The notes beneath the pieces are model-generated. The model was not told the origin of the DNA and did no database searches. It saw nothing but the letters and a program-made list of their open reading frames with translations. 64,000 bases of DNA from Novosphingobium sp. CECT 9465 (GTDB taxonomy: Bacteria > Pseudomonadota > Alphaproteobacteria > Sphingomonadales > Sphingomonadaceae), in the NCBI RefSeq assembly GCF_920987055.1, contig NZ_CAKLBX010000001.1, positions 1,784,501-1,848,500 on the forward strand. The letters run 5' to 3'. The translations under genes were made by a program, and so were the position numbers. Shown here piece after piece: positions 1 to 64,000 of this stretch (its first letter is position 1; the number at the start of each line of letters is the position of its first letter).

Positions 1-2
1 GC

Positions 3-2473
<2,471 letters not shown>

Positions 2474-2477
<4 letters not shown>

Positions 2478-2827
2478 GCGAGTTGCCCACCGTCGCTTAC
2501 AAGGTGCTGACCGGCGCGCAGATGGCCGCGCTGGAAGCCGATGGCACGTTCAAGGGCGCGCCGGTCGATCTTGTGGATGGCTACATCCACCTGTCGACCG
2601 CCGCGCAATTGACCGAAACGGTGGACAAGCACTTCGCCGGGCAAAGCGACCTGCGTGTCGTGGCGGTCGATCTCGATGCGCTTGGTGACGCCGTCCGGTG
2701 GGAGCCGTCACGCGGCGGGCAATTGTTCCCGCATATCTATGCCGAAATGCCCCTGAACGCGGCCCTGGCCTATGGTCCGCTTGAGCGCGATGCGGATGGA
2801 CGGGTTGAACTGCCCGTCGCGGGTTAG
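2474..2827 (+). CDS. DUF952 family protein
   Basis: A 117-residue cytosolic protein of the DUF952 family, recognised by the N-terminal YKVLTGAQ segment, the central GYIHLSTAAQL motif and the later FPHIYAEMPL motif. The function of the family is not established; the fold has been compared with ADP-ribosyltransferase-like proteins, but I see no clear catalytic triad to support that. The ATG overlaps the gyrA stop (ATGA), so the gene is probably translated from the gyrA message. It ends convergently against the YhhN gene with a 4-nt overlap. Confidence 0.85.
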
Positions 2828-3480
2828 CCTGCGCTGAACGTGCCTCGCTTGCGCAAGGTGGCGATCACCCCTGTGCAAATCAGGAACTGCCCGAAATAAT
2901 ACAGCGGCCAGATCAGCATGCCCGGCAGGGCGCTACGTGCCCAAGGCCCCATCTGCGCGAAAATCAGCAGATCCGAAGCGACAAACATCATCGCTCCCAC
3001 GCCCACGCGATAGCGCTGAAAATTGCTCAGCCAGGCGGCCGCAGCCATCCCGGCAAGGCCCAGCGCATAAAGCGTCACATCCATCGCATGGGTCAATTGC
3101 CATGAAATCATCGGGACGCCGATCAGCGTGGCAATTGCTGCGGATTTCTGGCTTGCCGTCAGATAGGTCCGCCGATGCCGCAGATAGAGCGCTATCGCCA
3201 CAAGATGCCCCAGCAGAAACGCCGTCGCGCCGCCGACAAAGAACACCTCCAGCGCCATGTCGCCAACCGCGCCCAGCGCCATGATCAGCGCCAGAAGATG
3301 CGCGTCGCGGGAAGGATGATGTGCCCACGCATAGACCGCCAGCAACGCTACGCCCGCGCCCTTCCACACGATCAGCCATAGTCCCGGCACCTGACCCTTG
3401 GCCGCCAGCCAGTAGCTCACACCCGCAACCAGGCTGGCAACAAGCCACGGACGTTTTTCGATCAGCGCACGACCTGGCAC
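2824..3480 (-). CDS. YhhN/TMEM86-family membrane protein (lysoplasmalogenase-like)
   Basis: A 218-residue integral membrane protein with about seven to eight hydrophobic helices and short loops. It fits the YhhN/TMEM86 family, some eukaryotic members of which hydrolyse lysoplasmalogen; the bacterial role is unclear. Conserved acidic and polar residues sit in helices, for example GAVGDMALE and ASDLLIFAQ, which are the family landmarks. The start is GTG, preceded on its strand by a purine-rich AGGGAAGGGA site. It is divergent from trmFO with a 67-nt gap, which must hold both promoters. Confidence 0.8.
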
Positions 3481-3547
3481 GTGGTCCCTTCCCTCTTGTT
3501 CCTACGTCGGTCTTGCCGCAGCGCCACCGCAATGCCAAGGGCAAGCC

Positions 3548-4915
3548 ATGACACATCAGGTCCACATTATTGGCGGCGGCATGGCCGGAAGCGAAGCGGC
3601 GTGGCAGCTTGCGCGGCGCCGCATTCGGGTGCGGCTTTCGGAAATGCGCGGAAGCGGCGATACGACGGCGGCTCACAACGGCGATGGTCTCGCCGAACTG
3701 GTCTGCTCTAATTCCTTCCGCTCCGATGATCACGAAAAGAACGCCGTGGGCCTGCTACACCATGAAATGCGCGGCTGCGACAGCCTGCTGATGGCCGCTG
3801 CCGAAAAGGCGCGCGTTCCGGCCGGCTCCGCGCTGGCGGTGGACCGCGACGCATTTTCCGCTGAAGTCGAACGCGCCCTTGCTGCACAACCGACACTGGA
3901 AATCGTGCGCGAACGCGTGGACGTTCTGCCCTCCGATGGCCTGACCATCGTGGCGACAGGTCCCCTCACGGCGCCCGCCCTCGCTGGCAGCATCGGCGCG
4001 GCAACGGGCGCAGACTCGCTTGCGTTCTTCGATGCCATCGCACCCATCGTCTATCGCGATTCCATAAACATGGACGTGGCGTGGATGGCCTCGCGCTGGG
4101 ACAAGGGCGCCGAAGCCTCACTGGCGCTGGGCGGTGACGGGCGCGACTACATCAACTGCCCGATGACGCGCGAGCAGTATGAGGCCTTCTGGGCCGAGCT
4201 GGTCAACGGTGAGAAAACCGAGTTCAAGGAGTGGGAAGCGAACACGCCCTATTTCGATGGCTGCATGCCGGTTGAGGTCATGGCGGCGCGCGGCGTGGAG
4301 ACGCTGCGCTTCGGCCCGATGAAGCCGGTCGGCCTCGACAACCCCCACTGGGCCACGCCCGAACATCCCAATGGCCGATGGCCCTATGCCGTGGTGCAAT
4401 TGCGCCAGGATAACAAGCTGGGCACACTGTGGAACATGGTCGGCTTCCAGACCAAGCTGAAACATGCCGAACAAGTCCGCGTGTTTCGCACGATCCCCGG
4501 CCTTGAAAACGCCGAATTCGCGCGGCTCGGCGGGTTGCATCGCAACACCTTTCTCAATTCGCCCACGTTGCTGGACCGCCAATTGCGCCTGAAGTCCGCC
4601 CCGCACATCCGTTTTGCCGGGCAGATCACCGGATGCGAAGGTTATGTGGAAAGTGCATCGGTCGGCCTGCTGGCCGGCCTGATGACGGCGGCGCAGATCA
4701 CCGGGCACGACTGGACCCCGCCGCCACGCACCACGGCGCTAGGCGCGCTGCTTTCGCACATCACCGGCGATGCCGAGGCCGAGACCTATCAGCCGATGAA
4801 CGTCAATTTCGGGCTGTTCCCGCCCCTGCATGATGTGAAGAAAAAGGCACGCAAGGAGGCCTATACCGAACGCGGCAAGGCCGACATGACAGTATGGATC
4901 GCCACTCTGCCCTGA
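3548..4915 (+). CDS. trmFO: Methylenetetrahydrofolate-tRNA-(uracil-5-)-methyltransferase TrmFO
   Basis: TrmFO makes 5-methyluridine at position 54 of the tRNA T-loop using methylenetetrahydrofolate and FADH2. The 455-residue product starts with the FAD-binding dinucleotide fold [15 protein letters not shown], then SEMRG and the very conserved [12 protein letters not shown] block. Further family signatures are the [11 protein letters not shown] segment, the [10 protein letters not shown] segment and the C-terminal [14 protein letters not shown] motif. Length is normal for the family. It is a single gene, divergent from the YhhN gene and convergent with the EF-hand gene, with only 3 nt between the stops. 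Confidence 0.97.
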
Positions 4916-4918
4916 ATC

Positions 4919-5392
4919 TCACTTGCAGGCGCATTTCTGCTTTTGTCTGGGCTTCGGCTTGGGCCGCGTCGTCGCAAACTCCTCACGGCTCAGCCACAAG
5001 TCCGCGTTGCCATCGGCAAACCTGAACTTGTCCACCGTGGTATGTGCCCATTCCTCGAAGGTCAGCAGATTGTTGCCATCCTTGTCGAGCTTGCGAAAAT
5101 CCTTGGCGCGCGCCGCCAGCATTTCATTGCGGGTAATGCGGCCGTCCCGATCCTTGTCGAGCATGTTGAACCGCTTCGTCTCGCGCCCCACCTCGGTCGC
5201 CTCTGGCGGGGCGACGCCGACAAGCCCCTCGACATCGGCGGTGGGCAATTCTTCAGGCTCTGCTTCGGGCGCATCCTGAACGGGCAAGGCAGGCGCTTCG
5301 CCAAAGCCCGTTTCCGCGCGGCCTTGCCACCAGAACACCCCGGCGGCGACCAGCATAAGGGCTGCCAGCCCGCCCAGCAAACCACGCAGCAT
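4919..5392 (-). CDS. Membrane-anchored EF-hand protein
   Basis: A 157-residue protein with one N-terminal hydrophobic segment (about residues 5-24, ending in FWWQGR) that serves as signal anchor, a Pro/Glu-rich linker, and then EF-hand loops. Two good loops are visible, DKDRDGRITRNE and DKDGNNLLTFEE, and a third more divergent one, DGNADLWLSREE. It probably binds calcium in the periplasm; no enzymatic domain is present. The tail is rich in Lys/Pro/Gln and ends in CACK. I chose the ATG at 5392 because GGAG sits 8 nt upstream; a GTG 9 nt earlier is possible but overlaps that site. Confidence 0.85.
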   Translation of the reverse strand: MLRGLLGGLAALMLVAAGVFWWQGRAETGFGEAPALPVQDAPEAEPEELPTADVEGLVGVAPPEATEVGRETKRFNMLDKDRDGRITRNEMLAARAKDFRKLDKDGNNLLTFEEWAHTTVDKFRFADGNADLWLSREEFATTRPKPKPRQKQKCACK

Positions 5393-5476
5393 GTCCAACA
5401 CTCCAGAACCGGAGCATCGACTTAGCCTGTCTCGCCTGCCCGATGCAGCGGGAAATCGTTCCGCTTTGGCAGGATT

Positions 5477-6064
5477 TCAGCGGCCCAGCAATCCGACCCG
5501 CATCAGCACGGCAAAGTCAGTCAGCGATCGGCTTGCGCCACCGCTCTGCTCCCGCACAGCAAAGGCGCGCAGCACCGACAGGGGCCGCATCTTGCGCGAG
5601 AGACGCGGCACCGAGGCAACTGGCAGGACAGGGTCAATCATTTGCCTGGCAACCAGCCTCACCGCTTCGCCATCTGCGGCATTCACAAGCCGCGCCAACG
5701 CCTCGAACGCTGCGATCCGTGCCGTAGCCAGCGCTCCGCCGCCATCCTCGCCTACGACCGCCGCTTCCCAACCATCCACCAGTCCGATCAGCGCGGCGGC
5801 CTCCGGCTCCCACACGTGCAACCGCAATAGCAGCGGTTCGCCCTTGGGCCATTTCGCGGCAGGTTCAGTCAACCGGTCGCGCCACCACGCCAGCCGGATC
5901 TGGATCATCAACGGTTCGCGGCCGGGCCGTGCGGTATCGGCAAGCCGGTGCTGCAAAAGCAGCAACGCCTCCCACGCCGGTCGCGCCGATTTGTCGGCAT
6001 AGACCAGCGCCAGGCGCTCGACCGGATCGAGCGTATCAGCAGGGTCTGGCGGGCTGGGTGGCAT
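5477..6064 (-). CDS. Squalene/phytoene synthase-like protein
   Basis: A 195-residue protein with the helical pattern of short squalene/phytoene synthase-like proteins found in sphingomonads: EALLLLQHRLADTARPGREPLMIQIRLAWWRDRL resembles the first prenyltransferase helix region (quoted parts: LMIQIRLAWWRDRL). The canonical DXXXD aspartate-rich substrate motifs of true synthases are not evident, so catalytic activity in carotenoid or hopanoid synthesis is doubtful. The start at 6064 is supported by GAAGG about 9 nt upstream; the open frame runs 19 codons further. It lies downstream of nothing obvious and is followed by the EF-hand gene on the same strand. Confidence 0.6.
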   Translation of the reverse strand: MPPSPPDPADTLDPVERLALVYADKSARPAWEALLLLQHRLADTARPGREPLMIQIRLAWWRDRLTEPAAKWPKGEPLLLRLHVWEPEAAALIGLVDGWEAAVVGEDGGGALATARIAAFEALARLVNAADGEAVRLVARQMIDPVLPVASVPRLSRKMRPLSVLRAFAVREQSGGASRSLTDFAVLMRVGLLGR

Positions 6065-6307
6065 GCTTGAATGACCTTCGGTTCGGGTGGAGCCTATGGC
6101 GCTCCCGGTCCCGCCACGCAACGCGAACTATCCGGCATGTGCTTTTTATGGAATGCCCCGAACCATCAAGCACCAGGGGCACGCACCCATTTTTCCGATG
6201 AGTTAACGATAAATCGACCGCCGGAGCACGACGATTCACGGGTATTATATCCATATTAACCATGATCGTTTCCCGTTATCTTACGCGTTATCCCTTAGCG
6301 CGGTCCC

Positions 6308-8233
6308 ATGGACCAAGGCTTTCCATCCCGGCACCGGCCCATGCACACCGCAAAGGCGTTTGGCAGGGCAGCCGCGCGCGCGCTCGCCGCGTTGCTGCAC
6401 GATCGGTCCGGGAACGCCCTGATGATCCTGGCCTTTGCCGTGGTCCCCCTGCTCGCGCTCGTCGGATCGAGCATAGACATGGGTCGCGCCTACCTCGTCC
6501 AGTCGCGGCTCCAGCAGGCTTGCGATGCGGGTGTGCTCGGCGCCCGCAAGGAAATGGGCGCGATCGAGAATTTCGATGTCGATCGTGACAGCGCCGCGAT
6601 CACGACCAAGGGCAATCGCTTCTTCAACGTGAACTTCGCCGACGGTATCTACAATTCGATCGACCGCACGTTCGAAATGGCGGTCGAGGACGACATGTCG
6701 ATCAGCGGCACCGCCTCCGTCATCGTCCCGACCGACATCATGCAGTTCTTCGGCAAGGACGAAATCACCGTCGATGTCGATTGCCGCGCCGAACTCAGCA
6801 TCCCCAACACGGATATCATGATGGCGCTTGATGTCACCGGCTCGATGGCGGAAAGCACACCCGACGATTCCTCACCGAAGATCACCGTGCTGAAGGCCGT
6901 GGTGAAGCAGTTCTTTGCCACCATGGAGGCGACCAAACAGCCCGAAAGCCGCATCCGCTATGGCTTCGTGCCCTATTCCACCAACGTCAACGTGGGCAGT
7001 CTGCTCAAGGACGAATGGGTTGTCGATTCGTGGACTTATCCATCACGAACACTGACCGGCACCGGCACAAGTGGCGGGTTGTACGGATATTACAGCGCTG
7101 TCTCGCCGGTTTCAGGCACATATGGCACGACCACCTCGACATTCGCGGCGACCCGCGCACCAGACGGGAGCTATTCGTGCAACCGCCCCGCCAACACGAT
7201 GACCACCAACACGGTGCTGGTCTCCACCACTACCGAAGCCGTGACCAACCCCAACGGCACACGCACTTACTACACCTACAACCGTACGCGGAACGGCAAT
7301 GTCTATTCGGCCAGTCTTTCGGGAACCACCTGTACGCTCTCGACCACGGCCTATGTGAATTACATCGACACCTACAAGTACATTACCGAACCCGGCGTGG
7401 GCACCGGAACCGCATGGCTGTACAAGGACATCACCAAGGATACCTCAGCCTGGCGCACGGAAACCAACGGCTGCATCGAGGAGCGCTCGACCTACGAGAT
7501 TGACGACTACGATAACGTCGATCTTACGCGCGCTTACGATCTGGATATCGATCTTGTCCCGGATTCAGCTGATCCTGATACGCAATGGCGGCCAATGTAC
7601 ACGTCGCTGATCTATGAACGGGCAAAGCCGTGGAGCGGCGGCGGCTCGTTCAGCACGGCCGAAGTTACCACCAATCAGGAATATATTTCGCCCTACGTTG
7701 CAGGTTTTGCGGCTTGCCCCACAGCGGCGAAGAAGTTGCAGGTCTGGACGCAGGATGATTTCGATACCTACATCGACGGACTGGTCGCTGCGGGCAGCAC
7801 GTATCACGATATCGGCATGATCTGGGCCGCCCGCCTGTTATCGGGCACCGGAATATTCGCTGCGGAAAATGCCGATACATCGGCCCGCCAGCGTACAAGC
7901 CGTCACCTGATCTTCCTGACCGACGGACAGACCTCGTCGCTTGACGTCAGCTACAGTTCCTACGGCGTCGAACCCTTGGCAAAACGCCGATGGAGCGAGA
8001 CATCGCCGCTGACGCTTACCGAGACCATCGAGAAGCGATTCTCGTTCGTGTGCGATCAGGCCAAGAACAAGACCATGACCGTCTGGTTCGTCGCGTTCGG
8101 CACAGATCTCAATCCGATGATGACGCAGTGCGCAGGCGAAGGCCATTACTTCAGGGCCGGAAACGCAACGGAACTGGAAGACGCCTTCCGCAAGATCGCC
8201 AAGTCGATCGGTGATCTCAGGCTTTCGCAATGA
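6308..8233 (+). CDS. TadG-like pilus assembly protein with von Willebrand A domain
   Basis: A 641-residue envelope protein. Residues about 30-60 form the TadE/TadG-type segment: charged head DRSGN, then a hydrophobic helix ALMILAFAVVPLLALVG, then MGRAYLVQSRLQQACDAGVLG. A vWA domain follows, starting with DIMMALDVTGSMAE, whose DVTGS resembles the MIDAS metal site; further vWA strands occur near RHLIFLTDGQT. A Ser/Thr/Tyr-rich insertion lies between these. TadG-type proteins are minor components of Flp/Tad pilus systems. The stop overlaps the next ATG, so three genes form an operon. Start uncertain: an ATG at 6341 is an alternative, neither has a strong ribosome site. Confidence 0.85.
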   Translation: MDQGFPSRHRPMHTAKAFGRAAARALAALLHDRSGNALMILAFAVVPLLALVGSSIDMGRAYLVQSRLQQACDAGVLGARKEMGAIENFDVDRDSAAITTKGNRFFNVNFADGIYNSIDRTFEMAVEDDMSISGTASVIVPTDIMQFFGKDEITVDVDCRAELSIPNTDIMMALDVTGSMAESTPDDSSPKITVLKAVVKQFFATMEATKQPESRIRYGFVPYSTNVNVGSLLKDEWVVDSWTYPSRTLTGTGTSGGLYGYYSAVSPVSGTYGTTTSTFAATRAPDGSYSCNRPANTMTTNTVLVSTTTEAVTNPNGTRTYYTYNRTRNGNVYSASLSGTTCTLSTTAYVNYIDTYKYITEPGVGTGTAWLYKDITKDTSAWRTETNGCIEERSTYEIDDYDNVDLTRAYDLDIDLVPDSADPDTQWRPMYTSLIYERAKPWSGGGSFSTAEVTTNQEYISPYVAGFAACPTAAKKLQVWTQDDFDTYIDGLVAAGSTYHDIGMIWAARLLSGTGIFAAENADTSARQRTSRHLIFLTDGQTSSLDVSYSSYGVEPLAKRRWSETSPLTLTETIEKRFSFVCDQAKNKTMTVWFVAFGTDLNPMMTQCAGEGHYFRAGNATELEDAFRKIAKSIGDLRLSQ

Positions 8234-8826
8234 TGCGCGGCAAAGCCCTTTATCCGGTCGGCGGTGATGAAGCAGGCTCTGCGGCAGTCGAATTTGCGCT
8301 GATTTCGCCGGCGCTGGTGTTGGTGCTGATGGGCCTGTTCGATATGGGTTACACGCTCTACGCCGGGGTCATGCTGCAAGGTGCGATCCAGCAGGCAGCA
8401 CGGACCTCCACTGTCGAAGGTGCCGGAACCGCGCTCACGTCGATTGACGATGATGTCGAAAGCCAGATCCGCCGGGTCGTTCCCAATGCCGAAATCGAAT
8501 TCAAGCGGAAGGCCTATTCGAATTTTTCGGACGTGGCCCTGCCCGAAGATTTTACCGATACCAACGCCAACGGCGTATGCGATGCGAACGAACCGTTCGA
8601 AGACGCCAACGGCAGTGGGACCTGGGATCGCGATCGCGGTGCCGATGGCCTTGGCGGCGCACGCGATGCGGTGCTCTATACGGTCAGCATGACATACCGC
8701 AGGCCGTTTCCGATGGCCTCCCTGATCGGCCTGTCTGAAAACGTCTCTGCGCAAGCCAGCACCGTGCTGCGCAACCAGCCTTACGATCTTCAGAACAGCC
8801 TCGCCAAGCTGGGGAACTGCGAATGA
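8230..8826 (+). CDS. TadE-family pseudopilin-like pilus assembly protein
   Basis: A 198-residue protein with the TadE signature at its N-terminus: GDEAGSAAVEFALISPALVLVLMGLFDMGY, of which the AAVEFAL core and following hydrophobic helix are typical. TadE proteins are processed by a prepilin peptidase and act as minor pseudopilins in Flp pilus biogenesis. The remainder is a periplasmic domain with an Asp/Asn-rich loop (DTNANGVCDANEPFEDANG) that looks like a calcium-binding dockerin or EF-type loop. ATGA overlaps couple it to both neighbours. Confidence 0.88.
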   Translation: MMRGKALYPVGGDEAGSAAVEFALISPALVLVLMGLFDMGYTLYAGVMLQGAIQQAARTSTVEGAGTALTSIDDDVESQIRRVVPNAEIEFKRKAYSNFSDVALPEDFTDTNANGVCDANEPFEDANGSGTWDRDRGADGLGGARDAVLYTVSMTYRRPFPMASLIGLSENVSAQASTVLRNQPYDLQNSLAKLGNCE

Positions 8827-9491
8827 GCCACCCGGTTCCTTTCCTCACCCGGTTGCGCAAAAACGCATCGGGTGTCGCCGCCGTCGAATTCGCGCTCGGC
8901 CTGCCGATGATCCTGACATTGGGCTTGTGGGGTGCGGAGTTGGGCAATCTTGCGGTCACGCATATGCGTGTCAGCCAGGTCGCCATGCAGGTTGCCGACA
9001 ACGGTTCGCGAGTTGGCGATGTATCGATGCTCGAAAACCTCAAGATATATGAGAGCGATATCAACGACCTGCTGGTGGGCGCAAAGGTCCAGGGCGGCGG
9101 ACTGGATCTGTTCGAAAACGGCCGCGTCGTCATCAGCAGCCTTGAAGTGGTCGATGGCACCGAAGACACCCAGTACATCCACTGGCAGCGTTGCAAGGGC
9201 AAGCGCAACTTCCAGTCGCGCTACGGCCCTGCCGGCACTGGCGCCGACGGATCATTGAGCGGGATGGGACCTGCGGGCGACGAGGTTACCGCAAGCAAGG
9301 ACGAGGCCGTCATCTTCGTCGAGATCGAATATGCCTATCAGCCCATCGTTTCGGCAAAGTTCGTGCCTGCCAGCCCCATTCGCGTAACCGCTGCCTTCAA
9401 CGTCCGCGACGACCGCGACCTTACCCAGATATACCAGCGCGATGCAGGTGAGCCAGATCCCGTTGCAGACTGTAACGTCTACACCGGATAA
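8823..9491 (+). CDS. TadE-family pilus assembly protein (second paralogue)
   Basis: A 222-residue protein with the TadE-type N-terminus KNASGVAAVEFALGLPMILTLG followed by a helix (read as ASGVAAVEFALGLP and a hydrophobic run). The periplasmic part has two cysteine-containing segments (WQRCKGK and the end VADCNVYTG) that could form a disulfide. It follows the previous TadE gene with a 4-nt overlap and ends the operon. The sorting site resembles that of TadE and TadF; I cannot assign which of the two it is. Confidence 0.85.
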   Translation: MSHPVPFLTRLRKNASGVAAVEFALGLPMILTLGLWGAELGNLAVTHMRVSQVAMQVADNGSRVGDVSMLENLKIYESDINDLLVGAKVQGGGLDLFENGRVVISSLEVVDGTEDTQYIHWQRCKGKRNFQSRYGPAGTGADGSLSGMGPAGDEVTASKDEAVIFVEIEYAYQPIVSAKFVPASPIRVTAAFNVRDDRDLTQIYQRDAGEPDPVADCNVYTG

Positions 9492-9523
9492 AAAGAGGGC
9501 GCGCAGTCACCCGCACGCCCTCT
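9488..9523 (-). terminator. Rho-independent terminator of the pdh operon
   Basis: An 8-bp stem AGAGGGCG / CGCCCTCT (9494-9501 with 9516-9523) is followed on the minus strand by a short T-run (plus-strand A-run 9490-9494). It lies just downstream of pdhB and also faces the end of the TadE operon. Confidence 0.7.
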
Positions 9524-9544
9524 CAATTCCGTAGCAGGACGGCT

Positions 9545-10909
9545 TCAGCGATAGCAGACCTTGCGCACCGCGTCGGCAATGCGGCCAGCATCGATCAGCG
9601 CTGCCTTCTCAAGATTGGCGGCATAAGGCAGCGGCACGTCTTCGTTGCAGACGCGCAGGACCGGGGCATCGAGATGATCGAAGCCTTCTTCCATGCAGAT
9701 CGCCATGATTTCCGAAGCGATGGAACAGACGGGGAAACCCTCTTCCGCCACGACAAGCCGGTTGGTCTTGGCAAGCGAAGCCAGGACGGTATCCTTGTCC
9801 AGCGGGCGCAAGGTGCGCAAGTCGACCACCTCGGCATCAATTCCTTCGGCAGCCAGCGTTGCCGCAGCTTCCAGCGCAAGTCCGACGCCGATCGAATAGG
9901 ATACGATTGTCACGTCCTTGCCTTCACGGACGATCCGCGCCTTGCCGATGGGCAGGACGAAATCATCCATCTGCGGCACATCGAACGTGCGGCCATAAAC
10001 GAGTTCGTTTTCAAGGAACACGACCGGGTCTTCGCTGCGGATCGCCGCCTTGAGCAAGCCCTTGGCGTCAGCCGCGTCATAAGGCGCGATCACGATCAGG
10101 CCGGGCACGTTGGCGTACCACGGTCCGTAATTCTGTGAATGCTGCGCGCCAACGCGACTGGCCGCGCCATTGGGACCGCGGAACACGATCGGGCAACGCA
10201 TCTGGCCGCCGGACATGTAATTGGTCTTTGCCGCCGAATTGATGATGTGATCGATCGCTTGCATGGCGAAGTTGAACGTCATGAATTCGATCACAGGACG
10301 CAGGCCGCCCATCGCGGCGCCCGTACCGATCCCGGCAAAGCCATATTCGGTGATCGGCGTATCGATCACCCGCTGCGGGCCGAACTCGTCGAGCAGGCCC
10401 TGGGTCACCTTGTACGCGCCCTGATATTCGGCCACTTCCTCGCCCATCACGAAGATACGGTCGTCGGCGCGCATTTCCTCCGCCATGGCATCGCGCAGCG
10501 CTTCGCGCACGGTCGTGCCGACCATGGCCGTGCCTGCCGGCACTTCGGGATCGGCTGCGGCGGCCGGAACCGGGGCGACGGCAGGCTTTGCGGGCGCCGG
10601 TGCTTCGGATTCTGCGGCTTTCTGCGCAACGGCTGGGGTCGCCACCGGGGCAGGCGCGGCCTCTTCGCCTTCACCCTGGATCGTGGCGATCACGGTGCCG
10701 ACCTTCACGCCTTCGGTGCCCTCTGCGATCAGGATTTCGGCAATCGTGCCTTCGTCCACCGCCTCGAATTCCATCGTCGCCTTGTCGGTCTCGATTTCAG
10801 CGAGGATGTCGCCGGATTTCACTTCATCACCGGCCTTGACCAGCCACTTGGCAAGGGTGCCCTCCTCCATCGTCGGAGAGAGAGCGGGCATCTTCAGTTC
10901 GATCGCCAT
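9545..10909 (-). CDS. pdhB: Pyruvate dehydrogenase E1 beta subunit with N-terminal lipoyl domain
   Basis: The beta subunit of the thiamine-diphosphate E1 heterotetramer that decarboxylates pyruvate and acylates lipoyl groups. Residues 1-80 are a biotinyl/lipoyl domain with lipoyl lysine about residue 43 in [12 protein letters not shown] linker of Ala/Pro-rich sequence (about 85-135) joins it to the transketolase-like domain ([15 protein letters not shown], then the [15 protein letters not shown] segment) and the C-terminal transketolase domain. A lipoyl domain on E1-beta is a feature of alphaproteobacteria including Zymomonas. The start is the ATG of [12 protein letters not shown], one base after the pdhA stop. 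E2 and E3 genes are outside the window. Confidence 0.96.
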
Positions 10910-10910
10910 C

Positions 10911-12038
10911 TCAGTACTTCCCCACCAGCACATCGGTATAAAGCTCGGCCGCATCCGGCTCTGGTGAGCTTTCCGCGAAATCTGCCGCCTGCGCGACAGT
11001 CTGGCGAATGCGCTTGTCGATTTCCTTGATCTTGTCTTCGGTCACGCCACGCTTGATCAGTTCGGCCTTGGCCGCCTCGATCGGATCGTGATTGTCGCGC
11101 ATGTCCTGCACTTCTTCACGGCTGCGGTACTTCGCCGGGTCCGACATCGAATGCCCGCGATAACGGTAGGTCTTGAGTTCCATCAGCACCGGACCATTGC
11201 CCGCGCGGACATATTCCAGCGCCACTTGCGCGGCCTGCCGCACTTCCAGCACGTCCATGCCGTTCACGTCCATGCCCGGAATGCGGAACGCGGTGCCGCG
11301 GCGGTAGAAATGCGTTTCAGCCGATCCGCGCTTGACCGCGGTGCCCATGGCATAGCCGTTGTTTTCCACCACGAAGATGATCGGCAGCTTCCACAGCGCC
11401 GCCATGTTGAAGGTTTCGTAAACCTGTCCCTGGTTCGATGCGCCATCGCCGAAATAGGCCATGCACACGCCACCATCGCCCCGGTACTTGTGCGCAAAGG
11501 CAAGCCCTGCACCCAGCGAGACTTGCGCGCCGACGATGCCGTGACCACCGAAAAATTTGTGTTCGGTGCTGAACATGTGCATCGAACCGCCCTTCCCGCG
11601 CGAAATGCCTGCGCCGCGCCCGGTCAGTTCAGCCATGATGACATTGGGATCGATGCCATAGGCCAGCATGTGGCCATGATCGCGATACCCGGTGATCACG
11701 CTGTCGTGGCCTTCCTGCAACGCCGATTGCAGGCCCACCGCCACGGCTTCCTGGCCAATGTACAGGTGGCAGAACCCGCCGATCAGACCCAGTCCGTAAA
11801 GCTGGCCCGCCTTTTCCTCAAAACGCCGGATCAGGACCATCTGCTCGTAGAACTTCATCAGTTCTTCGTCGGATGCGTCATAGCGCTTGTTGTTCGCATG
11901 GGCCTGCTGGAGGCTGTGCAGCGCGAAGGCCGCTTCATCGGCCACGGACGAGGCAATGACGGGTTGACCTGCCACATCTGACGCGGCGGCGGGGTTCACG
12001 GCGGGCTTGATGGCTCTGGGCCTGGCGGGCTTTGCCAA
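10911..12038 (-). CDS. pdhA: Pyruvate dehydrogenase E1 alpha subunit
   Basis: The thiamine-diphosphate-binding subunit of E1. The 375-residue sequence carries the conserved blocks [34 protein letters not shown], and the ThDP motif GDGASNQG...ENNGYAMGT (GDG to NN). The phosphorylation-loop region [16 protein letters not shown] is also present. Residues 1-30 are Ala/Pro-rich and unlike the E1 core. The frame opens with TTG at 12038, preceded by AAGGAAA; no nearby ATG gives a better start. The intergenic region 12039-12217 upstream holds its promoter; I could not place -35/-10 boxes with confidence. Confidence 0.96.
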
Positions 12039-12217
12039 GTCTGGGTTTCCTTTTCTGGCACCTCAGGTTCCGTAAGGTCGGAACGCATGCAGATTCCTAT
12101 ACCTGAGACCGGCCCGTTCGCAACGCTGTTCGATCGTCACGAACCTTTTGCGGATACCTATGCCAATTTCGCAAACCGCAACGGTTCGCCTTTCGCAGCC
12201 GCAGCATATCAGAACAC

Positions 12218-12240
12218 AAAAAAGCCCGCACATGGCGGGC
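12218..12240 (-). terminator. Rho-independent terminator downstream of tRNA-Arg
   Basis: A 6-bp GC stem GCCCGC/GCGGGC (12224-12229 with 12235-12240) followed on the minus strand by six T residues (plus-strand A-run 12218-12223). It sits about 25 nt beyond the CCA end of the proximal tRNA-Arg and would end the tRNA transcript before pdhA. Confidence 0.85.
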
Positions 12241-12264
12241 TTTATGGAACAGGCTGGTGGCGGT

Positions 12265-12341
12265 TGGTGCACCCGGAACGATTCGAACGTCCGGCCCTCA
12301 GATTCGTAGTCTGATGCTCTATCCAGCTGAGCTACGGGTGC
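12265..12341 (-). tRNA. tRNA-Arg (anticodon ACG)
   Basis: 77 nt including an encoded CCA. The acceptor stem pairs GCACCCG with CGGGTGC, the T arm contains GTTCGAATC, and the anticodon loop is CTACGAA in a 5-bp stem TCAGA/TCTGA, giving anticodon ACG (read as ICG after deamination). D arm AGCTCAGCTGGATAGAGC is canonical. Identical in sequence to the copy 66 nt upstream on the same strand. Confidence 0.98.
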
Positions 12342-12407
12342 CCACCAACATTATGTGGAACGCACTTTCATGCGATCCTTTCCCACATTTTCTCCATCGG
12401 GAGAGAA

Positions 12408-12484
12408 TGGTGCACCCGGAACGATTCGAACGTCCGGCCCTCAGATTCGTAGTCTGATGCTCTATCCAGCTGAGCTACGGGTGC
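12408..12484 (-). tRNA. tRNA-Arg (anticodon ACG), second identical copy
   Basis: Same 77-nt sequence and fold as the gene at 12265-12341, CCA encoded. The two lie in tandem on the minus strand with a 66-nt spacer that has no similarity between copies, so they are probably co-transcribed from a promoter upstream of this one. The NUDIX gene ends 14 nt upstream of it, on the same strand. Confidence 0.98.
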
Positions 12485-12498
12485 TGGGAGACGCGCCT

Positions 12499-12948
12499 TT
12501 AGGCAGGTCTTTTCCCTTTGGCAACCCCTTCAAGCAAGGGAATCAACGCCTGCGCCAGAGGCACGTCGAGTGGAGGCATCGGCAGGGTGCAGAACATGTC
12601 TGGAGACACCCATGCAATCTGCGTCCCCGTCTCCAGCGCTGCGGGAACACCTTGCCAGTGACGTGTCGTGTACAACAGCAACAGCAACGATCGCTTGCCC
12701 GCGCCTGCCCGGTCACTCGCAAAGGTCAGCGGCACCAGATCGGGCTTGGCGACCGCCACGCCCAGTTCTTCGTCGATTTCCCTTACAAGCGCTTCTTCAG
12801 GTGTTTCACCTGCATCCAGCTTCCCGCCCGGAAACTCCCAAAGCCCGCCGTGTGCCTTGTTGGGAGGCCGCTGCTGCACCAGCACCTTTCCTTCGCCCGA
12901 CACCATCGCAAGCGCGACCACGATCAGCACTGTCGACATTTCTTCCAT
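12499..12948 (-). CDS. mutT: NUDIX hydrolase, MutT-like 8-oxo-dGTP diphosphatase
   Basis: A NUDIX protein of about 149 residues. The Nudix box reads G-GKLDAGETPEEALVREIDEELGV, matching GX5EX7REUXEEXGU, and the preceding LWEFPGGK is the MutT hallmark. The first strand STVLIVVALAMV and the VLVQQRP segment support the MutT group, which removes 8-oxo-dGTP and prevents A:T to C:G mutations. Start is uncertain: ATGs at 12963, 12948 and 12939 are all in frame, the first with AAAAGG just upstream; the open frame continues further but overlaps the promoter of the divergent pilin gene. Confidence 0.88.
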   Translation of the reverse strand: MEEMSTVLIVVALAMVSGEGKVLVQQRPPNKAHGGLWEFPGGKLDAGETPEEALVREIDEELGVAVAKPDLVPLTFASDRAGAGKRSLLLLLYTTRHWQGVPAALETGTQIAWVSPDMFCTLPMPPLDVPLAQALIPLLEGVAKGKRPA

Positions 12949-12962
12949 CACGTGTGGTTCCA

Positions 12963-12979
12963 TCAACCTTTTCTTAGGC
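12963..12979 (+). promoter_or_regulatory. Candidate CtrA-like box upstream of first Flp pilin
   Basis: The segment has the form TCAA-N7-TTAG followed by GC, close to the CtrA consensus TTAA-N7-TTAA (two mismatches). A very similar segment, TTAA-N7-TTAGGC, precedes the second pilin. Position is about 40 nt before the ATG at 13017. The assignment is inference from the shared sequence and from known CtrA control of pilA in Caulobacter. Confidence 0.3.
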
Positions 12980-13016
12980 ACCTGCGCATAGAACCGACCG
13001 TGCCGCAATCTTGGGA

Positions 13017-13205
13017 ATGATCGTGAAGAACCTGCTTCTGAAAGTCTTTCGCAGTGAAAGCGGTGCCACTGCCATCGAATATGGCTTGCTGATCGCATGT
13101 ATCGGCATGGCCACGGTTTTTGGCATGAAGTCGTTCTCAGATTCGATGTACAACATGTACCTCACCGTCAATGAGAATACTGCCCAGAAAGTTGCGGGCA
13201 ATTAA
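13017..13205 (+). CDS. Flp-type pilin (first copy)
   Basis: A 62-residue Flp/Fap pilin. It has the short charged leader ending SESGATAIEYGLL: the Flp signature is G-ATAIEYGL with cleavage by prepilin peptidase after the Gly and before ATAIEYG, followed by a hydrophobic helix and a hydrophilic tail (NMYLTVNENTAQKVAGN). I use the ATG at 13017; a TTG two codons earlier is in frame, and neither has a clear ribosome site. The hydrophobic part is more divergent from standard Flp than the second copy (contains Cys and several Met), so it may be a minor pilin. Confidence 0.92.
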   Translation: MIVKNLLLKVFRSESGATAIEYGLLIACIGMATVFGMKSFSDSMYNMYLTVNENTAQKVAGN

Positions 13206-13218
13206 CGGCTTCTTAGGC
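13202..13218 (+). promoter_or_regulatory. Candidate CtrA-like box upstream of second Flp pilin
   Basis: TTAA-N7-TTAG, one mismatch from the CtrA consensus TTAA-N7-TTAA, followed by GC. Starts inside the stop codon of the first pilin and lies about 85 nt before the ATG at 13303. Shares its right half CTTAGGC with the box at 12963. No footprint evidence; inference. Confidence 0.35.
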
Positions 13219-13302
13219 TTTGATACGTACCTCTACGAATGCTCGCTCCGGGGACAAAATTGGGGCGGGACGGGAATGAAGACACACTCTAGGAGACCGA
13301 CC

Positions 13303-13482
13303 ATGAAGCTTTTCCGCAACCTGCTCGCCAACAACGAAGGCGCCACTGCAATCGAATACGGCCTGATCGCAGCTCTCGTCGCTGTTGCCGCCATCGGCGC
13401 AATGGGTGCCCTGGGTGACTCGCTGGGCAACACCTTCAACGGTGTTTCGGACGAAATGGACAACGCGCTTCCTGAAGCTTAA
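13303..13482 (+). CDS. Flp-type pilin (second copy, probable major pilin)
   Basis: A 59-residue Flp pilin: leader MKLFRNLLANNEG, cleavage before ATAIEYGLIAALVAVA, then a Gly/Ala-rich helix and an acidic tail SDEMDNALPEA. This matches the classic Flp1/PilA pattern closely. A strong ribosome site, AGGAGA, is 6-11 nt upstream of the ATG, and a strong terminator follows at 13525, both consistent with high expression of a major subunit. Upstream, 13206-13302 has a spacer that carries its own candidate regulatory box. Confidence 0.95.
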   Translation: MKLFRNLLANNEGATAIEYGLIAALVAVAAIGAMGALGDSLGNTFNGVSDEMDNALPEA

Positions 13483-13524
13483 TAGCGCGAGGCGCCCAAA
13501 GCGGCGCCGATCCAGACCAGAAAG

Positions 13525-13553
13525 AAGGGCGTCCCTCACGGGGCGCCCTTTTT
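13525..13553 (+). terminator. Rho-independent terminator of the Flp pilin gene
   Basis: Stem AAGGGCG / CGCCCTT extended by CCC/GGG with one bulged base (13525-13535 and 13541-13550), followed by a T-run at 13549-13553. Lies 43 nt after the pilin stop. Confidence 0.9.
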
Positions 13554-13575
13554 CGTTGGCGATCATGGCGTTTGC
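13550..13575 (+). repeat. Left copy of 26-nt imperfect direct repeat flanking palindrome
   Basis: Begins with TTTTCGTTGGCGA and differs from the right copy (13718-13743) at three positions. It starts in the T-run of the pilin terminator, so the right copy looks like a duplication of terminator-adjacent sequence. The two copies bracket the palindromic element. Confidence 0.75.
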
Positions 13576-13586
13576 AAACATTACGT

Positions 13587-13681
13587 CGTCATTGCGAGGT
13601 GGCGAAGCCGACGAAGCAATCCAGAGTCTGCGCTAACCACTCTGGATTGCTTCACCTCGCTGCGCGAGGCTCGCAATGACG
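13587..13681. repeat. 95-nt intergenic palindromic element
   Basis: Outer arms CGTCATTGCGAG (13587-13598) and CTCGCAATGACG (13670-13681) are perfect inverted repeats; inner arms GAAGCAATCCAGAG (13613-13626) and CTCTGGATTGCTTC (13640-13653) are a perfect 14-bp pair. The whole would fold as one long hairpin. The same kind of sequence is common between genes in many alphaproteobacterial genomes and behaves as a dispersed, non-coding, MITE-like repeat. No reading frame of note in it. Together with its flanks it fills the 13.48-13.78 kb gap. Confidence 0.85.
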
Positions 13682-13717
13682 AAGCTATGACTTGTATTTG
13701 CAAGCGACATAATCGCG

Positions 13718-13743
13718 TTTTCGTTGGCGACCATGGCATCTGC
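13718..13743 (+). repeat. Right copy of 26-nt imperfect direct repeat flanking palindrome
   Basis: Begins TTTTCGTTGGCGA, as in the left copy at 13550-13575; 23 of 26 positions match by eye. Lies 37 nt beyond the palindrome and 33 nt before the stop of the M48 peptidase gene. Confidence 0.75.
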
Positions 13744-13775
13744 CAAGCCCTGTGGAATCGCCGATTCCGCCGCAC

Positions 13776-15254
13776 TCAATAGATGACGATCTTGACCTTC
13801 TGCCCCGCAGCCAGCTTGCTCGACGCGGTCAGCCCGTTCAGCACAAGAAACCGCTCCAGCGCCTTGTCAGTATAGGCCATCCGCTTCGCCATCGTTTGCA
13901 CAGTGTCGCCAGCCTTTACAGTCACCACCGACAATTTGCGGGGACGAACGGCGGAAGCCTCGGTTGCGCTGATGCGCCTGATCGATCTGAACATTGTATC
14001 GAACTGCGATGCCTGCCCGGCCTGGCTGATCGTGGCGAAATGGAACGCCTGATTTGGCGCCCATTCATAAGCGAACACGACAACGTCCACCTGACCGCTG
14101 CCACTTGTTGCGCGCGTTGCACCATAGGCAGCCTTGATACCGTTGACGGTGGTGGTCTGGACGGAATCGGGGCGCATCTGCTGATCGCTCAACCCGGCAA
14201 ACACGGTGTTCACATAAGCGCTGAGATCGCCGCCATAGGCCGCCGTAGAAAACTCGCCCTTGCCGCTTTGACCAGAGATGGAAACCGCGCGCGTACCATT
14301 CACCAGATAAAAGCCATTTGGCGCCTGAAACGCCATGCGGAATGCCGGGTGCGTGAAGTTCGAGCCGTCGACGATGCCCTGCGCCGGATCATCGCCATAC
14401 GTCAGGCCGTTAACGCCCGCGAGGAAGACATCGCGGTTGGTCTTTCCGGGTTTCGTGCCCGCCCGCGTCAGCGCTGCGCGAACGCGCGATGCCGGATCAG
14501 GGTGAGTGCTTGCCCACTCCGGCACCTGATTCGTGGTGCCCTTGATGCTTGCGTCCAGCGCATTCTGGTTCGCGAGGCTTTGCAGGACCGATGACATCGC
14601 CCGCGGATCGTATCCGGCCCGTTGGAGATAGGTTATTCCCAGGTTGTCAGCCTCTGTTTCCTGCCCGCGCGAATATTTGAGCGTGAGCAACTGGCTGCCC
14701 GTCGAGAAAATCTTCTGCCCGATCTGGCCCAGCGCATTATTGCCAAGGATTGCACCCGAAAGCAGCGTACCCAACGCTCCGATGATCGAATTGCGCGTCG
14801 CCGCGCTCTGCCGCTTGGCCGCATGGCGCGCGGCCACATGGCCCACTTCATGGCCCAGAACACCGGCCAGTTCGGCCTCGTTGTTCATCAGCGCCGCCAG
14901 TTGGCGCGTCACATAGACGTACCCGCCCGGAATGGCGAAAGCATTGTTTACCGGGGAGTTGAGCAAGGTGACGGTAAAATCGCCCTTGGCATTGCTGAGG
15001 CCCGATTGCACCGCGATGGTCTTGCCCACGTTCTGCACATAGGTCGCCTGGGTGCCCGTCATGGCCCCGCCGAATTCCTGCAAAAGCTGCGGATGCGCCT
15101 CGGCCCCCTGCTTGCGATCAGCGGCGCTGATTGACTGGATTGCGCCTTGCGCGCTGGCTGGATTGCCATTCTGCCCGGCACAAGCAGGCAGGATTACCGC
15201 CGCTGCTGCGGAAACTGTCAGGATTGCAGCGCGTGAACGAAAATTGACGGGCAT
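13776..15254 (-). CDS. M48-family metalloprotease lipoprotein with C-terminal LysM-like domain
   Basis: A 492-residue envelope peptidase. The N-terminus is a lipoprotein signal peptide with lipobox LPAC. The zinc motif HEVGH (about residues 135-139) sits in the M48 context AELAGVLGHEVGHVAARH, and the third ligand region is QETEADNLG, as in BepA/Oma1-type periplasmic peptidases that handle outer-membrane proteins. The last 50 residues (VVTVKAGDTVQTMAKRM... LAAGQKVKIV) resemble a LysM peptidoglycan-binding domain. Start at 15254 is chosen because GGGAGAG lies just upstream; an in-frame codon 7 residues earlier has none. Confidence 0.9.
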   Translation of the reverse strand: MPVNFRSRAAILTVSAAAAVILPACAGQNGNPASAQGAIQSISAADRKQGAEAHPQLLQEFGGAMTGTQATYVQNVGKTIAVQSGLSNAKGDFTVTLLNSPVNNAFAIPGGYVYVTRQLAALMNNEAELAGVLGHEVGHVAARHAAKRQSAATRNSIIGALGTLLSGAILGNNALGQIGQKIFSTGSQLLTLKYSRGQETEADNLGITYLQRAGYDPRAMSSVLQSLANQNALDASIKGTTNQVPEWASTHPDPASRVRAALTRAGTKPGKTNRDVFLAGVNGLTYGDDPAQGIVDGSNFTHPAFRMAFQAPNGFYLVNGTRAVSISGQSGKGEFSTAAYGGDLSAYVNTVFAGLSDQQMRPDSVQTTTVNGIKAAYGATRATSGSGQVDVVVFAYEWAPNQAFHFATISQAGQASQFDTMFRSIRRISATEASAVRPRKLSVVTVKAGDTVQTMAKRMAYTDKALERFLVLNGLTASSKLAAGQKVKIVIY

Positions 15255-15361
15255 CGGTCTCTCCCTGTCGGCCAAGCGTTATGGAACGCCTGCGCCCTGA
15301 TGGACGTCGTAACAACCCGCTTGTCGCAAATAGAGTTCCCCAGCGCCAGAGTCTCGTGACG

Positions 15362-16306
15362 TCAGGCGCCGATGCGCAGGAACCGCTCCGCGCGCAGCGC
15401 CCGCAATTCGTCAGCGGTCCTGCCCGAAAGCGCGTCCAGTTCCTCGCCAATCGCCGCGCCCAATGTGGCACAGGCAAGCGCAGGATCGCGATGCGCCCCC
15501 CCCACTGGTTCACGCACGATCCGGTCGATCACGCCCAGCCCCAGCAGGTCCTGCGCCGTTACCTTCATCGCCTCCGCAGCATCTGCCGCCTTTTCGGACG
15601 TGCGCCACAGAATCGAAGCGCAACCTTCGGGCGAGATCACCGAATAGATCGCATGTTCCAGCATCAGCACGCGCTCGGCGCTCGCCAGCGCAACCGCGCC
15701 GCCCGATCCGCCTTCACCAACGATCGTTGCCACCATCGGCACACCAAGGCCAAGGCAGGCCTCGGTCGAACGGGCGATGGCTTCCGCCTGCCCGCGCTCT
15801 TCGGCTTCAACGCCGGGAAACGCGCCGGACGTGTCGACCAGCGTCACCACCGGCAGCCCGAATCGGCTTGCCATTTCCATCAGGCGGATCGCCTTGCGAT
15901 ATCCCTCAGGCTTGCCCATGCCGAAGTTGTGGCGGATGCGGCTTTGCGTATCGTTGCCCTTCTCGTGCCCGATCAGCATCACGCGACGCTCGCCCAGCCT
16001 GGCAAAGCCGCCGACGATGGCCTGATCCTCGCCATAAAGGCGATCGCCGCCCAGCGGCAGGAAATCGGTAAAGATTGCCTCGACATAATCCTTGAAGTGC
16101 GGGCGCGCAGGGTGACGCGCCACTTGCGTCTTCTGCCACGGCGTCAGCGCCTTGTACGTGCTGGCCAGTAGTTCGGCAGACTTGGCTTCAAGCCGCCGGA
16201 TCTCGGAACTGATGTCAATATCCCCGCCCTGCGCGGTCTGGCGCAGTTCGGCGATGCGGGCTTCGAGCGCGGCGACCGGCTTTTCGAACTCGAGATAGGA
16301 AATCAT
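15362..16306 (-). CDS. accA: Acetyl-CoA carboxylase carboxyltransferase subunit alpha
   Basis: AccA forms, with AccD, the carboxyltransferase that moves carboxyl from biotin to acetyl-CoA for fatty acid synthesis. The 314-residue sequence has the family order: coiled N-terminus ([19 protein letters not shown]), [13 protein letters not shown], the [18 protein letters not shown] block, [21 protein letters not shown], and the oxyanion segment [12 protein letters not shown]. Length is normal. Start is MISYLEF at 16306; the frame runs 12 codons further. It lies 32 nt after xerD on the same strand. accD, accB and accC of this complex are not here; the carboxylase at 41-44 kb is separate. Confidence 0.96.
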
Positions 16307-16338
16307 GCCGCTTCCGCTAAGCGCGCGCGCGGCTCTGG

Positions 16339-17232
16339 TCAACCGGTAGACGCGTTGCCAAGCGGATGACGCTGATTGACCAGCGCCACAAGGCGGGCCG
16401 AATCGACGTGAGTGTAAATCTGCGTCGTGGCGATGTCGGCGTGGCCCAGAAGGGTCTGGAGGACGCGAAGATCGGCTCCGCCCTCCAGCAAATGCGTGGC
16501 AAATGCATGGCGCAACACGTGCGGGCTGACGGTTTCCGGGTCAAGCCCCGCCCGCCCCGCCAGATCGCGCAGAAGCTGAAACAGCCGTACCCGCGACAAG
16601 TGTCCGCCTTTGGGGCTGGGAAAAACGAAGCGCCCCCCCTTCCCCCGGATCGCCAGCCATTCGGACAGCGCCCGCACTGCCCGCGCGGAAACCGGCACCA
16701 TCCGCTGCACCCCGCCTTTTCCGGTGATCGTCAGGAAAGGCGCATCGCGCGGAACGGCGGCTATCGGCAATGAAACAAGCTCTGTCGCGCGCAAGCCCGA
16801 TCCGTAGAGCAGCTCCAGCAACGCCAGCAGCCGCAAGCCCTCAGGCGTCCCGGCGCAGGCATCTGCTTCTGCCGTTGCAAACAAGGCAGAAATCGCGGCA
16901 TGATCGAGCAACCGGGGCAAGGGCCGACGCGTCCGCGGGCGGGGAAGCGCCGAGGACGGATCGTCCTCGCGCAGACCCTCATCCACCAGAAACCCGTAGA
17001 ACTGTCGCAGCGCCGATGCCTTGCGCGCCAGTGATGACGGGGCAAGATCGGCCCATGCGGCCGCCAGCCCGGCAATATCATCGCGGCCTGCACCTGCCAG
17101 CTCGCCAACAGTCTGTGCGGCCTGCGCCAGATCGCGGCGATAGGCCGCGAGCGTATTGGCCGCCGCCCCGCGCTGCGCCGCCAGCATCGCCAGAAAACTC
17201 TCGACCTCCGGTTCGGCTGGGGCCTTTGTCAC
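16339..17232 (-). CDS. xerD: Site-specific tyrosine recombinase, XerD type
   Basis: XerD with XerC resolves chromosome dimers at dif. The 297-residue protein has a SAM-like core-binding N-terminus ([25 protein letters not shown]) and the catalytic domain with the full set: Arg in GSGLRATEL, Lys in GKGGVQR, HVLRH (His-x-x-Arg), His in LLGHADI and the nucleophile Tyr in TTQIYTHV. The start is GTG at 17232. The upstream gene ends 2 nt before. Not next to an integrated element, and the conserved genomic setting near accA and aroK argues for the housekeeping recombinase rather than a phage integrase. Confidence 0.93.
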
Positions 17233-17234
17233 CG

Positions 17235-19130
17235 TCAGACGCGCGAGACTGCTTCGGCTGCGATCATCCGCGCCTCGCCATCCAGCCCCACGCGATGCAG
17301 CGCAGAAACGATGTGATAGAGATGCAGCGGCGTCATCCGGTCCCAGCGTTCCCCTTGCATGCCGAATGCAGCCAGTAGCGAAACCAGCGCCGGATTGTTC
17401 GATGCCGCCGCCGCGTCGATGGCGCGGGTCCAGCGGGTCTGGCGGGTCAGATCGACGCTCAGCTTTTCGGCAAAGCCGCGCGCGGCTCCGGCATCGACCC
17501 GCTCAAGCCCCATCAGGCCCGCCAGCAGGAACTGCGACCGCAGAGCGCCTTCCGAATCGTCCTCGTCTGCAAAGGTATTGAGGCCTTCATTGCCGACCTG
17601 TGTTGCCCGGCCAGGATTGGCGATGACCGCCAGTCCCCATCCTTCGCTGCCAACAGGCAGAAACGGCGCCCATTTCAAGGCATTGCGATCCAGTCCCGCG
17701 GTCAACATCGATGCCACCAGCGATGCCGCGCTGTCTGACAACGCTTCGCTGGGTACAAGCCGCGCTGCCGCATGGGATGTCAGCACCAGCCCCGAATAGG
17801 CCCGGTCGGGATCGCTGCCATCGCCCCACAGGCTGCGGATCGCCTCCATGCGGTCGCTTGCGGCCTTGGCAACATACGCGCTGCGCAGCGTCTCTGATCG
17901 CTTGGTCCATTCGTCTGTGTCACCGCTTGCCGCATTGGCATCGCGCAGCGCATACAACTGGCTGTAGAGGTCGATCATCGCCTGCGCCGACAGAATCCCG
18001 CGCGCGGCTGCCACGTCGGCTGCCGCTGCGCGCGAAGCCAGCGGCAGCATCGGCGCGCGAACCGCTGTCAAAGCATAGGCTGCGCCTGCATTCCTGCGCA
18101 GCGCTTCAGGCGGTTCGAGACCTGTCGCGAACGACATGCCGATGCTCCACGGCGTCAGGTTTTCAATGCCGTCCCATTCGATTTTCACCGCCCGCCGCGC
18201 GTTCAGCGCCGCACCGGCGAATTTCTGCGCCAGCAGAATGTCGGTCTTGTTTGCCGTCCCCCGGCGCAGGGCGCGATCGAGCTGCGCCATGCCCGACGAT
18301 CCCTCGTCCGCAAAGGCAGAACATATCGCCCGCGTAAGGTCCCATTCCCAGCCCGGACGCCCCGATGCGGTCAACGCCGTAATCGGACACAGACCAACCG
18401 GATCGGACGTAGCGAGAAAGCTCGCCATTGCCGCGTCTTCCAGATCGCGCGTGAAATTGCCGCTGTCCACCGACTGCACCAGCGCCCGCGCTGCATCGGC
18501 CTCGCCCATGCGCAGCAGCAGTTGCGCGCGGATCGCGGCCCAGTCTGCACCGTTCATCCCCACCGGCGTCGCAAGCCGGCTTGCCAGAGCGCGCCGCGCA
18601 AGGATGTGCCCCCAGCGCGAAACAAAGCGCCCGCGCGTACCGGCTATCACACCTTTGACGAAAGGCCCGTTCAGGTAATGCGTGGACGCCGCCGGAAATC
18701 CGCCTTCGCGCTGGTCGATCACGCCCACGATATCAAGGCTGCGCTGCCCCGATGGCGGAATGTCGAACTTCGGCTTGGCAGATTCGATGAGCTTTTCCAG
18801 CAATGCCGGATCGATCGAATTGAGCAGAGCCTGGTCTCCGCCGCCCGATACCCTTCCATTCGGCACGGACCCTGCGGAAGGAACCGGCTGCACCACCGGC
18901 GTCGAAGTGGGCGTGATCGTACCGGCCGGAGTAGCTGCGGTGGCACTCGCCGAAGGTCGTGGCGCAGGTGTCGTCGCCCGCGCCGGAGCAGAAGATCGCT
19001 GGGGAGCCGGGCGCGCAGGTGCTGGCGCATTGTCGAACCCCGGCGGCAGCAGCGATTCCTGCGCAACCAGCGTCCCGGAAATCGCCGCAAGCGCCGCAAC
19101 GCCGCCAAACCAGAGCGCGCGCCGGGTCAT
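17235..19130 (-). CDS. Uncharacterised secreted or periplasmic protein, helical repeats
   Basis: A 631-residue protein I cannot name. Residues 1-24 are a signal peptide or anchor (RRALWFGGVAALAAISGTLVA). Residues about 25-90 are a low-complexity Ala/Pro/Ser/Thr linker. The rest is Ala-rich and helical with a repeated amphipathic pattern, like tetratricopeptide or similar solenoid proteins (for example MGEADAARALVQSVD), but no clean TPR consensus. Sphingomonads carry a gene of this kind between xerD and aroK. The start is the ATG that overlaps the stop of the small membrane protein gene (ATGA); a much longer frame continuing to 19838 is an antisense overlap with aroK. Confidence 0.75.
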   Translation of the reverse strand: MTRRALWFGGVAALAAISGTLVAQESLLPPGFDNAPAPARPAPQRSSAPARATTPAPRPSASATAATPAGTITPTSTPVVQPVPSAGSVPNGRVSGGGDQALLNSIDPALLEKLIESAKPKFDIPPSGQRSLDIVGVIDQREGGFPAASTHYLNGPFVKGVIAGTRGRFVSRWGHILARRALASRLATPVGMNGADWAAIRAQLLLRMGEADAARALVQSVDSGNFTRDLEDAAMASFLATSDPVGLCPITALTASGRPGWEWDLTRAICSAFADEGSSGMAQLDRALRRGTANKTDILLAQKFAGAALNARRAVKIEWDGIENLTPWSIGMSFATGLEPPEALRRNAGAAYALTAVRAPMLPLASRAAAADVAAARGILSAQAMIDLYSQLYALRDANAASGDTDEWTKRSETLRSAYVAKAASDRMEAIRSLWGDGSDPDRAYSGLVLTSHAAARLVPSEALSDSAASLVASMLTAGLDRNALKWAPFLPVGSEGWGLAVIANPGRATQVGNEGLNTFADEDDSEGALRSQFLLAGLMGLERVDAGAARGFAEKLSVDLTRQTRWTRAIDAAAASNNPALVSLLAAFGMQGERWDRMTPLHLYHIVSALHRVGLDGEARMIAAEAVSRV

Positions 19131-19264
19131 TGTGCCGTCGCTCCGGCGCTTACCGGCTGTTCGATCCATCGCATCGGCTGCGCCCCACCCTTGATCCAAG
19201 CCATCACCACGATAGCAGCCAGCACCACTGCGCCAACCGCTGCAATCATCTTCTTCACGCGCAT
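19127..19264 (-). CDS. 45-residue single-pass membrane protein
   Basis: A short gene within a longer spurious frame: ATG at 19264 with a good ribosome site GGGAG 4 nt upstream, and an ATGA overlap with the following large gene. The product has a basic start (MRVKK), one transmembrane helix (MIAAVGAVVLAAIVVMAWI) and a short polar tail. No known function. Translational coupling suggests it works with the large protein downstream. It is divergent from aroK with an 88-nt gap. Confidence 0.7.
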   Translation of the reverse strand: MRVKKMIAAVGAVVLAAIVVMAWIKGGAQPMRWIEQPVSAGATAQ

Positions 19265-19352
19265 TACGCTCCCGGCAGGCGCAAACGCCAGCAAAGTGTT
19301 CCTGCAGGCGATACTTGCAACGGGCACTAGCGCAAGTATAGGCGACCCGGCA

Positions 19353-19934
19353 ATGGAACTTGGCGCAGCCCCCCTCAGCTCGTCCGAAATCGCCCGCATC
19401 GCGCGGCGGATCGACCGGCCGTTGGTGCTTGTCGGGATGATGGGCGTTGGCAAGACCACCATCGGGCGCAAGCTCGCATCGATGCTCCACCTGCCATTTG
19501 TCGATGCCGACGAAGAGATCGAGCGCGCGGCACATATGCCGATCCCTGAAATCTTTGCAACCTATGGCGAATCCTACTTCCGCGATGGCGAACGGCGCGT
19601 AATCGCGCGGCTTGTCGGCACCGGTCGTTATGTCGATCGCAAAGTGCTGTCGACCGGAGGGGGTGCCTTTGTCGATGCCGCGACCCGCGCCCTCGTGCTG
19701 GACAAGGCCATCGCCGTCTGGCTCGACAGCGATGTGGAAACCCTTGTCGAACGCGTTGCCCGCAAGGCAAACCGGCCCTTGCTGAAGAACGGCGATCCAC
19801 GCGCAATCATCAGTCGCCTGAAGGATGAGCGTGAACAATTCTATTCACAGGCGCCCATTCACGTCATCAGCACAACGCACCCGCACCAGGTAACCGCTTC
19901 GCGCATTCTCAGGGCAATCGACCAATGGCTGTAA
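19353..19934 (+). CDS. aroK: Shikimate kinase
   Basis: Phosphorylates shikimate in the chorismate pathway. The 193-residue protein has the P-loop LVGMMGVGKTTIGRKLA, the DADEEIE shikimate-binding motif, the FRDGERRVIARL segment, the TGGGAF Walker B-like motif and RPLLK. The start is the ATG of MELGAAPLS; an upstream frame extension overlaps minus-strand genes. Overlaps aroB by 10 nt, so the two are translated together, as in many proteobacteria. Confidence 0.95.
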   Translation: MELGAAPLSSSEIARIARRIDRPLVLVGMMGVGKTTIGRKLASMLHLPFVDADEEIERAAHMPIPEIFATYGESYFRDGERRVIARLVGTGRYVDRKVLSTGGGAFVDAATRALVLDKAIAVWLDSDVETLVERVARKANRPLLKNGDPRAIISRLKDEREQFYSQAPIHVISTTHPHQVTASRILRAIDQWL

Positions 19935-21034
19935 TCCCCGTCGCCATCGCAGGCGCACCCTATGAAGTGCGGATACAAGCTGGCGTTCTGGCCCGCGCTG
20001 GCGAACATTGCCGACCTTTCCTGCGCAAGGATCGCGTGTCCGTGATCACCGATGAAAATGTCGCGGGTCAGTGGCGTCAAACCGTTGCCGCTTCGTTCGA
20101 TGCTGCCGGTATCCGCAGCGAATGGCTGGTCCTGCCCGCGGGGGAAAGCACAAAAAGCTGGGAACACCTTGCGCGCACGGTCGACTGGCTGCTGGAACAG
20201 GAGGTCGAGCGCAAGGACCGGATCGTCGCGCTTGGCGGCGGCGTGATCGGCGACCTGACCGGCTTTGCCGCGTCCATCGTCAAGCGGGGCTGCGGCTTCA
20301 TCCAGATCCCCACCACGCTGCTGGCGCAAGTTGATTCCAGCGTTGGTGGCAAGACCGCGATCAACACGCCCGCGGGCAAGAACCTCGTCGGCGCGTTCCA
20401 TCAGCCCGCGCTGGTGCTTGCCGATCCGCTGGCTCTCGATACGCTGCCCTTGCGCGATGTTCGCGCGGGCTATGCCGAAGTGGTCAAGTACGGCTTGATC
20501 GACGATCCGGCGTTCTTCCAATGGTGCGAGGCCCATGGCGCGAGTGTGCTGGCGGGCGATCATGCCGCGCGCGAATACGCCATCGCGCACAGCGTTGCGG
20601 CCAAGGCGCGGATCGTGGCGGCGGACGAAAAGGAAACCGCAGGCGTTCGCGCCCTGCTCAACCTCGGCCATACGTTCGGTCATGCGCTTGAAGCCGAAAC
20701 CGGCTTTTCCGACCGCCTTCTCCATGGCGAAGGCGTTGCGCTCGGCATGGTACTTGCCGCCCGTTTTTCAGCACGGCAGGGAATGATGAGCGGCGAGGAT
20801 GCCCAGCGCGTCGTCGCCCATATCGGCGCGGTGGGCTTGCCTGCATCGCTTCTGGCCCTTGGCCTCACATGCAACGGTCGGCAGCTTGCCGATCACATGC
20901 TGCATGACAAGAAAATGGACGCAGGCACCCTGCCGTTCCTGCTGATGCGCGGGATCGGCCAGACGTTCCTTGCAAACGATGTCGATCTTGCCGATGTCGC
21001 GGCGTTCCTTGACGAGGAACTTACCCCCCCTTAA
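19925..21034 (+). CDS. aroB: 3-dehydroquinate synthase
   Basis: Cyclises DAHP to 3-dehydroquinate, NAD- and divalent-metal-dependent, second step of the shikimate pathway. In the 369 residues the family blocks are visible: LPAGESTKSWEHL, the GGGVIGDLTGFAAS NAD motif, RGCGFIQIPTTLLAQVDSSVGGKTAIN, the metal-binding HTFGHALE (HxxGH) and the later HGEGVALGM histidine. Length normal. It ends convergently with the enoyl-CoA hydratase gene, 17 nt apart; no obvious terminator between them. Confidence 0.97.
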   Translation: MAVIPVAIAGAPYEVRIQAGVLARAGEHCRPFLRKDRVSVITDENVAGQWRQTVAASFDAAGIRSEWLVLPAGESTKSWEHLARTVDWLLEQEVERKDRIVALGGGVIGDLTGFAASIVKRGCGFIQIPTTLLAQVDSSVGGKTAINTPAGKNLVGAFHQPALVLADPLALDTLPLRDVRAGYAEVVKYGLIDDPAFFQWCEAHGASVLAGDHAAREYAIAHSVAAKARIVAADEKETAGVRALLNLGHTFGHALEAETGFSDRLLHGEGVALGMVLAARFSARQGMMSGEDAQRVVAHIGAVGLPASLLALGLTCNGRQLADHMLHDKKMDAGTLPFLLMRGIGQTFLANDVDLADVAAFLDEELTPP

Positions 21035-21051
21035 GCGCGGTAAGGACCGGC

Positions 21052-21834
21052 CTACTTTCCGGCGAACAGCGGTTTGCGCTTTTCCAGGAATGCGGCAGTG
21101 CCCTCATGCGCATCGGCGCTGTCGCCTGCGCGCTTCTGGCCCTCGGCTTCGGTCTGCAACGCGCTGGCATAGTCCGCCATGAGCGCCGCGTTCAGGTTCT
21201 GCCGCATGATCCCCAGCGCCACCGTCGGCCCGGCAGCCAGCCTGGAGGCCAGCGCCAGCGCCGCGTCCTGCAATTCGTCATCGTCCACGGCTTTGTAGAT
21301 CAGGCCCCAATCCTCGGCCATTTCCGCACCGATCTTTTCGCCCAGCATCATCATGCGGGTGGCCCGCGCCTTGCCGATCATGCGGGGCAAAGTCCACGAT
21401 GCGCCGCCATCGGGAACCAGCCCGATGTTGACGAACGCCTGCAGGAAATAGGCGCCACGCGCCGCCAGTACGAAATCTGCTGCCAGTGCTATCGAACAGC
21501 CGATCCCGGCAGCCGCGCCATTCACCGCGCAAATCAACGGCACATCAAGCCGGGCCAGCGCCAGCATCATGGGATTATACGCTTGTGCAAGGGCGTCATG
21601 GGCACCCTGACCGCCGGCGATGGAACTGCTGCCCTCCGCCGCAAGATCGGCCCCGGAACAGAAAGCACGGCCCGCTCCCGTAATCAGCACCGCACGCGCA
21701 CCATCAAGCGAGGCCACGGCACCGGCAATCTCCAAGGCCATCGATGGCGGGCAGGCATTCAGGCGATCGGGGCGATTCAGCGTGATTTTCAGGACATCGC
21801 CGATCCGCTCTGCGAGAATGGTCTTGTATTCCAT
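21052..21834 (-). CDS. Enoyl-CoA hydratase/isomerase family protein (PaaG-like)
   Basis: A crotonase-fold enzyme of 260 residues acting on acyl-CoA thioesters. The oxyanion-hole segments are ITGAGRAFCSGADLA and AVNGAAAGIGCSIALAADF. The second catalytic segment, IGLVPDGGASWTLPRMIG, carries Asp where classical hydratases have Glu; this matches PaaG-type 1,2-epoxyphenylacetyl-CoA isomerases and related isomerases rather than EchA. I cannot decide the substrate. Start at MEYKTI; nine more codons are open upstream. Same strand as glk, 63 nt downstream of it, and may be read through from the sugar operon. Confidence 0.85.
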   Translation of the reverse strand: MEYKTILAERIGDVLKITLNRPDRLNACPPSMALEIAGAVASLDGARAVLITGAGRAFCSGADLAAEGSSSIAGGQGAHDALAQAYNPMMLALARLDVPLICAVNGAAAGIGCSIALAADFVLAARGAYFLQAFVNIGLVPDGGASWTLPRMIGKARATRMMMLGEKIGAEMAEDWGLIYKAVDDDELQDAALALASRLAAGPTVALGIMRQNLNAALMADYASALQTEAEGQKRAGDSADAHEGTAAFLEKRKPLFAGK

Positions 21835-21897
21835 CGTGAACACCCTTGTCAGCCTTGGCACTTGGCCGCACCTACCCGCTCGTCAGACCAATTGCCA

Positions 21898-22866
21898 TCA
21901 TGTGCCGTGCTTCTGGGCAAATGCGGCCGCTGCGCCAAACAGGCCCGGCTGGGGATGCGTGATCAGCTTCACCGGGATTGCCGCCATCAGTCCCTCGAAC
22001 CGGCCCTTGGCCCGAAAGCGGTCAGCAAAGCCGGACTGGATCAGCACATCCTTGATCCGCAAACCAAGCCCCCCAGCCATGACCACCCCGGTCGCGCCAT
22101 GCGCCAGCGCCAGATCACCGGCAACACTGCCCAGCGAAAGGCAGAAGCGGTCAACCGCCGCCGCTGCCAGGCTGTCCTTGCCCGCTGTGCCCAGTTCCCA
22201 CAATTCGCGGTCGGAATGCGGCGTGAACGGCCCGCCGTGCAAAAGCGCCAGCGCCTCATAAATATCAACTATTCCCGGCCCTGCCACCACGCGTTCCACC
22301 GAAACGCGGCGATGACGCTTGCGCAGGCCCGCAAGTATCGCGTCCTCGATGGAATCGAGCGGCGCGAAATCGATGTGCCCGCCTTCGGTTGGCTGAACAC
22401 GATACTGCGCGCCATCGCGCCACAATTGCGCAACACCAAGGCCGGTGCCGGGTCCCACCACGCTGATCACGCCCTGCCTTGGCAATGCCACGTCAGGGCC
22501 ACTCAGATGGACGAAATGCGTACTGTCGGCTTGCGCCACGGCATGCGCCACAGCGGCGAAATCATTGACCACCACATAGGCATCAGCACCCAGTTTTTCA
22601 GGGATCAACGCAGGACGGATGATCCAGGGATTGTTGGTGAAGCGGATGATTTCCCCGCCAACTGGCCCCGCCACCGCGATGGCCGCAGCCCTGGGCAGAC
22701 CACCGCCCGCGATCCGGCCGAACTCTTCCCAGGCAAGCTGAAACGATCCATGCTCGGCGGTCTTGAGCGTAACCGCATCCCCCAGCGACACGACCCGGCC
22801 ATCGGCCACTTCGGCCACCGCAAAACGCGCGTGGGTTCCGCCAATGTCGACGGCAACAACCTTCAT
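21898..22866 (-). CDS. glk: Glucokinase
   Basis: ATP-dependent glucose 6-phosphorylation feeding the Entner-Doudoroff route. The 322-residue sequence has the ROK-independent bacterial glucokinase motifs: VDIGGTHARFA (phosphate 1), NNPWII, VVNDFAAVAHA (catalytic Asp), VVGPGTGLGVA and TEGGHIDFAP, plus MAGGLGLRI near the end. Start ATG at 22866; the longer frame overlaps edd in antiphase and is not used. 50 nt downstream of edd on the same strand. Confidence 0.95.
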   Translation of the reverse strand: MKVVAVDIGGTHARFAVAEVADGRVVSLGDAVTLKTAEHGSFQLAWEEFGRIAGGGLPRAAAIAVAGPVGGEIIRFTNNPWIIRPALIPEKLGADAYVVVNDFAAVAHAVAQADSTHFVHLSGPDVALPRQGVISVVGPGTGLGVAQLWRDGAQYRVQPTEGGHIDFAPLDSIEDAILAGLRKRHRRVSVERVVAGPGIVDIYEALALLHGGPFTPHSDRELWELGTAGKDSLAAAAVDRFCLSLGSVAGDLALAHGATGVVMAGGLGLRIKDVLIQSGFADRFRAKGRFEGLMAAIPVKLITHPQPGLFGAAAAFAQKHGT

Positions 22867-22916
22867 CCTGTCCCCCAACGGCGGATGCCCGCCATTCCAG
22901 TCAACGTCCGGTCCAG

Positions 22917-24737
22917 TCAAAGTCCGGCGGCTGCCAGCATGGCCGAACCACCGCGCTCGGCAGGGTCCGAATGGCGCCGCATCAGCGCGAACAGTTCGCG
23001 GCCCACGCCCTCGGCATTGCCCGAAGCAACAGCCTGCTCCCGCGCGTTCCATTCTGCAGCAGACACCAGTGCTTCCAGCATGCCGCTGTCGGCGCAAACG
23101 CGCACCACATCGCCATCGCGCAGCTTTGCCAGCGGCCCGCCGTGATAGGCCTCAGGCGAGACGTGGATCGCCGCCGGAACCTTGCCGGAAGCGCCCGACA
23201 TGCGTCCATCGGTCACCAGCGCCACCTTGAACCCGCGATCCTGGAGCACGCCCAGCGGCGGCGTCAGCTTGTGCAGTTCGGGCATGCCATTCGCGCCGGG
23301 TCCCTGAAACCGGACGACCACAACCACATCACGCTCCAGTTCGCCCGCCTTGAACGCGGCGAGTACGTCGTTCTGTTCGTGGAACACCCGGCACGGTGCC
23401 TCGATGGTCCAGCGGGAAGGATCGACCGCGCTTACCTTGATCGTTCCGCGCCCCAGATTGCCCTTGAGCAGGCGGAAACCACCCTCTGCCTGAAATGGCG
23501 CTTCCACCGGGCGCAGCATCTTGTCATCGCCCGAAGTGGCCGGAGCTGGGTTCCAGCGTAGCGCATCACCGTCCATCACCGGCTCCTGCGCGCCTTCGGC
23601 CAGCGATGCGCCATAGACCGTGCGGATATCGGCATGGGCGAGGCCCGAACCGATCAATTCGCGGATCACGTAAGGCATACCCCCGGCAGCGGCAAAGGCA
23701 TTCACATCGCCCGCTCCGTTGGGATAGACATTGGCGATCAGCGGCACCACGCGGCTCAATTCATCCATGTCGTCCCAGTCGATCTGGATGCCCGCCGCCC
23801 GTGCGATGGCAGGCAGATGAATGACATGGTTGGTCGATCCGCCCGTCGCCAGCAGCCCGACGATGGCGTTGACGATGGCCTTTTCATCCACGCATACGCC
23901 CAGCGGGCGATAATCGTCACCGTCCCAACCGATCTGCGCCACGCGATGCACGGCGGCGCGGGTCAATTCCTGGCGCAGCTTCAGGCCGGGCTGGACGAAG
24001 CTTGATCCGGGCATATGCAGCCCCATCATCTCCATCATCATCTGGTTGGAATTCGCCGTGCCGTAGAACGTGCAGGTGCCTGCGGTATGATAACTGGCGC
24101 TCTCGCTTTCCAGCAGTTCGTCGCGCCCCACCTTGCCCTCGGCGTAAAGCTGGCGGACGCGCACCTTTTCCTTGTTGGCAAGCCCGCTCGGCATCGGTCC
24201 TGCGGGCACGAGGATTGTCGGCAGGTGACCGAAGCGCAGCGATCCGATCAGCAGGCCGGGCACGATCTTGTCGCAAATGCCCAGCAACAGCGCGCCTTCG
24301 AACATCGCATGGCTTAATCCCACCACTGCTGCCATGGCGATCACATCGCGGCTGAACAGCGATAGCTCCATCGAATCCTGCCCTTGCGTCACGCCATCGC
24401 ACATGGCCGGAACCCCGCCCGCCACTTGTGCCGTCGCCCCCACTTCGCGCGCAAAAAGCTTGATCTGTTCAGGATAGCGGCCATAGGGCTGATGCGCCGA
24501 AAGCATGTCGTTATAAGCGGTGACGATGCCGATGTTCATCGTCTTGCCCGATTTGATCAGGGCCTTGTCATCACCCGCCGCAGCAAAGCCATGCGCCAGA
24601 TTTCCGCATGAAAGCTGTGGCCGGTTCAGCCCGCTGTTTCGCGCCCGTTCGATCAAATCAAGATAGGCCGCGCGCGATCCGCGCGAGCGTTCGATGATCC
24701 GTTGCGTAACGCGCTCGACAGTGGGGTTCATGGCCAT
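22917..24737 (-). CDS. edd: Phosphogluconate dehydratase
   Basis: Converts 6-phosphogluconate to KDPG, first committed Entner-Doudoroff step; an iron-sulfur dehydratase of the IlvD/Edd family. About 606 residues. Features: [11 protein letters not shown], the first cluster cysteine in [13 protein letters not shown], the second in [16 protein letters not shown], the third in [11 protein letters not shown], then [14 protein letters not shown] and the C-terminal [15 protein letters not shown]. Close to Zymomonas Edd throughout. I use ATG 24737 (ideal spacing to GGAG; overlaps the pgl stop as TGATG); ATGs at 24740 and 24731 are also possible. The aldolase gene eda is not in the window. Confidence 0.95.
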
Positions 24738-25363
24738 CATTCGCTCCAGTAAATCGTGACCGGCGGGCCGCACCCGCGCAGGAAATCCGCCACGGGATAA
24801 CTATCGTCCCCCGCCAGTACGCGTTCGATCAGCGCCTTTTTCGATGCCCCTGTCACAACAAGGATAATCGCCTTTGCGGCTTTCAGCGCGGGAACGGTCA
24901 ACGTCAGCCTGTCGAACGGCGCTTCGGGCGGCAAGGGGATCGGCGTTGTGGCCATCACCGTGGGGCCGGGACGGACGTGGGCCGCCATTTCGGGAAACAG
25001 CGAGGCGACATGCCCGTCCTCGCCCATGCCCAGCCACACCAGATCGAACGGTGCAACCTCAGCGCCTTCCACAAGCCGTTCGAATGCGGCGCCTGAACTG
25101 CCCAGCGCGGCGAAAATCTTGCCGAAATTGCTGGCGGGATGATCGTCAGGAACGCAGCGATCATCGGTCAGCGCAATCGTCACGCTGCCCCAGTCGAGCG
25201 GCCGGTCCTTCAATAGCGCCAGGACCTTGATCGGCGTCGATCCACCGGTAAACGCGATTCGTTTGTGGCCGGGTGCCGATACGGCCTGTGCGATCCGCTC
25301 GGCCACCGCCGCCGCATCGCCCGGCTCGGCCCAGGTCACCGTCACAGGCGCAAGGTCAGTCAT
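24737..25363 (-). CDS. pgl: 6-phosphogluconolactonase
   Basis: Hydrolyses 6-phosphogluconolactone made by Zwf. A 208-residue DevB/Pgl-type protein: [15 protein letters not shown] (phosphate-binding), [19 protein letters not shown] (read as [15 protein letters not shown]) and the [17 protein letters not shown] catalytic block with the His. Overlaps zwf by 8 nt at its start and edd by 1 nt at its end, so it is in the middle of the operon. Confidence 0.93.
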
Positions 25364-26804
25364 TCCAGCTTCGTCCGTCGCGTTCTGTCAGTGCAATCGC
25401 GGCGTTCGGGCCCCAGCTTCCGGCGACATAGGGTTTGGCCTCCATGTCCGTTTCGGCCCAGACCTTGCGGATGCCGTCCACCCAGCGCCACTGCGCTTCA
25501 ACTTCATCGCGGCGCACGAACAGGGTCTGTTCGCCCTCGATCAGATCGAGCAGCAGGCGTTCATAGGCGATGCGTCGCCGCGCCTTGGCAAACGCGGTGG
25601 TCAGCGACAGGTCGAGATTGACCTCGCGCAAGGTGATGCCGCCTCGGTCCAGCCCCGGCTCCTTGGCCATGACCTGCAACCGCACATATTCTTCCGGCTG
25701 CAAGCGGATGACCAGCCGGTTGGCGCGCAGCCGCCCGCCGCGTTCCGCAAAGACATTGTGCGGCACCGGCTTGAACTCGACCACGATTTCGCTGCGCCGT
25801 TCGCTCAGCCGCTTGCCGGTGCGCAAATAGAACGGCACCCCGGTCCAGCGCCAGTTGTCTACATGGGCCTTGATCGAAACGAAGGTTTCGGTTTCCGACT
25901 GTTCGCCAAGGTCTTCCTGATACCCGTTGACCGAAGCACCCCTGACCGCGCCCGACCGATACTGTCCGCGCACCATTTCCTCGGCCTTCACCGGACGCAG
26001 GGCGCGCAGCACTTTTACCTTTTCGTCGCGGATCGATGTGGCATCCAGATTGGCGGGTGGTTCCATCGCGGTCAGTGCCAGCAATTGCAGCATGTGATTT
26101 TGCACCATGTCGCGCAGCGCGCCGGTATCGTCGTAAAACCCCTTGCGCCCTTCAAGACCGACCGTTTCACTGACCGTGATCTGCACATGATCGATCCCGC
26201 CTGAATTCCACAACGGTTCGAACATCATGTTGGCAAAGCGCAGCGCCATAAGGTTCTGGACCGTTTCCTTGCCAAGGTAATGGTCGATGCGGAAGATCTG
26301 TTCCTCGGCAAAGGCGGCGGCCACCGCATCGTTGATCCGCGTGGATGATGCCAGATCGTTGCCCAGCGGCTTTTCAAGCCCGATCCGCACGTTGCCATGG
26401 GCAAGGCCCGAACGGCGCAAGCCCTCGATCGTCGGCTCGAACAGAAAGGGCGCGGTCGAAAGAAAGATCGAAAGCCCGCACGACGTATCGCCCAGCTTGG
26501 CGGCAAGACCGCCAAACCCGTCAACATCCGAAGCATCGAGCGTCTGGTATTCAAGCCGATCGAGGAAAGACGCCAGCTTGGCCTCGTCGCGCCGGTCATC
26601 GGGCAGGAACTCCGCCAGCGCCTCACGTGCAAATTCGCGAAATTCCGCATCGTCATGTTCCGAACGCGCGGTGCCCACTATGCGCAAGTCGGGGCGGATC
26701 AGTTCATCTTCGTGCAGCGCGTAAAGCGAAGGCAGCAGCATCCGGCGCGAAAGATCGCCGGTTGCACCGAACAATAGCAGCGCGGAACAGCTTGTCTGTA
26801 TCAT
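25356..26804 (-). CDS. zwf: Glucose-6-phosphate 1-dehydrogenase
   Basis: Oxidises glucose 6-phosphate with NAD(P)+. The 482-residue product has the coenzyme fold LLLFGATGDLSRRMLLPSL, the GLEKPLGND block and the active-site signature RIDHYLGKETVQN, with FANMMFEPLWN following. Start is the ATG of MIQTSCS at 26804, with GGGAGA about 9 nt upstream. First gene of the zwf-pgl-edd-glk operon; its promoter should lie in 26805-27010. The set allows glucose to be taken to KDPG, the usual sugar route in sphingomonads. Confidence 0.96.
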   Translation of the reverse strand: MIQTSCSALLLFGATGDLSRRMLLPSLYALHEDELIRPDLRIVGTARSEHDDAEFREFAREALAEFLPDDRRDEAKLASFLDRLEYQTLDASDVDGFGGLAAKLGDTSCGLSIFLSTAPFLFEPTIEGLRRSGLAHGNVRIGLEKPLGNDLASSTRINDAVAAAFAEEQIFRIDHYLGKETVQNLMALRFANMMFEPLWNSGGIDHVQITVSETVGLEGRKGFYDDTGALRDMVQNHMLQLLALTAMEPPANLDATSIRDEKVKVLRALRPVKAEEMVRGQYRSGAVRGASVNGYQEDLGEQSETETFVSIKAHVDNWRWTGVPFYLRTGKRLSERRSEIVVEFKPVPHNVFAERGGRLRANRLVIRLQPEEYVRLQVMAKEPGLDRGGITLREVNLDLSLTTAFAKARRRIAYERLLLDLIEGEQTLFVRRDEVEAQWRWVDGIRKVWAETDMEAKPYVAGSWGPNAAIALTERDGRSWND

Positions 26805-27010
26805 CGGCGCAATTCTCCCATGGCGTTGCAGGCCGTAGTACCGGGGCATCCGCCGCACTGCGACACTGCCCTAGCCCCATAAACATCCCGGTTCAGCACG
26901 CATAAGTATGCAGGATAGCTATGCATGGAAAAGCGGGCACCGATGATTGTGCATCGCACCATCGCAAACCGCAATCCCGCACGATACTACAACTTCCGAT
27001 CAGGTCGGCA
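26805..27010 (-). promoter_or_regulatory. Upstream region of the zwf operon
   Basis: 206 nt between the zwf start and the stop of the GH13 gene, both on the minus strand. No reading frame here is convincing. It contains a locally AT-rich stretch around 26895-26935 with TATGCA repeated, which could be promoter or operator sequence for the sugar operon. I could not define promoter boxes or a terminator for the GH13 gene. Confidence 0.3.
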
Positions 27011-28645
27011 TCAGGGGCGTTCTTCGATGATCAATGCTCCGAAGGGTGGCAATTGCCCGATCGAAGCACCATTGACCGCGCTCAGCACGGTTCCGTCCTC
27101 GCCCAATCCGGCGGGCCATGCAACCGCCCTGCCCGAAAGATTGAATAGCGCCGCAATCACCTGATGGCCCGATTTTCGCCGCACTGCCAGCAAGCTGTCA
27201 TCTGCATGTAGCACCGTGAAATTCCCGATGCGCAAGGCCGGACACTCACGCCGCAAGCGCACAAGCGCAGTTGTCAGGTTCAGCATCGACCCGGTGTCGG
27301 CTTCCTGCCGGTCCACCGCACGGGCAAGGTTGTCCTCCCCCACAGGCAGCCACGGCGCACCCGATGTAAAGCCCCCCTCGGCCAGTTGCACCTGCCAGGG
27401 CATCGGTGTGCGCGCACCATCGCGCGATAGCGTCAGTGGCCAGTTGGCAATGGCTTCGGGATCCTGCAATTGCTCGAACGGAATATCCACCTGCGTCAAG
27501 CCAAGCTCTTCGCCCTGATAGACGATGATGTTGCCGCGCAACGTGGCAAACAACATTGCCTTGATCCGGCCGAACGCCTCGCGTTCCTCCGGCAAACACC
27601 AGCGCGAAAGCGCGCGCGGCGCATCGTGATTCTCAAAAGCCCAGCTCGGCCAGCCCATGCCCGGCTCATCCGGCCATTTCGCCACGGCCTGCCCCACAAA
27701 CCGGGGCGTCAATGCGGGTGCATAAAGGAAATCGAAGCCATAGGCGCTGTTGAGATGCGTCTCTCCGGCGGTGTAGGCCTTCATTTCCGCTTCGGCCAGA
27801 TCGCCACCCACTTCGGCCACGGTGAACACCGCGCCATATTCGTCACAGACTTGGCGTACGCGCTCGATAAACGTCAGGATGCCGGGATGCGACTGGTTGA
27901 ATATCTTCAACTGGAAATCGAACGGTCGCGTCTTGCGCCGCCCGTCATCCGGGGCGGGCGGATTATCGCGCATCTCCAGATCGTGCATCAGGAAGTTCAG
28001 TGCATCCAGCCTGAACCCGTCCACGCCCCGATCCAGCCAGAACCGCATTGCCCCCAGCAGCGCTTCCTGCACTTGGGGGTTGTGCGCGTTCACCTGCGGC
28101 TGGCTTGAAAGGAAATTGTGCAGGTAATACTGGCACCGCCGCGCATCCCACGTCCACGCCGGGCCTCCGAATACCGATTGCCAGTTCGTCGGCGGCGATC
28201 CATCCGGCTTGGGTTCGGCCCATACATACCAGTCGGCGCGCGGATTGGTGCGATCCTGCCGACTTTCCACGAACCATGAATGTTCGTCAGACGTATGCGC
28301 GAATACCTGGTCGATGGTCACCTTGATGCCAAGCTCATGCGCCCGCTTCACCAGCACATCGAAATCGGCAAGCGTTCCGAAGATCGGATCGACATCGCAA
28401 TAATCGGCCACATCATAGCCGAAGTCCTTCATCGGCGATTTGAAGAACGGCGAAATCCATATGGCATCGACGCCAAGCCGCGCCACATGCTCCAGACGCG
28501 AAGTGATTCCGGGGAGGTCGCCGATCCCGTCTCCATTCGAATCGCAGAAGCTGCGCGGGTAGATCTGGTAGATCGCCGCCCCCTTCCACCATGGCGCACT
28601 TTCGCTGGCTTCAGGGGCATTCGTGCGTTCGGGGCCGGATGTCAT
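27011..28645 (-). CDS. GH13 alpha-glucosidase (oligo-1,6-glucosidase-like)
   Basis: A 544-residue glycoside hydrolase of family GH13 acting on alpha-linked glucosides. It opens with WWKGAAIYQIYPRSFCDSNGDGIGDLPGI, the typical alpha-glucosidase start (shown: YQIYPRSFCDSNGDGIGDLP). Region I is VTIDQVFAHTSDEH (Gln replaces the usual Val/Asn variant), the nucleophile is Asp in DGFRLDALNFL, the acid/base Glu in FTVAEVGGD, and the transition-state Asp in AFENHDAPRALSR. A C-terminal beta domain follows. No signal peptide, so it is likely cytoplasmic. Start ATG 28645; 38 further codons upstream are open but unlike the family. Its glucose would feed glk and zwf next door. Confidence 0.92.
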   Translation of the reverse strand: MTSGPERTNAPEASESAPWWKGAAIYQIYPRSFCDSNGDGIGDLPGITSRLEHVARLGVDAIWISPFFKSPMKDFGYDVADYCDVDPIFGTLADFDVLVKRAHELGIKVTIDQVFAHTSDEHSWFVESRQDRTNPRADWYVWAEPKPDGSPPTNWQSVFGGPAWTWDARRCQYYLHNFLSSQPQVNAHNPQVQEALLGAMRFWLDRGVDGFRLDALNFLMHDLEMRDNPPAPDDGRRKTRPFDFQLKIFNQSHPGILTFIERVRQVCDEYGAVFTVAEVGGDLAEAEMKAYTAGETHLNSAYGFDFLYAPALTPRFVGQAVAKWPDEPGMGWPSWAFENHDAPRALSRWCLPEEREAFGRIKAMLFATLRGNIIVYQGEELGLTQVDIPFEQLQDPEAIANWPLTLSRDGARTPMPWQVQLAEGGFTSGAPWLPVGEDNLARAVDRQEADTGSMLNLTTALVRLRRECPALRIGNFTVLHADDSLLAVRRKSGHQVIAALFNLSGRAVAWPAGLGEDGTVLSAVNGASIGQLPPFGALIIEERP

Positions 28646-28820
28646 GGCTGTGCAGTTCCCAACGGGGCATGGATACCTGCGCAGGGCTGCCAAAGGCCAG
28701 CCAATCAGGCAACACCTTCTGTCAGCAATCGTATGCGCAGAAGGCGATATGCTGTTCACTTACACGGTGAGCCGAACCAACTACGCCTCCACCACCATCG
28801 GCATCGCCACCTGAAACGCC

Positions 28821-29828
28821 TCAGGCCGCCGGATCTATCAGCACCTTGCACTGGCTGGTCCGGCGGCGCAGGCTTTCGAATATGTCGGGCGTCGCACCCA
28901 GAGAGATCGTATCGGTCACCAGCAGGCGCGGCTCCACCGCCCCGCGATCCAGCGCATCGAGCGCCGCTTCATATTCCTGCCGTGTGAAAAATGCCGATGT
29001 CACAAGTTTCACTTGCTTGGATAGCATCGCAAAGCTGTTGAACGTATCAGGCCGGGTGCATAGGCCGAGCAGGAGGATGGTGCCATCATGGCGCACTTGC
29101 TCCACCGCTTGCGCGATCAGTCCCGGCACCCCGACGCATTCGAACACAACGTCCGCCTTGCCACCCAGCGCGCGCTCCGCCGCCCCGACCGGATCGGCAG
29201 GCTCCACCACAAAATCATGCGCGCCCATCTGCGAGGCCCGCATGCGCTGCCATTCACTCAGGTCCTGCACGACCACGCGCCCCGCTCCGAACCGCCTTGC
29301 CCAGAAGGCCACGGCAAGCCCGATCGGTCCCGCGCCGAGCACCAGCACCCTGTCGCCGATCGTCATCCGGCTCAGCGCAATCCCATGCAGCGCCACCGCC
29401 AGTGGCTCGACAATCGCCCCGTCTGCAAGGCTGGCGCTTTGTGGCAGGCGGATGCACTGGTTCGGGCGGGTCAGCGCGTATTCGGCATAGCCGCCGCCCT
29501 GCAGCCCGAACGCTTGGCACCACTGCACCGCGCCGGTCCTGCACGCATGGCACTGCCCGCAGCTTTTCAGCGGGATGACCGAAACCAGATCGCCGGTCGC
29601 CAGCCCTTCCACACCCTTGCCCAGCGCAACTACCTCGCCCGCGAATTCGTGGCCGAGGATCGAACCGGCACCCTGTCCGTATGCCGGGTCCTCGGTCATA
29701 TGCAGATCCGATCCGCAGATGCCGCAGCGCCCCACCTTGACCACCACATCGCCTTCGCCCGGCACCGGGTCGGGTACGGTTTCCAGCATCAAGGGCTGGT
29801 GCAGCCCCTGCATCACGGCGGCGCGCAT
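28821..29828 (-). CDS. Zinc-dependent alcohol dehydrogenase (MDR family)
   Basis: A 335-residue medium-chain dehydrogenase. Catalytic zinc ligands are in GRCGICGSDLHM (Cys) and GHEFAGEV (His-Glu); the structural zinc site is CGQCHACRTGAVQWC. The NAD(P) fold is VLVLGAGPIGLAVAFWARR, followed by an acidic residue context VVQDLSEWQR suggesting NAD. Similar in layout to threonine/sorbitol/butanediol dehydrogenases. It is the last gene of the minus-strand catabolic cluster, 10 nt after the SDR gene, so an alcohol or hydroxyketone oxidation in the same pathway is likely; substrate unknown. Confidence 0.85.
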   Translation of the reverse strand: MRAAVMQGLHQPLMLETVPDPVPGEGDVVVKVGRCGICGSDLHMTEDPAYGQGAGSILGHEFAGEVVALGKGVEGLATGDLVSVIPLKSCGQCHACRTGAVQWCQAFGLQGGGYAEYALTRPNQCIRLPQSASLADGAIVEPLAVALHGIALSRMTIGDRVLVLGAGPIGLAVAFWARRFGAGRVVVQDLSEWQRMRASQMGAHDFVVEPADPVGAAERALGGKADVVFECVGVPGLIAQAVEQVRHDGTILLLGLCTRPDTFNSFAMLSKQVKLVTSAFFTRQEYEAALDALDRGAVEPRLLVTDTISLGATPDIFESLRRRTSQCKVLIDPAA

Positions 29829-29838
29829 GGTCTGGTCC

Positions 29839-30678
29839 CTACTTGAACTTGCCGAGCATCATGCCACCGTCGATCACGCAGTGGCTGCCCGTCATGTAAT
29901 CCGATGCATCCGATGCCAGCAGCAATGCCAATGGCTTCAGCTGATCGGTTTCCGCAACTTTGCCCAGCGGCACGATGGCATCCCACGCGGCTCGCGCTAC
30001 CGGGTCTTTCTTCAGCCAGCCACCGCCGATGTTGGTCACAAACGGCCCCGGCGCGATGGCGTTTATGCGGATGCCGAACTCGGCCAGTTCCAGCCCCAGC
30101 GCGCGCACCATGTGCAGCACCCCGGCCTTGGCGGGCATATAGGGAAGCCCCACAATCGGCTCTGTCACCAGCCCCGCATTCGATGCGGTCGCGATGATCG
30201 CACCGCCGCTCCGGCCATTGCGCCTGCCGTCCTGCTTCATGATCCGCACCGCGTTGCTCACGGTATAGAACACCCCGTTCAGGTTGATCTGGATCGACCG
30301 GTCCCAGCGCTTGGGATCATACGTATCGACCTGCCCATCGGGATTGCGATGCCCGGCCGGATTCCAGAAACCTGCGCCTGTATCGACACCCGCATTGGCA
30401 AAGCAGATATCCAGTCCGCCATAGGCTGCATCGTGCGCGTCGAACGCCGCGGCAACCTGATCCCAGTCCGAAACATCGACCTTTGCTGCGCGAACCTCGG
30501 CACCTGCCGCCCGCAATCGCGCCGCCTCGCGCTCGGCTCCGTCGGCATCGATATCGGCCAGCGTCACCAGCGCACCGGCCTCCGCCATCGCCTCGGCATA
30601 GGCCAGCCCTATGCCCGATGCTGCACCGGTCACGAAGGCGCTGCGGCCCTTGATGTCGAACCTGTCGAGCGTTCCCAT
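29839..30678 (-). CDS. Short-chain dehydrogenase/reductase
   Basis: A classical SDR of about 279 residues. The cofactor motif is AFVTGAASGIGLAYAEA, followed by LADIDADGAE (Asp after beta2, so NAD-preferring). CFANAGVDTG is the NNAG equivalent; the catalytic Ser is in ATASNAGLV and Tyr/Lys in LPYMPAKAG. NAIAPGPFVTN is the later loop. I start at ATG 30678, which has GGGGA 5 nt upstream; ATGs at 30696, 30690 and 30684 are in frame. Placed between the tandem cupins and the zinc alcohol dehydrogenase, pointing to redox steps on a shared substrate. Confidence 0.85.
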   Translation of the reverse strand: MGTLDRFDIKGRSAFVTGAASGIGLAYAEAMAEAGALVTLADIDADGAEREAARLRAAGAEVRAAKVDVSDWDQVAAAFDAHDAAYGGLDICFANAGVDTGAGFWNPAGHRNPDGQVDTYDPKRWDRSIQINLNGVFYTVSNAVRIMKQDGRRNGRSGGAIIATASNAGLVTEPIVGLPYMPAKAGVLHMVRALGLELAEFGIRINAIAPGPFVTNIGGGWLKKDPVARAAWDAIVPLGKVAETDQLKPLALLLASDASDYMTGSHCVIDGGMMLGKFK

Positions 30679-30728
30679 TGGCATCCCCATGTTCATTTCA
30701 ATTCAGGCTTGCACCCAGGTAGCCACCG

Positions 30729-31262
30729 TCAGAGGTAAAGCGCCGGATTGATCGCAATCCCATGCTCTTTGCAGTAGCTCTCGTAGTGATTCATGAACCA
30801 CCACACGTCGAGCGTTTCGACATGGTTGCCGTGCTCGTCGAAAAACTCGTTTGCGCCCTGCATGTGGAACAGCGCCTTCATCCCGTTTGGATCGTCGGTA
30901 ACCAGCGTGTGTGCCGTGCCCGGCGTTTCGGTGATGAATTCGCCGGCGCGGCAGATCCAGTCGTATTCAAGGTAACGGAACGATCCCTCCAGCCCCACCG
31001 CCCACACCTTGCCGCCGTGCTTGTGGGTGCCGATCACACCCGGACCCTTGATCCACAGGATGTTGACGTAGATGTTCTCCCGAACGTCGAAGGCCAGATG
31101 CCGGATCGCCGCATTCGGCCCGAACGGAACCCACGGGCTTTCGGCATCGGATGATCCGACATAGGTCCCTTCCACGCCCCTGGCGCGGATCAGGTCGCCG
31201 TACAGTTCCGGCACTTCTACAATCTTGTATGCCCCGGATGGGGGCGCTTTCATCGTGCCCAT
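30729..31262 (-). CDS. 2,4'-dihydroxyacetophenone-dioxygenase-like cupin, copy A
   Basis: A 177-residue single-domain cupin. Metal ligands appear complete: His80 and His82 (GTHKHGG), Glu99 (FRYLEYDW) and His118 (GTAHTLV), the three-His one-Glu set of iron cupin dioxygenases. Family resemblance is to bacterial 2,4'-dihydroxyacetophenone dioxygenase, which cleaves the carbon-carbon bond next to the ketone. Shares the C-terminal end HYESYCKEHGIAINPALYL with copy B (HGIAINPxLYL), so the pair arose by tandem duplication. ATG 31262 is preceded by GAGGA. 7 nt after copy B. Confidence 0.8.
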   Translation of the reverse strand: MGTMKAPPSGAYKIVEVPELYGDLIRARGVEGTYVGSSDAESPWVPFGPNAAIRHLAFDVRENIYVNILWIKGPGVIGTHKHGGKVWAVGLEGSFRYLEYDWICRAGEFITETPGTAHTLVTDDPNGMKALFHMQGANEFFDEHGNHVETLDVWWFMNHYESYCKEHGIAINPALYL

Positions 31263-31269
31263 ATGGTCC

Positions 31270-31806
31270 TCAGAGATAAAGCTTGGGGTTGATCGCAATG
31301 CCGTGCTCGCGGCAGTGCGTTTCGTAGTGATTGATGAACCACCACACATCGGTGGTATCCACCAGCACGGCATTCTCGTCGTAGAAGTCGATCGGGCCTT
31401 GCATCCATCCGAACAGCTTGCAGCCCTGCGGATGGTCGGTCACCAGCGTGTGACTTTCGCCCGGCGTCTCCAGGATCAGCCCGCCCGGCGATGCCACCCA
31501 ATCATATTCGAGATAGCGTACGCTGCCTTCAAGGCAGACCATGGTGATCGTGCCGCGATGGAAATGCGTGCCGATCACGCCCGGCCCCTTCACCCACAGG
31601 ATGTTCGAGAACAGCCCTTGCCGCACATCGAACGCCAGATGCTTGATCGCAGCATTATCGCCGAATGGCACCCACGGGCTGTCCACATCGGTCTGCGCAT
31701 CGATATAGCGCCCGCCGGGGCTGAGCCGCGCCACCAGTTCCTTGTGCGCAAACGGCACGTCAACGATCTCGGCCTTGCTCGAAGGCGGCGCGGTCATCAC
31801 GGTCAT
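31270..31806 (-). CDS. 2,4'-dihydroxyacetophenone-dioxygenase-like cupin, copy B
   Basis: A 178-residue cupin, close paralogue of copy A. Ligands His81 and His83 (GTHFHRG), Glu100 (VRYLEYDW) and His119 (GESHTLV) are all present, so an active iron enzyme is likely. Shared with copy A: SPWVPFGxNAAIxHLAFDV and ILWxKGPGVIGTH. The substrate pocket differs at the second half (QGPIDFYDENAVLVDTTDVWWF). ATG 31806 has GAGAGG 8 nt upstream. It starts 11 nt after copy C ends; the three form one transcription unit. Confidence 0.8.
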   Translation of the reverse strand: MTVMTAPPSSKAEIVDVPFAHKELVARLSPGGRYIDAQTDVDSPWVPFGDNAAIKHLAFDVRQGLFSNILWVKGPGVIGTHFHRGTITMVCLEGSVRYLEYDWVASPGGLILETPGESHTLVTDHPQGCKLFGWMQGPIDFYDENAVLVDTTDVWWFINHYETHCREHGIAINPKLYL

Positions 31807-31817
31807 GGGAAATCCTC

Positions 31818-32351
31818 TCAGCGGATCAGGGTGTCGACATAATCGGCGCCTATGCCGACCTTGTCGTAATGTTCGCGCGCGGCCTTGATGTAGTCGAACA
31901 CATCGTAATGGCCGGTGGTGTTGCCATCCTCGTCCAGCCACATCAGCGGGCCGGAAACGACGAAGAACACTTTCATCGGATCTTCGTGTTCATAACAGAC
32001 CAGCGTGTGGCTCTCGCCCGGCGTTTCGTACACGAAATCGCCTGCGGTCGCGGTCCAGTCGTGTTCGAGATAGGCCCACTTGCCGCTGATGGTATAGGCC
32101 CAGATCGGATGCGGGTGGTAATGGCGGTTCACCAGTCCCGCCTCCTTGCTCATCAGCACATCAGCCCACATGTTTTTCGATGGGCTGATCCACACCGGCT
32201 TGGAAAACACTGTTTCCGAAATCGGCACCCAATAGCGTTCGTCGCCCTCGGCAATCTTGGGCAGATAGACTTCCGGCAGGCTGCCCTCGCGGAACACTTT
32301 TTCCACCGGCTTCAAGTCTCTCCAGAATTCCGTGTGTGCCGCTTCAGGCAT
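31818..32351 (-). CDS. 2,4'-dihydroxyacetophenone-dioxygenase-like cupin, copy C
   Basis: A 177-residue cupin, the most divergent of three tandem copies and the same length as known 2,4'-dihydroxyacetophenone dioxygenases. Ligands: His77 and His79 (NRHYHPHP), Glu96 (WAYLEHDW) and His115 (GESHTLV). The surrounding core WTATAGDFVYETPGESHTLV (shown: AGDFVYETPGESHTL) is shared with copy B. The C-terminus differs from A and B (HYDKVGIGADYVDTLIR). It follows the TonB receptor gene, 59 nt apart on the same strand. Function as an aryl-ketone-cleaving dioxygenase is inferred from family alone. Confidence 0.8.
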   Translation of the reverse strand: MPEAAHTEFWRDLKPVEKVFREGSLPEVYLPKIAEGDERYWVPISETVFSKPVWISPSKNMWADVLMSKEAGLVNRHYHPHPIWAYTISGKWAYLEHDWTATAGDFVYETPGESHTLVCYEHEDPMKVFFVVSGPLMWLDEDGNTTGHYDVFDYIKAAREHYDKVGIGADYVDTLIR

Positions 32352-32410
32352 GGTCTCTCTCCAGATCGTCCGGGCGGAGCGGAACTCCGCCCGGAACCTT
32401 CATGTTATGC

Positions 32411-34912
32411 TTAGAACTCGACGCCAAGACGCGCGTACCATTCGCGCGGGCGGCTGTACGTGCCGTAGAACTGGCCACCGGCGATCTGCGCCTGCCCGGT
32501 CACCAGATACCGCTCGTCGGTGAGGTTGGTCGCGCCCACTGTCACGTCCCAGCTTCCGCCCGACTTGTAGGTTATGCTGCCATTGACAATGTCGGTCGGT
32601 GCACGCTGCAGGAGATAGGCCCGCTCCGTATCGTTCCAAAGCGCCGAACTGTGCGTGTAGTCCGCCAGTACGACCAGCCTGGAGTCACCACCAAGACCCA
32701 CTTCATAACGCGGGCTGATGTTGAATTTCCATTTGGGCGTCTTGGGCAGATCGCCACCGGGGATCACGCCTGCCTGGAACGGATTGGGCGCAACCTGCGC
32801 GCCTGCCAGGACCGAGGTGTAATAGGCGTCTGTGTATCCGACCGAAGCGTTGATCAGGAACCCATCGACTGGCGCTGCAACCACCTCGACTTCGAAGCCC
32901 TTGATCCGCGCGTCGCCTGCGTTCTGGATGGTGGGGGATACGCCCTGCTGGAAGTTCAGCTGGATACCCTTGTATTCGGTCGTGAACGCTGCCGCATTGA
33001 TCTGCAGGCGACGATCGAGCAGCGTCGACTTGATGCCCACCTCCCAGGTCGTTGCCTTTTCCTCGTCAAAATCCGGGGCTGTGGGCAGCGGATTGGAAAG
33101 GCGCGTGGTCCAGCCGCCGGTCTTGTACCCCTTCGACCAGCTGGCGTAGAGCATCACGTCGTCAACCGGATGATACTGTACGCCGATCTTGGGCGAAAAA
33201 TTGCTGAACGCCTTTTTCTGCCTGCCCGCAATGTAGTAGCGCAGCGGCTCACCCGGATTGGGGAACCCCGCAGCAATGCGGCAGGCGTCGGAGATCGGGT
33301 TGATCGAAGCGCATTCAGGAACACCTACCTGATTCAGAATCTTGTAGGTCAGACCGTTGGCATCGCCCTGGAAGCCTTCAAATTCCTTGTCTTCCTTGGT
33401 ATATCGGCCGCCGATCGTAATGCCGAACTGCTCGGTTGGCCGATAATCGATCTGACCGAAGAACGCGTAGTTCTTGGTGGACAGGTCGTTCGGCCCATCG
33501 ACCTGAAGCAGACCTTCGGCGAAAGTCACATAGTCGTGCAGATCTCCCGCTTCCTTGAAGAAGTATGCGCCCAGCACATAGTTCAGCTTCTTGTCCAGCG
33601 CCGAGCCGTTGAGTTGCAGTTCCTGGCTGAATTGATACTGGTTCATCGTGAAGCTGGTGTGCAGGAAGTTGAGCGGCGAACCGTCAATGTCCATCCCCAC
33701 ATTCCAGTGCAATTCGCGGTAGGCCGTGATCGACTTCAGCATCACGGTGTCGGAAAGATCGAACTCGACCGTGCCCGAACCACCGTATGACGTCAGCTTC
33801 GAATAGTTGTTGCCATTGGCGTAGCTGGTGTCGATGTCGCTGGTGACGAAGCGGTTGTCGTAAGGCAGGCGGTCGTTGTTCGGATCGGCGTCCACGTTCA
33901 CGCCGAACACGGTCGGGTTGTCGAAGATCGAGGTAAGGCCGCCGATCCCGCCAAGATAGGCAAATGAAGGCGGGCCGCCGCCGCAATCGCCAACGACAAT
34001 GCCCTCGATTGCGCAGTTATACGTCCCGGCAAAAACGGCAGGGGTTGTGCTTATCACGCGGTTGGCAAGCTGGGACTGATCCACCTTCATGTAATCGCCC
34101 GAAAGCGAGACCCGGAAATTCGACTTGTTGTCGAAACGCAGCTTGCCACGCAGGTTCCAGGTATTGTCGCCGCCTTCACTGCCGTATCCGATGTTGCCGT
34201 AACCTGCGGCCTTGTAATTCGTGACGGGTGTGGAATCGAAGTTCGATGCCCCTGGAAACGGAATGCGCTTGACGTAGCCATCGCGGTTCTTGGTGGCAAA
34301 GCTCACCGAAGCCGCAAGGCTTTCGGACAGCGGCAGGTCAACCGTTCCACGCGTTTGCAGCAGGCCGAAGCGCCCGGTTGTGACATCGCCCTTGAAGCGG
34401 AATTCATCGCCCGGATCGTGCGTCACGATAGAGATCGCACCACCGATGGTATTGCGCCCGAACAGCGTGCCCTGCGGTCCCTTGAGCACTTCGATGCGCT
34501 CGACGTCTGGCAGGTCCTGATTCGCGCCAACTGAACGGGCAAGATAAACGCCATCAAGATAGACGCCCACGCCGGGGTCGATATTGAACGCAAAATCGTT
34601 GGCACCGATACCGCGAATGTAGGCGGAAAGTACCGCGCTCGATCCAGAGAACGGTGTGCCCGCGTCAAGCGTCACGTTGGGTGAGATGTTAGACAGAGAT
34701 GCGACGCTGCTGACCGCGCGCTCCTGAAGCGCATCCGCACTGAACGCCGAAATCGCGATGGGAACGTCCTGGACATTTTCCGCACGCTTTTGTGCAGTAA
34801 CGACGATCTGCGCGATCCCGCCGCCAGGCTCGCTCTCGGCCTGATCCTGTGCATGTGCCGGCATCGCGATGGCTGCTGCCAACGCTGCTACGGAAACCGA
34901 AGCAAACTTCAT
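32411..34912 (-). CDS. TonB-dependent outer-membrane receptor
   Basis: An 833-residue outer-membrane transporter. Signal peptide (KFASVSVAALAAAIAMPAHA), a TonB-box-like IVVTAQKR near residue 37, a plug domain (ISAFSADALQERAVSSVA, YIRGIGANDF, GVGVYLDGVY, VERIEVLKGPQGTLFGRN, GGAISIVTH) and a beta-barrel of alternating residues ending in RPREWYARLGVEF, with the terminal Phe that is needed for barrel assembly. Start ATG 34912 has GAGAGG upstream. Sphingomonads use such receptors for aromatic and other organic substrates; placed before the cupins, it probably imports the substrate of this locus. Confidence 0.93.
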   Translation of the reverse strand: MKFASVSVAALAAAIAMPAHAQDQAESEPGGGIAQIVVTAQKRAENVQDVPIAISAFSADALQERAVSSVASLSNISPNVTLDAGTPFSGSSAVLSAYIRGIGANDFAFNIDPGVGVYLDGVYLARSVGANQDLPDVERIEVLKGPQGTLFGRNTIGGAISIVTHDPGDEFRFKGDVTTGRFGLLQTRGTVDLPLSESLAASVSFATKNRDGYVKRIPFPGASNFDSTPVTNYKAAGYGNIGYGSEGGDNTWNLRGKLRFDNKSNFRVSLSGDYMKVDQSQLANRVISTTPAVFAGTYNCAIEGIVVGDCGGGPPSFAYLGGIGGLTSIFDNPTVFGVNVDADPNNDRLPYDNRFVTSDIDTSYANGNNYSKLTSYGGSGTVEFDLSDTVMLKSITAYRELHWNVGMDIDGSPLNFLHTSFTMNQYQFSQELQLNGSALDKKLNYVLGAYFFKEAGDLHDYVTFAEGLLQVDGPNDLSTKNYAFFGQIDYRPTEQFGITIGGRYTKEDKEFEGFQGDANGLTYKILNQVGVPECASINPISDACRIAAGFPNPGEPLRYYIAGRQKKAFSNFSPKIGVQYHPVDDVMLYASWSKGYKTGGWTTRLSNPLPTAPDFDEEKATTWEVGIKSTLLDRRLQINAAAFTTEYKGIQLNFQQGVSPTIQNAGDARIKGFEVEVVAAPVDGFLINASVGYTDAYYTSVLAGAQVAPNPFQAGVIPGGDLPKTPKWKFNISPRYEVGLGGDSRLVVLADYTHSSALWNDTERAYLLQRAPTDIVNGSITYKSGGSWDVTVGATNLTDERYLVTGQAQIAGGQFYGTYSRPREWYARLGVEF

Positions 34913-35073
34913 GATTTTCCTCTCCCTGTTCATACCCGTTGTCGCAGGACGATTGCTTTTGAACCTGCATTACTGACTGCTTTTTAGAGGGGTGCCTGGT
35001 TGTTCGCTTGCACTGGCGCGCAAGCCAAACAGGACTGCGGCGCAAGGCCCCGATAAAGCCGCGATCCCGGAAG

Positions 35074-36003
35074 CTATTTGCCCAGACGCCAGTCGCGGGG
35101 TGCAACGCCAAAATGATGACGGAAACACCGTGTGAAGTAGGCGCTGTCATTGAAACCCAGATCGAATGCGATCTCGGTGATGCTGGCATCGGGCCGCGCC
35201 ACCAGCCGGTCCGCCGCCCGGCGGAGTCGCTGATCGACGATATAGGCGGTCGGCGTCGTTCCCATCGCTGCGAACACGTTCTGCACCGTCCGTACCGAAA
35301 TGCTGCACCCGTCCGCAATCGATGCCGTGCGCAGCATCGGGTCTTCCAGATTGGCCATGACCATTGTCAGAACGCGCTTGCGCAATGCTGCTTCACCAAT
35401 GTCGGCCATCGGGCGCTGCGCTCCGCGCATGGCCAGTGCGACAAGATCATAAAACACCGCATTCACGCCGGTTTCCCATTCGGGATCTTCGGCGGATCGC
35501 TCTCCTTGTTGCCACAGTGAAAGCAGAAAGTCGTGGAACACCCGACCGCCCGGTGTTGCGCCGCACATCCGTTGCAGCAAGGCATCGTCCACGCCGGGAA
35601 ACCTTTCCGCCAGCGGTGCGCGCGGAAACTCCACGACCAGCATTTCGTGTCTGGTCAACTGGATCGAATAGGGCACGTGCGGTGTGGCCAGAACGAAATC
35701 GCCTGGTTCCAGCGCGCATTCCGCATTGCGTTGACCATGGCTGCTGGTGCCCCGGCATTGCAGATGCAGGATCAGCCGCTCGGCATCCTGCACCACCGGC
35801 GTTCGCCCCACTGCTGAACGCGTTGAATCGGTTCGGATCATGTCAAGATCGCCAACCCGCCATGTCAGCATCCGCCCGGCAAAATCCTCACCCGGCACGT
35901 TTATGAAAGTGCCGGTAAAGACCCGGTCGGCTATCTCGTTCCAGTATCGTGCCCGGTCTGCCGGGGCCACGTCCCTTGTGTGGAATTTGAGAAGCGCACT
36001 CAT
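35074..36003 (-). CDS. AraC-family transcriptional regulator
   Basis: A 309-residue regulator. The N-terminal half is an AraC-binding-like sensor domain of the kind seen with aromatic operons (FTGTFINVPGEDFAGRM; RLILHLQCRGTSSHGQR; LEPGDFVLATPHVPYSI). The C-terminal AraC DNA-binding domain has two helix-turn-helix units: TASIADGCSISVRTVQNVFAAMG and the signature SITEIAFDLGFNDSAYFTRCFRHHFG (shown in parts). ATG 36003 has GGGAGAAG upstream. It lies between the TonB receptor and the MFS gene and probably activates this locus in response to its substrate. Confidence 0.9.
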   Translation of the reverse strand: MSALLKFHTRDVAPADRARYWNEIADRVFTGTFINVPGEDFAGRMLTWRVGDLDMIRTDSTRSAVGRTPVVQDAERLILHLQCRGTSSHGQRNAECALEPGDFVLATPHVPYSIQLTRHEMLVVEFPRAPLAERFPGVDDALLQRMCGATPGGRVFHDFLLSLWQQGERSAEDPEWETGVNAVFYDLVALAMRGAQRPMADIGEAALRKRVLTMVMANLEDPMLRTASIADGCSISVRTVQNVFAAMGTTPTAYIVDQRLRRAADRLVARPDASITEIAFDLGFNDSAYFTRCFRHHFGVAPRDWRLGK

Positions 36004-36017
36004 GTTCTTCTCCCGTA

Positions 36018-37276
36018 TCAATAACCGGCTGCGAGTGCCGGAGACTTGCGTCGCGCCACGACGCGCGGCGCGGATTCGATCAGGCCCAGTGTGCAAATTC
36101 CCGCAAGCACCGTGCAGCAAAGCATCAGCCAGAGCGGCGCATCCAAACCATAGGCATCGGCCAGACCACCGGCGAACAGCGGGCCGAGAACGCCGCCCAG
36201 CACTTCGCCCGCGCCCATGACCACGCCGGTCAGCGTCGCAGTCAGGCGCGGATCGACTGACTCCGCAGGGATCGTCGCCATGAACATCGGGAACAGGCCA
36301 TTAAACCCCCTCCAAAGAAGAAGATTGCCGCCAGCACCGCGGTCGGTCCCTGATAGTAGATCGTGCTCAGCGGCAGGATCACACCAAGGAACGAAAAGAA
36401 GATCATCACCGGGCGCCGTCCGATCGCATCCGAGATTGCCGGCACCACGAAGCTGCCCAGCCCTGCCGAAATGCCCAGCGTTGCCATGAGCCAGCCCATG
36501 GTTTCCGGCGCGAAACCGCGCTCCCTGGTCAGGAACAGCGGCATGAACGCCCAGCACACGACAAGATAGGACACCAGCAGGATCGATATCAGCGCGCACA
36601 GGATCACATTGCGATGGGCAAAAGCGTCGCGCAGCGTGACCTTGGGATTGTCATGGTCGAGCGCTTCGATCGGCGGTTCGCGCAGCGTGAACCAGATCAA
36701 TGCTGCGGTCACCAGGCCCGGCAACGCGGCAAGATAGAACCCGGTCTGCCAGCCGACCGCAACGGCTACCGGCACCAGCAGGACGGGCGCAAGGCCGGAC
36801 CCCAGCAGGTTCGATCCCAGGTTCTGCGCCACGCCCATCGCCATGCTGCGTCGCTCCGGCGCGACCTCAGCCACGATCATCGAATGGCTTACCGGCATCA
36901 CACCGCCTTCGGCCGCGCCCATCAGCAGCCGTGCACCCAGCAGCATCAGGAATGACGATGCTGCGCCGGAAATGAACGAGCACAGGCAGAACGCCACTGT
37001 TGCAATGACGATCACCGGCTTGCGCGATCCCAGCTTGTCCGAAATCCGTCCGACCGCCAATCCTGAAAGCGCCCACGTTAAAGACAGCGCGGAGCTGAAC
37101 ATGCCGACCTGGGTGTTGCTCAATTGAAGGTCCGGTTGCACGAACGGCATCAGGAAATTGAGCGCATTGCGATCAAAGAACAGGATGCCGAAATTGAGGC
37201 TCAGCAGCGCGGTCACCCATATCTGGTAACCCCTGCCGCGCGCCTCTCCGGCATGATTGTTCGCACTGGCCAGCAT
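36018..37276 (-). pseudogene. MFS transporter (sugar-acid/aromatic-acid type), frameshifted
   Basis: A 12-helix major facilitator split across two frames. The first part (from ATG 37276, GGGAGA upstream) runs from ILFFDRNALNFLMPF through the A-motif GRISDKLGSRKP and GARLLMGAAEGGVMP to FFFGGG. The second part continues in another frame from FNGLFPMFMATIPAES to SPALAAGY at 36018. The switch lies in the C5 run at 36306-36310 (G5 on the coding strand): one more G would join both parts into a normal 419-residue protein. So one base is missing, either by real mutation or by sequencing error. Family members take up organic acids; as read, transport would be lost. Confidence 0.85.
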
Positions 37277-37394
37277 CGCTTTCTCCCAAAAACCTCTTCG
37301 TCGGTTCCTTGCCGACATTGCCTTCGTTCTAGGTTGCCTTCGCACTCCTCTCTTGCATTGGCGCGCAGCCCGACCGGGACCAGCGCGCATCGGG

Positions 37395-37940
37395 TCAAAT
37401 GAATGGTCGCACCGGGTCGGTCCCATCCCAATCCAGCGACGCGCGCCACATCACGGTAAAGTGTGAATCCATGCCCGGCGTGGCAGGGATCAGCTCAAGA
37501 AATCCCGGCGCGGCTGCATCGCCGCGCTCAAGATAGGCGACGCTGCCCCCGGTCGGCACTGCTGCACGAAAGGCCAGTTCATACCCCCGCGCCACATAAC
37601 CGGGCAGGTCGGCGTCCACGTCGGCACACGCAATGCCAAAGTGGTGGAAGCCATATCCGCGCTGTTTCACCGTTTCGCGATAGACCGATGGATGGTCATC
37701 CAAAGGCTGGATCAGTTCGATCTGCATGTGTCCGGCAAAGCCCATCGCGATGGTCACATCCGCCGTGGAAGGTGCACCGCGATAGAGCTGGTCCGGCCCC
37801 AGAAAGTGATCGAGCAGAAAGAACGGCCCGGCACCGCAATCGCGCTGGAAGTGGGTGATGGAGGCGCGGATGTCCTGCACCACAAATGCGGTTTGCATCA
37901 CGCCGCCAAAAGGCTGGCCAAATCCGAGCAAGCTCGCCAT
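37395..37940 (-). CDS. VOC-superfamily (glyoxalase-like) protein
   Basis: A 181-residue protein with two beta-alpha-beta-beta-beta modules of the vicinal-oxygen-chelate fold: QTAFVVQDIRASITHF in the first, GYGFHHFGIACADVDAD in the second, with a Glu near each end (MQIELIQPL, FLELIPA). The first metal position, normally His, is Gln (GGVMQTAF), so metal binding may be partial. Such proteins in catabolic loci act as dioxygenases, isomerases or epimerases on carbonyl compounds. It is 58 nt after the MDR dehydrogenase gene and 118 nt before the MFS gene, same strand. Substrate unknown. Confidence 0.75.
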   Translation of the reverse strand: MASLLGFGQPFGGVMQTAFVVQDIRASITHFQRDCGAGPFFLLDHFLGPDQLYRGAPSTADVTIAMGFAGHMQIELIQPLDDHPSVYRETVKQRGYGFHHFGIACADVDADLPGYVARGYELAFRAAVPTGGSVAYLERGDAAAPGFLELIPATPGMDSHFTVMWRASLDWDGTDPVRPFI

Positions 37941-37998
37941 CGTCTATCCTCTCCTGCGCCCCCGCCTCTGTGGGCGGTCGGCGCTTTTCTGTACCGGA

Positions 37999-39012
37999 TC
38001 AAAGCGTTATCGCGACTTTCCCGAAAAGTGCCGCCGATGATTGGTAAGCGTAAGCATCCAGCGCCTGTTCGACCGAAAATGCCCGATCCACCACCGGCTC
38101 GATCCCGTGCGCGTCGACAAAATCGTTCAATCGCCGTGCCATGCCCTTGGACCCGACGAAAATTCCCCGGATCGAAGCGCCCTTGAACATCAGCCCGTGG
38201 GGCGATGTATTGCCCTCGCGCGTCAGCACACCGATCAGCGCGATTTCCCCCGCAAAACCAACCGCAGCAATACTCTGCGCCAGCGTCCCCGCGCCGCCCA
38301 CTTCGATGACATGATCCACCCCGCCGCCCGCAAGCCGCGCCGCCTCCGCGCCCCATTCGGGCGTGGTGCGGTAATTGATCACATGGTCCGCGCCCATCGC
38401 CGAAACCCGCGCAAGTTTCTCGTCCGACGACGATGTCGCGATAACCCGTGCGCCCGCAGCCTTGGCAATCTGCAACGCCAGCAGCGAGACCCCGCCCGTG
38501 CCCAGCACAAGTACGCTCGCGCCGGGCTTGACCGGACGCGGGCCTTCCATCAGCGCGTTCCAGGCGGTCACGCCCGCACATGGCAGGCAAGCGGCCTGCG
38601 CGTACCCAAGGCTCTGTGCAATCCGCACCACACCCCGTTCGGGCAACACGACATAATCCTGCAGCATCCCCGGCGCAGGTGGCGCGCCCAGTGCCACGCC
38701 CATGCCGGGATTGGGCGCCCCGTCCATCCAGTCCTGAAAGAATATCCCGGCCACGCGGTCGCCCACGGCAACCGTCGTCACCGCTTCACCCACCGCAGCA
38801 ATTTCGCCCGCTCCGTCTGAAAGCGGCACCGTGTCATGGGGCACCACACCGCCCATATACAGGCCAAGCGGTATGATCTGGTCACGATAGTTGAGCGAAC
38901 AGGCCCGTACGCGAACCAGCACCTCGCCCGGTCCCGGCTGCGGCACTTCGGCATCAACCAGACGCAGATCGTTCAGCGATGTTGCGCCCTTGCTTACCAG
39001 CCATTGCCGCAT
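37999..39012 (-). CDS. Zinc-independent NAD(P)-dependent alcohol dehydrogenase/quinone oxidoreductase-like (MDR)
   Basis: A 337-residue medium-chain dehydrogenase with a GroES-like N-terminus (ACSLNYRDQIIPLGLY) that lacks the catalytic Cys-His zinc set of classical alcohol dehydrogenases (Asn-Tyr-Arg-Asp replaces Cys-Gly-Thr-Asp). The nucleotide fold is VLVLGTGGVSLLALQIAKA, then ATSSSDEKLARVSAMGADHVI. This is the pattern of zinc-free MDR reductases acting on activated double bonds or quinones. ATG 39012 is preceded by AGGGAGAAGGA. It lies between IclR and VOC genes. Confidence 0.8.
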   Translation of the reverse strand: MRQWLVSKGATSLNDLRLVDAEVPQPGPGEVLVRVRACSLNYRDQIIPLGLYMGGVVPHDTVPLSDGAGEIAAVGEAVTTVAVGDRVAGIFFQDWMDGAPNPGMGVALGAPPAPGMLQDYVVLPERGVVRIAQSLGYAQAACLPCAGVTAWNALMEGPRPVKPGASVLVLGTGGVSLLALQIAKAAGARVIATSSSDEKLARVSAMGADHVINYRTTPEWGAEAARLAGGGVDHVIEVGGAGTLAQSIAAVGFAGEIALIGVLTREGNTSPHGLMFKGASIRGIFVGSKGMARRLNDFVDAHGIEPVVDRAFSVEQALDAYAYQSSAALFGKVAITL

Positions 39013-39110
39013 CGTTTCCTTCTCCCTGCATGGGATCATCACCCATTCGGCGTCAGGAATTAATCAGCAAGACAAACAGATTTCACCAGGTGAACCAATT
39101 TTTCCAGTTG

Positions 39111-39911
39111 TTAGTTCGGATTGATCTCAAGCGCCCGTCCGATCGACTGCGCCGTCGCCTTCAACGCATCGAGATGCCGCTGCACCACTTGTTCGTCAGC
39201 ACCCCGGCGTCCGGGCCAGGTCACATTGATCGTCGCGATCGGCGCGCCGGCCACCGTGATCGGCACCGCCATGGAGCGGCGTCCGTCGCGCAGCACCAGT
39301 TGCTTCGACCTGTCCGGCCAGGGCAGCGTCGGATCGCGCGTGGCATAGCCGCGCTGACGGACCTGCTCCAGCATGCGCCGCAAATCCGCCTCGCTCCCTT
39401 CGGGCGCGTTGCGCGGGCGCAGGCGATCAATGATCGAATCGCGCTCTGCATCGCCGCACGCCGCAAGGTAGGCGCGGCCGGTTGCGGTATGGATGTACGA
39501 AAGCTTGATCCCCACCGGGCCAAGGATTGCCGAATCCAGCCGGAACAGCGGACTGTTGGTCTCAAGGATCTCCATGTGATCCAGCCGCGGTGCGGCCAGC
39601 ACGGAAGGCCATGCCACCCGCGTCGACAGCGCCTTCATGTGCGGGGATGCCACTTCGGCAATATGCGCGGACGACGTTACCGGAGCGCGTTCGATCGAAT
39701 CGACATGTGGCAGATAAGCGCCATCGGCCAGCCTTTGCCAGACCAGCCCTTTTTGTCCCAGCGTCACCAGCATGCGCAGCAGCGTCGCCTTGGGTAGCGC
39801 GGTCGCCAGATGCAGTTCGTGCAGGCTTGCCGCCTTGCGGGTCTGCACCTCCACCAGCACATCCAGCCCGCGCTCCAGCGCGCGCACGGTCTTGACCTTG
39901 CGGTCCAGCAT
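39111..39911 (-). CDS. IclR-family transcriptional regulator
   Basis: A 266-residue regulator. The winged helix-turn-helix is at residues about 5-65 (RALERGLDVLVEV; SLHELHLATALPKATLLRMLVTL; GLVWQR), and the rest is the IclR effector domain (YIHTATGRAYLAA, GYATRD, SMAVPITVAGAPIATINVT). IclR proteins commonly control aromatic and organic-acid catabolism. It is divergent from the UPF0261-carboxylase operon with a 110-nt gap, so it most likely controls both directions from that region. Confidence 0.9.
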   Translation of the reverse strand: MLDRKVKTVRALERGLDVLVEVQTRKAASLHELHLATALPKATLLRMLVTLGQKGLVWQRLADGAYLPHVDSIERAPVTSSAHIAEVASPHMKALSTRVAWPSVLAAPRLDHMEILETNSPLFRLDSAILGPVGIKLSYIHTATGRAYLAACGDAERDSIIDRLRPRNAPEGSEADLRRMLEQVRQRGYATRDPTLPWPDRSKQLVLRDGRRSMAVPITVAGAPIATINVTWPGRRGADEQVVQRHLDALKATAQSIGRALEINPN

Positions 39912-40021
39912 GATCCCTCTCCCGGTGAATTCAATGTTTCACCTTATGGAACGCAAAATCCCGAAACCCCCGTGCAAAGTCAACCATAGTGTCGCAGCTA
40001 GGGGGAACGGAGAGGATAACC

Positions 40022-41242
40022 ATGACCGCAAAGCCGAGTGTGCTGTTCATCTGCACCCAGGATACCAAGGACGAAGAAGCCCGTTTTACCCGTGCCGTGC
40101 TGGAAGCGGCAGGCGTAGACGTGGTCCACCTCGATCCCAGCGTCCGCCGCAGCCACGGCGGGGCAGAGATCTCGCCCGAAATGATTGCACAAGCCGCGGG
40201 CACCACCATCGAACAGGTCCGCGCGCTTGGCCATGAAGGCAAATGCCAGGATGCGATGATCCGGGGCGCAATCGCCGCTGCCCATGCTTGGACGGCGGAA
40301 AGGCCGGTCAGCGGCATCCTTGCCGTCGGCGGCTCGATGGGGTCGGCGCTTGCGGGCGCGCTGATGCAGACCTTCCCCTACGGGCTGCCCAAGCTGATCG
40401 TGTCCACCATGGCCTCAGGCTTCACCAAGCCCTACATGGGGGTGAAGGATATCGCGATGATGAACGCGGTGACCGATATTTCCGGCATCAACACCATCAG
40501 CCGCGATGTTTTTCGCAATGCTGCCCACGCCGTCGCTGGCATGGCCAGAGGCTATGATCCAGACCCCGGCCCAGGCAGGCCGCTCGTTCTCGTCACCATG
40601 CTGGGCACCACCGAAGCCAGCGTAAGGCGCATCCGCAAGACGCTGGAAGGTGATGGCTGCGAAGTGATGGTGTTCCACTCCTCCGGCGCTGGCGGCCCCA
40701 CGCTCGACGGCCTAGCAACCGACAAGGATGTGGCACTGGTGCTCGATCTGTCGCAGACCGAAATCCTCGATCACCTCAACGGCGGCCTTGCCGATGCGGG
40801 GCCTGATCGCGGGCGCGCAGCCTTGCGCAAGGGCATCCCCACGATCATCGCACTGGGAAATGCCGATTTCATCATAGGCGGTCCGCTGGAAATCTCACGC
40901 GCACAGTTTCCCGGACGGCGCTATCACGAACACAACCCGCAACTCACCGCCGTCAGAACCACCGTCAGCGATCTTGAATAGCTCGCCGATCACCTTGCCG
41001 CCAATGTGCGCGATGCCAAAGGCCCGGTCCGCGTATTCACTCCGCTACAGGGCTTTTCCAGCCACGACAGCAGCGCGGGGCATCTCCTCGACCTTTCCGT
41101 ACCCGGTCCCTTCGCCGCATATCTGCGCAAGGTGATGCCCGATACCGTGCCGGTTACTGCCATCGACGCCCACTTCAACGATGAAGCCTTTTCCGATGCG
41201 GTAATCGCCGCATCGCGCGAAATGCTGGCTGCAAAGGCCTGA
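40022..41242 (+). pseudogene. UPF0261/Tm-1-like ATP-binding protein, interrupted by in-frame amber codon
   Basis: Two collinear parts in one frame. The first (from ATG 40022, GGAGAGGA upstream) starts PSVLFICTQDTKDEEARF and has GILAVGGSMGSALAGALMQTFPYGLPKLIVSTMASG, which is the UPF0261 nucleotide-binding core (shown: GILAVGGSMGSALAGAL). It stops at TAG 40979-40981. The next codons continue the family without a break: LADHLAANV, GPVRVFTPLQGFSSHDSSAGH and HFNDEAFSDAV, ending at 41242. Joined length is about 406 residues, normal for the family. TAG could come from CAG, AAG or GAG by one change. Function of the family is not established; it is cotranscribed with the carboxylase genes. Confidence 0.88.
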
Positions 41243-41249
41243 ACTGACA

Positions 41250-41696
41250 ATGTCCGACGAACTCCCCCTGACTCATGAAGACGTGGCCGAAATTGCGGCC
41301 ATCCTCGAAAAATCGGGATACCGCGAAATCGATCTGGCAACCCGCCGCTTCCGTTTGCGCGTGGCCAGAGACGACAGTGCGGAAGGCGGCCTGACACAGG
41401 AATGGCAGTGGGCAGGCGCAGCGGTCGAAGCCACGACCGCCGCCGTCACGACGGAAAGCCATTCCGATGCCATCTGCTCGCCCCTGCCCGGCACGTTCTA
41501 TCACGCCCCCCAGCCCGGCGCTCCGGCCTTCATCCAGCCCGGCGACGAAGTCGGCCCGGAAACCGTCATCGGCATCGTCGAAACGATGAAGCTGATGAAC
41601 CCTGTCCACGCCGGACGCAGCGGTACGGTTGTGGAAATGATCGTTCCCGATGGTACGCTTGTCGCCAAGGGGCAGGCTCTGGTGCGTCTCGCATGA
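41250..41696 (+). CDS. Biotin carboxyl carrier protein
   Basis: A 148-residue BCCP of the type used by acetyl-CoA carboxylase-like and other stand-alone biotin carboxylases. A short helical N-terminus (EDVAEIAAILEKSGYREIDL) precedes a spacer with Ala/Thr/Val, then the biotinyl domain: SPLPGTFYHAPQPGAPAF, and the biotin lysine about residue 114 in VETMKLMNPV. It starts 7 nt after the end of the UPF0261 frame and overlaps the biotin carboxylase start by 4 nt. This is a second BCCP gene, not the housekeeping accB. Confidence 0.9.
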   Translation: MSDELPLTHEDVAEIAAILEKSGYREIDLATRRFRLRVARDDSAEGGLTQEWQWAGAAVEATTAAVTTESHSDAICSPLPGTFYHAPQPGAPAFIQPGDEVGPETVIGIVETMKLMNPVHAGRSGTVVEMIVPDGTLVAKGQALVRLA

Positions 41697-43027
41697 TCCG
41701 CCGTCTGTTTATCGCCAATCGCGGCGAAATCGCGTTGCGCATCATCCGCACCGCCCGCCGCATGGGGATTGAAACCGTGCTCGGCGCGTCGGAAGCAGAC
41801 GCGGCCTCGTTGCCCGCGCAGCAGGCCGATCATGTCGCCATCGTCGGTCCGGCCCCATCGTCGCAAAGCTATCTTGCCTTCGATCGCGTTGTCGCGGCAG
41901 CGATGGCCGCAGGATGCGATGCCATCCACCCCGGCTACGGCTTCCTGTCGGAAAACGCCGCGTTCGCCCGCGCCGTCCTGACCGCGGGAATGCGATTTGT
42001 CGGGCCTGAAATCGCCACGCTTGAAGGCATGGGCGACAAGCTCGCCGCCCGCGCGCTCGCCGTTGAAGCGGGACTGCCGGTTCTCCCCGGTGGCGAAGCC
42101 GCCACCCGCGCCGATGTCCATACCCGCGCTGCGCAAACCGGCTATCCCCTGTTGCTCAAGGCCGTGGCGGGGGGCGGCGGCAAGGGCATGCGCCGGGTTG
42201 ATCGCGCAGAAGATCTCGATTCCGCGCTGGATATGGCGCAAGCCGAAGCACAGGCCGCATTCGGCAATGCAGCGGTCTATGTCGAACGGTTCGTCGCGCG
42301 CGGCCGCCATGTCGAAGTGCAATTGCTTGGTGACGGCGCCAGCGCCATTCATCTCGGCACACGCGATTGCTCGATCCAGCGCCGCTTTCAGAAGCTGGTC
42401 GAAGAAGCGCCCGCCCCCGCCATGCCCGAAACCGCACGTGCCGCCATCGAAGACGCAGCGGTGCGCCTCGCGCGCCACTTGCGCTATCGCGGCGCAGGCA
42501 CGGCTGAATTCCTTGTCGATGCCGATGATTTCTCGTTCTTCTTCCTCGAGCTCAACGCTCGCATCCAGGTGGAGCACCCGGTGACAGAAGCAATCACCGG
42601 CGTCGATCTGGTGGAACAGCAACTGCTGGTCGCCGCTGGCAGGCCGCTCGCCCTTACCCAGGCCATGATCCGTCCGGTCGGCCACGCCATCGAAGTGCGC
42701 ATCAACGCCGAAGACCCTGAAGCGGATTTCCGGCCCTCACCCGGTCGCGCAACCCGCGCAGCATGGCCTGCGGGCGAAGGTGTGCGCGTCGATACCCATA
42801 TCGCGAACGGCGGCGAAGTCCCGCCATTCTACGATTCACTGATGGGCAAGCTGATCGTCCACGGCGCAACCCGCACCGAAGCGGTCGATCGCCTCACCCG
42901 CGCACTTGGTAACCTTCACATCGAAGGCCTGCCCACCACGGCATCGCTCCATCGCCGCATTGCCATCGACCCCCGCTTCATCGCGGGCGGTGTCAATACC
43001 GGCTTCCTCGCAGGGCTTGCCCAATGA
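41693..43027 (+). CDS. Biotin carboxylase
   Basis: ATP-dependent carboxylation of biotin on the carrier protein. The 444-residue ATP-grasp enzyme shows RLFIANRGEIALRIIRTARRMG, AIHPGYGFLSENAAFA, the glycine-rich loop AVAGGGGKGMRRV, ERFVARGRHVEVQLLGD, the DCSIQRRFQKLVEEAP segment, and FFFLELNARIQVEHPVTE. All sites look intact. ATG at 41693 overlaps the BCCP stop. A paralogue of AccC; its partner carboxyltransferase comes next, so this works as a dedicated three-part carboxylase for the locus. Confidence 0.93.
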   Translation: MIRRLFIANRGEIALRIIRTARRMGIETVLGASEADAASLPAQQADHVAIVGPAPSSQSYLAFDRVVAAAMAAGCDAIHPGYGFLSENAAFARAVLTAGMRFVGPEIATLEGMGDKLAARALAVEAGLPVLPGGEAATRADVHTRAAQTGYPLLLKAVAGGGGKGMRRVDRAEDLDSALDMAQAEAQAAFGNAAVYVERFVARGRHVEVQLLGDGASAIHLGTRDCSIQRRFQKLVEEAPAPAMPETARAAIEDAAVRLARHLRYRGAGTAEFLVDADDFSFFFLELNARIQVEHPVTEAITGVDLVEQQLLVAAGRPLALTQAMIRPVGHAIEVRINAEDPEADFRPSPGRATRAAWPAGEGVRVDTHIANGGEVPPFYDSLMGKLIVHGATRTEAVDRLTRALGNLHIEGLPTTASLHRRIAIDPRFIAGGVNTGFLAGLAQ

Positions 43028-44496
43028 CCGAAATCAGACTTGTCGATGTCACCATGCGCGATGGCAACCAGAGCCTGTGGGGTGCAACCGGCCTGAATAC
43101 CGCGCACATGCTTCAGGCCGCCGCATTGACCGAGGCCTGCGGTTTCCGCGCGATAGATTTCAGTTCTTCCAGCCATATGGCCGTGGCCGTGCGCTATTTC
43201 CGAAACAATCCTTGGGAACGCATGCGGCGGATGCACGCCGCCATGCCCTCAACACCGCTGCAATTCATCACCACCGGCCTGCGTTTCATTGCATGGCAGC
43301 AGGCCGATCCCGAATTCATGCGGCTCGTCTATCGCGCGCTGCAGGCCAATGGCATCGGCCGCTTCGTCCTGCTCGATCCGATGCATGAAGTGCCGGCCGT
43401 GATCGAAGCCGCCAGGCTGGTGAAGCAGGAAGGCAACGCGGAAGTCATGTGTGCGCTAACCTTCACCCTGTCCGAAATACATACCGATCAATTCTACGCC
43501 GATTTCGCCCGCGCCGTCAGCCAAAGCGGCAATATCGACCTCTACTACATCAAGGATCCGGCAGGCCTGCTCAGTGTCGATCGCGTCCGCACGCTGGTCC
43601 CGGCGATCAAGGCGGTGATCGGCAACAAGGCCTTGGAGATCCACGCGCATACAACCGTCGGTCAGGGCATGCTCTCCAGCCTCGAAGCGGCAGAACTCGG
43701 CATCTCTGCCATTCACGTCGGCATCGGTCCGGGAGGTGACGGATCGTCACTTCCCGAAGCCAACCGCATGGTCGCCAATCTTGAAGAGGCAGGATTTGCC
43801 GTCGGGATAGACAAGGCGGCGCTCGCCCGTCTCACCGCCTACTGGAACAAGGTTGCTGCCGCCGAAGGCCTGCCCCCCGGCCGACCGCAGAATTTCGACG
43901 CCAGCTTCCTGCGCCACCAGATCGCCGGTGGCGTCATGACGACCATCGCGCGCCAGCTGGAAGAACTGGGCCTGTCTGACCGGATGAGCGCGGTGATCGC
44001 GGAAACCGGCCAGGTCCGCGCCGATCTTGGCTTCCCGATCATGGTCACGCCATTCCCGCAGATGGTCATGACCCAAGCGCTGTTCAACGTGATCGGGGAT
44101 CAGCGTTACGCCCAGGTTTCCGATCAGGTGATCCGCTATTGCATGGGCAAATTCGGCAAGCCGACTTCGCCGGTCGATCCTTCTGTGCTCGCCACGATCA
44201 TGGACCGTCCCCGTTCGCGCGAGCTGGAAAGCGAACCGATGTTTCCCGCCCTTTCAGATTTGCGCCGCCAGTTCGGCACCCATTTGCCGGACGAGGAATT
44301 TCTGCTGCGGGCCGTCATGCCGGGCGATCAGGTCGATGCCATGCTCGGTGCAGGCCGGTCACGCGCGACTTACACGCCGGAGGCCGCGCCGATCATTTCG
44401 TTGCTGCGCCAGCTCGCCGCCCGGCCGCAAGCGCGTGACATCGTGGTGGAGCGCGGCGCTTTCCGCATGGCCCTTCACGCCGGAGCTTCGCTTTGA
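43024..44496 (+). CDS. Biotin-dependent carboxyltransferase (pyruvate-carboxylase/oxaloacetate-decarboxylase-like)
   Basis: A 490-residue TIM-barrel enzyme of the HMGL-like carboxyltransferase family. The metal motif is LVDVTMRDGNQSLWG (Asp, and Arg-Asp). YYIKDPAGLL carries the lysine that is carbamylated in pyruvate carboxylase, and EIHAHTTVGQGM supplies the two metal histidines. A helical C-terminus (CMGKFGKPTSPVDPS, RRQFGTHLPDEEFLLRAVMPGDQVD) matches the funnel domain. There is no biotin or ATP-grasp domain, as those are separate proteins here. Acceptor unknown: NNPWERMRR and the lack of typical pyruvate-binding context suggest a different acceptor. Overlaps both neighbours by 4 nt. Confidence 0.85.
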   Translation: MTEIRLVDVTMRDGNQSLWGATGLNTAHMLQAAALTEACGFRAIDFSSSSHMAVAVRYFRNNPWERMRRMHAAMPSTPLQFITTGLRFIAWQQADPEFMRLVYRALQANGIGRFVLLDPMHEVPAVIEAARLVKQEGNAEVMCALTFTLSEIHTDQFYADFARAVSQSGNIDLYYIKDPAGLLSVDRVRTLVPAIKAVIGNKALEIHAHTTVGQGMLSSLEAAELGISAIHVGIGPGGDGSSLPEANRMVANLEEAGFAVGIDKAALARLTAYWNKVAAAEGLPPGRPQNFDASFLRHQIAGGVMTTIARQLEELGLSDRMSAVIAETGQVRADLGFPIMVTPFPQMVMTQALFNVIGDQRYAQVSDQVIRYCMGKFGKPTSPVDPSVLATIMDRPRSRELESEPMFPALSDLRRQFGTHLPDEEFLLRAVMPGDQVDAMLGAGRSRATYTPEAAPIISLLRQLAARPQARDIVVERGAFRMALHAGASL

Positions 44497-45335
44497 ATAT
44501 TTCCGCAGACCTCAAGGCCCGACTTCGCGATGCGGCAGGCTATATCTTTGACATGGACGGCACGATTGCGCTGGGCGATGCCAGAAGCGGGGGCCACCGC
44601 GCGCTTCCCCATGCCATTGCCGTGCTCGAAGCGCTGAAGGCCAGCGGCACCCCTTACGTCGTATTCACCAACGGCACCGCCAAGCCGCCAACCGCTTATG
44701 CGCAATCACTGCGCAACGCAGGCCTCCCGCTGGAAGACAGGCAGATGCTCACGCCTTCGTCGTCTGCTGCGATCTGGCTCGGCAAAACCGGGCACACCAA
44801 GGTCCGCGTCCTCGGCAATCCCGGATGCGCCAGCCCGCTGATCGACGCCGGTCTTGAAGTTGTCGGCCCCTCGGAGCAGGCCGAAGGGGTCCAGGCGGTC
44901 TATACCGGATGGTTCCGCGAGTTTGATTTCCAGTCCCTCGAAGCCGGATGCCATTCGCTTTGGCACGGCGCAAAGCTGGTCACTGCCAGCAACGTCCCTT
45001 TCTTCGCCACCGAAAATGGCCGCGCGATCGGGGCCAGCTTCCCAATCAATGCCATGCTCACCGCGATGACCGGCAAGCGGCCCCGGATTCTTGGCAAGCC
45101 ATCGCGGATCGCGTTTGAAACCGCCATGCTGGTGATGGGATTGCCGCGTTCCGCCACCAAAGATGTCGTGGTGGTTGGTGATGATCCCGCACTCGAAATG
45201 CGCATGGCGAACGCAGTGGGCGCCCATTCGCTGGGCCTGGCAACAGGCGTCATGGCGCCTGTTGCGCAACTGCCTGAGAAAGACCGCCCTTCGGCGTTGC
45301 TGCCCCACCTTGGCCCGCTGCTACATACCCTCTAG
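44493..45335 (+). CDS. HAD-IIA-family phosphatase (NagD-like)
   Basis: A 280-residue HAD hydrolase. Motif I is IFDMDGTIALGD (nucleophile Asp), motif II VVFTNGTAKPP, motif III the KPS of LGKPSRIAFE, motif IV VVVGDDPALEMRMA; the large cap between II and III marks subfamily IIA (NagD, phosphoglycolate and aryl-phosphate phosphatases). Translation starts at TTG 44493, overlapping the carboxyltransferase stop, so it belongs to the carboxylase operon. A phosphatase in this place suits a pathway in which a phosphorylated intermediate is carboxylated and then dephosphorylated; this is inference. Confidence 0.85.
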   Translation: MNISADLKARLRDAAGYIFDMDGTIALGDARSGGHRALPHAIAVLEALKASGTPYVVFTNGTAKPPTAYAQSLRNAGLPLEDRQMLTPSSSAAIWLGKTGHTKVRVLGNPGCASPLIDAGLEVVGPSEQAEGVQAVYTGWFREFDFQSLEAGCHSLWHGAKLVTASNVPFFATENGRAIGASFPINAMLTAMTGKRPRILGKPSRIAFETAMLVMGLPRSATKDVVVVGDDPALEMRMANAVGAHSLGLATGVMAPVAQLPEKDRPSALLPHLGPLLHTL

Positions 45336-45364
45336 CCCCCAACATCCCTTTTGTTCGAAGCACA

Positions 45365-46267
45365 TCAGTCGGTCATTACCGGGCCGGACGGTGCCTTTCC
45401 GCTGCGCCACAGGTATAGCCCCGCAGCCACGATCACGCTTGCCCCCAGCATCGCCACGGCATCCGGGCGTTCGCCGAACAACACCCATCCAAACATGCCG
45501 GCCATGATCAGTTGCACATATGTCATCGGCGCAATTGTCGCTGCATCCGCGCGCGTTGCCGCAAGGTAGAGCGCTGCGTGCGCCACGGTTGCGCTCACCG
45601 CCATGAACGCGCATTTCGCCACCACGATCGGGCTGGGCGCGGTAACGGCAAAAAACGGCAAGCCGCTGAAATGTCCGGCCAATGTCGCTGCCATCAGGAA
45701 AATCGTTCCGATAAGCGCAACATTGAACTGCATCGCCAGCGCGCTTCCGGTCCCGGCCACCTTGCGGTTGGCGATCATCAGGAATGCCATGCCGCAGGCA
45801 GAAATCATCGGTAGCAGCGCCGCCCAACCCAGCACTCCGAAATTCGGCCTTAGTATAATCAGCACACCTGTGAACGCAATCGCACTCGCGATCCACGTTT
45901 CGCGGCGCAAAGGTTCGGACAATACAGCCGCCGCCAGAAGCGCGGTAATCATCGGACTGGTGAAGGAAATTGCCGTCGCTTCGCCAATCGGCATCAACTG
46001 CACCGCACTGAAGAATGACACGGCCGACACCGCCACGCCAAACCCGCGCAAAACGTGCCAGCGAAACCTGGGAAAGGCAAAGCCTGGCCGCCCCTCGCGC
46101 ACGAACAGCACGATACCCAGCCCTATCGTTCCCAGCAGATATCGCAGCGCGGCAATCCCCGTACCAGGCCACATTCCCGCCATGCTCTTGACCATGGCAT
46201 CGCCCACCGAAAGCAGCGCGAACCCGAACAACGCGAACGCAAGGGCAGACCTGTGATTATCCTGCAA
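45365..46267 (-). CDS. EamA/DMT-family transporter
   Basis: A 300-residue membrane protein with ten predicted helices in two EamA halves (ALAFALFGFALLSVGDAMVKS at the start; VGEATAISFTSPMITALLAAAVLSEPL-like segment in the first half, TIAPMTYVQLIMAGMFGWVLFGERP in the second). Drug/metabolite exporters of this family move amino acids, metabolites or drugs; the substrate is not visible. It ends convergently with the HAD gene (29 nt gap). Confidence 0.85.
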   Translation of the reverse strand: MQDNHRSALAFALFGFALLSVGDAMVKSMAGMWPGTGIAALRYLLGTIGLGIVLFVREGRPGFAFPRFRWHVLRGFGVAVSAVSFFSAVQLMPIGEATAISFTSPMITALLAAAVLSEPLRRETWIASAIAFTGVLIILRPNFGVLGWAALLPMISACGMAFLMIANRKVAGTGSALAMQFNVALIGTIFLMAATLAGHFSGLPFFAVTAPSPIVVAKCAFMAVSATVAHAALYLAATRADAATIAPMTYVQLIMAGMFGWVLFGERPDAVAMLGASVIVAAGLYLWRSGKAPSGPVMTD

Positions 46268-46435
46268 GGCGGAGTTCCTGAAAATTGCGGTGAACGCATG
46301 GCGCGAGGCTACGACCCTTCTCTACGATCCGACAAGGTTATGCTCCAGACCAAAGTGCAAGCCTTTACTTCGAGTTAACCACAACTGCCTACAAACCCTG
46401 ATCGAGGTGGCAGTAGCGGCACCGACGGGGGCGTA

Positions 46436-46540
46436 ATGACCAAGCTTATCATCCAGATCCCTTGCCTGAACGAAGCGGCTCAAATGGGCCTTCCGTTCGC
46501 GCCCGATATGATTGGCGCAGTATTGGGCCAGCACCGCTAA
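46436..46540 (+). pseudogene. Truncated glycosyltransferase family 2 N-terminus (remnant)
   Basis: An ATG with GGGGGC upstream opens a 34-residue frame starting MTKLIIQIPCLNEA, the typical first strand and nucleotide-binding loop of GT2 glycosyltransferases. Similarity ends after that; the next 20 residues (AQMGLPFAPDMIGAVLG and stop) do not resemble a GT2. I read this as the 5' stump of a glycosyltransferase gene whose body was removed or replaced when the cassette at 46.6-49.9 kb came in or was rearranged. The rest of 46268-46573 shows no gene. Confidence 0.6.
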
Positions 46541-46573
46541 CGCTCACTCGAAATTCAGGATGCGACGACTGCT

Positions 46574-48193
46574 GTGACAACGATAAATCTGGATGATCCA
46601 CACAAGCGTGAATGGTCACTGGCAAGTCTGGCCTTTGCGGCCTTTGGTATTGGCTTTCTGGCAAGCCTCTTGAACCTCTTGAACTTCAATAAATATCCGA
46701 TTTTCCGTGCAGAAGTTTTGATAATTTCTGTGATACTTCTCGCAATTGCAGCAATCGCAGCGGGAATTTACCGTGCAGCCCAGCCGCGAATTTCGTTCGC
46801 TATTACAGGAATTTTCGGCGCCATAATTACTGATCTTTCCACAGATATTAGCACAAATGTATTTTTCACCATTATTTTATGCATTGCTGCATCTGCGTGG
46901 TTTCAACCGCGCAATGTCCTTAAACTCATCATTGCAGCGTTTGGTTCAGTGATGTTGTTCCAGTCGGTCGCGTTGTTAATTGGTTACGGTAAACCACCAG
47001 CCCAGTCGAATGAAGCCAAACGGCTGCAAGATCCGAAAATGGCAGACAACCGATTGACTCCGATCGTTCACCTGGTGCTTGACTCTTATATGGGCCTTGA
47101 AGGGATGAACTCATCCGAAGGCAACTTTGGGAACCTGCGCGCCGAGCAGGAACAATTCTATCTGTCACGCGGTTTCCAGATTTATCCGCAGGCCTACAGC
47201 CGTCACGGCAAAACGGTCAATTCATTGCCAGAGTTCCTGTCCTACGGCAAAGGCCCGCACGCAACGCAGCCGCGCAACGTGCAGTTCACAGTTGCGCCTC
47301 CACTCGATTATTTTCTCGATCTTGATCGCAAAGGGTATCGTACGACGGTTAGCACACCATCATTTGTAGACCTGTGCGTCAACCAGCCCCTGACGGCCTG
47401 CAACAACTATAACAGTTCAGACCTGTCTTCGATGGCAAGTTCGGATCTGTCGGCAACGGAGCGGGCCAAAGTGATCGGCCTGACCATGCTGGAACTTTCA
47501 AACTTCGCGGCGATCATCACTGCCACGGTCGACACCCAGATCGCAAAGTTGCGCGGCTCGCATGAGCGCAAGCTGTTCAACCGGACCAAGCTCTACTCTC
47601 TGACAGGCTTCCAGCAACTTGATGCCTTCACCCGCGAACTTGCCAGCCTCAAGCGTGGTGAAGTGCGCTTTGCCCATCTGCTGCTGCCACATGATCCCTA
47701 TATTATGGATGACCGTTGCAGGCTCCTTTCCGAACGTCAGTGGATTGACGAACATGGCCCTGCAGACTTTGCCAAACGGGATGCCGCCTATGCCCGGCAG
47801 ACCCGCTGCATGACCAATGGCGCATTGCGCCGCCTGATCGCTGAACTCGACAAAACCGAAGCGGGTCGCGCCGCTATCGTACTTATTCAGGGTGACCACG
47901 GTTCGCGCACAGTCGACCATGTACCGCTTGCAGACGGAACCCGGCCAAGCCTTCGTGCGATGACAATGACGCATTCAGCGTTTTTCGCCATGCGCATTCC
48001 GGGTGAACCATCTGCGTCAGTCCAGGGTCGCTATGCGCTCGATGAACTTTTCGGTGCGTTCGCTGTGGCAGGATTTTCCTCTGCTCCGCGTCCTGTTTCC
48101 CATTCTGCGGAGGTATATCTGATGGACGGAAACTGGATACCGAGACAACGGATTGCCCTGCCCGAGTTTACGCAGAAATTTACCAAGAATTAG
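46574..48193 (+). CDS. Membrane-anchored sulfatase-like (alkaline-phosphatase superfamily) protein
   Basis: A 539-residue protein with four hydrophobic helices in residues 15-140 and then a periplasmic domain of the alkaline-phosphatase superfamily. Visible motifs are VHLVLDSYMGLEGM (metal Asp, nucleophile region), FAHLLLPHDPYIMDDRC and VLIQGDHGSR (metal Asp-His). This layout resembles envelope phosphoethanolamine, phosphoglycerol or sulfate transferases/hydrolases, but the usual threonine or cysteine nucleophile is not obvious. GTG start at 46574. The first 500 nt are distinctly AT-richer than the rest of the window, suggesting transfer. Followed by the YLDPATGS protein and the methyltransferase. 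Confidence 0.75.
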   Translation: MTTINLDDPHKREWSLASLAFAAFGIGFLASLLNLLNFNKYPIFRAEVLIISVILLAIAAIAAGIYRAAQPRISFAITGIFGAIITDLSTDISTNVFFTIILCIAASAWFQPRNVLKLIIAAFGSVMLFQSVALLIGYGKPPAQSNEAKRLQDPKMADNRLTPIVHLVLDSYMGLEGMNSSEGNFGNLRAEQEQFYLSRGFQIYPQAYSRHGKTVNSLPEFLSYGKGPHATQPRNVQFTVAPPLDYFLDLDRKGYRTTVSTPSFVDLCVNQPLTACNNYNSSDLSSMASSDLSATERAKVIGLTMLELSNFAAIITATVDTQIAKLRGSHERKLFNRTKLYSLTGFQQLDAFTRELASLKRGEVRFAHLLLPHDPYIMDDRCRLLSERQWIDEHGPADFAKRDAAYARQTRCMTNGALRRLIAELDKTEAGRAAIVLIQGDHGSRTVDHVPLADGTRPSLRAMTMTHSAFFAMRIPGEPSASVQGRYALDELFGAFAVAGFSSAPRPVSHSAEVYLMDGNWIPRQRIALPEFTQKFTKN

Positions 48194-48251
48194 GAAGGTT
48201 TGTTTACATCTTCAGTCCGTACCCGATATCCAATTTACAGGAGAAGTAACG

Positions 48252-48461
48252 ATGATTGCAAAAACCGCGATTTCGGTGGTGGGCACATTGGCTATGCTCT
48301 CGGTGGCAGCTCCCGCCCATGCCTATCTTGATCCTGCCACCGGCAGCATCATCGTGCAGGCTGTGATCGGCGCAATCGCGGGTGGTACGCTGATGTTCCG
48401 CACTTCACTGCATCGCATCAAGTCATTCTTCGTGCGCGGCAACGCAAACGGTGAAAAATGA
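48252..48461 (+). CDS. YLDPATGS-type small membrane protein
   Basis: A 69-residue protein: signal peptide MIAKTAISVVGTLAMLSVAAPAHA, then YLDPATGSIIVQAVIGAIAGGT and a basic end (FRTSLHRIKSFFVRG). The motif YLDPxTGS followed by one transmembrane helix recurs in small proteins beside polysaccharide or envelope genes; the role is unknown. Strong ribosome site AGGAG 8 nt upstream. It overlaps the methyltransferase start by 4 nt (ATGA), so the two are translationally coupled. Confidence 0.8.
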   Translation: MIAKTAISVVGTLAMLSVAAPAHAYLDPATGSIIVQAVIGAIAGGTLMFRTSLHRIKSFFVRGNANGEK

Positions 48462-49852
48462 GCACAGCCGCAGCCATTGTTGAAGGCGGATCATTTCGCG
48501 ACCCAGGCGGGCGCGTTTTCCGCGCCGGGGAGGCGATCCTGCGCACCGTGACGGACACGGCAGCGGAAAACTTCGCCGCTGTCAGCCAGTCTGGCGTCCT
48601 GCGCCGACTTGCCGATGCTGGCACACTGGTCGACTTTGCCGACGTGACCGAGCAGGCTACGGCTTATGGTCTTGACGCGGCGAAGTATCTGCTTGCGCAT
48701 CCCCGCATTCCGTTCATCTCATACCCCTATGAATGGAGTTTTAGCTTGCACAAGGCGGCGGCGCTGGCGCACCTTGAGTTGCACTTGTCGCTGCTAAAGG
48801 ACGGTTTCACGCTCAGCGACGCCACAGCCTATAACGTCCAGTTCGACGGCGTACGCCCCGTGTTCATCGATCACCTCTCAATCCGTCCGTATCAGGAGGG
48901 CGAGATCTGGGCCGGACACCGCCAGTTCTGCATGCAGTTTTTGAATCCGCTGCTGATGTGGTCCATTCTCGATTTGCAGCCCAGCCAGTGGTTCCGTGGA
49001 TCACTTGAAGGTATTGCGCCTGAAGATCTGGCAAAGCTGATCCCTCTGCGCAAACGGCTCAACCTGACCGTGCTGACTCACGTCATTGCGCAAGCCGCTA
49101 TGCAGAAGCGGTCGGTCAAGACGACCACAGGTTCTGCCCGCTATCGCACCGCAAAGCTTCCGCGCATGAGCTTTGAAGGCATGCTGCATGGCTTGCGTTC
49201 CCACATCGCGAAGTTGGAAGTGCCGTCGCATCGTACCGTTTGGGGCGATTATGCCGAGAACACCAGCTATTCGACCCCCGAAATGGAAACCAAGCATCGT
49301 TTTGTGCGGGAAATGGTTGCGGCAGTTCAGCCCGAACTGCTTTATGATATCGGCTGTAACAGTGGTGACTATTCGATCGCCGCGTTGGAAGCTGGGGCAA
49401 AATCGGTCATCGGTTTCGATTTTGATCAGGGTGCCCTGGAAATTGCATATCGCCGCTCGCACGAAAAGAACTTGAAATTCCTGCCCTTGTGGCTTGATGC
49501 TGCCAACCCTAGCCCATCGCAAGGTTGGGGTCAGGCCGAACGCATGGGTTTTTCAGGCCGCGCTGCACCAGAAGCATTGCTGGCGCTGGCAGTCATCCAT
49601 CACATTGCGATCGGACGCAATGTACCACTGGATATGGCGACGGACTGGCTCGTTTCACATGCACCGGCAGGGGTTATCGAATTTCCGCACAAGGCTGATC
49701 CGATGGTTCAGACCCTACTGGCGCAACGCGATGATATTTTCCCGCATTACGACAAGGACAATTTCGCGCAAATTCTCGGCAAGAGGGCGCGCATCGTCAA
49801 GCAAGTCGATGTTCTGCCGACCCGTACGCTGTTCTGGTATGATCGGGGCTGA
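48458..49852 (+). CDS. NoeA-type SAM-dependent methyltransferase with kinase-like N-terminus
   Basis: A 464-residue protein of two parts. The C-terminal part (about residues 255-464) is a class I methyltransferase: LLYDIGCNSGDYSIAALEAG is motif I (shown: YDIGCNSGDYSIAAL), VIGFDFDQGALEIA is motif II and ALAVIHHIAIGRNV the motif IV region. The N-terminal part has HLELHLSLLKDGFTLSDATAYNVQF followed by PVFIDHLSI, which resembles the catalytic Asp...Asn and following Asp of kinase-fold phosphotransferases. Database relatives are usually called nodulation protein NoeA-like. Possibly modifies an envelope glycan together with the two genes before it; unproven. Confidence 0.75.
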   Translation: MSTAAAIVEGGSFRDPGGRVFRAGEAILRTVTDTAAENFAAVSQSGVLRRLADAGTLVDFADVTEQATAYGLDAAKYLLAHPRIPFISYPYEWSFSLHKAAALAHLELHLSLLKDGFTLSDATAYNVQFDGVRPVFIDHLSIRPYQEGEIWAGHRQFCMQFLNPLLMWSILDLQPSQWFRGSLEGIAPEDLAKLIPLRKRLNLTVLTHVIAQAAMQKRSVKTTTGSARYRTAKLPRMSFEGMLHGLRSHIAKLEVPSHRTVWGDYAENTSYSTPEMETKHRFVREMVAAVQPELLYDIGCNSGDYSIAALEAGAKSVIGFDFDQGALEIAYRRSHEKNLKFLPLWLDAANPSPSQGWGQAERMGFSGRAAPEALLALAVIHHIAIGRNVPLDMATDWLVSHAPAGVIEFPHKADPMVQTLLAQRDDIFPHYDKDNFAQILGKRARIVKQVDVLPTRTLFWYDRG

Positions 49853-49975
49853 TGCTTGCAGCATTCGGCCAACTTAGTCATTTTTCAATGTTTGCCAGCT
49901 ATTGATCATGCTGGACGACCGGCGGCCGCGACGGTGCGCCTAGGCAGCGGCCGAAGTTAGAGGGAAAGACGCGAG

Positions 49976-51514
49976 ATGAGCGCATTTGGTCGACGCAATG
50001 GGGCGGGAAGCGCGCTTGGCGCTGCAAGAGCGCAGTTCGGCATTGCCCGCCCCATGAAGTCTGGCGAACAAGCGGCCGCCTCAAACAATGCGCCGCTTCC
50101 CATGCCGATGGGGGGAGAGCAATTTCCGCCGCTGCCTGCGCTCGACCCGGCAGATGCGCCGGTCAATGCTGCATCGCTGAAGGCCGATGCGCTGACCCGG
50201 CTTGCCGATCGCGCCAATGGCGTGAACGAGGGCAATTATCAGGCCGAGGGCTTCGAGGCTTCGGTGCACAAGATCAAGGAGCAGGTGCTGCCGCGCCTGC
50301 TGGAGCGGGTCGACCCCGAAGCGGCCGCCACGCTGACCAAGGACGAACTGTCCGAAGAATTCCGGCCGATCATCCTTGAGGTGCTCGCAGAACTCAAGGT
50401 TACCCTCAACCGCCGCGAACAGTTCGCGCTGGAAAAGGTGCTGATCGATGAGCTGCTCGGTTTCGGGCCGCTGGAAGAGCTGCTCAACGATCCCGACATC
50501 TCGGACATCATGGTCAACGGACCGGAGCAGACCTACATCGAAAAGAAGGGCAAGCTCGTGCTCGCCCCGATCCGCTTCCGCGATGAAAGTCATCTGTTCC
50601 AGATCGCCCAGCGCATCGTCAACCAGGTCGGCCGCCGCGTCGACCAGACCACGCCGCTCGCCGACGCCCGCCTCAAGGACGGCAGCCGCGTCAACGTGAT
50701 TGTGCCGCCGCTCAGCCTGCGCGGCACCGCGATTTCCATTCGTAAGTTTTCCGAAAAGCCGATCACGATCGACATGCTGCGCGATTTCGGCTCGATGTCG
50801 GACAAGATGGCCACCTGCCTGAAGATCGCCGGTGCTTGCCGGATGAACGTGGTCATCTCCGGCGGTACGGGTTCGGGCAAGACGACGATGCTCAACGCCT
50901 TGTCGAAGATGATCGATCCGGGCGAACGTGTGCTGACCATCGAAGACGCTGCCGAACTTCGCCTGCAACAGCCGCACTGGTTGCCGCTGGAAACCCGCCC
51001 GCCGAACCTGGAAGGCCAGGGCGCAATCACCATCGGCGATCTTGTGAAGAACGCGCTGCGTATGCGTCCTGACCGCATCATCCTGGGCGAAATTCGCGGT
51101 GCGGAGTGCTTCGATCTGCTTGCCGCGATGAACACCGGCCACGATGGATCGATGTGTACGCTCCACGCCAACAGTCCGCGCGAATGCCTTGGCCGTATGG
51201 AAAACATGATCCTTATGGGCGATATCAAGATCCCCAAGGAAGCGATCTCGCGCCAGATCGCGGAATCGGTGGATCTCATCGTCCAGGTCAAGCGCCTGCG
51301 CGACGGTTCGCGCCGCACAACCAACGTGACCGAAGTGATCGGCATGGAAGGCGACGTGATCGTCACGCAGGAACTGTTCAAGTTCGAGTATCTGGACGAA
51401 ACCGATGACGGCAAGATCATCGGCGAGTTCCGCTCGTCCGGCCTGCGCCCCTATACGCTTGAAAAGGCGCGTCAGTTCGGCTTCGATCAAGCCTATCTCG
51501 AAGCCTGTCTCTAA
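49976..51514 (+). CDS. cpaF: Flp/Tad pilus secretion ATPase CpaF (TadA)
   Basis: The hexameric cytoplasmic ATPase that drives Flp pilus assembly. 512 residues: variable N-terminus (about 1-75), helical domain (VLPRLLERVDPEAAATLTKDE), then DELLGFGPLEELLNDPDISDIMVNGP, and the ATPase core with Walker A SGGTGSGKTT (about residues 295-304), the Asp box TIEDAAEL, Walker B RIILGEIRGAE and His box GSMCTLHANSPRE. The rest of the tad operon is not adjacent: a two-gene-free stretch and unrelated genes flank it, so the pilus genes are dispersed in this genome. Upstream 49853-49975 shows no gene. Confidence 0.95.
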   Translation: MSAFGRRNGAGSALGAARAQFGIARPMKSGEQAAASNNAPLPMPMGGEQFPPLPALDPADAPVNAASLKADALTRLADRANGVNEGNYQAEGFEASVHKIKEQVLPRLLERVDPEAAATLTKDELSEEFRPIILEVLAELKVTLNRREQFALEKVLIDELLGFGPLEELLNDPDISDIMVNGPEQTYIEKKGKLVLAPIRFRDESHLFQIAQRIVNQVGRRVDQTTPLADARLKDGSRVNVIVPPLSLRGTAISIRKFSEKPITIDMLRDFGSMSDKMATCLKIAGACRMNVVISGGTGSGKTTMLNALSKMIDPGERVLTIEDAAELRLQQPHWLPLETRPPNLEGQGAITIGDLVKNALRMRPDRIILGEIRGAECFDLLAAMNTGHDGSMCTLHANSPRECLGRMENMILMGDIKIPKEAISRQIAESVDLIVQVKRLRDGSRRTTNVTEVIGMEGDVIVTQELFKFEYLDETDDGKIIGEFRSSGLRPYTLEKARQFGFDQAYLEACL

Positions 51515-51729
51515 CCTGCGAACCATTCACGCATAGCAAGGCCGAGCAACACGATCGCAGCAAGGAACGCGATCAGATAAACCGTCGTCCATGGCATGAA
51601 GCCCACCGCATCAAGATTGGTGCGGCGCAAACGGCGGCGTTCTGCCCATGAGGCTGCCAGCGCCACGATCAGCGCGATGGCACCGATGGCGGCGTGAAAT
51701 TCCCATTCGTGCACGAACCAGATGTCCAT
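51511..51729 (-). CDS. Small two-helix membrane protein, hypothetical
   Basis: A 72-residue protein with two hydrophobic segments (HAAIGAIALIVALAASWA and WTTVYLIAFLAAIVLLGLAM) separated by a basic loop (ERRRLRRTN). No family recognised. The ATG at 51729 (MDIWFVHEWEF) is the likely start; the open frame continues 26 codons into the promoter of the EamA gene. Its stop overlaps the cpaF stop convergently by 4 nt. Confidence 0.55.
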   Translation of the reverse strand: MDIWFVHEWEFHAAIGAIALIVALAASWAERRRLRRTNLDAVGFMPWTTVYLIAFLAAIVLLGLAMREWFAG

Positions 51730-51777
51730 TTTGCGCCCATGGGCAAGTAAGCGCTTGATCGCAAGAGGGCTTAGCCT

Positions 51778-52704
51778 ATGGCCTCGCCCATGGCCCCGCC
51801 TTCGCATGATCGTCCGATGTTTGCGCTTGCGTTGCGCCTGTCAGCCACCGTCATGTTCGCGTTGATGCTGCTGCTGGTCAAGCTGACCGGCGAACGCGGC
51901 ATCGCCTTGCCCGAAACACTGTTCTGGCGGCAATTGCTGCCGGCACTGGCAATATTCGGGTGGCTGCTGGCGCGTGGACAATTGCACAGGCTGAAAACGA
52001 AACGACCATGGGTTCACGCGCGGCGCGCGCTGATCGGCGGAACGGGCATGTTCCTCACCCTTGGCGTGGTGCGCGTGTTGCCGCTGGCCGAGGCAACAGT
52101 GCTGGGATTCACCGCGCCGATGTTTGCGGTTATCCTTTCGGTCCTGCTGCTGAAAGAGCGTGTGGGGGTTTGGCGATGGTCTGCCGTCCTTGCCGGACTG
52201 ATGGGTGTGCTGGTGATCGCAGGACCGGGCGGAGCAAGCTTGCCCATGTTTGGCGTGGCCGTGGGCATCGGCGCTGCGTTCATGGTGGCGCTTGTGACCG
52301 TCCAGGTCCGTGATCTTGGACGAACCGAAGAGCCGTTGACGGTCGTGTTCTATTTCTCTGCCCTCAGCGCCCCGCTGCTGGGCCTGTTCCTGTTTCGAAC
52401 CGGCGCCAGCCATGACATGACGGGGTGGCTGATGCTGGGCGGGATCGGCCTGACTGGCCTTGTTGCGCAGATCGCGATGACTGCGTCGCTGCGCTATGGC
52501 AGTGTGTCCAGCGTGATCGTGGTAGATTATATCCAGCTCGCCTGGGCCACGCTGCTGGGCTGGCTGGTATTCGATCACCTGCCGCCAGCTTCGACCTGGG
52601 TTGGCGCGCCGATCATCATCGGTGCAAGCCTGCTTATCGTATGGCGCGAACATGCCCTGGCAAAAGCCCACGCTGCCGCCCCGAATACCGCCCCGGCAGC
52701 CTGA
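51778..52704 (+). CDS. EamA/RhaT-family transporter
   Basis: A 308-residue membrane protein with ten helices in two EamA units, each with the family tail pattern (LPLAEATVLGFTAPMFAVILSVLLLKERV in the first, GSVSSVIVVDYIQLAWATLLGWLVF in the second; quoted parts VLGFTAPMFAVILS and VDYIQLAWATLLGW). Metabolite or drug exporter of unknown substrate. ATG with GAGGG 7 nt upstream. Unrelated in detail to the EamA gene at 45.4 kb. Confidence 0.85.
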   Translation: MASPMAPPSHDRPMFALALRLSATVMFALMLLLVKLTGERGIALPETLFWRQLLPALAIFGWLLARGQLHRLKTKRPWVHARRALIGGTGMFLTLGVVRVLPLAEATVLGFTAPMFAVILSVLLLKERVGVWRWSAVLAGLMGVLVIAGPGGASLPMFGVAVGIGAAFMVALVTVQVRDLGRTEEPLTVVFYFSALSAPLLGLFLFRTGASHDMTGWLMLGGIGLTGLVAQIAMTASLRYGSVSSVIVVDYIQLAWATLLGWLVFDHLPPASTWVGAPIIIGASLLIVWREHALAKAHAAAPNTAPAA

Positions 52705-52795
52705 CGGAACCGCTTGGACATCGCAGCGTTCTCACCATCGTCCAGTCCGTGAAGCGCCGTCCGCGCTTCAACGCATGTTTCGAAAGGTGAAAACC

Positions 52796-52927
52796 ATGAT
52801 CCGCAAGTTCGTAATGGCCACGATGATGGGCGGCCTCCTGCTGGGTGCCACGGCCTGCAACACCGTCAAGGGTGCGGGCCAGGATCTTGAATCCGCCGCC
52901 AACAGTACCGAAGAAGCCATCAATTAA
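52796..52927 (+). CDS. Entericidin-family small lipoprotein
   Basis: A 43-residue lipoprotein: MIRKFVMATMMGGLLLGATAC with lipobox LGATAC, followed by NTVKGAGQDLESAANSTEEAIN, the helical repeat pattern of entericidin A/B. These small membrane lipoproteins form a toxin/antidote-like pair in E. coli (ecnA/ecnB); in alphaproteobacteria single copies are common and stress-linked. AAAGG lies 7 nt upstream, and a strong terminator follows 24 nt after the stop. Confidence 0.9.
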   Translation: MIRKFVMATMMGGLLLGATACNTVKGAGQDLESAANSTEEAIN

Positions 52928-52950
52928 GCCGCCTGCCAATCAGCAGCAGA

Positions 52951-52985
52951 AATGGCCACCGCGGCGTTTCCACGGTGGCCATTTT
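52951..52985. terminator. Bidirectional rho-independent terminator
   Basis: An 11-bp perfect stem AATGGCCACCG / CGGTGGCCATT (52951-52961 with 52973-52983), T-rich on the right and A-rich on the left. It separates the convergent entericidin gene and gcvPB and can serve both. Confidence 0.9.
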
Positions 52986-52989
52986 CATG

Positions 52990-54546
52990 TCATGCGTCCT
53001 TGTAGACCAGCTTCGGTTTCCGCGCGGCCAGCGTCTCGTCCAGGCGGCGTCGCGGAGCGAGATGCGGGGCGCTTTTCAGCAATTCATCCCCTGCTCTTGC
53101 CCGCCCCGCCAGCGAGCGCATGGCACCGATGAACTGATCCAGCCCGGCCTTGCTCTCGGTCTCGGTCGGTTCCACCAGCATCGCCCCGTGGACGACCAGC
53201 GGGAAATAGACCGTCATCGGATGATAGCCTTCGTCGATCAGACCCTTGGCCAGATCGAGCGTCGAGAAGCCCTCGGCAAAACCGTTATCGCTGAACAGCG
53301 CTTCGTGCATGCACGGTCCCGCGGCTCCGAACGGCGCTTCCAGAACATCGTCGAGACTGCGCAGCACATAGTTTGCGTTCAGTACGGCGTCGCCCGACAC
53401 CTGCCGCAATCCGTCGGCGCCGTGGCTGAGGATATAGGCCAGCGCACGGGTAAACATGCCCATCTGGCCGTGGAACGCGCACATCCGCCCGAATGCCTGC
53501 GGGTGTTCGAGATGGGCATCCTCCTCTTCTATAAGCTTGATCGAGCCATCGGCCTGCCGTGCGGTGAATGGCAGCGGACCGAACGGGCTGAGTGCTTCGG
53601 AAAGGACGACCGGACCGGAACCCGGACCGCCGCCGCCGTGCGGTGTGGAGAAGGTTTTGTGCAGGTTGATATGCATGGCATCGACGCCAAGATCGCCCGG
53701 ACGAACCCGGCCGACGATGGCGTTGAAATTCGCCCCATCGCAATAGACGTATCCGCCAGCGGCATGAACCGCATCGGCAATCACCTTGAGATCGCGCTCG
53801 AACAGCCCGCAGGTGTTGGGGTTGGTGATCATCACGCCTGCAACATCGGGACCGAGCCGCCCGATGAGCGCGGCGGTATCGACGCGGCCGTCGGGCGTGG
53901 CGGGGATGTTTTCCACGCGGAAACCAGCGAAAGCGGCGGTGGCAGGATTGGTGCCATGCGCGCTTTCAGGCACGAGGATCACGTCGCGCGGATCGCCCTT
54001 GGCCTCCAGCGCGGCGCGAATGCACAGCAACCCGCACAATTCTCCATGAGCACCGGCTTTTGGCGTCATGGCAACGCCGTGCATGCCGGTCAATTCGATC
54101 AGCCAGAACGCGAGTTCGTTGATCACCGACAGCGCCCCCTGCACGGTCTGGACCGGCTGCAACGGATGGACATCAGCAAAACCCGGCATCCGCGCCACCT
54201 TTTCATCAAGGCGCGGGTTGTGCTTCATCGTGCATGAACCGAGCGGGAAAACGCCCAGGTCGATCGCGTAGTTCTGGCGCGAAAGGCGCGTGTAATGGCG
54301 CACGGTTTCCGGCTCTGACAGGCCCGGAAGATTCGGTACGTCCTTGCGCAGATTGGGGCCGAGTGCCGAAAGATCGAAGTCTGCCACGTCATCGAAATCC
54401 ACGCCGGAGCGACCGGACGATCCGATTTCGAACAGCAGCGCTTCTTCCAGTTGTAGCGCGCGATTGCTGGTAAAGGTTTCGATGGTGCCGCCTGACGAGG
54501 CTTCGCCCATCGCCGGACGCCAGCCCGAAGGATTGAGTTCGTTCAT
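52990..54546 (-). CDS. gcvPB: Glycine dehydrogenase (decarboxylating) subunit 2
   Basis: C-terminal half of the P protein, a PLP enzyme that decarboxylates glycine and passes aminomethyl to lipoyl-GcvH. 518 residues. The PLP lysine is about residue 297 in [17 protein letters not shown]. Other family segments: [34 protein letters not shown] and [11 protein letters not shown]. Start ATG is at 54546, overlapping the gcvPA stop by 4 nt. The two-subunit P protein is usual in many alphaproteobacteria and Gram-positives, unlike the single gene of E. coli. Confidence 0.96.
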
Positions 54547-55901
54547 GCCAGCACCTCCCCAAGCGCCGTTGCCAGCGCTGCGATATCATCCTGTGTCGTG
54601 CATTCCGTGGTAGCGATCAGCAGCCCGCGTGAAAGCGCATCCACCTGCGGATAGAGCCGCCCCAGCGAGACCCCGCCCAGCACATCGGCTTCCGCAAGAT
54701 CACGCACGACCTGCCGCGCGTCCCTGGCCAGCTTCACCGTAAACTCGTTGAAATAGTGCGTGTTGATCACTTCAACGCCCGGAACCTGAGAAAGCTGCTC
54801 CACTGCCTGCCGCGCGCGCATGTGGCTGAGCCTGGCCATGTTCGAAAGCCCGGTCCCGCCCAGCAAGGTCATGTGGATCGAAAACGCCAGTGCACACAGC
54901 CCGGAATTGGTGCAGATGTTGCTCGTCGCCTTTTCACGCCGGATGTGCTGTTCACGCGTGGACAATGTAAGCACGAAGCCGCGCTTGCCATCGGCGTCCA
55001 CCGTTTCCCCGCACAACCTGCCAGGCATCTGCCGCACAAACTTTTCGCGGCAACCGAACAGGCCAAGGTAAGGCCCGCCAAATTGCAGGCCGACGCCGAG
55101 CGACTGCCCCTCGCCCACCACGATATCCGCGCCAAGACTGCCGGGGCTTTCCAGCAGGCCCAATGCGACCGGTTCGGTCACCACGGCGATCAGCAAGGCA
55201 CCCTTGGCCTGCGCTGCGGCAGCAATCGATGCAAGATCGGGAATACGCCCCAGCACATCGGGGTATTGCACCACGACACATGAGGTTTGCCCATCGATCT
55301 TCGCAATCAGTGCCTGATCGTCGGGTTCGGCCACAAGGTCTGGCGCGGATGTATCAAGCCGGTCACCGGTGAACTTTGCCATGGTGCGGGCGGTTTCGAC
55401 ATAGTGCGGATGCAGTCCGCCCGACACGATCGCATTGCTTCGCCGGGTGATCCGCGCCGCCATCGCGATGGCTTCCCAGCATGCGGTTGAACCATCGTAG
55501 AGCGAGGCATTGGCAACGTCCGTACCGAACAGGCGCGCAACCTGCGTCTGGAATTCGAACAGCACCTGCAACGTGCCTTGCGCAATTTCAGGCTGATAAG
55601 GCGTATAGGCTGTCAGGAATTCTCCGCGCTGGATCATGTGATCCACAGTCGCCGGAATGTGATGGCGGTATGCGCCTGCGCCCAGAAAGAATGGCACCGA
55701 TCCGGCAGTGGTGTTTTTGGCCGAAAGTCGCGCCATGTGGCGTTCGACCGCCATTTCGCTGGCGTGGTCGGGCAGGCCCGCAATTGGCGCCGTAAGGCGC
55801 GCATGTTCGGGCACATCGGCAAACAGTTCGTCGACAGAACCCGCGCCAACGACCGAGAGCATCGCGCTCCGGTCAGCGTCCGTCAGGGGAAGATAGCGCA
55901 T
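54543..55901 (-). CDS. gcvPA: Glycine dehydrogenase (decarboxylating) subunit 1
   Basis: N-terminal half of the glycine decarboxylase, 452 residues, non-catalytic for PLP Schiff base but needed for the heterotetramer. Family features: [60 protein letters not shown], and the C-terminal [15 protein letters not shown]. It follows gcvH by 4 nt and overlaps gcvPB by 4 nt, so the four gcv genes form one tight operon. Confidence 0.96.
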
Positions 55902-55905
55902 CGGA

Positions 55906-56280
55906 TCACAGCCCCGCGACGAATGTCTGATAGCTGGCCTCGTCCATCAGGCCATCGAGTTCGGCCAGGTCAGACAGCATCATCTTCCACAGCCAGCCCT
56001 CGCCCTCTGCATCGGAATTGACCAGTTCGGGCTGGTCTTCGAGCGCGGCATTGACCACCGTGACCGTGCCCGAAACGGGCGCGTAAACATCGGACGCAGC
56101 CTTCACGCTGTCGACGACGGAAGCGCTATCGCCCTTGGCCACCGCAGCATCCACCGCAGGCACTTCGACAAACGTGATGTCGCCCAACTGGCTCTGCGCA
56201 TAATCGGTGATGCCGACAGTGGCTTCGCTGCCTTCAACCGCGATCCATTCGTGGTCCTTGGTGAAATAGCGGGTCATCAT
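55906..56280 (-). CDS. gcvH: Glycine cleavage system H protein
   Basis: Lipoyl carrier that shuttles the aminomethyl group between GcvP, GcvT and the L protein. 124 residues, of normal length. The lipoyl lysine is about residue 60 in [18 protein letters not shown]; the N-terminal [13 protein letters not shown] and [19 protein letters not shown] are canonical. The frame begins with two Met codons; either may be used, the first overlapping the end of gcvT. Confidence 0.97.
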
Positions 56281-57431
56281 GCGGCTCCTTTGCGGTGATA
56301 GCGGTGGGGAACGAATGGCATCGACGCGACGGTGGCGGACAGCATGCGTCCACGCACATCGATGGAAAGCGGGGTGCCGGGGGCGGCATGTTCGGTGGCA
56401 ACGAAGGCCATGGCAATCGGGCGTTCGAGGCTGGGAGAAAACCCGCCCGAAGTGACAATGCCGACTTTGGTATCACCGGAATATACCGTCGCACCCTCGC
56501 GCGCGGCCATGCGGCCTTCGATCACCAGGCCTACCCGACGTGTGGATGCGCCGGTGGCGATCAGTGGCAGGATATGATCCGCGCCGGGAAATCCGCCTTC
56601 GCTGCGGCGGCGCTTGTTGATCCCGAACAGCAGGTCGGCGCTGACCGGATCGACGGTGTCGGTCATGTCGTGTCCGTAAAGCGGCAGGCCCGCTTCAAGG
56701 CGCAAGCTGTCACGCGCGCCCAGACCGATCGGCTTCACTTGCGGTTGCGCACAGATCAGGTCTGCCAGTTCTGCGGCGTTTTCCGCCGGAACCGAGATTT
56801 CGAAGCCATCTTCGCCGGTATAACCCGACCGACTGATCCAGGCATCGACCCCGCCCAGCTTGAACTGGCCACCGCGCATGAACGTGAGTGCCGACAGAGG
56901 ATATTCGCCGGTAACCAGCGGGGCGAGGGCCTCGAAGGCTGCCGGCCCCTGCAAGGCGAACAGCGCTGTATCCTCAAGATGATTGAGCGTCACTTCATCG
57001 GGCAGATTTTCGCGCAAATGGGCAATGTCGTCCCACTTGGTTGCGCCGTTGACGACAAGGTCGAACCCAGTCCCCCAGCGGGTAACCATCAGGTCATCAA
57101 GAATGCCGCCCTCGGCGTTCAACAGCAGCGAATAGCGCACCCCGCCCAAGGGGAGCGTCGAAAGATCGATGGGAAGCACCGCTTCAAGCGCGGCCTCGGT
57201 GCCCTCGCCCGAAACGTAAAGCTGGCCCATGTGCGAAACATCGAAGAACCCGGCAGATTGCCGCGTCCACAGATGTTCGGCGATGATGCCCTCGAACTGC
57301 ACGGGCATCCAGTAGCCCGCGAAGTCCACCATGCGGCCACCGCGCGCGCGGTGCCAGCCATCGAGTGGAAGCGCCAGCGGGCCGAGCGGCTCGGCATCGT
57401 CGGTCGGATCAATATCGTATGTGTCGCTCAC
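56277..57431 (-). CDS. gcvT: Aminomethyltransferase (glycine cleavage T protein)
   Basis: Transfers the methylene group from GcvH to tetrahydrofolate and releases ammonia. 384 residues with the folate-binding Asp region ([13 protein letters not shown]), [21 protein letters not shown] and [12 protein letters not shown], and later [20 protein letters not shown] start at 57431 with GGGAAA upstream. First gene of the operon; the tandem glycine riboswitch lies directly upstream, so the whole operon is controlled by glycine. Confidence 0.96.
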
Positions 57432-57465
57432 AAATCAGTTTCCCGTACAGTTCAGACGCCATTCG

Positions 57466-57683
57466 GCGCCCCCTCTGTCACGGAAACCTGAGAGCTTTCC
57501 CCCACCTTCCTCTCCAGAAAGGCTTCACGAGGTTACCCCTTCGGCGGCCCCCCTCTGTCGAGAAGTGGCACTTTCCAGAGCGTCGCTATCGACCCACGCG
57601 GTCCATTTGCCTGAGAGATTCCGGGGCGGTTGCTCCTTCGGCGTCTCTCGATCCTGAACGAATCGAGAGAACTCTCCCGCGCG
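57466..57683 (-). promoter_or_regulatory. Tandem glycine riboswitch (gcvT motif)
   Basis: Two aptamers in series on the minus strand. The first has the gcvT-motif core GCGGGAGAG, then GCCGAAGGAGCAA (plus 57630-57642) and CTCTCAGGCAAATGGACCG (plus 57597-57616). The second begins with CTCTGGAAAG and has GCCGAAGGGGTAACC (plus 57531-57545), CTCTCAGGTTTCCG (plus 57481-57494) and ends GACAGAGGG (plus 57471-57479). It ends 35-40 nt before the gcvT start. Such tandem aptamers turn gcv operons on when glycine binds. No intrinsic terminator after the second aptamer is evident, so control may act at translation of gcvT. Confidence 0.95.
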
Positions 57684-57742
57684 ATCAGCGACGCTGCCTT
57701 GTCGCGGTGGTGCGGCCCCAAGTCAACCGCGCCCGATCATCC

Positions 57743-58420
57743 TTATCCCCGGCGCAAGATTCGCCGGAAATCGTCGTGTTCAAGAACGTGGCGGCCACGC
57801 TGCCTGTTGCCCGCCAGTGTCAGGATCACCCGTGCAAGATCGCCCGCCCGTGCCGATCGGTACTTGCGCAGGGAACCCTGCATGAGCAGATCGAGCACCG
57901 GACTGAAAATGGCGCCCCAGCGCTCCGCCGGGCGTGGCGGTCCGTCGCGGTGGCCGCGCAGCAGCCCCGGCCGCAGGATATCGAGCCTGTCGAAGTGCAG
58001 CTTCGCCAGCTTGTCCTCCACCTCGCCCTTGACCGAGCGGTAGAAATTTTTCGACGAGAACCGGGCGCCTACCGATGACACCACGATCAGTTGCTGCGCC
58101 CCCGCAGCCTTGGCCGCAGCAGCACATTCCAGCACCAGATCGTGATCCACTGCCCGGAATGCTGCCTTGTCTCCGCCCACGGCCTTGATCGTGGTGCCAA
58201 GTGCGATGACGACCGCATGAGGACGGCCGGCGGCAATGGCATCGGGCCAGTGCCCGGTATCGGACAGCAGCATTTCCATGCGCGCGCCCTTGGGCAGCGG
58301 CACTTCGCGGCGGGCAACGGCGACCAGATGAATGTCATGCCGCCCTACCGCCTCAGCCATGACCGCGCGCCCGATCAATCCGGTAGCACCGACGAGAACC
58401 ACACGCGTCTGCTCAGGCAT
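57743..58420 (-). CDS. NAD(P)-binding protein, NmrA/HTATIP2-like atypical SDR
   Basis: A 225-residue Rossmann protein: VVLVGATGLIGRAVMAEA (GxxGxxG), LVAVARREV, then QQLIVVSSVGARFSSKNFY and RSVKGEVEDKL, where Tyr and Lys are spaced as in atypical SDRs of the HTATIP2/YbjT group. Oxidoreductase or regulatory function unknown. The start ATG at 58420 overlaps the dGTPase gene by 8 nt; the frame runs 13 codons more. Last gene before the riboswitch. Confidence 0.8.
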   Translation of the reverse strand: MPEQTRVVLVGATGLIGRAVMAEAVGRHDIHLVAVARREVPLPKGARMEMLLSDTGHWPDAIAAGRPHAVVIALGTTIKAVGGDKAAFRAVDHDLVLECAAAAKAAGAQQLIVVSSVGARFSSKNFYRSVKGEVEDKLAKLHFDRLDILRPGLLRGHRDGPPRPAERWGAIFSPVLDLLMQGSLRKYRSARAGDLARVILTLAGNRQRGRHVLEHDDFRRILRRG

Positions 58421-59588
58421 TGCGCAGCCCCTCAGGCGCTTCGCCGAACAGGCGAGCATAGCTGTCGATAGCGTAACGATCGGTCATGCCGGAGATGAAA
58501 TCGGCGATGTGCCGTGTGCGCGCGGGCTGTGCTTCGGGCAGCGTCGCTCGCCAGCTTGGCGGCATCTGCGAAGGATCGGAGACGTAAGCCGCAAACAGCG
58601 CTGCGATCACGTCGCGCGCACGGTCTGCCGTCGCGCGCTGTTCATCGTGCAGGTAAAGCCGGTCGTACATGAACCGCTTGAGCGCGCGCTCCTCCTCGCC
58701 CATCGCACTCGAAAATGTGGCAATCGGTGCGGTCAGCGCGCGTACATCCTCGACGCTGGCGACGCCCGTTTCGGCAATGCGGTGGCGGGTCTGTGCGATC
58801 ACATCGTTGACCATCCGCCCGATCTGCCCACGCACAAGTTCGCGCAAGGCCCGCTCCTGTGGTGCGCCGGGATAGCGCCGCTCTATCAGTCGCCACTGAT
58901 CGGCAACCGATGGCAGTTCCAGCAGATCGTCAAGACACAGGAAGCCCGCGCGCAAGCCATCGTCAATGTCGTGATTGTCATAGGCTATATCGTCGGAAAT
59001 CGCAGCCACCTGAGCTTCGAGCGAGGCAAATGTGGTCAGGTCCAGGGGATAGGCTGCATCCAGTTCCTTCAGCGCCCACGCAGGCCCCAGAACCGGTCCA
59101 TTGTGCTTGGCAAGGCCCTCCAGCGTCTCCCACGAAAGATTCAGTCCTTCATGCTCACAGTAAGGGCTTTCGAGCCGCATCAGGACGCGCAAGGTATTGG
59201 CGTTGTGATCGAATCCGCCGGCATCAGCCATCGCGGCTTCAAGCGCATCTTCCCCCGCATGGCCGAACGGCGGGTGCCCGATGTCGTGGGCAAGGCACAG
59301 CGCCTCGGTCAGATCCTCGTCCAGCCCCAGCGCCCGCGCGATCACGCGGCCGATTTGCGCCACTTCAAGGCTGTGCGTCAACCGGACGCGGTAGTGATCG
59401 CCATCGGGCGCGATGAACACCTGCGTCTTGTGGCGCAAGCGGCGGAACGCGATGGAATGAATGATCCGGTCGCGATCACGCTGGAAATCGCTGCGCGGAC
59501 CGCGCGTGGATGCGCCATCACTGCCAAATTCCCGTCCGCGTGACCGCAACGGATCGCTGGCATAAGGCGCGCGGCCTTCGAAGATCAT
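58413..59588 (-). CDS. dgt: Deoxyguanosinetriphosphate triphosphohydrolase-like protein
   Basis: An HD-domain dNTP triphosphohydrolase of 391 residues. DFQRDRDRIIHSIAFRRLRHKTQVF is the family N-terminal block (shown: RDRIIHSIAFRRLRHKTQVF), RLTHSLEVAQIGR gives the first His, and LAHDIGHPPFGHAGE the HD pair. Later ISDDIAYDNHDIDD provides the fourth metal Asp. These proteins are dGTPases or broad dNTPases, and in alphaproteobacteria are often called dgt-like. ATG 59588 begins MIFEGRAPYA; a longer open frame precedes it. 4 nt after the racemase-like gene. Confidence 0.92.
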   Translation of the reverse strand: MIFEGRAPYASDPLRSRGREFGSDGASTRGPRSDFQRDRDRIIHSIAFRRLRHKTQVFIAPDGDHYRVRLTHSLEVAQIGRVIARALGLDEDLTEALCLAHDIGHPPFGHAGEDALEAAMADAGGFDHNANTLRVLMRLESPYCEHEGLNLSWETLEGLAKHNGPVLGPAWALKELDAAYPLDLTTFASLEAQVAAISDDIAYDNHDIDDGLRAGFLCLDDLLELPSVADQWRLIERRYPGAPQERALRELVRGQIGRMVNDVIAQTRHRIAETGVASVEDVRALTAPIATFSSAMGEEERALKRFMYDRLYLHDEQRATADRARDVIAALFAAYVSDPSQMPPSWRATLPEAQPARTRHIADFISGMTDRYAIDSYARLFGEAPEGLRNA

Positions 59589-59592
59589 GGGT

Positions 59593-60282
59593 TTACCCGA
59601 TAATCCAGTCAACTGCCGCCTCGGCATGGATGCGGGTGCAGTCATAGATCGGCAGGACATTGGCATCGACGTCGATCACCATGTCAAGTTCGGTGCAGCC
59701 CAGAACAGCTGCCTGCGCGCCGCGATTGCCCATGGAAGTCAGCATCGTCTTCAGCGTCCGCTCCGCTGCGCGCGTGGCCTTGCCCTGCATGAGTTCTTCG
59801 TAAATGATCCGGTCGACTTCCTCGACCTCTTCCATCACCGGTGGCAGCAGCGTCACCCCATGAGCGACAAGGCGTTTGCGGTAGAAGCTTTCCATCACGA
59901 CGTTGCGTGTGCCCAGAAGCGTTGCGCTGGTCACGCCATTGGCCTGCATCCTTGCGCCCACCACATCGGCAATGTGGATCACCGGCACGGACACAGCCTC
60001 GGCCACCTTGTCATAGACCTTGTGCATCGAATTGGCGCCGATCAGCAGCGCGGTCGCTCCGGCCTGTTCAAGGCGGCGCGCGCTGTCCGACAAGACATCG
60101 GCGGCATGCGCCCATTGTTCCGGCGTGGACAGGCGGACCAGATCGGTGAAATCCAGACTTTCGATCAGCAGTGGCGCACTGGCCAGCTTGCTTGTCCGCG
60201 CCTGCACCAGCTGGTTGATGTCTTCGTAGTATGTGCGGGTCGAAACCCAGCTCATCCCGCCGATAAGGCCGATCTTGCGCAA
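59593..60282 (-). CDS. Aspartate/glutamate racemase-family protein with altered first active-site motif
   Basis: A 229-residue protein of the Asp/Glu racemase superfamily (YgeA-like): RKIGLIGGMSWVSTRTYYEDIN, LLIESLDFTDLVRL, and the second catalytic Cys in AVLGCTELDMV. The first catalytic motif, usually (C/T)NTxH, reads LIGANSMHKV, with Ala where Cys or Thr acts as acid/base. A one-cysteine family member such as arylmalonate decarboxylase has a similar loss, so racemisation is doubtful. I start at the TTG 60282, which has GGGGAG 9 nt upstream; an in-frame TTG at 60324 lacks one. Its role is not clear. Confidence 0.8.
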   Translation of the reverse strand: MRKIGLIGGMSWVSTRTYYEDINQLVQARTSKLASAPLLIESLDFTDLVRLSTPEQWAHAADVLSDSARRLEQAGATALLIGANSMHKVYDKVAEAVSVPVIHIADVVGARMQANGVTSATLLGTRNVVMESFYRKRLVAHGVTLLPPVMEEVEEVDRIIYEELMQGKATRAAERTLKTMLTSMGNRGAQAAVLGCTELDMVIDVDANVLPIYDCTRIHAEAAVDWIIG

Positions 60283-60401
60283 AGTCAGATACTCCCCAGG
60301 CTGTTCGCTTCCGGCCTTAGGCAAGCGGGCGCGGCAGGTCCAGAAAAAGGCCGACGGATTTGAGTCTCAACCGCATATGTCGAAACGAACCGCTGAAGGA
60401 T

Positions 60402-60728
60402 TCAATTCTTTTCCGGTGCCAGCCCCATGGCACAAAGCGCGGCGGCGCTGGAGGTGACGCCCAGAAGTTCCGCATCGCCAAGCCGCTTCACCGTTGCCAC
60501 ATAGTCTGCCAGCCCTCGCTTGGTCCCTTGCAGGGCCTGCAACCGCTGCAACTGCCCGATGGACAGGCGATCGGTCATTCGTTCCGCCATGCAGGCGGCG
60601 TTGGAATCCGAAAGCCCGGCATCGACCAGTGCCGATTTCACGCGGCCCTCGGCCAGCTTGGCAGGCGCGCAAGCCCCCATCAGCCCGACCCCTGTAAGGA
60701 GGACGGCAGCGAGGACGCGCCCCATCAT
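60402..60728 (-). CDS. Small lipoprotein, hypothetical
   Basis: A 108-residue protein with a lipoprotein signal (RVLAAVLLTGVGLMGAC, lipobox LMGAC). The mature part is helical (LAEGRVKSALVDAGLSDSNAACMAERMTDRL, LQRLQALQG) with two further cysteines (AACMAER and ALCAMG) that may pair in the periplasm. No known family. The ATG overlaps the pntB stop as TGATG, so it is likely translated with the pnt operon. Confidence 0.7.
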   Translation of the reverse strand: MMGRVLAAVLLTGVGLMGACAPAKLAEGRVKSALVDAGLSDSNAACMAERMTDRLSIGQLQRLQALQGTKRGLADYVATVKRLGDAELLGVTSSAAALCAMGLAPEKN

Positions 60729-62140
60729 CAATGCCCCAGCGACTTGACGATGTCCTCGACCATTTTCTTGGCATCGGCGAGCAGCATCATCGTCTGGTCC
60801 ATGTAGAACACGTCGTTGTCGACACCGGCATAGCCGACCCCGCCCATGCTGCGCTTGACGAAGAAAATCGTCTTGGCCTTATCCACATCGAACACCGGCA
60901 TGCCGTAGATCGGGCTGGATTTGTCGGTCTTGGCTGCCGGGTTCACCACATCGTTCGCGCCGATGATGAAGGCGACGTCTGCTTGCGCGAACTCGCTGTT
61001 GATGTCTTCCAGTTCGAACACTTCGTCATAAGGCACGTTGGCTTCGGCCAGCAGCACGTTCATGTGGCCGGGCATACGGCCCGCGACCGGGTGGATGGCA
61101 TATTTCACGTTGACGCCATGGGCCTTCAACTGATCGCCCATTTCGCGCAGCGCATGTTGGGCCTGCGAAACCGCCATGCCGTAGCCTGGAATGATGATGA
61201 CGTTTTCGGCTTCCTTCATCATGTAAGCCGCGTCTTCGGCCGAGCCGCGCTTCCACGGGCGCTGTTCGCGCGCCTCGCCGCCGCCCGCTTCGGGGCCTGC
61301 ACCGAAACCGCCTGCGATCACCGAAATGAAGCTGCGGTTCATCGCCTTGCACATGATGTACGAAAGGATCGCACCCGACGACCCCACCAGCGCGCCGGTG
61401 ATGATCATCGCGGTGTTGTGGAGCGTGAAGCCCATCGCCGCCGCTGCCCAGCCCGAATAGGAATTGAGCATCGAAACGACCACCGGCATGTCCGCGCCGC
61501 CAATCGGGATGATCAGCAGGAAGCCGATGATGAACGACAGCACGGTGATCGCCACGATCACCCACTGGCTCTGGTCCTGCGTGAAGTACGCCACCAGACC
61601 GAGGATCGCGACCAGCGTGCCAAGGTTCAGTACATGGCGACCCGGCAGCATGATCGGTGCGCCGCTCATCTTGCCTGCCAGCTTCAGGAACGCGATGATG
61701 CTCCCTGAGAACGTGATCGCACCGATGGCAATGCCAAGGCCCATCTCGATGCGGCTCTGCACCTCGATCACGCCATCTGCACCGGCAATGCCGAACGCGA
61801 TGGGGTTAAGATAAGCGGCAAGGCCAACCAGCACCGCCGCAAGGCCCACCAGCGAATGGAATGCAGCAACAAGCTGCGGCATGTCGGTCATCTTGATCTT
61901 GCGCGCGGTGACGAATCCAACGCCACCGCCGATGACCAGCGCGCCGACGATTTCGGGCAGGCTGGCGATCGAGTGCGTGTAAAGCGTGGTCACCATCGCA
62001 ATCGCCATGCCGATCATGCCATAGCGGTTACCCGCGCGTGACGTTGCCGGACTGGACAGGCCGCGCAGCGCAAGGATGAACAGAACACCCGAAACAAGGT
62101 AGGCCAGTGAGGCCCACGAAGGAGTTGCGATGTGCTCCAT
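60728..62140 (-). CDS. pntB: NAD(P) transhydrogenase subunit beta
   Basis: The membrane and NADP-binding subunit of the proton-translocating transhydrogenase. 470 residues: about nine transmembrane helices (TLYTHSIASLPEIVGALVIGGGVG; AVTLPxxx-like helices; PIGGADMPVVVSMLNSYSGWAAAAMGFTLHNT, shown: GGADMPVVVSMLNSYSGWAA) and the C-terminal dIII domain with NVIIIPGYGMAVSQAQHALRE, YAIHPVAGRMPGHMNVLLAEA and DVAFIIGANDVVNPAA. ATG 62140 overlaps the pntAB stop. It makes NADPH from NADH and the proton gradient. Confidence 0.96.
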   Translation of the reverse strand: MEHIATPSWASLAYLVSGVLFILALRGLSSPATSRAGNRYGMIGMAIAMVTTLYTHSIASLPEIVGALVIGGGVGFVTARKIKMTDMPQLVAAFHSLVGLAAVLVGLAAYLNPIAFGIAGADGVIEVQSRIEMGLGIAIGAITFSGSIIAFLKLAGKMSGAPIMLPGRHVLNLGTLVAILGLVAYFTQDQSQWVIVAITVLSFIIGFLLIIPIGGADMPVVVSMLNSYSGWAAAAMGFTLHNTAMIITGALVGSSGAILSYIMCKAMNRSFISVIAGGFGAGPEAGGGEAREQRPWKRGSAEDAAYMMKEAENVIIIPGYGMAVSQAQHALREMGDQLKAHGVNVKYAIHPVAGRMPGHMNVLLAEANVPYDEVFELEDINSEFAQADVAFIIGANDVVNPAAKTDKSSPIYGMPVFDVDKAKTIFFVKRSMGGVGYAGVDNDVFYMDQTMMLLADAKKMVEDIVKSLGH

Positions 62141-62424
62141 CACTTCTTCTCCTTCTTCTTGTACATCGCCAGCATGCGCTCGGTCACGGCAAAGCCGCCA
62201 AAGATGTTGACCGAAGCCAGCACCACCGCGCCAAGCCCCAGCCACTTCGAGACCGCCGAACCCTCAGCCGCCGCAGCAACCAGCGCGCCGACCACGATCA
62301 CCGAGGAGATCGCATTGGTCACCGCCATCAGCGGCGTGTGCAGCGCGGGCGTGACCGACCAGACGACATAATAGCCCACGAAGCAGGCCATCACGAAGAT
62401 CGAGAGAATTGATATGAAGTCCAT
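62140..62424 (-). CDS. pntAB: NAD(P) transhydrogenase subunit alpha part 2 (membrane)
   Basis: A 94-residue membrane protein with three helices: ISILSIFVMACFVGYYVVWSV, TPLMAVTNAISSVIVVGALVAAA (with the conserved LMAVTNAISS) and VVLASVNIFGGFAVTERMLAMYKK. It corresponds to the C-terminal membrane part of E. coli PntA, which is a separate gene in alphaproteobacteria. It normally follows pntAA directly; here a DUF559 gene intervenes, its stop overlapping the ATG by one base. Confidence 0.95.
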   Translation of the reverse strand: MDFISILSIFVMACFVGYYVVWSVTPALHTPLMAVTNAISSVIVVGALVAAAAEGSAVSKWLGLGAVVLASVNIFGGFAVTERMLAMYKKKEKK

Positions 62425-62771
62425 TATTCCCCTTCCTCCCCGGCACGGGGAGGGGGACCATCCGCAGGATGGTGGAGGGGACTCTCCGCCCGCGCGGCAA
62501 TGGCGTCGGCAGTGCCAACGACGTCCGCGAGAATGCGCTTCGCCGAAACCCTCAAAACCCTGTACCCGTTATCTGCCAGGAACTTGAACCTGATGTCGTC
62601 TTTGGTGGCGCGTTCGGTATCGTGAACCCACCCCTCGACCTCGATGACCAGCCTTGCGGCTGAACAATAGAAGTCGGCGATGTAGGGGCCAACCGGATGT
62701 TGCCGGCGGAACTTCAGTCCCCTTGGCCGTTGCCGCAGCACTTGCCACAACATGACCTCAGGCTTTGTCAT
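62424..62771 (-). CDS. DUF559 endonuclease-like protein inserted in the pnt operon
   Basis: A protein of about 115 residues of the DUF559 family (very-short-patch-repair-endonuclease-like). Signature: MTKPEVMLWQVLRQRP, LKFRRQHPVGPYIADFYCSAARLVIEVEG, where Asp...Glu-Val-Glu-Gly resembles the PD-(D/E)xK nuclease core, and then DDIRFKFLADNGYRVLRVSAKRI. The 3' end encodes SPLHHPADGPPPRAGEEGE from one of the flanking repeats. The gene is located between pntAA and pntAB and is bracketed by inverted repeats. ATG 62771 is preceded by GGCGGGA; the open frame runs to 62900 through the right repeat. Function not proven. Confidence 0.85.
   Translation of the reverse strand: MTKPEVMLWQVLRQRPRGLKFRRQHPVGPYIADFYCSAARLVIEVEGWVHDTERATKDDIRFKFLADNGYRVLRVSAKRILADVVGTADAIAARAESPLHHPADGPPPRAGEEGE
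62435..62480. repeat. Inverted 46-nt hairpin repeat, left copy
   Basis: Begins CCTCCCCGGCACGGGGAGG and ends ACCATCCGCAGGATGGTGG plus AGGGG. Two hairpins can form (CTCCCC...GGGGAG and CCATCC-GCA-GGATGG). It lies inside the 3' coding end of the DUF559 gene. Reverse complement of the right copy apart from six differences, several of them in the paired arms of the second hairpin. Confidence 0.9.
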
Positions 62772-62827
62772 TTCCCGCCTGAGTTGGCGGGCGCGGTAAA
62801 CAACGTGGCGCTGCGATGGAGGAGAAG

Positions 62828-62873
62828 CCCCTCCACCCCCCTTCGGGCGGTCCCCCTCCCCGTACCGGGGAGG
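62828..62873. repeat. Inverted 46-nt hairpin repeat, right copy
   Basis: On the minus strand begins CCTCCCCGGTACGGGGAGG, same length as the left copy and inverted with respect to it. The first hairpin is preserved (CTCCCC...GGGGAG); the second reads CCGCCC-GAA-GGGGGG. It lies about 57 nt upstream of the DUF559 ATG and about 24 nt after the pntAA stop. Confidence 0.9.
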
Positions 62874-62896
62874 ATTGGCGACACCGCCGGGTGCGA

Positions 62897-64000
62897 TCAC
62901 CCCAGCAGCCTCTCGCTGACCACCTTGCCGCCCTGCGTCAGGCGGATGGCGTTGCCGATTTCCTCGTCCAGAACAGGCTTGCCCTGCTCCTTATCCCAGA
63001 AAGCCGAGAGGAAGTTGTAAAGATTGCGACTGAACAAGGCCGATGCGTCCGCCGCCAGATGTGCCGGCGTGTTCGAATAGCCGACGATCTTGACGCCGTG
63101 CTTTTCGACCACCTGATCCGCGACAGAACCCTCGACATTCCCACCTTGCGAAACCGCCAGATCGAAGATCACCGAACCCGGCTTCATCGTGGCGATCTGG
63201 ACATCGGAAATCAGCCGCGGTGCAGGCCGTCCCGGAATCAGCGCGGTGGTAATCACGATGTCCTGCTTGGCGATGTGCGCCGAAACCAGTTCGGCCTGCG
63301 CCTTCTGGTATTCCTCCGACATTTCGGTAGCGTAGCCGCCCGCGCCCTCGCCCTCGATCCCGGCGACGTTTTCGACGAAGATCGGCTTGGCGCCGAGCGA
63401 CTGGATCTGTTCCTTCGTCGCCGAGCGCACGTCGGTTGCCGAGACTTGCGCGCCAAGACGGCGGGCTGTGGCTATGGCCTGAAGCCCGGCAACACCGACA
63501 CCCATGACGAAAGCCTTGGCGGCTGAAACCGTGCCCGCCGCCGTCATCATCATCGGGAAAGCGCGACCATAAAGGTTGGCGGCAACCAGAACTGCCTTGT
63601 AGCCCGCAAGATTCGACTGCGACGAAAGGATGTCCATCGATTGCGCGCGCGTGATGCGCGGCATGAATTCCATCGCCAGCGCTTCAAGTCCGGCAGCGGC
63701 ATAAGCTTCCACGCGGTCACGCCTGCCGAACGGGTCCAGCCCTGCCACGACCCACGCGCCTTGCTTTGCGCCGACGAGCAGGTCTGCTTCGGGACCTTGT
63801 ATGCCAAGCACGATGTCGGCATCTTTGGCGGCATCGGCCACGACGATTTCAGCGCCAGCGGCACGATAATCATCGTCACCGATCGAAGCACCTGCGCCGG
63901 CGCCGCTTTCAACGACAACGGTTGCACCAAGGGCGATAAATTTCTTCACGGTTTCCGGCGTCGCCGAAACCCTGCTCTCCCCACTCGCGCGTTCCCGAAG
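62897..64000 (-). CDS. pntAA: NAD(P) transhydrogenase subunit alpha part 1 (5' end outside window)
   Basis: The NAD-binding dI subunit. The frame is open to the edge of the window; the outermost residues read LRERASGESRVSATPETVKKF, the typical start of PntA after a few residues, so only the very beginning is missing. NAD-site segments are visible: VFVMGVGVAGLQAIATARRLGAQVSATDVR (shown: GVGVAGLQAIATARRLGA), RITRAQSMDILSSQSNLAGYKAV and PGSVIFDLAVSQGGNVEG. Length in the window is 367 codons. With pntAB and pntB it forms the transhydrogenase; the DUF559 gene and repeats separate it from pntAB. Confidence 0.95.
   Translation of the reverse strand, partial: LRERASGESRVSATPETVKKFIALGATVVVESGAGAGASIGDDDYRAAGAEIVVADAAKDADIVLGIQGPEADLLVGAKQGAWVVAGLDPFGRRDRVEAYAAAGLEALAMEFMPRITRAQSMDILSSQSNLAGYKAVLVAANLYGRAFPMMMTAAGTVSAAKAFVMGVGVAGLQAIATARRLGAQVSATDVRSATKEQIQSLGAKPIFVENVAGIEGEGAGGYATEMSEEYQKAQAELVSAHIAKQDIVITTALIPGRPAPRLISDVQIATMKPGSVIFDLAVSQGGNVEGSVADQVVEKHGVKIVGYSNTPAHLAADASALFSRNLYNFLSAFWDKEQGKPVLDEEIGNAIRLTQGGKVVSERLLG

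Follow-up and report, generated by a model that had tools for sequence, protein, structure and literature searches.

The window analyzed here, a 64,000-nucleotide (64-kb) stretch of the Novosphingobium sp. CECT 9465 genome, holds a 441-bp unit with inverted ends that contains a DUF559 gene and sits between pntAA and pntAB, which lie on the minus strand. We propose, with a probability of roughly two in three, that DUF559 nucleases are repeat-associated enzymes that mobilize triplex-ended repeats and that the unit is an autonomous member of a mobile family. The association of gene and repeat, their cognate pairing, the triplex-type ends, the gene-less miniatures, and the presence/absence patterns all appear well supported by sequence comparison; cleavage and transposition by the DUF559 protein itself are what we infer. 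Comparison also shows that, at sites occupied here, relatives have no element or have members of other repeat families instead.

The DUF559 unit of the pnt operon

The first-pass annotation had described a DUF559 gene between pntAA and pntAB, and profile searches agree: the encoded protein matches PF04480 (E = 1.3e-28) as its sole profile, and the neighbors match AlaDh_PNT, PNTB_4TM, and PNTB. The whole unit (62434-62874, no strand assigned), as delimited by arm alignment and its 441-bp length, ends in inverted arms of 65 nucleotides each (62434-62498 and 62810-62874) that are 82% complementary. The longest open frame (62424-62900, minus strand; 158 amino acids from a GTG) crosses the right repeat and ends within the left repeat, so that, as had been noticed before, the left copy encodes the C-terminal tail of the protein and the longer frame also reads through the right copy. 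Upstream lies pntAA (AlaDh_PNT; 62897-64000, minus strand, continuing beyond the window edge), the stop codon of which (62897-62899) is overlapped by the most upstream GTG of the DUF559 frame (GTGA). Downstream, the DUF559 stop codon shares one base with the ATG at 62424 of pntAB (PNTB_4TM; 62140-62424, minus strand), which confirms the one-base overlap (TAATG) recorded at first pass.

The PF04480 nuclease domain (62493-62798, minus strand) was modeled with AlphaFold2 from 46 aligned sequences (pLDDT, 86.5). Foldseek matched the model to NGO0050 (3hrl; E = 1.1e-5), the I-Bth0305I domain (3r3p; E = 2.6e-5), and Vsr (1vsr; E = 6.6e-3), and a PD-(D/E)XK, Vsr/homing endonuclease-like fold with conserved putative catalytic residues is therefore predicted. 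The likeness to I-Bth0305I and Vsr lies in this predicted fold; to our knowledge, neither of the two lies between inverted triplex repeats that also occur in gene-less form. YcjD, the DUF559 protein of Escherichia coli, has likewise been predicted to be a PD-(D/E)XK nuclease (PMC1189080).

A motif scan recovered both copies of the 46-nucleotide inverted repeat at exactly the positions originally assigned. In the left copy (62435-62480), whose G-rich strand is the plus strand according to both the arms and the scan, hairpin 1 (62435-62453, plus strand; CCTCCCC-GGCAC-GGGGAGG, as read from the sequence) is followed by a second, covarying hairpin (62457-62473, plus strand; ACCATCC-GCA-GGATGGT) and by a putative mirror third strand, GGAGGGG (62474-62480, plus strand). 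The right copy (62828-62873), assigned in the same way, has its G-rich strand on the minus strand, with hairpin 1 at 62855-62873 (minus strand; CCTCCCC-GGTAC-GGGGAGG, again read from the sequence) and the mirror third strand GGAGGGG at 62828-62834 (minus strand). The scan, the rule of which was fixed after such repeats had been seen (a 7-bp pyrimidine/purine hairpin and a mirror of the purine arm within 34 nucleotides, with A opposite A or T), returned these two places only, on the plus and minus strands, respectively, in the entire 64-kb window.

Repeats beside DUF559 genes in other genomes

Bracketing of DUF559 genes by inverted repeats was scored as the best local alignment of the left flank with the reverse-complemented right flank (150 bp each), with a score of at least 35, a threshold chosen after the data had been seen; the controls were random intervals in the same loci, not matched genes, and the Fisher tests ignore phylogeny. 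DUF559 matches were present in 49 of the 79 genomes of relatives, and 96 of the listed domains were taken, 94 of them with enough flanking sequence; 20 weaker ones were added later. Inverted GC-rich repeats bracketed 63 of the 94 domains, compared with 0 of 940 control intervals, in keeping with the enrichment beside DUF559 genes that had been anticipated, and they bracketed one of the 20 weaker domains (in G035). Loci from named genomes gave 63 of 79 (controls, 3 of 790), a set that is biased toward close relatives since it comprises the best of 580, mostly from Sphingomonadales along with Brevundimonas, Asticcacaulis, Caulobacter, and others, and that includes a few of the same records as the first set of 94. 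In a sample drawn evenly across the phylum, made up of the 29 strongest loci, 13 were bracketed (controls, 4 of 290), and in a family of another class, with 4 of its 21 loci also in the phylum sample, the count was 7 of 21 (controls, 2 of 210); the association is weaker in this one other class tested by itself. Because the same pairing of gene and repeat recurs in many other bacteria, DUF559 is a strong candidate for the spreader of these repeats.

Of the 31 domains left unbracketed by the test, 15 had an intact site. The triplex motif was found within 200 bp and in the expected orientation at 55 of the 63 bracketed domains, at 10 of these 15, and at 0 of the 16 other unbracketed domains, against a background of 0.004 per 200-bp strand window. 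The remaining 5 of the 15 lacked an expected-orientation motif on either side, and in the opposite orientation the 16 others had one motif on the left and one on the right.

Repeat type follows the protein tree, not the host. In a maximum-likelihood tree of 95 DUF559 domains, a 32-row clade (support, 100/99) carries the two-hairpin type seen in the window, with 24 rows typed as such by rule, 5 by eye (the rule having called them single-hairpin), and 3 without repeats. The other 63 rows comprise 33 with single-hairpin repeats by rule, 28 with none by the test, and 2 unscorable ones; among them is a 15-row clade (100/99) with repeats in 0 of 15. For pairs of units drawn from different genomes, similarity of the proteins correlated with similarity of the repeats (Mantel r = 0.54, a value reached in 0 of 2000 permutations). 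In 44 of 52 units, the repeat was more similar to the one beside the closest protein relative from another genome than to those of other units in its own genome. The two-hairpin repeat was present, in 1 to 90 copies, in 23 of 23 genomes with a gene of the two-hairpin type (21 assigned by the tree, G032 and G035 by eye) versus 9 of 56 others; within the genus, these numbers were 21 of 21 with the gene versus 9 of 27 without an assigned gene. G046, a 100% complete genome with no DUF559 match at all, has 38 copies of this repeat.

Bracketing also goes with an apparently intact catalytic center. By comparison with Vsr, we take the D/E/H residues of DUF559 to be catalytic; D42, E53, D/E/N55, and H59 were all kept in 61 of 64 bracketed versus 16 of 48 unbracketed domains (112 aligned domains), a contrast confounded by phylogeny because a repeat-less paralogue clade has also lost the site. 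Members of a weak DUF559 paralogue clade (VIGSAIVDFAC-type; e.g., G000:C1:3508938 and most of L184 to L203) have lost the presumed catalytic residues and have no flanking repeats; they are possibly a domesticated, non-cutting DNA-binding protein.

Alternatively, the repeats could multiply by replication slippage or through an unrelated transposase, with DUF559 genes, for example those of mismatch repair or defense nucleases, surviving well alongside them. Nine genomes that keep the two-hairpin repeat without an assigned gene would be in line with this, as would the Y1_Tnp matches in the window's genome, the deletion-prone nature reported for TM loci (PMC4666352), and the case of Caulobacter VsrA, a DUF559 protein described as tied to mismatch repair and as underlying the SOS response in vivo if a DNA methylase is missing (PMC12907096). 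However, the close two-sided bracketing, the cognate codivergence, and the dependence on presumed catalytic residues would then be unexpected, which makes such a bystander role of the gene distinctly improbable in our estimation.

Triplex-type ends and the BoxC/PIT/TM repeats

The first-pass annotation overlooked a mirror third strand, the connection with BoxC/PIT/TM repeats, and how widely the association extends across the phylum. The G-rich tail downstream of hairpin 1 mirrors the purine arm of that hairpin, with A opposite A or T. Of 200 asymmetric arms, 167 were perfect matches when the tail was read as a mirror and 25 when it was read directly (family-level Wilcoxon test, P = 0.002, n = 19). 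When fitted on G versus non-G alone, 189 of 225 arms were perfect, for which 18 distinct arms is the fairer number because many arms are copies of one family. Opposite a stem A, the letters were A in 185, T in 57, and C in only 7 cases, against a background of 1536 A, 2190 C, and 1256 T; C is thus rare there, yet it is the commonest non-G letter near the repeats.

A mirror of the purine arm is the signature of an intrastrand purine-motif triplex, a fold that we predict from the sequence and for which the antiparallel rule is stated as G.G-C with A.A-T or T.A-T triplets (PMC4666352). The single-hairpin repeats could, judged by eye, also form a G-quadruplex instead; the mirror is, however, also found in ends from Brevundimonas and Asticcacaulis that have few G runs, so that a triplex fits better.

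In architecture, the single-hairpin repeats of other units fit the BoxC/PIT/TM repeats: they follow the class II pattern of pyrimidine arm, loop, purine arm, short linker (mostly about 2 to 4 nucleotides), and mirror third strand, and some TM repeats are also reported in inverted pairs (PMC4666352). In E. coli, the TM repeats (BoxC, PIT) are given as CCCTCNCCC-N3-6-GGGNGAGGG-N3-GGGNGAGGG, and the motif is described from over 260 genomes (PMC4666352). Both copies in the window have the class II makeup of a pyrimidine arm, a purine arm, and a mirror third strand with G.G-C and A/T.A-T; their linker (62454-62473) holds hairpin 2 and so departs from the 1- to 6-nucleotide linker of the definition, which places this two-hairpin variant outside the 1- to 6-nucleotide loops given for the finder (PMC4666352). 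As that paper reports, TM single strands fold as triplexes by circular dichroism (CD) and nuclear magnetic resonance (NMR), a stable triplex is unsupported by the duplex and in vivo DMS footprinting data, and the motif was found to have no association with mobile elements and flanking genes without a common function (PMC4666352); the whole words "DUF" and "nuclease" are absent from its main text.

The two window copies had been said to differ mainly in the second hairpin, which is the case, and across relatives such differences are compensatory. Among 91 distinct two-hairpin sequences, 343 of 364 inner pairs of hairpin 2 are Watson-Crick pairs, with all four pair types represented, and the length of the stem varies on both sides together. 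Pair 1, at the base of this hairpin, is T.G in 42 of the 91 sequences and A.C in none. Vsr enzymes are described as nicking at T.G mismatches (PMC12907096), and the match between this preference and the basal pair is suggestive only. Strand asymmetry of wobble pairs was considered as general proof of single-strand folding and was not used as such, because nearly all of the difference (45 versus 3) comes from pair 1 (G.T 42, A.C 0); at the inner pairs of hairpin 2 it is 3 versus 3.

With strong hairpins at both ends of a frame that overlaps both pnt neighbors, the repeats might also be thought to act in RNA, as terminators, attenuators, or mRNA stabilizers regulating a selfish nuclease gene, instead of as mobility ends. 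Such a role would leave the gene-less copies with the same inverted ends unaccounted for, and an ordinary RNA hairpin makes no use of a mirrored third strand; moreover, purine-motif triplexes are stated to be impossible in RNA, and PIT elements are described as having neither promoter nor terminator activity (PMC4666352). We therefore regard RNA-level regulation as highly improbable and continue to interpret the repeats as ends of mobile units.

The same pairing of gene and repeat is encountered in E. coli. In MG1655, ycjD (1351407-1351760; DUF559 E = 1.4e-49) lies 167 bp from TM number 9 of 23 (1351204-1351239), and the chance of a TM being that close to a given gene is, by our own arithmetic, roughly 0.4%. 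The 3' end of ycjD enters a second TM in inverted orientation, which is truncated in K-12 and full-length in strain S1-SRB-02-B; the window shows the same arrangement, with the C terminus encoded by the repeat. On the 5' side of ycjD, no TM was seen, and sapF follows after 67 bp. YcjD and VsrA thus resemble the protein described here in being DUF559 proteins, YcjD also in its adjoining TM repeat; they differ in that the ycjD repeats are rearranged or decayed in K-12 and in that VsrA has been studied as a mismatch repair enzyme.

In several E. coli fabI-ycjD-sapF loci (L342 and L344 to L346), a partial duplicate of the ycjD 3' coding end is located downstream of the gene and is followed by TM number 9, which together resemble the remains of a second, decayed unit. 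Of 5426 E. coli genomes searched, 5375 gave any match, and 3362 of these have the ycjD region (at least 80% of the query). Genomes lacking ycjD were tried as an empty-site test and rejected, since the gap was filled by other genes in the two genomes opened, so this polymorphism provides no clean empty site. One E. coli control genome had no PF04480 match, though K-12 YcjD does match. Among the open-access literature matches listed, as judged from titles and the starts of abstracts, a link of DUF559 or YcjD to these repeats was not recognized, and no paper among those matches named an origin or mobilizer of intrastrand-triplex repeats.

Gene-less copies, occupied and empty sites, and a possible route of mobility

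The repeat had been expected to occur elsewhere in the genome as well, and the 24-nucleotide pattern CCTCCCCGNNNCGGGGAGGGGGAC was indeed found 28 times in the window's genome (4.39 Mb, 6 contigs) at up to 2 mismatches, 19 of these hits being exact; the same pattern read backwards gave 0 matches in that genome at the same tolerance. In total, 22 of the 28 hits pair up, with ten gene-less pairs spanning 122 to 172 bp, whereas the pair that encloses the DUF559 gene spans 439 bp when measured likewise; five of the six remaining "single" hits are, by eye, pairs in which the second arm misses the pattern. REPIN-like, gene-less inverted pairs are therefore present in this genome, which has four DUF559 genes, one of them of the two-hairpin type. 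We also considered whether the miniatures arose from the gene unit by simple internal deletion; since few inner edges match (6 of 22 on the right and 5 of 22 on the left; shuffle P ≤ 0.05), such an origin is only partly supported. By eye, the inner edges of the miniatures and the gene unit share a short word, ACTCTCC/GCTATC.

RAYTs are thought to mobilize REPs, and the analogy with that system proposed at first pass is borne out by the inverted ends, the gene-less miniatures, and the cognate repeat types. As in a REPtron, a gene is flanked by inverted copies of a genome-wide palindromic repeat, gene-less inverted pairs exist, and the class of repeat is clade specific (the REP side of this comparison is covered in part by PMC3733652). 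The differences concern the enzyme, which matches PF04480 and, by Foldseek, PD-(D/E)XK structures, whereas a RAYT is an HUH Y1 enzyme (PF01797); the arms, which by eye carry a G-rich mirror tail where a REP has a GTAG tetranucleotide at one end; and several repeat-rich genomes that have no Y1 match. A RAYT as general mobilizer was rejected on this last ground: Y1_Tnp matches were present in 23 of 79 genomes, and a RAYT cannot be generally required because none was matched in the repeat-rich genomes G037 (90 copies of the repeat pattern), G006, G031, and G046. The window's genome has three Y1_Tnp matches, which makes a Y1 enzyme possible there.

The pnt junction was measured, counting by hand, in 29 of 48 same-genus genomes, the window's own included. 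Twelve junctions are only 4 to 17 bp long, 8 hold a DUF559 unit, 2 hold a short geneless stretch, and 7 hold other DNA; the gene is thus absent from this site in some relatives, as the first-pass annotation had envisaged. Among the 8 units, one is decayed and one, in G023, falls in another subclade, suggesting that it inserted there independently. The six intact units form one tree group (92/96), so inheritance at the site is likely among them. In G009, G042, G024, G038, G008, G005, and G034, the pntAA-pntAB junction contains unrelated extra DNA of 365 to 853 bp; with seven other species carrying unrelated DNA there, the junction looks like a general insertion spot.

A miniature site (C1:632102) was compared by eye in twelve relatives: no element was seen in G033, G003, and G043, only a short C-rich stretch in G047, other repeats in G028, G009, G006, G031, and G013, and other DNA in G015, G027, and G007. 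The genomes G015 and G027, 97% identical around one unit, are polymorphic for several single-hairpin repeats, and in place of the DUF559 unit of G015:C26, G027 has, by eye, 1.76 kb of other DNA. Comparing pnt loci with and without the insertion had been expected to reveal the exact junctions; empty junctions exist, and no exact junction rule was found at the compared sites, nor, by eye, a consistent target-site duplication at the junctions of the pnt units, the miniature site, or the G015/G027 differences.

G015 and G027 also differ in elements of other kinds. Two G015-only elements of approximately 270 bp (B30415 and B103449) have a common interior (GAGGCGTCCAAATGGCGAACATATCGGGCCGAAA...), but the inverted repeats at their ends are not the same in both. 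CGTC-type REPs (CGTCATTGCGAGCG...; B108899 and B149027; assigned to this type by eye) are polymorphic between the two genomes and have no DUF559 inside. Like the repeats described here, these are alphaproteobacterial palindromic repeats; they differ in sequence and tag as well as in lacking DUF559, and they are described as mostly head-to-head pairs without a dedicated transposase (PMC3733652).

The occupancy of the same pnt junction by two DUF559 subclades, the existence of unoccupied junctions, and the second-best structural match, to the catalytic domain of I-Bth0305I, invite comparison with homing. A free-standing homing endonuclease would cut repeat pairs or unoccupied sites, the gene would be copied in by recombination between homologous repeats, and the repeats would spread by other means; the gene-less pairs, having the same ends, would offer such an enzyme ideal empty sites. 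However, neither the twelve junctions of 4 to 17 bp nor the miniature site of three relatives contains a repeat pair, so that insertion into repeat-free DNA must also happen, and miniatures far outnumber genes (28 motif hits versus one gene of that type among four). On balance, we find a homing-type element unlikely.

If, as we prefer, the DUF559 protein mobilizes the repeats, a Vsr-like PD-(D/E)XK enzyme would recognize the folded single strand, for example, in the lagging-strand template or in a cruciform, and would nick or cut at the folded repeat; host repair would then copy the released element elsewhere, into intergenic DNA. Mobility would resemble that of REPtrons and REPINs, with a metal-dependent nuclease in place of the HUH tyrosine transposase and triplex-forming ends in place of simple hairpins. 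Of the mobile, Vsr-like nuclease unit imagined at first pass, the anatomy is supported by comparison, and action of the enzyme on the repeats is the part that we still infer. It is quite possible, if somewhat short of an even chance, that DUF559 represents a new class of DNA mobility, in which a small metal-dependent nuclease reads intrastrand-triplex ends, and perhaps a T.G pair, and moves its own gene as well as miniatures, the BoxC/PIT/TM repeats of E. coli and of hundreds of other bacteria being its products.

Many bacteria have conserved, abundant repeats of the intrastrand-triplex kind, and the DUF559 family is widespread and functionally uncharacterized. The link between the two supplies a candidate maker for a class of repeats that, as far as searches of the open-access literature reached, lacked one, and both the origin of the repeats and the function of DUF559 become testable in E. 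coli K-12, which has ycjD and neighboring TM repeats. If the proposal is true, this would be a type of mobile element without a classical transposase, HUH enzyme, or recombinase, one that reads a non-B DNA structure.
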